From positions 1 to 32,642 of the forward strand of contig JACOWC010000086.1 in NCBI GenBank assembly GCA_016177005.1: 32,642 nt of DNA, written 5' to 3'. The position numbers were made by a program, and so were the translations under genes. Of this stretch, positions 1-32,642 are shown in pieces. The notes below the pieces were generated by a model, which saw nothing but the letters and a program-made list of their open reading frames with translations, did no database searches and was not told where the DNA came from. Every line of letters starts with the position of its first letter. Position 1 is the first letter of the stretch. This stretch comes from Methylocystis sp. Lineage in GTDB: Bacteria; Pseudomonadota; Alphaproteobacteria; Rhizobiales; Beijerinckiaceae.

Positions 1-1379
1 AAAAGCTTCGCATAATGGCTCTGCACCACGTCGAGCCGTTTCAGCAGCGCTTCGGCGAAATCGCCGTAGCCGGCGAAGCCCATCATTCGGCCGATGACGG
101 CGACGCCCTCTTCAGTTTCGGGCAGCGTATGTTTCTGCTCGTCGGCGATCATCTGAATGCGATGCTCGACGTCGCGCAGAAAGAAATAAGCGTCGCGCAG
201 ATCGTCCCGCGCTTCGGACGCCACCCAGCCGCTCTCGACGAGCTGGTCGAGCATCGTAAGCGTCTCGCGCCCGCGCAGGCGCCGATCGCGACCGCCGGTG
301 ATGAGCTGCTGCGTCTGCACGAAGAATTCGATTTCGCGAATGCCGCCGCGTCCGAGTTTGATGTTGTGGCCGGCGACGGCGATCTTGCCATGTCCCTTAT
401 GGGCGTGAATTTGCCGCTTGATCGAATGGACGTCGGCGATCGCGGCGAAGTCGAAATATTTGCGCCAAATGAAGGGCGCGAGCTCCTGCAGGAATTGTTC
501 GCCTGCGAAAATGTCGCCAGCGACCGGCCGCGCCTTGATATAGGCGGCGCGCTCCCAGTTCTGGCCCATGCTTTCGTAATAGCTCAGCGCCGCTTCGAGC
601 GGGATGGCGATCGGCGTCGCGCCAGGATCGGGACGCAGCCGCAAATCGGTGCGAAACACATAGCCGTCGGCCGTGCGCTCGCTCATGATTTTCACGATCC
701 GCTTCGTCAGTCTGACGAAGAAGTCGACGTCCCCGGATCGATCGACCAGGCGCGCGCGAGAACGGTCGAAGAAGACGATGAGGTCGATGTCGGAAGAATA
801 ATTCAGTTCGTACGCGCCGTCCTTGCCCATGCCGAGAAAGATCCATCCCGATCCGCGTTCCGGGTCGCGCTGATCGGCGAGTTCGATTTTGCCGGCGAGC
901 GACGCGGCGCGCAGCGTGAAGCGAACCGCGGCTGAAAGCGTGGCGTCGGCGATGCGGGTCAGCGCCGCTGTCGCCTCCATCGTGTCCCAGACTTTGGAAA
1001 GATCGGCGAGCGCGATGACGAGCGCGGCTTCCTGCTTCGTGAGGCGCAGCAGGCGCATCAGCTCGGCTTCGTCTTGCGTTTCGATGTTCGTCGTCGACTC
1101 GATGAGGGTTTCGATGCGCCGCGCGGGATCGCTCGCGAGCGCTCTCGCAAGCCGCGCCGGATCGCGCGCGGAAATGTCCGTGAGATAGGGCGAAGCGCCC
1201 AATACGCCGAGCAGCAGATCGCGCGCCCTTGGCCGTTCGCGCAGCAGCGCGGCGAGCGCGCCATCGGCGGCCCCGTCCTTCTCGAGAACGCGCGCGAGCG
1301 CCTCTTCGGCCTTCTCAGCGTCGAGAGGCTGAATGAAGACCTTGGCGCGGTCGATGAGCGAATGATCGGTCGGCGTCAA
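1..1379 (-). CDS. glnE: Bifunctional glutamine synthetase adenylyltransferase/adenylyl-removing enzyme, N-terminal half (partial)
   Basis: GlnE adenylylates and de-adenylylates glutamine synthetase in response to PII, switching ammonia assimilation. About 459 codons are present; family members are about 950 residues, so the C-terminal half lies beyond the left edge. The minus strand near 766-809 encodes ELNYSSDIDLIVFFD, the nucleotidyltransferase signature with its two metal-binding aspartates, here belonging to the N-terminal adenylyl-removing domain. Just before it is a G-x-G-rich stretch (LGMGKDGAYE) typical of the family. The frame is open from position 1 up to a stop at 1476-1478 and contains no ATG near its start. 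I chose the TTG at 1379 because GGGAAAAG precedes it closely and the protein then begins TPTDHSLIDRAKVFIQPL. The start is uncertain. A palindromic repeat (1393-1488) lies directly upstream. Long reading frames on the plus strand here are shadows. Confidence 0.9.
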   Translation of the reverse strand, partial: MTPTDHSLIDRAKVFIQPLDAEKAEEALARVLEKDGAADGALAALLRERPRARDLLLGVLGASPYLTDISARDPARLARALASDPARRIETLIESTTNIETQDEAELMRLLRLTKQEAALVIALADLSKVWDTMEATAALTRIADATLSAAVRFTLRAASLAGKIELADQRDPERGSGWIFLGMGKDGAYELNYSSDIDLIVFFDRSRARLVDRSGDVDFFVRLTKRIVKIMSERTADGYVFRTDLRLRPDPGATPIAIPLEAALSYYESMGQNWERAAYIKARPVAGDIFAGEQFLQELAPFIWRKYFDFAAIADVHSIKRQIHAHKGHGKIAVAGHNIKLGRGGIREIEFFVQTQQLITGGRDRRLRGRETLTMLDQLVESGWVASEARDDLRDAYFFLRDVEHRIQMIADEQKHTLPETEEGVAVIGRMMGFAGYGDFAEALLKRLDVVQSHYAKL

Positions 1380-1392
1380 AATCTTTTCCCGG

Positions 1393-1488
1393 CTAGAGCA
1401 GGTTCCGAAAAAGTTGACAGACTTTTTCGATGAGAACCTGCTCCAACATTTTGATTTTGAGCGATTCCTTATCGATCACATGATTCCA
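1393..1488 (-). repeat. CTAG-ended palindromic repeat, type A, copy 1
   Basis: The arms GAGCAGGTTC and GAACCTGCTC flank an inner CGAAAAAGT/ACTTTTTCG stem. Read on the minus strand, the element resembles the right part of the repeat at 3881-3994: both share a GATAAGxAATCGCTC block, a TCAAAATG block, the CGAAAAAGT hairpin and a terminal CTAG. It sits in the glnE leader, so it may affect glnE expression or simply be a mobile intergenic repeat. The end near 1488 is approximate. Confidence 0.7.
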
Positions 1489-1498
1489 TGCCCTTGGG

Positions 1499-1504
1499 TA
1501 TAAT
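1499..1504 (+). promoter_or_regulatory. Possible -10 box (TATAAT) upstream of the DUF815 gene
   Basis: A perfect TATAAT lies about 70 bases upstream of the DUF815 ATPase start at 1573. No convincing -35 box is seen at the expected distance, so this is a weak prediction. Confidence 0.25.
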
Positions 1505-1572
1505 CCTGTGCGCCGCGCAAATCAGCCCCGGCAGGTCGATGGCTTGGGAGCGCGAGAAACTGCGGGGAGTTC

Positions 1573-2421
1573 ATGTCGCAAGAGGAGGTCGCGCAGCTGC
1601 TCGCCCGCATCGCCGAGGCTCTGGAGCGGCTTGCGCCGGGGAAGCCTGACGCGCCCGACTTCTCCGCCGCCGAGGCGTTCGTCTGGCGCGCCGCCGGCGG
1701 GGCGTTCCATCCGGTGCGCCGCGTCAACCGCGTCGATCTCGCGCTGCTCAAGGGCGTCGATCGCCAGCGCGACATGCTCTTCGTCAACACCAGCCGCTTC
1801 GCGCAGGGCCTGCCCGCCAATAATGCGCTGCTGTGGGGCGCGCGCGGGATGGGCAAATCCTCGCTGGTGAAATCCGTCCACGGCGCGTTGCCCGGCAAGG
1901 GGTTGAAACTTGTCGAAATCCATCGCGAGGATATCGAAGCGCTGCCCGCGCTGCTCGGCGCGTTGGCCCAGGCGCCGTTTCGCTTCATTGCCTTTTGCGA
2001 TGATCTTTCCTTCGATGGCGCGGAGACAAGCTATAAGGCGCTCAAAACCGCTCTCGAAGGCGGTGTCGAGGGGCGGCCGGACAATGTGCTGTTCTACGCC
2101 ACGTCCAATCGCCGCCATCTGTTGCCGCGCGACATGATGGAGAATGAAAGCGCGACCGCGATCCATCCCGGCGAGGTTGTGGAAGAAAAAATCTCGCTTT
2201 CGGATCGCTTCGGACTGTGGATCGGCTTTCACAATTGCAGCCAGGACGACTATCTCGCGATGGTCTTCGGCTACGCCGAGCATTTTGGCCTTGACGCGCC
2301 CGAGGCGACGATCCGCGCCGAGGCGCTGGAATGGTCGATTACGCGCGGCGGCCGCTCGGGCCGCGTCGCCTGGCAATATATTCAGGATTTAGCCGGGCGA
2401 TTGGGGAAGGCGCTGGGATAA
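1573..2421 (+). CDS. DUF815-family AAA-type ATPase
   Basis: This 282-residue protein belongs to the DUF815 group of P-loop ATPases, which are conserved in bacteria without a settled function. Walker A is GARGMGKSS at about residues 89-97, and a Walker B-like FIAFCDDLSF is at about 138-147. The segment FYATSNRRHLLPRDMMEN around 173-190 is characteristic of the family, with a sensor-like SNR. The start ATG follows GGGGAG by a few bases. The C-terminal third, rich in Arg and Trp (TRGGRSGRVAWQYIQDLAG), also matches the family. The gene stands alone; a palindromic repeat at 2431-2512 separates it from the convergent nth gene. The family assignment is secure, the cellular role unknown. Confidence 0.88.
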   Translation: MSQEEVAQLLARIAEALERLAPGKPDAPDFSAAEAFVWRAAGGAFHPVRRVNRVDLALLKGVDRQRDMLFVNTSRFAQGLPANNALLWGARGMGKSSLVKSVHGALPGKGLKLVEIHREDIEALPALLGALAQAPFRFIAFCDDLSFDGAETSYKALKTALEGGVEGRPDNVLFYATSNRRHLLPRDMMENESATAIHPGEVVEEKISLSDRFGLWIGFHNCSQDDYLAMVFGYAEHFGLDAPEATIRAEALEWSITRGGRSGRVAWQYIQDLAGRLGKALG

Positions 2422-2430
2422 TTCCCGGCT

Positions 2431-2512
2431 GTCATTGCGAGGAGCGCAGCGACGAAGCAATCCAGGCTCGTTGGCCGAGTTCTGGATTGCTTCGCCTCCG
2501 GCTCGCAATGAC
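2431..2512. repeat. Intergenic palindrome of the GTCATTGCGAG type, copy 1
   Basis: The left arm GTCATTGCGAG...GAAGCAATCCAG pairs with CTGGATTGCTTCG...CTCGCAATGAC on the right, giving a long imperfect hairpin. Similar copies are at 15460-15543 and 22159-22237. It lies between two convergent genes, DUF815 and nth, where it could act as a bidirectional terminator, although no U-run follows it. Confidence 0.85.
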
Positions 2513-2523
2513 ACGCGCGAACT

Positions 2524-3228
2524 TCAGACGAGAGTCTTCCCCTTGAACCGGCACAAATCAGCGATGATGCAGCGCGGGCATTCGGGCTTGCGCGCCTTGC
2601 ACACATAGCGTCCATGCAGAATGAGCCAGTGATGCGCGTGCAGCAGATATTTTTCTGGCACGATCCGCTCGAGTCCGGCTTCCACTTCCTCCGGCGTCTT
2701 GCCCGTCGCCAGCGGCAGCCGGTTGGAGACCCGAAAAATATGGGTGTCGACCGCGATCACCGGCTGGTGAAAGGCGACATTGAGCACGACATTCGCGGTC
2801 TTGCCGCCGACGCCGGGAAGCGCCGTCAGCTCTTCGCGCGTGCGCGGAACCTCGCCGCCATGGCGTTCGATGAGCAATCGCGACAAAGCGACGATGTTTT
2901 TCGCCTTGGCGCGGTAAAGGCCGATCGTCTTGATGAGGTCGCGCACGCGCTCCTCGCCGAGCGCCGCCATTTTGGCGGGCGTGTCGGCGATCGCGAACAG
3001 CGCCGGAGTCGCCTTGTTGACGCCGGCGTCGGTCGCTTGCGCCGACAAAACCACGGCGACGAGCAGCGTGAACGGGTTTTTGTAGCTGAGTTCGCTCTTT
3101 GGTTCGGGATTTGCGGCTGAAAGACGCGCGAAAATCTCGTCGACGCGCGCTGCCTCGGCGGCCGTCGTCCGCCGGCCTGATCGCGCATTTTTGGCGACGC
3201 GCGCGCTTGAAGTGTTTGTTTCCGCCAT
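2524..3228 (-). CDS. nth: Endonuclease III (DNA glycosylase/AP lyase)
   Basis: Nth removes oxidised pyrimidines from DNA and cleaves the abasic site, starting base-excision repair. The 234-residue protein shows the helix-hairpin-helix LPGVGGKTANVVL at 137-149 with the catalytic lysine at 143. The catalytic aspartate is D161 in VDTHIFRVSNRL. A [4Fe-4S] loop of the form C-x6-C-x2-C-x5-C is at Cys210, 217, 220 and 226. The N-terminal 25 residues are a basic, probably disordered extension often seen in alphaproteobacteria. The gene is divergent from DUF2244, with only 46 bases between their starts. No clear ribosome-binding site precedes the ATG, but alternative starts would shorten only the tail. 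Confidence 0.97.
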   Translation of the reverse strand: MAETNTSSARVAKNARSGRRTTAAEAARVDEIFARLSAANPEPKSELSYKNPFTLLVAVVLSAQATDAGVNKATPALFAIADTPAKMAALGEERVRDLIKTIGLYRAKAKNIVALSRLLIERHGGEVPRTREELTALPGVGGKTANVVLNVAFHQPVIAVDTHIFRVSNRLPLATGKTPEEVEAGLERIVPEKYLLHAHHWLILHGRYVCKARKPECPRCIIADLCRFKGKTLV

Positions 3229-3274
3229 TGGCGCGTTATAACTTTTAGAATCTGGAGGAGAAAGCGCCGGAGAA

Positions 3275-3766
3275 ATGTCCGACCCCTTCGAGCGGAAAAT
3301 TTACGAAGCGCGGCTGACGCCGCACCGGTCGATGACGCCGCACGCTTTCTGTCTTTTCATCCTGATATTCTGTCTCGGCCAGGTCCTGTTTGCATTGCCT
3401 TTCTTTTTCATGGGGGCCTGGCCGGTCGCGGGCTTCATGGGCCTTGATGCGCTTGGCCTGTATCTCGCCTTTCGCGTGAGCTTCAAGGCCGCGCGCAGCC
3501 ACGAGACGCTCGATCTCACGCCGCTCGAACTCGTCTTCGCTCAGATCGGCGCGCGCGGGCAGCGAAGGGAGTGGCGGTTCAATCCGTCCTGGGTGCGGCT
3601 CGAGCAGACTGTGCATGAAGAATTCGGCACCGAGCGGGTGGCCCTGGTTTCGCGGGGCGAAACGGTCGAAATCGGCGCCTTTTTGGGGCCGGACCAGAAG
3701 GCGGAGCTGGCGCGCGACCTCAATCGCGCGCTCGTCGACGCGCGAATGGGCGCGCGTTTCGGCTAG
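3275..3766 (+). CDS. DUF2244 integral membrane protein
   Basis: This 163-residue protein has two hydrophobic segments, about residues 24-42 and 46-66, followed by a soluble C-terminal domain with the family-typical RFNPSWVRLE at about 101-110. That pattern identifies DUF2244, an alphaproteobacterial inner-membrane family of unknown function often found next to nth, as here. GGAGGAG lies 14 bases before the ATG and a second GGAG lies very close to it. The TAG stop (3764-3766) falls inside the CTAG terminus of the adjoining repeat. The function is unknown. Confidence 0.85.
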   Translation: MSDPFERKIYEARLTPHRSMTPHAFCLFILIFCLGQVLFALPFFFMGAWPVAGFMGLDALGLYLAFRVSFKAARSHETLDLTPLELVFAQIGARGQRREWRFNPSWVRLEQTVHEEFGTERVALVSRGETVEIGAFLGPDQKAELARDLNRALVDARMGARFG

Positions 3767-3880
3767 AGCGCGCCGCGAAAAAGCGGAGCCCGATTTTTCG
3801 CGTAAAGCGCGCTCTAAACTTTTGAGATCGATCACGTTATCTGCATTTGGTCGATTCCGCCCAAATGCAGCGTGATCTAG
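3763..3880 (+). repeat. CTAG-ended mosaic repeat, type B, copy 1
   Basis: This 118-base element contains two hairpins. The first has AGAGCGCG and CGCGCTCT outer arms with GCGAAAAA/TTTTTCGC inside. The second has GATCACGTTATCTGCATTTGG pairing imperfectly with CCAAATGCAGCGTGATC. The ends are CTAGA and TCTAG. Other copies are at 12663-12781 (same orientation) and 28054-28172 (inverted). Its left CTAG contains the DUF2244 stop codon. A type A element follows immediately, so the two form a composite. Confidence 0.85.
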
Positions 3881-3994
3881 AGCGCTTTCCGACCAGACGG
3901 AATCGTCTGGTCGATAAGAAATCGCTCCAGATTCAAAATGCCGGAGCAAAATCTTGTCGAAAAAGTCTATCAACTTTTTCGGATTTTGCTCTAG
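3881..3994 (+). repeat. CTAG-ended palindromic repeat, type A, copy 2
   Basis: This element continues directly from the type B repeat. It carries an ACCAGACGGAATCGTCTGGT hairpin near its left end and a GAGCAAAATC/GATTTTGCTC hairpin with an inner CGAAAAAGT/ACTTTTTCG stem at its right end. The right half resembles the element at 1393-1488 in the opposite orientation. The terminal CTAG (3991-3994) supplies the TAG stop of the minus-strand DedA gene. Confidence 0.75.
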
Positions 3995-4635
3995 CGTCGC
4001 TGGCTCAGCATGGCGTCGGCTTCCCGTATCAGCCGCGCCTCATGGCGCTTGTAATAGCGCCAAAGCATGAACAATCCGATCGCCAGGCCGCCGGCGAGAA
4101 CCGTCGCAATCGGGCCTTCGATCTTTTCGAAGCCGGCGGTGAGGAAATAGCCGCCATAGCCGAAGACGCAGGCCCAAACGATGCCGCCCGTCGCGTTGTA
4201 GATGAAGAAGCGGCCGGGCGGCAGGTGATTTGCGCCGGCGAGCGAGGAGGCGAGAATGCGCAGCAGGGCGAAGAAGCGCCCGAAAAACACGATGGCGCCG
4301 CCCCAGCGGTAAAAGAGATATTGACCCAAGCGCAGTTTTTCCGGGCCAAGACCCACATAGCGGCCGTAACGCTCAAGCAGCTTCACGCCAAACTCCCGCC
4401 CGAGCCAATAACCAATATTATCTCCAACGATGGCGCCCGCCGACGCAGCCGCCACAACCTTTCCGATGTCCATCGTCCCCGAGAGCCGCGCGAAGATCGC
4501 CGCGCCGACCAGCATGGTTTCCCCCGGCAAGGGAACGCCGGCGCTTTCCAGAGCCACGACGAAAAATATCGCCCAATAGCCGGAGGTCGAGAGGAGGGAG
4601 GCGATCTGCGCCTGATCGAGAAAATGCGACATCAT
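3991..4635 (-). CDS. DedA-family (SNARE-associated/VTT domain) membrane protein
   Basis: DedA proteins are inner-membrane transporters or scramblases linked to undecaprenyl-phosphate and phospholipid flipping and to membrane homeostasis. The 214-residue product starts MMSHFLDQ and shows the family hallmarks. An N-terminal re-entrant segment ends in E-S-A-G-V-P-L-P-G-E (about residues 30-39). GDNIGYWLGREFG follows at about 66-78, then FFGRFFALLRILASSLAG with the conserved F-x-R-x-x-x-x-R pattern at about 112-129. Three or more further hydrophobic segments precede a basic tail. The frame is open far upstream, but that part is arginine-rich shadow sequence, so I start at 4635. No strong ribosome-binding site is seen. 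The stop codon lies within the end of the adjacent repeat. Confidence 0.9.
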   Translation of the reverse strand: MMSHFLDQAQIASLLSTSGYWAIFFVVALESAGVPLPGETMLVGAAIFARLSGTMDIGKVVAAASAGAIVGDNIGYWLGREFGVKLLERYGRYVGLGPEKLRLGQYLFYRWGGAIVFFGRFFALLRILASSLAGANHLPPGRFFIYNATGGIVWACVFGYGGYFLTAGFEKIEGPIATVLAGGLAIGLFMLWRYYKRHEARLIREADAMLSQRR

Positions 4636-4750
4636 CGGCCAAGAAGAAGAGACGGCTGCCCTGCTTTCATTTAGGCCGAAAAGCGAAAATGGCGACCTCG
4701 CCGAAGCGAGGCGCCACTCCACAGGCGCGATGAACGTCACCCCGAGAAGT

Positions 4751-5110
4751 TCAATGGTATCGCAGCGCATTCTCGCGCGTAGCGCTGTACGCATAGGGCG
4801 GGGCGGCCGCCAGGGCGTCGCCTTCGACGATGAAGGGATCGCGCTCCAGCGCGGATTCGAGCACCTCACGGAGTCCTCTAAGCAGAGGCTGGTCGTCACG
4901 GACGACCTTGACGCGAAGCGCCTCTTGCGCCGCTTCGTCGGTCCGGCTCGCGAATTCGCGCACCGCCAGCACGACGAATTTGCCGACGTTGAGGCCCTTC
5001 TCCCCCGCGGCCGCGCGCACGCGCTCGGCAAAGTGGCCGCCAATGCAGGCCAGCGCAGCCTGCGCGACCTTGTCGTTAGAGCAGGAATTGATCAGATCCA
5101 CGATGACCAT
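4751..5110 (-). CDS. Conserved hypothetical protein, small and acidic-helical
   Basis: I cannot name this 119-residue protein. It has a good ribosome-binding site (GGAGGG, about 6 bases before the ATG) and normal high-GC codon use, so it looks real. The first 60 residues (SNDKVAQAALACIGGHFAERV, then GLNVGKFVVLAVREF) look helical, and the second part resembles the helical half of small DNA-binding or antitoxin-like proteins, though no ribbon-helix-helix motif can be called. There is no signal peptide or membrane segment. It lies upstream of dedA on the same strand with 115 bases between, so co-transcription is possible. Confidence 0.65.
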   Translation of the reverse strand: MVIVDLINSCSNDKVAQAALACIGGHFAERVRAAAGEKGLNVGKFVVLAVREFASRTDEAAQEALRVKVVRDDQPLLRGLREVLESALERDPFIVEGDALAAAPPYAYSATRENALRYH

Positions 5111-5545
5111 GACGACCCTCCGCCCTTGCGCCCCGTTCCTAGTTCCTTATTGGCCGCGGTTTGGTTCCCTGCGGCATTTGTTCCAACTCATGCGCTTCAG
5201 CGGCGCGTTTCTCCCGCCAAGCTACCCACGTAAGCTGAACGTCATCTGTATAAGATTGCCGAAAATGGCTCATCCCCACATCGGATGAGCGCTTCACACC
5301 GGCGAATAAGGCTAGCGGCGCAAGAGCCGAGAGACTTTCGCTCCCGATGCCGGCGCTGCTGCCTTCTAACCGAAAGCCGTGACAGCTTCGCGACGAAAGT
5401 TCGCCAATATATCAATAATATATCGATTAGCCGAGCCGAGGCCGCAGCTCGCGCTCTTATTCAACTCTGGGCCGGAGCAATGGTTCCCAGCGGCCAAAAA
5501 ATTCGTAGCTGCGGCGCAAAAAAATCGCGCGGCGCCGCAGAAACT
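5111..5545. other. Intergenic region between the small hypothetical gene and gloA
   Basis: No gene is supported here; the open frames lack coding character. Composition is lower in GC than the flanks, with an AT-rich patch at about 5410-5433 (two AATATAT repeats around CAAT). The right-hand part should hold the promoter of the minus-strand gene starting at 5110. No clear terminator was found for gloA, which ends at 5546. Confidence 0.5.
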
Positions 5546-5986
5546 TCACCAAGCGCCGACATTGGGCGCCGAGGCCCAGGGTTCCGTCGGCGGCAGCGGC
5601 GCGCCCCTTTGCAACAGCTCGATGGAGATCATGTCCGGCGTTCGCACGAAAGCCATATGGCCGTCGCGCGGCGGCCGATTGATGGTCACGCCCGCCGCTT
5701 GCAGACGGGCGCAGACCTCGTAAATATTCTCTACGGCGAAGGCGATGTGTCCGAAATTCCGCCCGCCGGCATATTCGTGCTCGTCCCAATTATAGGTGAG
5801 CTCGATCATGGGCGCGCCCTTTTCCCTGGCCTCAGCCGCGTCCTCGGGCGCCGCGAGATAGACGAGCGTGTAGCGCCCCTTCTCGTTCTCGGTGCGGCGC
5901 ACTTCTTTCAGTCCAAGCACGTCACAAAAGAAATAAAGCGAATCCTTGAGGTCGCCGACCCGAATCATGGCGTGCAGAAATTTCAT
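5546..5986 (-). CDS. gloA: Glyoxalase I (lactoylglutathione lyase)
   Basis: GloA converts the hemithioacetal of methylglyoxal and glutathione to S-lactoylglutathione, detoxifying methylglyoxal in the cytosol. The 146-residue protein has the two beta-alpha-beta-beta-beta modules of the VOC fold. All four metal ligands can be placed: H5 (MKFLH), E62 (MIELTYNW), H80 (GHIAF) and E123 (ISIELLQ), as in the nickel-type bacterial enzymes. The ATG at 5986 follows CAGGAG at good spacing. The C-terminus runs about 10 residues past the last ligand region, as in other short bacterial forms. The gene diverges from the cation transporter at 6102. Confidence 0.95.
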
Positions 5987-6084
5987 ATGCGGCTCCTGTC
6001 TGGCGGTTCGGCCATAATTCTATCATTTGCGCGGCGTGGTTTGCGCCCCCGTCGGCCGCTTGCTAGGGCTTGCGCCTGCATAAT

Positions 6085-6090
6085 TATAAT
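6085..6090 (+). promoter_or_regulatory. Possible -10 box of the cation transporter gene
   Basis: A perfect TATAAT lies only 11 bases before the GTG start at 6102. A TTGCTA at 6060-6065 could be a poor -35 box with a 19-base spacer. If used, transcription would begin within a few bases of the GTG, giving a nearly leaderless message. This agrees with the absence of a ribosome-binding site. Confidence 0.3.
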
Positions 6091-6101
6091 GGCGCGGTTA
6101 C

Positions 6102-7501
6102 GTGACCCAGACGAAGGCTCTTCCGAGAGCGCCGACGAACGTTAAGTTGGCGGCAGCCAGCGCTTCGATCGCCGCGAGCGCTGTTCTCGCAGCCGCGAAG
6201 CTCGCAGCCGGCCTTTGGTCCGGCTCGCTCGCGCTGCTGTCGGAGTCCGGCCACGCCTTTGTCGATACCGGCCGACGGCGCTGACCTTTTTCGCGGTGCG
6301 CGAAGCGGAGAAGCCGGCTGACGAGGAGCATCACTACGGCCATGGCAAATACGAGGCGCTCGCCGCGCTGATCGAAACCGGCCTCCTCTTCGGCCTTGCA
6401 GTGTTTGTCGTCGCCGAAGCCTGGCGACGCCTGAATGAGAAGAATGTCGAGATCGACGCGGGATGGCCGATTTACGGCGTTCTCGTCATCTCCATCGCCA
6501 TCGACTATGTGCGGTCGCGGCATTTGGGCCGGATTGCAAAAGCGGAAGGCAGCGACGCGCTTGCCGCCGACGCGCTGCATTTTGCGAGCGATCTGCTTTC
6601 ATCGATACTGGTGCTGCTGGGTCTCGTTGCGGCGCATTATGGATTCGAGCGCGGCGACGCGCTTGCCGCCTTCGGCGTTGCGTCCTTCATCGCGGTCGCC
6701 GGTTTTCGGCTGGGCCGGCGCACCATCGACACCTTGCTCGACGCCGCCCCACGCGAACTTGCGCCGCATCTCAAACGCGCGATCGCCGATGTGCCGGGCG
6801 TCATCGCCATCGATTCGCTGCGACTGCGCACCATCGGTCCGGACATTGTCGGCGAGGCGACGATCGGCGTTGCGCGGGGACTGCGCGTAGAACAGGCGGC
6901 GAGGATCAAATCGGCCGTGGCCGACGCGATCGCCGACGTGACGCCGCGCGCCCGCATCACGCTTTCGATCGAGCCACGGGCGCTCGACGACGAAACGGTC
7001 ACGGAACGCATCCTGCTGGTCGGGGCGCGCCGCCATATTCACGCGCATCATGTCATCGCTCAGCAGATCGATGGCCGCCTGTCGATGGGCGTCGACATCG
7101 AACTCGACGGCGCCATGCCGCTCGGCCGCGCCCACGCCGTCGCCGCCGATTTCGAAGGCGCGTTGCGCGACGAATTTGGCGCCGACGCCGAAGTCGAGAC
7201 CCATATCGAACCGCTCGAAATACATTTGCTCGCAGCGCAAGCCGCCGACCCAGAGGCGGCCGGCGCGATCGAAGCGTCGCTCGCCCGCGTCGCCGCTCAG
7301 ACTCGGCCGCCCGCGCGGGTGCAGGACGTGCGCGTTCGCGAAACGGCCGGCGGCTTCGTCGTCAATTTCCGCTGCCGCCTCGACCCGGCAATGTCGGTGC
7401 AAAACGCCCATGACGCGCTCGACGAAATCGAGCGTCGCACACGCGAGGAATTCCCGGCGATTCTACGTATTGTCGGCCGCGCCGAACCCTATGACCGCTA
7501 G
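6102..7501 (+). pseudogene. Cation diffusion facilitator (zinc/cation efflux), frameshifted near residue 57
   Basis: CDF proteins export zinc and related divalent metals from the cytosol by proton antiport. The first frame, from the GTG at 6102, covers TM1-2 and ends at a stop at 6282-6284 just after SESGHAFVDTG. The second frame resumes with TALTFFAV and PADEEHHYGHGKYE, both family hallmarks, and runs to 7501. Adding one base at about 6271-6274 restores a continuous protein of about 466 residues. The metal-site motifs are H-x3-D in TM2 (HAFVD) and H-x3-D in TM5 (HFASD), the pattern of zinc-type members. The C-terminal region is about twice the usual length and looks like two dimerisation modules. 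Codon quality is intact on both sides, so this may be a very recent mutation or a sequencing error rather than an old pseudogene. Confidence 0.85.
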
Positions 7502-7535
7502 GCCCGCGCGATAGCCAAGGACGCGCGCTTCGTCT

Positions 7536-7805
7536 ATGAAATACGCCATGACGCAAGAGCCGGACGCCGCCGCCGACATCGCCGCGATGCCTTTCGAACA
7601 GGCGATGCAGGAGCTCGAGCGTATCGTCGGCGATCTCGAAAAGGGCGCCGTGTCGCTCGATGAGTCGGTGAAGCTCTACGCGCGCGGCAAGGCGCTGCAG
7701 GCGCGCTGCGAGACTCTGCTCGCCGAGGCGGAAGCCCGCATCGAAAAAATCACTCTTGGCGAAAACGGCCAGCCGATTGGAGTCGCGCCCTTCGACGTGG
7801 AGTGA
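7536..7805 (+). CDS. xseB: Exodeoxyribonuclease VII small subunit
   Basis: XseB combines with XseA to form exonuclease VII, which degrades single-stranded DNA. The 89-residue product contains the whole family signature: PFEQAMQELERIVGDLEKG, then LDESVKLYARGKALQARCE and a final helix ending in KIT. Both ATG 7536 and ATG 7548 are in frame. AAGGA lies about 14 bases before the first and neither has ideal spacing, so the start is uncertain by four residues. The gene follows the cation transporter by 34 bases and probably shares its transcript. The large-subunit gene is not in the window. Confidence 0.93.
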   Translation: MKYAMTQEPDAAADIAAMPFEQAMQELERIVGDLEKGAVSLDESVKLYARGKALQARCETLLAEAEARIEKITLGENGQPIGVAPFDVE

Positions 7806-7850
7806 TAGTCTGCGTGAATCTGAATTTTCATTTGGACAAGGAGTATTGCC

Positions 7851-9008
7851 ATGGCCAAGAAGCTGATCATTTTCTGCGACGGCACTTGGAACGAGTTGAC
7901 CGCGCGGGGCACCAACGTTCTGCGGACGTTGCAAGCCATCGAGAGCGCCGATGTTGGCGGCGCGAACCCGCAACTCGTGCATTACATCGCAGGCGTCGGC
8001 ACGCGGCGCGGCGAAAAAATCAGGGGCGGAACTTTCGGTTATGGAATCTCAGACAACGTCAAGGATGCTTATTCCTTTCTTGTGAGCAATTACGAGGAAA
8101 AGGACGAAATATATCTTTTCGGCTTCAGCCGCGGCGCCTTTACGGCGCGCAGCATAGCCGGTCTGGTGCATAATCTCGGCATTCTCAAGCGATGCAAAAT
8201 GCCGCTGACGTCGATCGCCTACGGACATTACAAGGACAAGTCGGACGGCTGGCGGCCGAAGGGCGCGGACGCCATACAGTTTCGAAGCGACTACTGCCAT
8301 CCCGGGCCGGTGAAGATCCGCTTTCTCGGCGTCTGGGACACCGTCGGCGCTTTAGGCGCGCCTTATGGCGAATTCCTGGGTTATCTCGTCGACAAACTGT
8401 TCGGGTGCAGTTTTCATGATGTGACGTTAAGCGAGAGCGTCGACAGCGCCTATCACGCCTTGGCCGCCGATGAACGGCGCTGGCCGTTCCGTCCGACGCA
8501 CATAGAGCTCACCGACTACCATCGGCAGCGAAACGAGAAGAATTTGGCGGAAAACAAATTTCCGCTCTACAAGCAAAAATGGTTTCCTGGCGTGCATTCC
8601 AATGTCGGCGGCGGCTACGGTCGGTATGGACTGTCGGATTGCGCCCTGGAATGGATCGTGGAGTGTGCGCGCCTGAACGGCCTTAATATCAGGCCGCTGG
8701 AAAAAGCGGAATTCTCCGAAGATCGCCTTTTCAAAAAGGACAATTCAGAACCCATCGAGAAGAGCCAGAAGCTCTATTACCAGCTGCTGACGGCGGCTTT
8801 TGTCAAAGCGCCCTCGCTTCTTGGGATCAAGTCGGTCTATCCGCGCGGGGACGCTGAACTCGTCAGAAACCTCACTTGGCGCGGGGAATATATTCGTCCG
8901 ATTGGACCGGATGAGGACATGGACGCAGTGCTCGAAAAGCGCAAGGTCGATAAAGAATACGACAAAATGTGGAGCGATCTCGACGGAACGCGAACTCGCG
9001 GCGCGTGA
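7851..9008 (+). CDS. DUF2235 alpha/beta-hydrolase-like protein
   Basis: This 385-residue protein belongs to the DUF2235 family, which includes the Tle1-type phospholipase effectors as well as many chromosomal proteins of unknown role. Visible motifs are an N-terminal DGTWN (residues 10-14), the nucleophile elbow GFSRG at 91-95 with probable catalytic S93, GVWDTVGALG in the middle, and PGVHSNVGGGYG, which probably carries the catalytic histidine. AAGGAG precedes the ATG by about 8 bases. No signal peptide, membrane segment, immunity-like partner or type VI secretion gene is nearby, so an intracellular esterase or lipase role is more likely than an effector. The substrate is unknown. GC content is slightly lower than in the neighbours. 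Confidence 0.85.
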   Translation: MAKKLIIFCDGTWNELTARGTNVLRTLQAIESADVGGANPQLVHYIAGVGTRRGEKIRGGTFGYGISDNVKDAYSFLVSNYEEKDEIYLFGFSRGAFTARSIAGLVHNLGILKRCKMPLTSIAYGHYKDKSDGWRPKGADAIQFRSDYCHPGPVKIRFLGVWDTVGALGAPYGEFLGYLVDKLFGCSFHDVTLSESVDSAYHALAADERRWPFRPTHIELTDYHRQRNEKNLAENKFPLYKQKWFPGVHSNVGGGYGRYGLSDCALEWIVECARLNGLNIRPLEKAEFSEDRLFKKDNSEPIEKSQKLYYQLLTAAFVKAPSLLGIKSVYPRGDAELVRNLTWRGEYIRPIGPDEDMDAVLEKRKVDKEYDKMWSDLDGTRTRGA

Positions 9009-9055
9009 CGTCCGCGACAGGTCAATCCGCCTGTTGCAGTCGCGACCCGAGTCTC

Positions 9056-9097
9056 GCTCCCTCTCCCGCGAAGCGGGGGAGGGCTGGGGAGGGGGCA
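9056..9097 (+). repeat. Palindromic repeat of the CCCTCTCCCGC type, copy 1
   Basis: CCCTCTCCCGC and GCGGGGGAGGG form a strong hairpin about 55 bases after the DUF2235 stop, followed by a GGGGAGGGGGC tail. The same unit occurs at 14409-14448 (inverted) and 14494-14536. It could serve as a terminator for the xseB-DUF2235 transcript. Confidence 0.7.
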
Positions 9098-9554
9098 TCC
9101 GTCGTTACGGGCTTCGATCGATCGGCGGTCGGGGAAACACACCCGTCCTTCGCTCCCAAGGGGAGGCATGGGCGTCGCCTGCCGCATTGAGCACATAAAA
9201 CCTTGTGACGAATTTGCGCCTCTCCGAAGTCGGTCCGTCGCCGCTTCCGGCAAAAAAATTACGGACTGAACGGGCGCGTTAACCTTCGGAGCCGGCGCAA
9301 GTTAACTTGGCGTTCCTCCAAGCTTAATCCGGGGCAGGGCGCAGGCGTCGGAGTCGACGACAATGAGCGGTAAAGGGCATTATATTACAATATGATAGGC
9401 GATAACATCAAATTTTATGGATTTCGCTAGCGAGAAATTATACTTACCGGATATCAGCTAAAATCTGAACGCATCCGCATAAAATGCGGCACAAATACTT
9501 TCATCGACAGCAAAACAAGAAAACTAACCTCGCCTCATGTCACGGAGGCGGGTT
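9098..9554. other. Long AT-rich leader/intergenic region before the cysteine peptidase gene
   Basis: I see no gene between the DUF2235 3' repeat and the peptidase start. From about 9370 to 9535 the sequence is markedly AT-rich for this genome and probably holds the promoter and a leader for the gene at 9555. Two GTTAAC-containing words occur at about 9280-9305. No riboswitch could be recognised by eye. Confidence 0.45.
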
Positions 9555-10178
9555 ATGTTGGGTGTCGTCAGCAAGGCGGTTATGGCTCTCGGGATGGCGG
9601 GCGCGGCGCTTGTCGCGATCAATGCGAAATGTTTCGCCGGATCGGAAACCGCGACTTTTGCGACGACTGGTCTGGAAACGAGCGTGCCATACGGCTGGGT
9701 GGATTTCTGCCAGCGGTATCGCGGCGAATGCCGGGACGATGAAACGGCGCCGCAGGACATCGAACTCACCGCCGCCGTCTATCGCAAGATCGCGCGCATC
9801 AACGCCTGGGTGAACAAGAACATCGATCCGATTGCCGATGCGGATCACTGGGGCTCGGTCGACCGGTGGGATTATCCCAGCGACGGCCAGGGCGACTGCG
9901 AGGATTTCGCCCTGCTGAAGCGCCGCATGCTGATCGAGGAAGGCTTTCCCCGGCAGGCGCTGCTGCTCACCGTGGTGAAGGAAAAGAACGGCGACGGCCA
10001 CTCGGTTCTGACGGTCAAGACCAACCGCGGCGAATTCGTGCTCGACAATCTTTCCGACGAGATGCGGCCATGGACGCGCGTTCCCTATCGCTTCGTCAAG
10101 CGGCAGTCGCAGCACAATCAGAACGACTGGGTGGCGATCGGCCCGCCGACCAGCGCCCCGCTCTATGTCTCGCGGTGA
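9555..10178 (+). CDS. Secreted bacterial transglutaminase-like cysteine peptidase (BTLCP family)
   Basis: This 207-residue protein belongs to the family that includes LapG, a periplasmic protease that cleaves surface adhesins. An N-terminal hydrophobic stretch (about residues 7-24) followed by AINAKCFAGS suggests a signal peptide. The catalytic triad can be placed as C115 in GQGDCEDFALLKRRML, H149 in GDGHSVL and D164 in FVLDNLSDEM. An ATG at 9537 is also in frame, but GGAGG at 9544-9548 sits inside that extension and 6 bases before ATG 9555, so 9555 is the better start. The gene is convergent with the carbonic anhydrase-like gene, with 9 bases between the stops. No lapD-like or adhesin gene is adjacent, so the substrate is unknown. 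Confidence 0.9.
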   Translation: MLGVVSKAVMALGMAGAALVAINAKCFAGSETATFATTGLETSVPYGWVDFCQRYRGECRDDETAPQDIELTAAVYRKIARINAWVNKNIDPIADADHWGSVDRWDYPSDGQGDCEDFALLKRRMLIEEGFPRQALLLTVVKEKNGDGHSVLTVKTNRGEFVLDNLSDEMRPWTRVPYRFVKRQSQHNQNDWVAIGPPTSAPLYVSR

Positions 10179-10187
10179 GAAAAGCGT

Positions 10188-10718
10188 TCAGGCGATCAGC
10201 GTCAACCCCTTCGCGTAACGCTGGCCGTTCTCCACATAATGTTTCGCCGAGTCGAGATGGCGGGCGCGCGCGCTCTCGTCGAGGGTGCGGATCGCCTTGG
10301 CGGGCGACCCGACGATCAGCGAATAGTCGGGAAATTCCTTGCCTTCGGTCACCAGTGCATTGGCGCCGACGAGGCAGTTCGCGCCGATCTTGGCGCCGTT
10401 GAGGATCGTCGCGCCCATGCCGATGAGCGTCGCCTCTCCAATCGTGCAGCTATGCAGAATGACGCCATGGCCGATCGTGCAGTCCGGCCCGATGACCAGC
10501 GGAAAGCCCATGTCGGTATGAAGCACGCTGTTTTCCTGGATATTGGTGCGGGCGCCGACCGTGATCCACTCATTGTCGCCGCGCAGAACGCAGCCGAACC
10601 AGACATTGGCGTCCTCCTCCAGCGCGACGCGGCCGATGACGTGCGCGCCGGGAGCCACGTAGAACCGGCCGGGGGCCGGCAGTCGCGGCGCGATTCCGTC
10701 GATCGTATAAAGCGGCAT
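10188..10718 (-). CDS. Gamma-carbonic anhydrase-like hexapeptide-repeat protein
   Basis: The 176-residue protein has the left-handed beta-helix of the gamma-carbonic anhydrase/YrdA/PaaY family. Three histidines at family positions can form the trimer metal site: H67 (VLHTD), H84 (GHGV) and H89 (ILHSC). Hexapeptide repeats (I-G-x-x-x-x) run from about residue 28 to 137, and a C-terminal helix packs across the trimer. The frame is open further upstream, but GAGGAG precedes the ATG at 10718, so I start there with MPLYTIDGIAP. Carbonic anhydrase activity cannot be assumed; many close relatives show none or act on other small molecules. Confidence 0.9.
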   Translation of the reverse strand: MPLYTIDGIAPRLPAPGRFYVAPGAHVIGRVALEEDANVWFGCVLRGDNEWITVGARTNIQENSVLHTDMGFPLVIGPDCTIGHGVILHSCTIGEATLIGMGATILNGAKIGANCLVGANALVTEGKEFPDYSLIVGSPAKAIRTLDESARARHLDSAKHYVENGQRYAKGLTLIA

Positions 10719-10928
10719 TGGCGAAGTCTCCTCACAAAGCGGCGCGACATTGCCATTTCCACCGGTTCGCATGCAATGGCGCTGCGCCGAAGCCGGCGCG
10801 GTCTCATTCGGAAGTCACGGAAATATGGAATATAAGCGGACGGCGGGGTTTGATATGGCCGGTTGGCCGGCGTCGGTGGGGATTATCGTGCGAGAGCCGC
10901 TATCGGAGGACGCCCTCTGAGCGCCATC

Positions 10929-12647
10929 ATGTTGCGGGATCGGGTGCGGCTGGCCGGCGTTTCGGCGGCGCGGATGGCGGGGGCCTTCGCGCGAGGCGCC
11001 GCCGCGCCCTACCACCTCGTGAAGTCGATGGCGATCGCGCCGCCGGAGCGGCTACGGATCGCGCCGCCCGACATCAGAACGACCGACTCGACCGTCGCAG
11101 ACCAGATTTACGCCGGCTATTTCTCTTTCGAAGGCAAGACCGTGCAGGCGAGAGGCGTATCGCCATTTCTCGTGACGGCGCCTTCCGAGGGCTGGCGGCG
11201 CTCGCTTGCCGGCTTCTCCTGGCTGCGGCATCTGCAGGCGTCCGACAATAAGGCGGCGCTCGACCATGCGCAGGCGCTCGTCGCCGACTTTCTTTCGCTG
11301 CCGAAGCTGCCGGCCGGCGATCCGGCGATGGAGCCGGCCGTCGTCGCGCGGCGGCTCCTTTCCTTTCTCTCGCAATCGCCGACGTTGCTCGACGGCGCCG
11401 ACGCCGACTTTTACGACGCATTTATGCTGGCGCTTGCGCGCAATGCGCGGCTGCTCTGGCGCGCCCTGGCCGGCGACGGCGCGCGCGGCGCCGATCGCGC
11501 CTTCTGCGCCATCGCGCTCGCCGAATTCGCCGTTTGCGCCGACACCGGCCGCAAGATCGCGCCGCATGTGTCGCGCGCGCTGAGCGCCGAACTCGACCGC
11601 CAGATCCTCATCGACGGCGGCCATGTGAGCCGCAATCCACAGGTCGCCATCGACTTGCTGATCGACTTATTGCCGCTGCGGCAGGTGATTGCGGCGCGCG
11701 GCCTGCAAATCCCGCCCGCCGTCCTGCGCGCCATCGACCGAATGATGCCGATGCTGCGAATGCTGCAACATGGCGACGGCTCTCTGGCGCTGTTCAACGG
11801 CATGGGCGCGACGGAGCTGGATCGGCTGGCGAGCGCGCTCGCCCATGAGGATACGCGCGGCGCGCCGCCCGTCAACGCTCCTTATGCCGGCTATCGGCGC
11901 ATGGAAGCGGGCGACGCGCTGGTCATTGTCGACGCCGCCGGGCCGCCGCCATTCGAATTCTCGCTTTCTGCGCATGCGGGCTGCCTGTCATTTGAATTTT
12001 CGCTTGGAATCGAGCGCGTCGTCGTCAACTGCGGCACTCCCTCGCCGCCGCATTTGGACGCCCGCGAACTGGCGCGGGCCACCGCCGCGCATTCGACTCT
12101 CGTCGTCGGCGACCGCTCCAGCGCCCGCATCGCGCCGCAAAGCGCGCCGCGCCGGCGCGCCGGGCGCGTTCTCGCCGGCCCACGCAACACGGAGGTCGAG
12201 CGCCGCCGTCTCGAAGGCGAAACGACGCTCATTTTGTCGCACGACGGCTATGCGCGCGATTTTGGCCTCGTCCATCAGCGCGAACTGACCCTTGCGGCGG
12301 ATGGCGCGGCGCTGCTGGGCGTCGATCGGCTCGTTGCTGCGGAAGGCGGCCGCAGACATGCGCAAACGAGCGATTTCGCCCTGCGCTTTCACATTCACCC
12401 GCGCGTGCGCGTTGCGCCGCGCGCCGACGGCGCGATCGAACTCAATCTCGCCAATGGCGAGATTCTCGTTTTTGAGGCGCAAGGCGTGATTCCCGAAGTC
12501 GAAGACAGTATTTTTTTCGCCGCGCCCGGCGGCGCGCGCAAATGCGCGCAGATCGTCTTGCGCGGGATGGCGGCCGCCGGCGCCGAGATCGCTTGGAGTT
12601 TCCGGCGGCGCGCCGGCGAGCAGGTTCCTCCCGGCGATCAGGTATGA
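10929..12647 (+). CDS. Heparinase II/III family protein
   Basis: This product of about 572 residues has the two-part layout of heparinase II/III-like proteins: an N-terminal alpha-helical toroid (to about residue 320) and a C-terminal beta-sandwich. The latter begins around the segment [20 protein letters not shown], followed by [23 protein letters not shown], the conserved core of the family. It sits just upstream of purH, a common alphaproteobacterial arrangement. These chromosomal relatives have no proven substrate; heparin is unlikely, and an envelope or exopolysaccharide lyase role is only inferred. Start choice is uncertain. The frame extends to 10863, while GGAGGA at 10905-10910 lies somewhat far from ATG 10929 and closer to an in-frame CTG at 10917. 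No signal peptide is evident. Confidence 0.87.
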
Positions 12648-12662
12648 TAAGCGCGGCGCGAT

Positions 12663-12781
12663 CCAGAGCGCGCTCGCGAAAAAGCGGAACCCGGTTTTTC
12701 GCGCAAAACGCGCTCCAGGCTTTTGGAATCGATCACGTTATCCGCATTTGGGCGATTCCGCCCGAATGCGGCGCGATCTGG
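12663..12781 (+). repeat. CTAG-type mosaic repeat, type B, copy 2
   Basis: This 119-base copy has the same two-hairpin structure as 3763-3880. Its ends are CCAGA and TCTGG instead of CTAGA and TCTAG, so both ends changed yet remain complementary. The last bases (CTGGGAG) run into the likely ribosome-binding site of purH (GGGAG, about 6 bases before its ATG). Confidence 0.85.
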
Positions 12782-12790
12782 GAGTATGCG

Positions 12791-14383
12791 ATGCCGGTCG
12801 ATTTGCGCCGCGTGGCGCGCGCGCTGATTTCCGTTTCCGACAAGAAAGGCCTTGTCGAATTGGCGCGCGCTTTGGCGGCGCATGGGGTGGAGCTCGTCTC
12901 CACCGGGGGGACGCGCAAAGCGCTCGCCGACGCGGGGCTCGCGGTTCGCGACGTCGCCGATCTCACGCAGTTTCCGGAGATGATGGACGGAAGGCTGAAG
13001 ACTCTGCACCCCAAGGTGCACGGCGGCCTTCTGGCGATCCGCGAAAATCCCCAGCACGAAGCGGCGATGCTCGCGCATGACATCCAGCCGATCGACCTCT
13101 TGGTCGTCAATCTCTATCCATTCGAGTCGACGCTGGCGAAGGGCGCGCCGTTCGAAGATTGCGTCGAAAACATCGACATCGGCGGGCCGGCGATGATCCG
13201 CGCCGCGTCAAAGAACCACGACGACGTCGCCGTCGTCGTCGATCCAGAAGATTATGCGGCGGTGATCGCGGAACTCGAAGCGACGAAGGGCGCGACGCGG
13301 CTTGCGACGCGTCGGCGGCTCGCACAGAAGGCCTTCGCCCGCACGGCCGCCTATGACGCGGCGATCTCCAACTGGCTCGCGCAGGAGCTTGCCGAAGCCT
13401 CGCCGCCGCTGCGCGCCTTTGGCGGCCGTCTCGCCGAGCCGATGCGCTATGGCGAAAATCCGCATCAATCGGCCGGGTTCTATCTCTCGGGCGAGACGCG
13501 GCCTGGCGTCGCCACGGCGCGTCAGCTCCAGGGCAAACAGCTGTCGTATAACAACGTCAACGACACCGACGCCGCTTTCGAATGCGTCGCGGAATTCGAT
13601 CCGGCGCGGACGGCGGCCGCGGTCATCGTCAAGCACGCCAATCCCTGCGGCGTCGCCGAAGGCGCGACGCTCGCCGACGCCTATGCCAAGGCATTGAGCT
13701 GCGACCCGGTGTCGGCCTATGGCGGCATTGTCGCGCTCAATCGCATGCTCGACGCCGAAGCGGCGCGCGAGATCGTCAAGATTTTCACCGAGGTGATCAT
13801 CGCGCCTGAGGCCGACGAGGAGGCGATTGCGATCATCGGCGCGAAGAAGAATCTGCGTCTGTTGTTGACCGGCGGTCTACCCGATCGTCGCGCGCCGGGA
13901 TTGACCTATCGATCGGTTTCGGGCGGCTTTCTCGCGCAGTCGCGCGACAATGCGGTCGTCGACGATATGAATTTGCAGGTTGTGACAAAGCGCCAACCGA
14001 CGACGCAGGAGCTTGCCGATCTCAAATTCGCCTTCCGAATCGTAAAGCATGTGAAGTCGAACGCAATCGTCTATGCGAAAGACGCCGCGACAGTGGGAAT
14101 CGGCGCCGGTCAGATGTCGCGCGTCGACTCTTCGCGCATTGCCGCGCATAAGGCGCAAGAGGCCGCCCGCGCGGCAGGGTTGACGGAAAGTCTCGCGAAA
14201 GGGGCGGTCGTCGCCTCCGACGCTTTCTTTCCTTTCGCCGACGGATTGCTGGCGGCTGCCGAAGCAGGCGCGACAGCCGTCATCCAGCCCGGCGGCTCGA
14301 TCAACGATAAGGACGTCATCGCCGCCGCGGATGCGCAGGGCCTCGCCATGGTCTTCACCGGCGTGCGCCACTTCCGGCACTAG
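12791..14383 (+). CDS. purH: Bifunctional AICAR formyltransferase/IMP cyclohydrolase
   Basis: PurH carries out the last two steps of IMP synthesis: formylation of AICAR by 10-formyl-tetrahydrofolate, then ring closure. The 530-residue length is normal. The N-terminal IMP cyclohydrolase domain shows [20 protein letters not shown] and [16 protein letters not shown]. The formyltransferase domain carries the catalytic Lys-His pair at 281-282 in [10 protein letters not shown]. The C-terminus ([15 protein letters not shown], then [11 protein letters not shown]) is intact. The upstream frame runs through the repeat at 12663-12781, but the protein clearly begins at [14 protein letters not shown], preceded by GGGAG. 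The repeat between heparinase II/III and purH suggests purH may have its own expression control. Confidence 0.98.
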
Positions 14384-14408
14384 TGGCCCGCGTCATTCAA
14401 AGTGACGG

Positions 14409-14448
14409 CCCCCTCCCTGTCCCTCCCCCGCTTCGCGGGAGAGGGGGC
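14409..14448 (-). repeat. Palindromic repeat of the CCCTCTCCCGC type, copy 2 (inverted)
   Basis: CCCTCCCCCGC/GCGGGAGAGGG forms a stable hairpin 25 bases after the purH stop. It is the reverse orientation of the units at 9056-9097 and 14494-14536. It may terminate purH transcription. Confidence 0.7.
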
Positions 14449-14493
14449 GCTAACGATTGGCGTTGGCTGCGCTCTTGACGAAGGGCCGCGCCC

Positions 14494-14536
14494 GCTCCCT
14501 CTCCCGCGGAACGCGGGGGAGGGTTGGGGAGGGGGC
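14494..14536 (+). repeat. Palindromic repeat of the CCCTCTCCCGC type, copy 3
   Basis: GCTCCCTCTCCCGCG and CGCGGGGGAGGG form a hairpin, followed by a GGGGAGGGGGC tail as in copy 1. With the inverted copy at 14409-14448 it brackets 45 bases. Its G-rich tail lies immediately before the TTG start of the small exported protein at 14538. Confidence 0.7.
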
Positions 14537-14537
14537 A

Positions 14538-14867
14538 TTGAAAGCCCTCAAGTCGAATGACGTAAGTCTGTTGAGTCTCGCCTTGATCGGCGCGCTTGTC
14601 TCGAGCCAGGCTTTCGCGAAACAGCGCAAGCCCGTTGTGACTGGCCAGGTCGCCGCAACGCCGGACGACGATTTCCCGATTCCTCTGCCGCATAATCTTA
14701 CGACCGGCAAAGACTGGCTTGACGACGGCGCGGGTTCGGCGGCGCAGGGAAATTTCGGGCCGAACCGTTACGCCAACGACAATTACTTCCTCGATCAACA
14801 GGATTTCACGCTTCAAGACCCGCAGCGCTACACGGAAATGGGCGAGCTTTTTGATTACGGCTGGTGA
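14538..14867 (+). CDS. Small exported hypothetical protein
   Basis: I do not recognise this protein. Starting from TTG 14538 it has 109 residues: a signal-peptide-like N-terminus (KALKSND, then SLLSLALIGALVSSQAFA, cleavage likely after AFA), then a polar, proline- and asparagine-rich mature part ending in YTEMGELFDYGW. The frame is open to 14457, but that part is the palindromic repeat translated, so I reject it. The purine-rich GGGGAGGGGG before the TTG comes from that repeat and may act as ribosome-binding site. A strong hairpin follows the gene. A periplasmic location is inferred. Confidence 0.6.
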   Translation: MKALKSNDVSLLSLALIGALVSSQAFAKQRKPVVTGQVAATPDDDFPIPLPHNLTTGKDWLDDGAGSAAQGNFGPNRYANDNYFLDQQDFTLQDPQRYTEMGELFDYGW

Positions 14868-14887
14868 GCTGCGCTGACCCTCAATGA

Positions 14888-14914
14888 AAAAGGCCGGCGC
14901 GCGCCGGCCCTTTC
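14888..14914. terminator. Bidirectional hairpin terminator between two small exported-protein genes
   Basis: The perfect palindrome GGCCGGCGCGCGCCGGCC (14892-14909) is flanked by a run of A on the left and CTTT on the right. It lies between convergent genes ending at 14867 and 14935, so it can end transcription in both directions. Confidence 0.8.
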
Positions 14915-14934
14915 TGACGTTTGGATGTATGGCG

Positions 14935-15198
14935 TTAGCACGTGGGCACGGAGCGATAGCTGACCACGTCGCCCCAGCGATTGAAGATCGGACGGCGCTC
15001 GTAATAGCAGTCCGGATCGCTCGCGGCGGTCGCCGCCAAAGCGCCGAGCGCGAGCGCGCCGCCGACGGCGTAAGGCGCCCAGCCATAGCCATGATGATGC
15101 CACTTGCTCCATGCGAACGCCGGCGTGGCGCTGGCGACCGTGCCGGCCAGAACCGCGGCGGCGAGAGTGGCGGAAATGATTTTCTTCGAGTTGGACAT
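14935..15198 (-). CDS. Small exported hypothetical protein with His/Gly-rich segment
   Basis: This 87-residue protein begins MSNSKKIISATLAAAVLAGT and has a clear signal peptide ending near ATPAFA. The mature part contains WSKWHHHGYGWAPYAVGG, a short Ala/Gly/Leu-rich hydrophobic stretch, and a C-terminal segment with three cysteines in its last 25 residues (DPDCYYERR...VPTC holds two of the likely paired ones). AAGGAG stands about 6 bases before the ATG at 15198, which decides this start over the longer frame. Similar small secreted proteins are frequent in Hyphomicrobiales, but their role is unknown. A periplasmic or outer-surface location is inferred. Confidence 0.75.
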   Translation of the reverse strand: MSNSKKIISATLAAAVLAGTVASATPAFAWSKWHHHGYGWAPYAVGGALALGALAATAASDPDCYYERRPIFNRWGDVVSYRSVPTC

Positions 15199-15319
15199 GA
15201 CGCTCTCCTTGGTTCTTCTTCGCAAATCGTTCTCTTGCGAATGAGAGCAATGTAGAGAGCGTCGCTCGCGCTGTTCGTGCGTCGGCGCACAGGCCGCGAA
15301 GCGCACATGCCGCGAAGGC

Positions 15320-15428
15320 TGTCATTCCCGGCAGGCCGCAGGCCTGACCGGGAATCCAGGGCCAATTCAAGGACGCTGGACTCGCTCTGGATTCCCGATC
15401 GCACGCTTCGCGCGCGTCGGGAATGACA
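15320..15428. repeat. Intergenic palindrome of the GTCATTCCCG type
   Basis: The outer arms are GTCATTCCCG and CGGGAATGAC. Inner words include CGGGAATCCAG on the left and CTGGATTCCCG on the right, giving a long imperfect hairpin of about 109 bases. Only one copy was noticed in the window. Confidence 0.75.
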
Positions 15429-15459
15429 TCCGAGCCGTTCAAAGGATTTCATGTGAGTC

Positions 15460-15543
15460 GTCATTGCGAACGAAGCGAAGCGATCCAAATAAGTCGCGCG
15501 GCGATTGCTGGATTGCGTCGTCGCCGCGCTCTTCGCAACGACG
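15460..15543. repeat. Intergenic palindrome of the GTCATTGCGAG type, copy 2
   Basis: GTCATTGCGAACGAAGCGAAGCGATCCA on one side pairs imperfectly with TGGATTGCGTCG...CTTCGCAACGAC on the other. This copy has diverged more than those at 2431-2512 and 22159-22237. It lies downstream of prfA and may act in termination. Confidence 0.7.
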
Positions 15544-15612
15544 ACCTGAACGTCCGCGATTGCGTTAAAGCACCGTCGTCCGATCGCGCGGGAACGGACC
15601 TTGGCGGCGCCT

Positions 15613-16683
15613 TTACGCCTCGCTTTGCGCGAGCAGCTTTTGCTGATGGTCGGTCGTCAGCGCGTCGAAGATTTCGTCGAACTCGCCTTCCATCACCCGG
15701 TCGAGCTTATAGAGCGTGAGATTGATGCGATGGTCGGTGACGCGCCCTTGCGGAAAATTATAGGTGCGGATGCGCTCGGAGCGATCGCCTGAGCCGACCT
15801 GCTGCTTGCGGTCCTCCGAACGCTCCTTGTCGAGTCGCTGGCGCTCGGCGTCGTAAAGTCGCGACCGAAGAACGTTCATCGCCTTGGCCTTGTTGCGATG
15901 CTGCGAGCGCTCCTCCTGCATCATCACCACGATGCCCGACGGAATATGGGTGATGCGAATGGCCGACTCGGTCTTGTTGACATGCTGGCCGCCGGCGCCT
16001 TGCGCGCGCATCGTATCGATCTGCAAATCCTTGTCGTCGATGGCGACGTCGACATCCTCCGCCTGCGGCAGCACGGCCACCGTCGCCGCCGACGTATGGA
16101 TCCGACCCTGCGTCTCAGTCTCCGGCACACGCTGGACCCGATGCACGCCGGACTCGAATTTCAGCCGGCCATAGACGCCGCGACCGACGATCTCGGCGAC
16201 GATTTCCTTGAATCCGCCGAGCGCTCCCGGGCTTTCGGACACGATCTCGACGCGCCAGCCCTTGAGCGCGGCGTATTTCTGATAGGCGCGGAACAGGTCG
16301 CCGGCGAAAAGCGCCGCCTCGTCGCCGCCAGTGCCGGCGCGCACTTCGAGAATGACGCCCTTCTCGTCCGCTTCGTCCTTGGGCAGAAGCGCCAAGCGTA
16401 GCGCGCTTTCCGCCGCCTCGAGGCGTTCGCGCGCGGCCTCCGTCTCGCTTTCGGCCAGGGTGCGCATTTCGGCGTCGAGCGAGGCGTCCGTGAGCATGGC
16501 GGAAAGGTCGCGGGATTCCTTCTGCGCCGCGCGATAGGCGCGGATCCTGTCGACGACCTCGTCGAGCGCCGCGCGCTCGCGCGACAGGGCGACGAACGCT
16601 TGTCCGTCGGCGCCGACGGCGAGCTTGTCGCCGATCTCGTCATAGCGGCGCAGAATGAGGTCGAGCTTGTCTTGAGCGAACAT
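15613..16683 (-). CDS. prfA: Peptide chain release factor 1
   Basis: RF1 recognises UAA and UAG stop codons and triggers peptide release on the ribosome. The 356-residue protein has the codon-recognition tripeptide in the RF1 form P-x-T ([12 protein letters not shown]) and the universally conserved GGQ in [15 protein letters not shown]. Start ATG 16683 gives [17 protein letters not shown], the usual beginning; the frame continues upstream only as non-conserved sequence. It lies 55 bases downstream of ptsP on the same strand and may be co-transcribed with it. prmC, which encodes the methyltransferase acting on the GGQ glutamine and often follows prfA, is not downstream here. Confidence 0.97.
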
Positions 16684-16738
16684 GTGAAGGCTTCTTAAGA
16701 AGATAGTGATGACGGCGACGCGGAGAAGGAGAGGCCCG

Positions 16739-19003
16739 CTACAACGGCACGCCGCGCGTGATCGCATACTCGCGCAATTGCTCGCGCACGGAAGCGCTGC
16801 CGTCATCGGACGCGAGCAGCGAGGCGAGATACACCTGCGCCTCTTCGAGATCGAGATTGAGGATCATTGTCTTGACCGGACCGATGGCGGAAGCCGCCAT
16901 AGACAGCGATCGATAGCCGATGCCGAGCAGCGCCAGCGCCTCGAGCGGGCGTCCGCCCATCTCGCCGCAGAGCGTCACCGGCGCGTTGTGCCGCGCGCCG
17001 GCATCGACGATGCGCTCGAGCGCGCGCAGTACCGGCCGGGAGAGATTGTCGTAGCGCTTCGAAACGCGGGTGTTGTCGCGGTCGGCCGCATACATGTATT
17101 GAACCAGGTCGTTGGAGCCGACCGACAGGAAATCCGCGCGCTCGGCGATAAGATCGATTTCCCACAGCAGCGACGGCACTTCCACCATGGCGCCGAGCGC
17201 GATGCGCGTCGGCAGGGGATGGTGGTGGCGCGTGATATGTTCGAGCTCACGCAGCGTAATCGCTTTCGCCGCGTCGAATTCGGCGACATTGGCGATCATC
17301 GGAAACATGATGCGCAGATCGCGATCGGCGCCGGCCTTCAGCATCGCGCGCAATTGCATGCGCAAGAGGCCCGGCCGGTCGAGGCCGATGCGGATCGCGC
17401 GCCAGCCGAGCGCCGGATTTTCCTCTTCGATCTTCGCCATATAGGGGAGGATCTTGTCGGAGCCGATGTCGAGCGTGCGGAAGGTAATCGCCTTGTCCGG
17501 CGCCGCGTCGAGCACCGCTTTGTAGAAGCGGTATTGCTCGTCCATGCGCGGAAAGCGCGGCGCAAGCATGAATTGCAGCTCCGTGCGAAAAAGGCCGATC
17601 GATCGGGCGCCGGTCTCCTGCAGATGCGGCATGTCGATCGCAAGGCCGGCGTTCATTTGCAACGTGATCTCGACGCCGTCCTTGGTGACCGCCGGCACGT
17701 CGCGAAGCTTTGCGTATTGCTCCTGACGCCGCGCCCGCAGCCGAGCCTTTTCGGCATAGGCGCTCTGCACGTCGGGCTGTGGGCGAACGTGCACTTCGCC
17801 GGTCGTGCCGTCGACGATGATCGGATCGCCGGTTTCGACGATGTCGATCAGGCCGGGAACCAGCCCCACGGTGGCGATGCCGAGCGCCCGCGCGACAATC
17901 GCGACATGGCTGGTCGGTCCGCCTTCCTCCAGCACGAGTCCGCGTAGCCGCCTTTGATCGTAGTCGAGCAGCGCCGCCGGCCCCATCGTTCGCGCCACGA
18001 TGATGGCGTTTTCCGGCATGCTGTCGCGGTCGGCGACGTAGCTTTGACCCGTCAGCTGATGCAGCAGCCGGTTGGCGATGTCGTCGAGGTCGTGCAGGCG
18101 GTCGCGCAGATAAGGGTCGGTTTGACGGTGCATGCGCGCGCGCGCGTCGTTCTGGACCCGCTCGACCGCCGCCTCCGCCGTCAAGCCGGTCATCACCGCC
18201 TCGCGCAAACGGCGCACCCAGCCGCGGTCGTAGGCGACCATGCGCACGGTTTCGAGGATGTCGCGCGGCTCGCCGGCGGCGATGCGGTCGCTATGCGCGA
18301 CGAGCTGGTCAATCGACTGGCGCATCGCGTCGATCGCATGTTCGAGCCTGGCGAGTTCGGCGGGCATGTCTTCGGCGATAAGCTGCTTGATGACGACGCG
18401 CGGCTCATGCAGCAGCACATGGCCGAGACCGACGCCTTCCGCCATCGGGACGCCCTTGAGCGAGGCCGGACGATAAAGCGCGAGATCGCGCGGGTCTTCA
18501 ATCGCTTGAAGTTCGCCCGAAGCGATAAGCTCGGCGAGCAGCATCGCCGTCGTCTGCAGCGCCTCGATCTCTTCTTCCGAATAGACGCGGCGCACCTGGT
18601 TCTGCACGACGAGCACGCCGAGCGTGTTGCCGCCGCGCAAAATCGGCACGCCGAGGAAGGAGTGATAGGCCTCTTCGCCCGTCTCAGGCTTGTAGGAGAA
18701 CGCAGGATGCTCCTGCGCTTCCGAAAGGGCGAGGGGCTCGGCGCTCTTCGCGATGAGGCCGACAAGGCCTTCGCCCGCATGCATCGTGGTCAGGTGCACG
18801 GCCTCGCGGTTGAGGCCTTCCGTGGCGTAAAGCTCCAAGCGTTGGTCGGCGCGCAGTACATAAACAGAACAAACTTCGGCGACCATATTCGCGGCGATCT
18901 GCACCACGATCTTGTCGAGCCGCGCCTGGGCGCTGACCGATTCCGCGCTGATTTCGCGGAGTCGGCGCAGCAAAAGGCGAGGGCCGCCGAGAGCGCTTCG
19001 CAT
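16739..19003 (-). CDS. ptsP: Phosphoenolpyruvate-protein phosphotransferase of the nitrogen PTS (EI-Ntr)
   Basis: EI-Ntr takes phosphate from phosphoenolpyruvate and passes it to NPr and then EIIA-Ntr, a regulatory relay linked to nitrogen and potassium balance. The 754-residue protein has an N-terminal GAF domain (about residues 15-165), which senses small metabolites in relatives. It is followed by the EI N-terminal domain with the phospho-accepting H366 in [18 protein letters not shown]. The TIM-barrel PEP-binding domain carries [27 protein letters not shown] and the catalytic cysteine in TLCGEMGG. Length and motif order are normal. The ATG at 19003 is preceded by GGGAACGG. prfA follows in the same direction. 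Confidence 0.97.
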
Positions 19004-19316
19004 CCAATCCGTTCCCGTTTTCCTAGAATTTCGCGGGTGGCCTGCCGCAAAAAACCGCCATGCGCCTGTAGATTGCGACAGTGGCTCTCAAGCAGCGTAT
19101 ATTGACGCCGTCGGCGCTCCGCAAGCGCGGCCAAGAAACGCAGCGACGCAAGGAATATACCGTTATAGCAAAGCTTGGCGAATCGGCTTGCAGGCGCGGC
19201 TGGAAGCCTCTACCAGTTGCACATCAAAGTCTGGCGATGACTGCCCACGCGCTTGGCGCCCGCCACCGGCCGCGCGAGACGCGTTCTCCGAGCCTGCGGC
19301 ATCGAGAAGAGAATTC
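19004..19316. other. Divergent intergenic region between ptsP and the PAS-GGDEF-EAL gene
   Basis: This region separates the ptsP start from the GTG start at 19317 and should contain both promoters. Open frames crossing it are not conserved-looking. No clear operator or hairpin was recognised. Confidence 0.5.
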
Positions 19317-22086
19317 GTGCGTCTGAAAAAATATCTGATCGCTCTCTTATTGCTCATCGCATCCGCTCAGGCCGTGGCCATGGAGTCCGTCAGAGTGCCG
19401 CAAGGCGCGCGGGCGATCGATCTGACGGGCGTCGTCGAGAACCATTCTTCGCAGGGCGACCGGCTGCAGGTTTCGACTGCGCCCGGCTCGGACGGCATCG
19501 TTCGACGCATCGAGGTCGGCGCCAAGGAAGCTGGCAGTCAGCCCAACTGGATCGTATTCGCGCTCACCAACGACACGGACGAGCAGATCGAGCGCCTCAT
19601 CGTCGCGCCGCATTACCGTCTGCAGGGCTCGGGCGTCATCTGGCCCGATCTCGGTTCGACGCGCATCACGGCGATTACGGCGAGCCAGGGATTTCCGCCA
19701 GAAGTCATGGACGCTTCGGACGCGGACATTTTCCGGCTGACGCTCGACCCCGGAACGACGGTCACCTATGTCGCAGAGCTGCGCACGCCCAACCTGCCGC
19801 AGGTCTATTTGTGGGAGCCCTCGGCCTATAAGGACAAGGTGACGAGCCTGACGCTGTACAAAGGCATCGTCATCGGCATCGCCGGCCTGCTCGCGCTGTT
19901 CTTGACGATCGTCTTCGTGGTGAAGGGCGCGGTCATTTTTCCGGCGGCGGCGGCGCTCGCCTGGGCGGTCCTCGCCTATGTGTGCATCGATTTCGGCTTC
20001 TGGGACAAGATTTTCGGCTTCGACGCCAACGCCAACAGCATCTGGCGCGCCGGCGCCGAAACCATCCTCTCGGCGACGCTCGTCGTTTTTCTCTTCGCCT
20101 ATCTGAACCTCAACCGCTGGCATGTGCGCGCCTGGCATGTCGCGGCGCTATGGCTCTTGATCCTGCTCGACCTCGTCGGCCTCGCGGTGTTTGACGCGCC
20201 GGTCGCGGCCGGCGTTGCGCGCATCTCGCTCGCCACGGTCGCCGTCGTCGGCTTCGTGCTGATCCTCTACCTCGCGACGCACGGGTTCGATCGGGCGATC
20301 ATGTTGATACCGACATGGTTCCTTCTGGCCGTCTGGGTGGCGACGGCGGGATTTGCCGTCGCCGGCTGGATCACCAACGACCTCGTGTCTCCCGCGCTTG
20401 TCGGCGGCCTCGTCCTCATCGTGATGCTGATCGGCTTCACGGTGATGCAGAACGCCTTCGCCGCAGGCGGTCTGTCGCATGGCGCGATCAGCGACGTCGA
20501 GCGCAAGGCCCTCGCGCTCACCGGCGCCAATGAGATCGTGTTCGACTGGGACGTTCCCTCCGACCACATCTATGTCAGCCCCGAAGCTGAAGCGGCGCTC
20601 GGCCTCGACCGCGGCGGGCTCGAAGGCGCCGCCTCCTCATGGCTCGATCTGTTGCATCCCTTCGAGCAGGACCGCTATCGCGCTTGTCTCGACGCCATCC
20701 TCGAGCAGCGGCGCGGACGCATTAACCAGGTCTTTCGCCTGCGCGCCGCGGACGGCCACTATCTCAGCTACCGGCTGCGGGCGCGGCCAGTGGTCGGCCC
20801 CGACGGCGAAGTGATTCGCGTCGTCGGCACGCTCAATGACGTGACCGACGAACGCAACGCCCAAGAGCGGCTGCTGCATGACGCCGTGCACGACAATCTC
20901 ACCGGCCTGCCGAACCGTGAATTGTTCTTCGACCGTCTCGAGGCCGCCCTGATTCTTGCGCGCATGGAAAAGGACGTGCGCCCGACAATCCTCGTGATCG
21001 ATATCGACCGCTTCAGGCAGATCAATGAGCAGGTCGGCATGGCGATGGGCGACAGCATTCTGCTGACCGTCGCGCATCGCCTCACCAGGCTGCTGCAGCC
21101 CCAGGATACGCTGGCGTCCGGTGCGCTTCACCGATCGCGAGATCGCGCTGTTCGCCTCGATCGGCATCGCGCTCTATGACCAGCAGATCCATCCCGGCGC
21201 CGCTGAAATGCTGGAGGACGCCGAAATCGCGATGCGTCACGCCAAGCGCTCGGGCGGCAACCGCATCGAAGTGTTCCGCCCGGCCATGCGCGCGCAACGC
21301 TCCGATCGCGTGACGCTTGAAACCGATATGCGGCGGGCTCTGGAACGCAGCGAGATCAAGGTTTTCTTCCAGCCGATCGTCCGGCTCGAGGATCGCACCA
21401 TCGCCGGCTTCGAAGCGTTGCTGCGATGGGATCACCCGCGCCTTGGCCGGCTCGAGCCTTCAGAATTCATACCGGTCGCCGAGCAGACGGGCCTGATCGT
21501 CGACCTCGGACTTCTCGCGCTGGAGCGGACGGCGCGCGAACTCGCGGCGTGGCAACGCGCGCTTGCCGTAGATCCGCCGATCTTCGCCTCGGTCAATATT
21601 TCGTCGCGCCAGCTCTTGCGGCACGACCTTCTGCGCGACGTAAAAAGCGTGTTGATGCGCAATGATATCATCAAGGGCAGCCTCAAGCTCGAACTGACTG
21701 AGAGCCTGGTGATGGAAAATCCCGAATACGCCGCGCAGATGCTGATGCGCCTCAAGGAGCTCGGCGCGGGCCTTTCGCTCGACGATTTCGGCACGGGCTA
21801 CTCGTCGCTCGCCTATTTGCAGCGTTTCCCTTTCGACACGGTCAAGATCGACCGTTCCTTCATCAAGCAGTCCGGCAAGGGCGCGCGCCCGATCATTCTG
21901 CGCTCGATCATCGCGCTGGCGCAGGACCTCGGCCTCGACGTCGTCGCCGAGGGCGCGGAGACCGAGCAGGACGCGATCGAGCTTTATCAACTCGGCTGCG
22001 GCTACGCGCAGGGCTACGCCTTCGGCCGCCCGATCAGCGCGCGGGATGCAAGGCGTCTTGTTGGCGCAGCGCCGGAAGCGGCTTAG
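19317..22086 (+). pseudogene. Membrane-anchored PAS-GGDEF-EAL cyclic-di-GMP protein, broken by an internal deletion
   Basis: This gene would encode a cyclic-di-GMP enzyme of about 970 residues. The GTG at 19317 follows GAGAAGAG and starts a signal peptide (LKKYLIALLLLIASAQAVA). A periplasmic beta-rich region follows to about residue 180, then about eight membrane segments, a PAS domain (TGANEIVFDWDV) with its C-terminal motif, and a GGDEF domain beginning HDNLTGLPNRELFFDRL. After QPQDTLA (21116) the reading frame changes: the first frame stops at 21177-21179, while the other resumes at [21 protein letters not shown]. The stretch that should hold GG(D/E)EF, about 40-50 residues, is absent, so this is a deletion plus frameshift. 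The EAL domain is complete ([43 protein letters not shown]) and would be a phosphodiesterase if translated. Confidence 0.88.
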
Positions 22087-22280
22087 TTCTACTGCGCCAC
22101 TAAAAGTGAATAGCGCTTACAAACAGTAACTTGCCGCGAGTTCAGGAATCTTGGGGTCGTCATTGCGAGCGAAGCGAAGCAATCCAGAAGTCGCGCAAAT
22201 CCCTAGATTGCTTCGTCGCTTCGCTCCTCGCAATGACGCGACCCACACATTCCCGTTCTCTTGTGACGCAGTAGAATTAG
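22083..22280. mobile_element. Candidate MITE-like element with 14-bp inverted ends
   Basis: TTCTACTGCGCCAC (22087-22100) and GTGACGCAGTAGAA (22263-22276) are inverted repeats matching at 13 of 14 positions. Each is flanked outside by TTAG (22083-22086 and 22277-22280), as expected of a 4-bp target duplication. The 190-base interior holds no gene but contains a palindromic repeat of the GTCATTGCGAG family. The element fits exactly between the TAG stop of the EAL gene and the AGGAGG ribosome-binding site of the next gene. With one copy and short ends, a chance or structural origin cannot be excluded. Confidence 0.45.
22159..22237. repeat. Intergenic palindrome of the GTCATTGCGAG type, copy 3
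   Basis: GTCATTGCGAGCGAAGCGAAGC pairs with GCTTCGTCGCTTCG...CTCGCAATGAC; the AAGCAATCCAGAAG arm pairs with CTAGATTGCTTC. It is nested within the candidate element 22083-22280. Confidence 0.8.
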
Positions 22281-22291
22281 GAGGCGCGAGA

Positions 22292-25014
<2,723 letters not shown>

Positions 25015-25021
25015 GGCGGTT

Positions 25022-25126
25022 CCCTTCTCCCGCTTGCGGGAGAAGGTGGCCCTCGCGTAGCGAGGGTCGGATGAGGGCCCTCTCACCCGGGTGCTGCGCA
25101 GCCACCCTCTCCCCTTGGGAGAGGGT
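25022..25126. repeat. Multi-hairpin intergenic repeat between convergent genes
   Basis: Three hairpins follow one another: CCTTCTCCCGC/GCGGGAGAAGG (25023-25046, perfect), CCCTCGC/GCGAGGG (about 25050-25066), and ACCCTCTCC/GGAGAGGGT (about 25102-25125). The region lies between the stops of ligA and the hydroxylase gene and probably ends transcription from both sides. Confidence 0.75.
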
Positions 25127-25777
25127 TTAAACGGCCCTTGTTCCCGGCGTGTCGTCCTTCCGATAGGCCGTGCCGAACACGTAATCCCACCAGATTGCAT
25201 GCACGCCGAAGCCTCTCTCGGCGTCGCGGAAATGATGCAGCATGTGCAGCCGCTTCACGAAGCGGGCGAAGTCCGTTTTCGGCTGCCCGTGATGCGTCCA
25301 GTAATGCACGCAATCATAGATCACATAGCCGGCGATGAATCCGGCGAGCACCGGCCAGGCGAAGGTCGCGCCGAAGATCAGGCGGGCGCAGGCGAGCGCG
25401 ATCAGCGTGATCGGACCCGAGAGCAGCGGCGGCATGACGAGCCGCAGCGGATCGTTGGGATAGATGTGATGCACGCCGTGGATGAGAAACTGAAAGCGCG
25501 GCCCAAGCCCGAAAGGCAGCGCAAACACCGTATGAAAGAGATAACGGTGGCCGAAATATTCGGTGAGCGTCCAGCCGATATAGCCGATGACGAGGCCGAG
25601 AAGAACAAGAGCCGGACCGTTGAGCGTGAGCGAATAGATCAAGAGACCCAGAATGATCGGGCAATAGATGACTACCGGCGTCAGGTGATGGACCCGCGAC
25701 AGTCTGTCGAGGAGATCGCTGTCAAAGAGGCGGGGCGAGGCGTCGAGCGCTTCTGCTTTTGTTGCTTCCTGGGTCAT
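25127..25777 (-). CDS. Sphingolipid fatty acid 2-hydroxylase-like protein (FA2H/Scs7 type, sterol desaturase superfamily)
   Basis: The 216-residue membrane protein belongs to the di-iron fatty acid hydroxylase superfamily and most resembles eukaryotic Scs7/FA2H, which put an alpha-hydroxyl on the N-acyl chain of ceramides. The histidine clusters are EYFGHRYLFH at 73-82, HGVHHIYPNDPLRLVMPP at 100-117, YDCVHYWTHHG at 154-164, and LHMLHHFRDAERGFGV at 177-192 followed by WWDYVFGT. Four membrane segments are visible (about 34-50, 56-70, 118-136, 142-158). The cytochrome b5 domain that precedes the catalytic domain in Scs7/FA2H is missing, so an external electron donor is required. It begins 3 bases after the desaturase stop and is last in the cluster. 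Specificity is inferred from motifs and neighbours. Confidence 0.82.
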   Translation of the reverse strand: MTQEATKAEALDASPRLFDSDLLDRLSRVHHLTPVVIYCPIILGLLIYSLTLNGPALVLLGLVIGYIGWTLTEYFGHRYLFHTVFALPFGLGPRFQFLIHGVHHIYPNDPLRLVMPPLLSGPITLIALACARLIFGATFAWPVLAGFIAGYVIYDCVHYWTHHGQPKTDFARFVKRLHMLHHFRDAERGFGVHAIWWDYVFGTAYRKDDTPGTRAV

Positions 25778-25780
25778 GGC

Positions 25781-26776
25781 CTACTCCGCCGGCGCTATGG
25801 CGTGCGCTTCGCGCGCCGCCGCTTGCGTGACATTTTCCGAGCGCGTTCCCAGCGAATAGGTCGGATCGAAGATGAAGGTGACGAGCAGAGCGAACCAGGA
25901 GCGATGGCAGCGCAGATCGTCATAAAACTCCGGCGCCATCGCTTTCAGCTCAGGCAGACGATTCCACGGGATCTCGTGAAAATCGTGGTGCTCGTTGTGA
26001 TAGCCGATGTTGAGCGCGAGCGTGTTGAGCGGGCCGTAGTAGTCGAACGTCCCCTGGTCGGGCCCGAAGGCGAAATGCTCCTGCAGCCAGCGCGCGCTTA
26101 AAGGATGCAGGCCGCCGACCGAGAACCAGAAGGAGAAGAAGAGATAGAGCAGGGCGTTCCATCCGAAAGCCCAGAGTACGAAAAGATCGAAGAGGGCGAT
26201 GACGGCGATATTGATATAGGTCCAGGTTCCCCAGATCGGCACCGTGCCTTTGAGGCGCGACAGACGCGCAAGCTGAATGGCCGGAAAGAAGAAGAGCCAG
26301 ACCGCTTTGCGCCAGGCGCTATTGCCGACCCATTCAACTTCCCAGCGGCTGGGGATGTCGGCGTCATAGTCGTAAGCCGAGAGATGCGAATGATGCTTGA
26401 TGTGATAGCAGCGAAAGCCCATCGCGGTCGGAAAGGCGTTGGGAAGATCGGCGAGGATCGCCGTCCATTTATTGGCGAGCGGGCTCTCGAAGACGCAATT
26501 GTGGATCGCGTCGTGAATGATGACGAAATTGGCGTGATTGGCGAAGGCGCCGACGCAGATCGCCATCAACAGCGACAGCTGCCAATAGGAGACGCCAAGC
26601 GAACCTAGAATGGCGGCGATAAGAAGCTGACCGACGAAAATCGCCGCCGTGATCTTGAAGGTCACGGGGTCCCTGCCGAAGAGCTCGCGCGCTTGCGGAT
26701 ATTTCTCGAGGATCAGCCTGCGCCGCTCGACATGCGTTCGGTCGGCGCCATTGGCGGTGACGGATATTCCGTTCAT
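25781..26776 (-). CDS. Dihydroceramide delta-4 desaturase-like protein (DEGS1 family)
   Basis: This 331-residue membrane di-iron enzyme closely follows animal DEGS1, which makes the 4,5-trans double bond of dihydroceramide. The N-terminus has THVERRRLILEKYP where DEGS1 has PHADRRREILAKYP, the family's N-terminal lipid desaturase motif. Histidine boxes are HDAIH (88-92), HIKHH (125-129) and HNEHH (260-264). The block YYGPLNTLALNIGYHNEHHDF at 246-266 is nearly that of the animal enzyme, and GLHPLSARWLQEHF (222-235) corresponds to GLHPISGHFIAEHY. Membrane segments lie at about 41-60, 66-86, 158-170 and 186-222. Its ATG overlaps the TGA of the upstream acyltransferase (ATGA), indicating translational coupling. 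Electron donors are not encoded nearby. Activity on ceramide is inferred. Confidence 0.88.
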   Translation of the reverse strand: MNGISVTANGADRTHVERRRLILEKYPQARELFGRDPVTFKITAAIFVGQLLIAAILGSLGVSYWQLSLLMAICVGAFANHANFVIIHDAIHNCVFESPLANKWTAILADLPNAFPTAMGFRCYHIKHHSHLSAYDYDADIPSRWEVEWVGNSAWRKAVWLFFFPAIQLARLSRLKGTVPIWGTWTYINIAVIALFDLFVLWAFGWNALLYLFFSFWFSVGGLHPLSARWLQEHFAFGPDQGTFDYYGPLNTLALNIGYHNEHHDFHEIPWNRLPELKAMAPEFYDDLRCHRSWFALLVTFIFDPTYSLGTRSENVTQAAAREAHAIAPAE

Positions 26777-27987
26777 GACGTTGCATCCTGTAGCTGAGTT
26801 GCCCTGACGCCCTCGCGCATACGCATCGCTTCATCGCCGCCGCCGACGGCGAGGCGCTTTTCATAAATGCGATGAATCTTGTCGACCTTGCCGCCGAACA
26901 TTTCAATCGGCCGGCGCATGTTGGCGTTGCTCTCCAGCACCCAGCCGGCTTCAAGATGCGGAACGGCGAATTTCGCATACCGCCGCCGCATCTCCTCGAT
27001 CAGCGCAAGAAAGATCGCGCCGCCGGTCGCGCTTTTTTGCAGCGTCTTGCGCGTGCCGAGCAACAACAGCCGCGCCGACTTGAACTGGTGCGAGCGGTAT
27101 CGCCTGATCGCGCGCAGCCAGCCGAAGGGCAGCAGGCGGCCGTCGAGATCGGCGAGAATCTCATTGAGATTGGGAAGCGCGATCGCGAAAGACTGCGGGA
27201 CGCCGTCAAGCTCGACGACGATGCCGAAATCCTCGGTCACCAAAAATTGCAGCGCGTCGGCGTCGGAATCGAACTCTTCCCTGGTGAAGGGCACGAACCC
27301 CCAATTTTCGCTCCAGCCGTCGTTGAACAGCTCCGCCATCAAGGCGGTTTCGCCCTTCTTCAGGGCCTTCATGTTCAACGGCCTCAGCTTCAGGCGATTG
27401 CGCCATTCGCGCCGCGTCGAAATGCGCGCGGGCTGGTCGATATCGTCGCTTGAAATTTCGAAGCGATAGGACAGGAGGTCCTGCGCCTTCTCATAGCCCA
27501 GCGCCTCGATATGGCGCGAGAGATAGGGCGGATGCCAGGGCATGAAGAACATCGGCGTGGCGTCGAAGCCATCGACGAGCAGGCCGCACTCCTTGTTGAT
27601 CGTCGGCGAGAAAGGACCGTTGATCCGCTCAGCGCCCTTGGCGCGCAGCCAGTCCTCGGCGGCCTTCGTCAGCGCGCGCACGACCTCGATATCGTCGACG
27701 GCGTCGAGCGCGCCGAACTGCGCATTGGAGGCGCCGACCGGCGTGATCTCGGGCTTATAGATCTGCGCCATGATCCGCCCGACCCATTGGCCGTCGCGGC
27801 GGGCGAGAAATTTCTGCTCCTCGACAAGCCTGTAATGCGGGTTGAGCTTATGGGCGAAGACGCTCCAGCGTTCGACGTCGAGCGGCGGCGCAAAGCCCGG
27901 CGCGTCGGCGTAGAGCAGCCGCGGCAGTTTGCAAAAGGCCGCAAAGCGCAAAGGGCCGTCAACCGGAAGAATCTCGATCCGCGCCAT
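26773..27987 (-). CDS. GNAT-type N-acyltransferase, probable bacterial ceramide synthase
   Basis: The 404-residue protein belongs to a family often labelled 'N-acetyltransferase' or misnamed 'dATP pyrophosphohydrolase'. It has two GNAT-like halves. The N-terminal half includes LRAKGAERINGPFSPTIN and ECGLLVDGFDATPMFFMPWHP. The C-terminal half ends with the typical HLEAGWVLESNANMRRP, GGKVDKIHRIYEKRL. The bacterial ceramide synthase of Caulobacter is a GNAT-superfamily protein unrelated to eukaryotic ceramide synthases; from its position between a serine palmitoyltransferase-like gene and a ceramide desaturase, I infer the same reaction here, acylation of the sphingoid base amine. No membrane segment is seen. 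AGGAC precedes ATG 27987. The stop overlaps the desaturase start by 4 bases. The fold is fairly sure, the substrate is not. Confidence 0.72.
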   Translation of the reverse strand: MARIEILPVDGPLRFAAFCKLPRLLYADAPGFAPPLDVERWSVFAHKLNPHYRLVEEQKFLARRDGQWVGRIMAQIYKPEITPVGASNAQFGALDAVDDIEVVRALTKAAEDWLRAKGAERINGPFSPTINKECGLLVDGFDATPMFFMPWHPPYLSRHIEALGYEKAQDLLSYRFEISSDDIDQPARISTRREWRNRLKLRPLNMKALKKGETALMAELFNDGWSENWGFVPFTREEFDSDADALQFLVTEDFGIVVELDGVPQSFAIALPNLNEILADLDGRLLPFGWLRAIRRYRSHQFKSARLLLLGTRKTLQKSATGGAIFLALIEEMRRRYAKFAVPHLEAGWVLESNANMRRPIEMFGGKVDKIHRIYEKRLAVGGGDEAMRMREGVRATQLQDATS

Positions 27988-28053
27988 GATCCAAGTCCTA
28001 GCGGCTGCAGGGCCTTATTCGAAAGCGTCAAAGTGACGCGGGAGGTCGGGCGG

Positions 28054-28172
28054 CTGGATCACGCTACGTTTGGGCGTAATCGCCCAAACGCAGATAACGT
28101 CATCGATTCCAGAAAGTTAGAGCGCGCTTTGTGCGAAAAACCGGCGTCCGCTTTTTCGCGCGCCGCGCTCTA
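28054..28172 (-). repeat. CTAG-ended mosaic repeat, type B, copy 3 (inverted)
   Basis: This 119-base copy is in the opposite orientation to 3763-3880 and 12663-12781, with the same two hairpins. Its CTAG end (28169-28172) contains the TAG stop of the serine palmitoyltransferase-like gene. It splits that gene from the downstream acyltransferase by 182 bases and could weaken or separate expression within the cluster. Confidence 0.85.
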
Positions 28173-29408
28173 GCCGCCCGCCATCGCGGCGGCGACGATC
28201 TGATGCGCCTCTTCCGTCACCGGCGGCATGTCGCGCAGCGCCTGGATGACGCCGCGGATTTCCGCTTCGTTATGATTGGCGGAGAAGAAGAAGCGCAGCC
28301 GCGGCCCGTCCTTCGGCACGCCGATGCGCACCACCGGGGGAACGTAATAGCCGTTCGCCAGCAAATGCTGAGACGCCCACATCGTCTCGACGTCGCTCGA
28401 AAACAGGATCGGCACGACGCCGCGGCCGATCGCTGGCCCGGTGGAGAAGCCCGATTCATGCGCGACCGTGCGAAAGAGCTCGGCGTTGCTCGCGAGTTTG
28501 GCGATGCGCCACGTCTCCTCCTGCATCAGCCGCAGCGCGGTGCGCGCGGCGGCGAGAATGACCGGCGACAGGCCGACGCTGTAGACGAAGCCCGGCAGCG
28601 TATAGCGGAACCAGTCGATGACCTGCTTCTTGCCGCAGACATAGCCGCCGCAGGACGCGAGCGTTTTCGACATGGTGCCGACGATGAGGTCGATGCGCGC
28701 GGGGTCGACGCCCTGATGTTCGGCGAGACCGCGGCCCGTCGCGCCCAGGACGCCGAGCGAATGCGCTTCGTCGACCAGGAGCCAGACCTGGTATTTTTCC
28801 TTGATCGCCAAGAGGCGCGGCAGGTCGGCGGTGTCGCCGTCCATGCTGTAGACGCCTTCGACGACGACCAGGACGTTGCGATATTCCTCGCGATGGCGCG
28901 CGAGCAGATGATCGAGATGGTCGAAGTCGTTGTGGCGGAACTTGATGACTTGAGCCGGCGCGCCGTCGGCGCCGGCGACGATGCTGTTATGGGCGAGTTC
29001 GTCGATGAAGATCGCGTCGCGCTTGCCGCTCATCAGCCAGGCGATCGTCGTGACGTTGGAGAGATAGCCCGAGACGAGGGTCAGCGCGCTTTCCATGCCA
29101 AGGAATTCGGCGATCTCGGCCTCGAACGGCCGATGCGTCGTGCGCTCGCCGCCGACAAGCCTTGAGGCCAGAGCGCCGATGCCAAGCCCATCGATCTCGC
29201 GCTTCGCCTCCTCGCGAATCCGAGGGTGATTCGCCAGGCCGAGATAGTCGTAATTGGCGAAGCTGACGAAATGCTTGCCCTGCGCCTCGAATTCGGCCCG
29301 CAGCCGGTCGATCTGAGCGAAAAACGGATCGCTGAACTCCAGCAAGGCGTTGCCAGCGAAACGGAACCGTCTTGCCGCATAATCCTCTAGGCTCTTATGC
29401 TTCGTCAC
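28170..29408 (-). CDS. spt: Alpha-oxoamine synthase, probable serine palmitoyltransferase
   Basis: Enzymes of this PLP-dependent family condense an amino acid with an acyl thioester; serine plus palmitoyl-CoA or acyl-ACP gives 3-ketosphinganine, the first step of sphingolipid synthesis. The 412-residue protein shows SFANYDYLGLANHP (49-62), a probable PLP-stacking histidine H140 in DELAHNS, DEAHSLGVLG (213-222) with the ring-nitrogen aspartate D213 and H216, and the Schiff-base lysine K248 in GTMSKTLASCGGYVCG. The start is GTG 29408 with only a weak ribosome-binding site. The wider family includes BioF, Kbl and HemA. No biotin, threonine or heme genes are near, while ceramide-type acyltransferase, desaturase and hydroxylase genes follow, so serine palmitoyltransferase is the best call. 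The final stop lies in a repeat end. Confidence 0.82.
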   Translation of the reverse strand: MTKHKSLEDYAARRFRFAGNALLEFSDPFFAQIDRLRAEFEAQGKHFVSFANYDYLGLANHPRIREEAKREIDGLGIGALASRLVGGERTTHRPFEAEIAEFLGMESALTLVSGYLSNVTTIAWLMSGKRDAIFIDELAHNSIVAGADGAPAQVIKFRHNDFDHLDHLLARHREEYRNVLVVVEGVYSMDGDTADLPRLLAIKEKYQVWLLVDEAHSLGVLGATGRGLAEHQGVDPARIDLIVGTMSKTLASCGGYVCGKKQVIDWFRYTLPGFVYSVGLSPVILAAARTALRLMQEETWRIAKLASNAELFRTVAHESGFSTGPAIGRGVVPILFSSDVETMWASQHLLANGYYVPPVVRIGVPKDGPRLRFFFSANHNEAEIRGVIQALRDMPPVTEEAHQIVAAAMAGG

Positions 29409-29646
29409 TTATTCCGCAGTCCCTGATAACGGGCGCGCCGCGCGCTATGAGCGAAGAACTCGGGCCGCAAGCGCCCAAGCGTTGATCCGGCTGCTTATCA
29501 TTCCCGCCCCGTCTGCGCCAGCGGGCGGCGGGCCGGCCGGCAGGGCGCCGAGCGCACGCTCGGACGCCGCTGCGTCGCCAAGGCGCTTGCGAGGCTGTCG
29601 CTTGCGAGGCTGGTGAAGTCGCGCGCAAAGCTCTATCCCCAAGCGC

Positions 29647-30312
29647 ATGTCGCGCGATATCGCTCAACCCGCCCCGCCGCCCGCCGATGGCGCAATGCGT
29701 CTTTGCGTCGAGAATCTCAGCGTGTCGCGCGGGGGACGCCTCATTCTCGATCGCCTGAGCTTTTCAGTGTCCTCCGGCCAAGCTCTCGTGGTGTCCGGCC
29801 CCAACGGCGCCGGAAAATCGACGCTTCTGCGCGCCTTGGCCGGGCTCCTTCCGCATATGGCCGGCTCCATTGCTCTCGCCGGCGGGCCGAGCGATGTCGA
29901 GTTGCCGCAGCAGGCGCACTATCTTGCGCATAGCGACGGATTGAAGTCGGCGCTCACCGTCGAGGAGAACCTCGATTTCTGGTCGCGCTATCTCGGTCAA
30001 GAGCCCGACCCGCGCAACCGTTCGGTCGACGCCGCGCTCGCGGTGGTCGGCCTTTGCCGTATCGCCGGCGCGCCGGTCGGGGCGCTGTCCGCCGGCCAGA
30101 AGCGGCGCGTGGCGCTGGCGCGTCTCCTTGTCGCCTTTCGACCGCTATGGCTGCTCGACGAGCCGCTGACCGCGCTCGACCGCGCGTCGCGCGAAAAATT
30201 CGCCGCCGCCATGCGCGACCATTGCGCTGAGGGCGGACTGATCGTTGCCGCGACCCATGAGCCGCTGGGGCTTGATGAGGCGTCAACGCTGGCTCTGGGC
30301 AGCGCCGCATGA
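29647..30312 (+). CDS. ccmA: Cytochrome c biogenesis ATP-binding export protein CcmA
   Basis: CcmA is the ATPase of the CcmABCD complex, which releases heme-loaded CcmE during c-type cytochrome maturation. The 221-residue protein has Walker A GPNGAGKST (51-59), the ABC signature in the CcmA form LSAGQ (147-151), Walker B WLLDEP (168-173) and the switch histidine in ATHEP. The first 16 residues are not conserved; ATG 29695 (MRLCVENLSV) is an alternative start, and neither has a clear ribosome-binding site. It overlaps ccmB by 4 bases and diverges from the serine palmitoyltransferase-like gene. Confidence 0.95.
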   Translation: MSRDIAQPAPPPADGAMRLCVENLSVSRGGRLILDRLSFSVSSGQALVVSGPNGAGKSTLLRALAGLLPHMAGSIALAGGPSDVELPQQAHYLAHSDGLKSALTVEENLDFWSRYLGQEPDPRNRSVDAALAVVGLCRIAGAPVGALSAGQKRRVALARLLVAFRPLWLLDEPLTALDRASREKFAAAMRDHCAEGGLIVAATHEPLGLDEASTLALGSAA

Positions 30313-30980
30313 GCGCCCCGCTCGCCGCCCTTTTCCTGCGCGAATGGCGCGTCGCGCGCCGCATCGGCGGCTCCGGCGCGATGGGCGTCGTGTTCTTCCT
30401 GACGCTGGTCGCGATCGTTCCCTTCGCGGTCGGACCGGACCCCAATCTTCTCGCCCGCATCGGGCCGGCGATCCTGTGGATCGCGGCGCTGCTGGCGACG
30501 CTGCTCTGTCTCGACCGCCTGTTTCAGGCCGACGCCGAGGACGGCTCCCTCGATCTCTTCCATCTCGCCGAGACGCCGCTCGAACTGGCGGTGCTGGTCA
30601 AATGCGCCGCGCATTGGGCGGCGACCGGCCTGCCGCTCATTCTCGCCGCGCCGTTTCTCGGCCTGATGCTGCAACAGGAGACGATGGCGCTTTGGGGCGT
30701 CGTCGCGACGCTCCTTGTCGGCACGCCGGCGCTGACTTTGATCGGCGCCATCGGCGCGGCGGCGACCGTCACCGTGCGGCGCGGCGGCCTGCTGATGGCG
30801 CTGCTCGTCCTGCCGCTGACCATTCCGGTGCTGATCTTCGGCGTCTCCGCTGCGGAGGCGGCAAGCGGCGGAACCGTGCCCTTCTCTGCGCCCTTTGCAA
30901 TTCTTTGCGCGATCACGCTCGCCGCTCTCGCGCTTTGCCCCTTCGCGGCCGCCGCGGCGCTGCGCTATTTGGGGGAGTAG
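30309..30980 (+). CDS. ccmB: Heme exporter/release permease CcmB
   Basis: CcmB is the inner-membrane partner of CcmA. The 223-residue protein begins with the cytosolic amphipathic LFLREWRVARRIGG and has about six membrane segments (roughly 24-41, 48-67, 99-118, 126-148, 156-178, 194-218). FQADAEDGSLDLFHLAETPLE lies between segments two and three, a strongly conserved CcmB motif. Its ATG overlaps the ccmA stop (ATGA), implying coupled translation. ccmC, ccmD and ccmG, which often follow, are not here: the next gene is convergent and begins 12 bases on. Confidence 0.95.
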   Translation: MSAPLAALFLREWRVARRIGGSGAMGVVFFLTLVAIVPFAVGPDPNLLARIGPAILWIAALLATLLCLDRLFQADAEDGSLDLFHLAETPLELAVLVKCAAHWAATGLPLILAAPFLGLMLQQETMALWGVVATLLVGTPALTLIGAIGAAATVTVRRGGLLMALLVLPLTIPVLIFGVSAAEAASGGTVPFSAPFAILCAITLAALALCPFAAAAALRYLGE

Positions 30981-30992
30981 CCTCCCCCCTGC

Positions 30993-31796
30993 TCATCCGC
31001 CCCAAGTCGCTGGCCGCTTCTCCAGAAAGGCCGCGACGCCCTCCTTGGCGTCTTCAGCCAGCATATTCTTGACCATCACCGCGCTCGCCAGCTCATAGGC
31101 GTCAGTGAGCGATTTCTCACGCTGGGCATAGAACGCCTTCTTGCCAAAGCGGATCGCCTGCGGGGATTTCCTGGCGATCGATTGCGCCAGCGCCAGCGCG
31201 CCGGCCCGCGCGCCATCGGCTGAAAGGCGGTTGACGAGGCCGATGCGCAGCGCCACTTCGGCGCCGATGGGGACGCCGGTCAGCAGCATCTCCATCGCAT
31301 GTTTCGGCGCGACGCTCCGTGAGAGCGCGACGGCCGGCGTCGAGCAGAACAGGCCGATATCGACGCCCGGCGTGCAGAAGCGCGCCAGCGGCCCGGCGAC
31401 GGCGAGATCGCAGCTGGCGACAAGCTGGCAGCCGGCGGCCGTGGCGATCTCGTCGACGGCGGCGACGACCGGCTGAGGCAATCCCACGATTTTCTGCATC
31501 AGCGCCGAGCACGCTTGCATCGTCTTCTCGAAGAAGGCGCGGCCGAGGTCGGGATCATTGCGATGCGCCGTCAGCTCCTTGAGGTCATGGCCGGCGCAAA
31601 AGGCGGGTCCTTCCGCCTGCAGCATGACGACGCGGACGTCCTTGCTGGCGGCGAGCGCGTCGAGCCCGCCAGAGAGGGCCTCGATCATCGCGAGAGATAG
31701 AGCGTTGCGCGAGGCGGGGCTGTTCAGCGTGAGGGTGGCGACGCCGGCCTCAGTCTCCAGCGTCACGCGCGCGATTATGTCGGCGTCGGTGGTCAT
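30993..31796 (-). CDS. Enoyl-CoA hydratase/isomerase-family protein, ECHDC3-like, lacking the catalytic glutamates
   Basis: This crotonase-fold protein of about 267 residues resembles mammalian ECHDC3. TAAGCQLVASCD, TPGVDIGLFCSTP and the final FLEKRPATW are near-identical patterns. The oxyanion-hole motifs are present (AFCAGHDLKE and TAAGC). The two glutamates that activate water in true enoyl-CoA hydratases are replaced by glutamine (GCQLV) and glycine (TPGVD). Ordinary hydratase activity is therefore unlikely, while another acyl-CoA reaction is possible. ATG 31796 (MTTDADI) and ATG 31808 are both in frame. The second directly follows the T-run of the upstream terminator, so I prefer 31796. 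Convergent with ccmB. Confidence 0.88.
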   Translation of the reverse strand: MTTDADIIARVTLETEAGVATLTLNSPASRNALSLAMIEALSGGLDALAASKDVRVVMLQAEGPAFCAGHDLKELTAHRNDPDLGRAFFEKTMQACSALMQKIVGLPQPVVAAVDEIATAAGCQLVASCDLAVAGPLARFCTPGVDIGLFCSTPAVALSRSVAPKHAMEMLLTGVPIGAEVALRIGLVNRLSADGARAGALALAQSIARKSPQAIRFGKKAFYAQREKSLTDAYELASAVMVKNMLAEDAKEGVAAFLEKRPATWGG

Positions 31797-31808
31797 CGCT
31801 TCGAACAT

Positions 31809-31842
31809 AAAAGCCGGCGGCCGGAATCCAAAGGTCGCCGGC
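31809..31842 (-). terminator. Rho-independent terminator after the penicillin-binding protein gene
   Basis: On the minus strand, GCCGGCGACC and GGCCGCCGGC form a ten-base stem with one mismatch around a ten-base loop, followed at once by TTTT. It lies 14 bases after the penicillin-binding protein stop and just before the ECHDC3-like gene. Confidence 0.7.
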
Positions 31843-31855
31843 CGCAGCGTTCGGT

Positions 31856-32642
31856 CTAATAAAGTCCGCCGGTGCCGCTGCCGACCTGCTGATCCACGTC
31901 ATGGGGCGTATCGAGCGCACGCGGGCCGCCGCCGCCGGAATAGGCGTCAGGCGGCGCCGTGCCGGGCTTGAACGCTTCGAGGATGGTTCCGGGTCCCGAC
32001 GACCGCAGCCCCGAATGCACGTCGATGGAAATGAGCTTGATCCCCGGCGGCACGCGGAACGGCGTGTCCGGCTTGTCCTTCAGAGCCACCGTCATGAAGT
32101 CGCGGAAGATCGGCGCGGCGAATTGCGCGGCCTGGGCGTGGCTGCCGAGCGAGCGCGGCCGATCGTAGCCGATGAAGACGCCGACCGCGAGATCGGGAGA
32201 GAAGCCGACGAACCAGAGATCCTTGGCTTCGTTGGTCGTGCCGGTCTTGCCGGCGAGATGCTTGCCGACCGACCTGATCGAGGCGCCGGTGCCGCGCTGG
32301 ATCACGCCCTCCATGATCGAAGTGATCTGATAGGCGGTCAGCGGATCGAGCACCTGTTCGCGCTTGTCGATGAGTTTCGGTTCGAGCTGGTTTTCCCATT
32401 GCGCCGCATCGCAGCCGATGCATTGGCGCTCGTCGTGGCGGTAGAGCGTCTTGCCCCAGCGATCCTGAATGCGGTCGATCAGCGTCGGCTTGATGCGCTT
32501 GCCGCCATTCGCCAGCATCGAATAGCCGGTGACCATACGCAAAAGCGTGGTTTCGCCGGCGCCGAGCGCCATCGAGAGATAGGGCGTCATCTCGTCATAG
32601 ACGCCGAAGCGCTTGGCGTATTCGGCGATGAGCGGCATGCCG
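31856..32642 (-). CDS. mrcA: Class A penicillin-binding protein 1A, C-terminal part (partial)
   Basis: Class A PBPs polymerise and cross-link peptidoglycan at the inner membrane. The 262 codons present cover the end of the transpeptidase domain. TPYLSMALGAGETTLLRMV and YSMLANGGKRIKPTLIDRI are typical PBP1A segments, and the third active-site motif is KTGTT in AGKTGTTNEAKDLWFVGFS. The catalytic Ser-x-x-Lys and the glycosyltransferase domain would lie beyond the right edge. The C-terminal tail is Gly/Pro-rich (PDAYSGGGGPRALD) and ends GSGTGGLY. Two cysteines (QCIGCDAAQW) lie in the insert region characteristic of alphaproteobacterial PBP1A. Confidence 0.92.
   Translation of the reverse strand, partial: GMPLIAEYAKRFGVYDEMTPYLSMALGAGETTLLRMVTGYSMLANGGKRIKPTLIDRIQDRWGKTLYRHDERQCIGCDAAQWENQLEPKLIDKREQVLDPLTAYQITSIMEGVIQRGTGASIRSVGKHLAGKTGTTNEAKDLWFVGFSPDLAVGVFIGYDRPRSLGSHAQAAQFAAPIFRDFMTVALKDKPDTPFRVPPGIKLISIDVHSGLRSSGPGTILEAFKPGTAPPDAYSGGGGPRALDTPHDVDQQVGSGTGGLY

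Follow-up and report, generated by a model that had tools for sequence, protein, structure and literature searches.

A conserved gene array in a Methylocystis-like genome as the probable core of a two-locus sphingolipid pathway

Could a bacterium make ceramides with the modifications familiar from eukaryotes, and with which genes would it do so? The question is raised by a contig of a Methylocystis-like metagenome-assembled genome (MAG), analysed here as one stretch of 32,642 nucleotides (the window). A preliminary description had read on one strand, in order, a serine palmitoyltransferase (SPT)-like synthase, a GNAT-type probable ceramide synthase, a delta4-desaturase and an Scs7/FA2H-like 2-hydroxylase, and this arrangement is borne out: four open reading frames (ORFs), intact and uninterrupted, all lie on the minus strand at 25127-29408 of the window. 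The features are as follows.

28170..29408, minus strand: putative serine palmitoyltransferase for the first step, a PLP-dependent enzyme of the alpha-oxoamine synthase (AOS) family; 412 aa, GTG start
28054..28169, minus strand: one copy of a ~116-nt repeat that is dispersed in the genome, immediately 3' of the synthase stop codon
26773..27987, minus strand: tandem-GNAT N-acyltransferase, putative bacterial ceramide synthase (bCerS); 404 aa
25781..26776, minus strand: sphingolipid delta4-desaturase-like protein (DES); 331 aa, Lipid_DES and FA_desaturase domains
25127..25777, minus strand: Scs7/FA2H-type fatty acid 2-hydroxylase-like protein without a cytochrome b5 domain; 216 aa, PF04116

The GNAT and desaturase genes overlap by 4 bp and a gap of 3 bp separates desaturase from hydroxylase; between synthase and GNAT the gap is 182 bp and holds the repeat, which is probably not a component of the pathway. 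A promoter scan found no promoter, and terminator-like sites number 9 against a shuffled mean of 4.0 (sd 2.4). PMC11324152 states that in the known cases cerS never shares an operon with the other ceramide genes. Here, by contrast, the GNAT gene comes next after the synthase gene in the same orientation, and the two may be cotranscribed.

When relatives were searched for the same genes, as the preliminary description had proposed, 80 loci were kept for comparison; 54 of them have the synthase, GNAT and desaturase genes in this order on one strand, and 36 have all four genes, the hydroxylase being counted within the fetched loci. Three places carry two locus names each (L058/L209, L070/L244 and L089/L211). 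Gene positions that matter were set by tblastn, as quick automatic ORF picking is noisy in GC-rich DNA. Across the family the desaturase is present in 53 of 199 genomes and 10 of 43 genera, with the GNAT gene directly upstream on the same strand in 48 of the 53 and the synthase as well in 46 of those 48. Close homologues of the GNAT (at least 52% identity) occur in 51 of the 53 desaturase-bearing genomes and of the synthase (at least 50%) in 52, and two members of a second locus keep the same company, its SDR (at least 53%) in 49 and its GT21 glycosyltransferase (at least 41%) in 50. At the same identity limits, two of the 146 family genomes without the desaturase have the synthase and none has the GNAT, SDR or GT21; a more distant GNAT match occurs in 10 of them. 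Fisher p values take no account of relatedness, and the argument makes no use of them. Four desaturase genomes have no close SDR (G009, G050, G102 and G168) and three no close GT21 (G102, G168 and G172). Named cultivated strains with the gene set include Methylosinus sporium, Methylocystis rosea, Methylocella silvestris and Methylocapsa acidiphila. Given this conserved order across loci and family genomes, the four-gene array is not a product of chance.

The second locus, ACP-KS-MaoC-SDR-GT21-GT2, is in the same genome. In our MAG, which is 65% complete, it is split between contigs C160 and C53. An unbroken copy in L209 (also named L058) stands in convergent orientation to the four-gene array. 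In Methylocapsa acidiphila (L244/L070) the GT21 gene is directly 3' of DES, and in Methylocystis, Methylosinus and other loci the SDR stands beside KS, MaoC and ACP. We think it probable that a sphingolipid pathway in Methylocystis, Methylosinus and many other Beijerinckiaceae is divided between two loci, and that the four genes form its core and tailoring half. Gene content, domains, order and co-occurrence are matters of observation; the reactions, serine as substrate, the placing of reduction before acylation, and the product are all predicted. The dedicated ACP, with the KS and the MaoC dehydratase, would supply a long acyl chain, which the PLP synthase would join to serine to yield 3-ketosphinganine; the SDR (not CerR) would reduce the ketone, and the tandem-GNAT enzyme would N-acylate the base. 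DES would then desaturate the base between C4 and C5, the Scs7-like enzyme would hydroxylate C2 of the N-acyl chain in those organisms that have it, and GT21 and GT2 would put sugars on C1.

For the reduction step the preliminary description had looked to a ketoreductase elsewhere in the genome; it now has a candidate in the SDR of the co-inherited second locus, and no CerR orthologue has come to light. In ten genomes (our own and nine named ones) the best scores with a CerR model were 104-127 bits and no orthologue was found, nor was one in G224, a fourth genome with a bCerS homologue (84 bits). Two positive controls that did not enter the model score 276.8 and 331.7 bits, and one genome that did enter it scores 497; the 104-127 bits lie near the second-best matches of three controls (102-110 bits). 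The SDR of our own genome retains the YxxxK and GxxxGxG motifs, and the second-locus SDR is a candidate ketosphinganine reductase. As an SDR-type enzyme it can be set beside BT_0972 (KDSR) of Bacteroides thetaiotaomicron, a reductase that serves sphingolipid synthesis in that bacterium (PMC9278070). Alternatively, the SDR may work as ketoacyl reductase with the KS, MaoC and ACP that adjoin it, the sphingoid ketone being reduced by an unrecognised enzyme or a diverged CerR. That role would suit the company it keeps, which extends to L215, where a KS adjoins SDR and GNAT (in L216 KS, ACP and MaoC adjoin the GNAT), and 3-oxoacyl-ACP reductases are among its matches. It fits less well with L214, L217 and L158, where an SDR homologue (42-45% identity) sits beside distant synthase and GNAT homologues and the stretches of 9-13 kb contain no match to KS, MaoC or ACP, or with a CerR model that finds nothing clearly above the epimerase background. 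We consider this alternative unlikely, if by no means negligible, and keep the SDR as the candidate reductase of the sphingoid base.

The GT21 of our own genome matches PF13506 at 154 bits (cut-off 21.7), and a 350-residue alignment joins that of L209 to the ceramide glucosyltransferase 26qs (E 2.3e-30). The other GT21 of the genome, an HpnI-like protein compared through a stretch of 341 aa, is nearer still to 26qs (E 2.7e-41), and both score below the 310 bits required by the HpnI model. Because this HpnI-like control matches better, we have dropped GT21 similarity as direct evidence of ceramide glucosylation and argue its role from linkage and co-occurrence only. HpnI-type enzymes of hopanoid synthesis share its Pfam family and likewise match ceramide glucosyltransferase, but the second-locus enzyme differs in its linkage, which is to the SDR and in one genome also to DES. 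Identity between the GT21 of L209 and our genome's HpnI-like copy is 28%, and GT21 matches in genomes without DES (E <= 1e-50) reach a maximum of 34%. By linkage, the second-locus GT21 is a candidate ceramide glucosyltransferase, and the presence of this locus in the genome suggests that the products may be glycosylated.

The synthase has the features of an AOS-type PLP enzyme. It matches Pfam Aminotran_1_2 (E 2.1e-46), and its GTMSK, DELAHNS and VDEAHS motifs are conserved in an alignment with 47 relatives; the lysine of GTMSK we take to be PLP-binding and the aligned His and Asp to be catalytic. The likeness to SPT claimed in the preliminary description stands in so far as two serine palmitoyltransferases, 8guh and 3a2b, lead its PDB matches (E 4.4e-61) and these motifs are kept; it does not extend to the curated SPT models, all of whose cut-offs are missed (NF047599, 290 of 500 bits; NF047600, 273 of 640; NF047603, 204 of 670). 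Every NCBIfam SPT, BioF, Kbl and ALAS model in fact scores below its curated cut-off, the highest being BioF at 341.7 bits against 426. The synthase of the verrucomicrobial locus L091 likewise falls below every cut-off, and among ten desaturase-bearing Bacteroidota genomes an AOS protein scores 486-674 bits with a curated SPT model in eight, exceeding its cut-off of 640 in one. In a tree of 48 rows, none of them an experimentally proven SPT, the window synthase falls in a clade of 22 rows (support 100/97), apart from other paralogues of the same genomes. On this separate clade we reject a plain BioF/Kbl identity, a placement that, according to the preliminary description, would have refuted the sphingolipid reading; the tree also gives no supported grouping with Caulobacter-type SPT. 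The GTxSK motif recurs in paralogues L175, L176 and L182-L184, and our own genome has two further synthase paralogues, ALAS-like and BioF-like by motifs read by eye. As a putative SPT, the enzyme would condense serine with a long-chain acyl thioester to 3-ketosphinganine.

It might instead use alanine, cysteate or glycine, so that the same tailoring would act on sphingolipid-like non-ceramides (1-deoxy products from alanine, sulfonolipids from cysteate). The position of the synthase below all SPT models and in a clade of its own is compatible with this, as is the presence of cysteate C-fatty acyltransferase 28eh among its PDB relatives (E 1.7e-43), and PMC11334938 reports 1-deoxyceramides and related lipids from the Black Sea. 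The best PDB matches remain the serine palmitoyltransferases (E 4e-61), however, and a 1-deoxy base would offer GT21 and GT2 no C1 hydroxyl. We judge another amino acid to be rather improbable and continue with serine.

For the GNAT, no Pfam match was obtained at E <= 0.01, and a phmmer search of the PDB returned just weak ribosomal matches (E 0.08 and worse). An AF2 model (pLDDT 81.7) has a GNAT acyltransferase fold: Foldseek ranks tandem GNATs first (5kf1, E 6e-12, query TM-score 0.56, 13% identity), with N-myristoyltransferases lower. Matches occur in 41 of 289 genomes of the class, our own included, the others at 29-41% identity. One homologue (38%) lies in L160, which a gene-by-gene check identifies as a Caulobacter-type sphingolipid locus: its SPT is above the curated cut-off (NF047599, 586 bits against 500), a CerR-like protein also adjoins, and the gene order, in which LptF/LptG, ACP, CDP-alcohol phosphotransferase, kinase and phosphoesterase were labelled by eye, is like that described for Caulobacter in the available part of PMC11324152. 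Homology to the acyltransferase in the ceramide-synthase position of such loci is shown through the L160 homologue. At the level of the gene this upholds the probable ceramide synthase of the preliminary description, and the enzyme would be a putative bacterial ceramide synthase that N-acylates the sphingoid base.

The desaturase exceeds the Lipid_DES cut-off (32.4 bits against 23) and scores 82.1 bits with FA_desaturase; Lipid_DES is found at E <= 1e-3 in all 19 aligned sequences, the window protein and 18 relatives scanned. The three histidine boxes of membrane desaturases (H88xxxH92, H125xxHH and H260xxHH) are invariant in the same 19 sequences. Carotenoid models are weak (CrtR 31 of 475 bits, CrtW 24.8 of 350), and with those models far below cut-off and Lipid_DES above it, we rejected a carotenoid or plain fatty acid desaturase. 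A phmmer search of the PDB gave no match at E <= 1. As a gene, then, the delta4-desaturase of the preliminary description holds, and its product is predicted to desaturate (dihydro)ceramide at the 4,5 position. Within this fold, desaturases and hydroxylases can turn into one another, and the DES-like enzyme could be a C4-hydroxylase, or a mixed desaturase/hydroxylase like animal DEGS2, with phytoceramide-like products. The Pfam domain is named for delta4-desaturases, which speaks against this, although DEGS2-type enzymes share Lipid_DES, so that the domain does not decide. A DesA-type desaturase/hydroxylase has also been credited with acyl hydroxylation in Caulobacter (PMC11324152, available part). 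We regard hydroxylation at C4 as quite improbable and retain the desaturase reading.

The hydroxylase matches FA_hydroxylase (PF04116) at 57.2 bits (cut-off 31) and aligns with yeast Scs7 (4zr1, phmmer E 1.6e-23), including the stretch HGxHHxxPxDxxRLVMPP, which is absent from the aligned PF04116-type proteins of the bCerS neighbourhoods L150, L155 and L160. Ten histidines are invariant in 11 aligned sequences. Domain and alignment agree with the 2-hydroxylase read earlier, at gene level. The N-terminal cytochrome b5 of yeast and animal Scs7/FA2H is absent in plant forms; the Pfam scan of the 216-aa protein found no Cyt-b5 match, and we therefore class it as an Scs7/FA2H-type hydroxylase domain only. 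With both tailoring enzymes acting, delta4-unsaturated, 2-hydroxy ceramides would be the expected product.

That the genes are chance neighbours with housekeeping roles, a BioF/Kbl-type synthase beside ordinary fatty acid or carotenoid enzymes, is scarcely credible: BioF is the best NCBIfam model and CrtR and CrtW register on the desaturase, but all those scores are below cut-off and Lipid_DES is above, the genome holds other synthase paralogues, one BioF-like by eye, and the set is common to 53 of 199 family genomes and 10 of 43 genera.

The pathway so drawn shares with that of Caulobacter crescentus (spt, acpR, cerR, aasR, cerS/bCerS) a PLP synthase and a tandem-GNAT N-acyltransferase related to the one in Caulobacter-type loci, as well as a dedicated ACP, placed here in the second locus; it differs in having an SDR and no CerR orthologue, and in the addition of DES, the Scs7-like hydroxylase and GT21. 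Each step of the eukaryotic pathway (SPT, KDSR, CerS, DEGS1, FA2H/Scs7, UGCG) has a counterpart here, among them a DES with a Lipid_DES domain, a hydroxylase that aligns with Scs7 and a GT21 that aligns with ceramide glucosyltransferase. Eukaryotic CerS is a TLC-domain protein and eukaryotic SPT has two chains, whereas here the N-acyltransferase is a GNAT, the synthase is a single gene, the hydroxylase is without cytochrome b5, and ACP, KS and MaoC are neighbours.

We see the gene cluster as a new variant of bacterial sphingolipid synthesis. The available part of the literature on these genera or their kin contained no report of sphingolipids. The desaturase family is also found in Bacteroidota and Verrucomicrobiota, and a wider proposal, which we advance tentatively and at somewhat less than an even chance, is that type II methanotrophs and many Beijerinckiaceae have a complete, co-inherited, eukaryote-style glycosylceramide pathway (dedicated ACP-KS-MaoC supply, SPT, SDR-type ketoreductase, bCerS, DES, a 2-hydroxylase in some of them, GT21 and GT2), whose DES belongs to a bacterial family from which eukaryotic delta4-desaturases may derive or to which they may be sister. 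A methanotroph lifestyle for the source organism is itself presumed from its named relatives. Bacterial sphingolipids are generally simple, according to the introduction of PMC12724326, largely for want of the glycosyltransferases and desaturases that make higher forms. Here a set of candidate genes for such tailoring is conserved and inherited together, also in named strains that are in culture. If the proposed pathway is real, methanotroph membranes would have a new lipid class and a possible biomarker, bacteria a reductase route other than CerR, and the origin of eukaryotic sphingosine a set of bacterial DES family members against which to be considered.

The window corresponds to contig C70 in a MAG of 2.06 Mb and 65% completeness. 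Its closest desaturase relatives among the matches listed belong to Methylocystis strains (identity up to 96%), which makes a type II methanotroph the probable host. The four-gene cluster reported in the preliminary description is present as intact ORFs in the order synthase, GNAT, desaturase and hydroxylase. The GNAT and desaturase ORFs share 4 bp and the hydroxylase starts 3 bp after the desaturase, so these three genes probably form a single transcript. The G+C content is 64% for the synthase, 62% for the GNAT, 59% for the desaturase and 60% for the hydroxylase (window, 63%). A gap of 182 bp, of which 116 belong to a dispersed repeat, separates the synthase from the GNAT. The cluster and other features of the window are as follows:

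25127-29408, minus strand: synthase, GNAT, desaturase and hydroxylase genes
3765-3880: first of three copies of a dispersed ~116-nt repeat
12672-12778: second copy
28054-28169, inverted: third copy
18912-21179: GGDEF-type ORF, read by eye
21121-22086: EAL-type ORF in an overlapping frame, read by eye (pair, 18912-22086)
7851-9008: ORF resembling a DUF2235 hydrolase, read by eye

The two halves of the repeat match each other in inverted orientation. Counting short half matches, it matches 49 times in its own MAG, 15-46 times in three Methylocystis genomes, and not at all in one Methylosinus and one Methylocapsa genome. The synthase-GNAT gap measures about 60 bp in locus L033 and close to 175 bp in L036, so the copy lying there may be confined to some strains. 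The GGDEF-type and EAL-type pair has the look of a single gene interrupted by a frameshift or by an error of assembly.

The predicted desaturase, described earlier as a DEGS1-like delta-4 enzyme, is consistent with that putative assignment in carrying the Pfam domains FA_desaturase and Lipid_DES, the latter (named after the sphingolipid delta4-desaturases) above cut-off. Its box-3 stretch, HNEHHDF, is one that we take to be the same as in human DEGS1. A carotenoid enzyme can be dismissed, as no carotenoid model scores above 31 bits, where the cut-offs are 350 or higher. A scan of species genomes confirmed at least 576 of at least 593 candidate stretches, the best 80 of which were retained, and 18 relatives from Beijerinckiaceae, Bacteroidota and Verrucomicrobiota were picked from these 80 loci; aligned with the window desaturase, all have invariant histidine boxes, and Lipid_DES matches 19/19. 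The desaturases of Bacteroidota loci L092-L099, L101-L105, L107-L109 and L111 are 48-52% identical, with Lipid_DES in those scanned, and neither synthase nor GNAT homologues are present in the fetched flanks at E <= 1e-20.

The hydroxylase carries PF04116 and matches yeast Scs7 (E 1.6e-23, phmmer against solved structures) with a common stretch, HGxHHxxPxDxxRLVMPP, in keeping with its proposed role as a 2-hydroxylase. In the verrucomicrobial clusters L091 and L110 the homologues also have most of this stretch, and alignment did not find it in the same-type proteins adjoining putative ceramide synthase (bCerS) homologues in L150, L155 and L160; the window protein is therefore assigned, on these motifs, to the Scs7/FA2H sort. 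A Pfam scan found no cytochrome b5 domain in it. Of the 54 loci with synthase, GNAT and desaturase in order (among the best 80 of at least 576 stretches), 36 carry the hydroxylase immediately downstream, and it is hence not universal. Loci of Methylosinus sporium and Methylocystis rosea are among those with the gene.

By analogy with eukaryotes, the two tailoring steps, delta4-desaturation and 2-hydroxylation, would be expected to accompany ceramide formation or to act on its product. The GNAT, which has no Pfam or NCBIfam match at E <= 0.01, is best read as a putative bacterial ceramide synthase, much as first proposed. Matches at E <= 1e-3 occur in 41 of 289 genomes drawn from the class (its own included; the others at 29-41% identity), and clustering of 20 neighbourhoods fetched from them placed a synthase homologue in 10 and a protein like CerR, the Caulobacter-type reductase, in 6. 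In one of them, L160, gene-by-gene checking showed the GNAT homologue together with an SPT that exceeds its curated cut-off, proteins resembling ACP and CerR, an NTP transferase and a PF04116 protein, an arrangement resembling that described for Caulobacter and relatives (PMC11324152). The AF2 model of the GNAT (pLDDT 81.7, pTM 0.81, 18 sequences) aligns with tandem GNATs, 5kf1 at E 6e-12 with a query TM-score of 0.56, and N-myristoyltransferases come lower in the list. In L158 (genome G233, a different family of the class), SDR, GNAT, PF04116 hydroxylase and synthase homologues lie together at 32-45% identity.

The synthase is harder to name. Its best solved relatives are serine palmitoyltransferases (E 4e-61), as the preliminary description would have it, but with Kbl, BioF and others close behind, and it falls below the cut-off of every curated NCBIfam model scanned. 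In a 48-row tree, 22 rows fall into a supported clade (100/97) that comprises the window clade, intermediate genera and a further, more distant synthase; this clade is separate from other paralogues of the same genomes and has no supported placement relative to the Caulobacter-type SPT. Context, rather than the protein by itself, is therefore the basis of the label "SPT". The more distant synthase (about 41-47% identity) occurs in desaturase-bearing and desaturase-free family genomes alike (L214, L218-L221, L172-L174). A GNAT (about 30%) adjoins it in L214 and L220, and an SDR lies no more than a few kb away in L214, L218, L219 and L221; these loci probably represent a related lipid pathway.

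The ketosphinganine reductase, which was thought to lie elsewhere in the genome, was not found there as CerR; a candidate SDR was found in a second locus. A CerR model made from five loci scored 497 bits in one genome used for building and 332 and 277 bits in two outside, and detected no orthologue in ten genomes (its own and nine named Methylocystis, Methylosinus, Methylocapsa, Methylocella and Beijerinckia), where scores of 104-127 bits are near the second-best matches of the controls (102-110); nor was CerR found in G224, a genome with a bCerS homologue (84 bits). Several Beijerinckiaceae loci hold an ACP, ketosynthase (KS), MaoC dehydratase, SDR and glycosyltransferase set convergent with synthase-GNAT-desaturase. 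In Methylocystis and Methylosinus genomes the same set is found at another place and includes a further gene, GT21, which separates SDR from GT2; in the present MAG, contig C160 has ACP, KS, MaoC and SDR close to its end, and C53 begins within GT21, followed by GT2. The GT21 of Methylocapsa acidiphila follows the desaturase on the same strand, and Beijerinckia mobilis has its desaturase at the MaoC-SDR-GT locus and synthase and GNAT together elsewhere. In L214, L217 and L158 a distant SDR homologue adjoins homologues of the synthase and the GNAT that are distant too, and the stretches around it (9-13 kb) hold no KS, MaoC or ACP match. Such neighbourhoods would bear more on function than co-occurrence counts; against them, KS adjoins SDR and GNAT in L215, and KS, ACP and MaoC adjoin GNAT in L216. 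Whether reduction precedes acylation in Caulobacter is disputed (PMC11087976).

The GT21 of locus L209 aligns over 350 residues with ceramide glucosyltransferase 26qs (E 2.3e-30). A stretch of the other GT21 of the present MAG, HpnI-like and below the HpnI cut-off, matches better (E 2.7e-41), so the L209 match is compatible with glucosylceramide synthesis and is no evidence for it. The case for placing the second-locus GT21 in the predicted pathway is one of linkage and of an identity gap, with 41-66% in desaturase genomes (the query's own aside) versus at most 34% in listed matches of the others.

Searched for more widely, the set recurs. Five gene searches were run over the same 199 family genomes, 53 of which (10/43 genera) have the desaturase at E 1.1e-28 or better; the 12 with weaker matches only are left out of these 53 as having other desaturases.

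Genomes with matches, with and without the desaturase
Close GNAT: 51/53 versus 0/146
Any GNAT match: 53/53 versus 10/146
Close synthase: 52/53 versus 2/146
Close SDR: 49/53 versus 0/146
Close GT21: 50/53 versus 0/146

"Close" denotes identity thresholds (GNAT 52, synthase 50, SDR 53, GT21 41%) placed post hoc at visible gaps. The matches include fragments from the ends of contigs, and the counts ignore relatedness; they therefore show that the genes are inherited as a set and give no number of independent events. Homologues of 32-56% identity are also grouped in Verrucomicrobiota, with all four genes in L091, desaturase-synthase-GNAT in L100 and desaturase-synthase-hydroxylase in L110.

Searches on Methylocystis sphingolipids and methanotroph ceramides found no methanotroph ceramide report, and the listed matches on bacterial sphingolipid desaturases included no bacterial delta4-desaturase, both in partly accessible sources with subscription journals mostly outside coverage; with similar coverage, nothing was found on Beijerinckia serine palmitoyltransferase or on dihydroceramide desaturase in alphaproteobacteria. 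In Caulobacter, a DesA-family protein is credited with acyl hydroxylation (PMC11324152). At the gene level, the preliminary reading is borne out, and the predicted functions support a new form of bacterial sphingolipid synthesis that would possess an unusually complete set of eukaryote-like tailoring enzymes.
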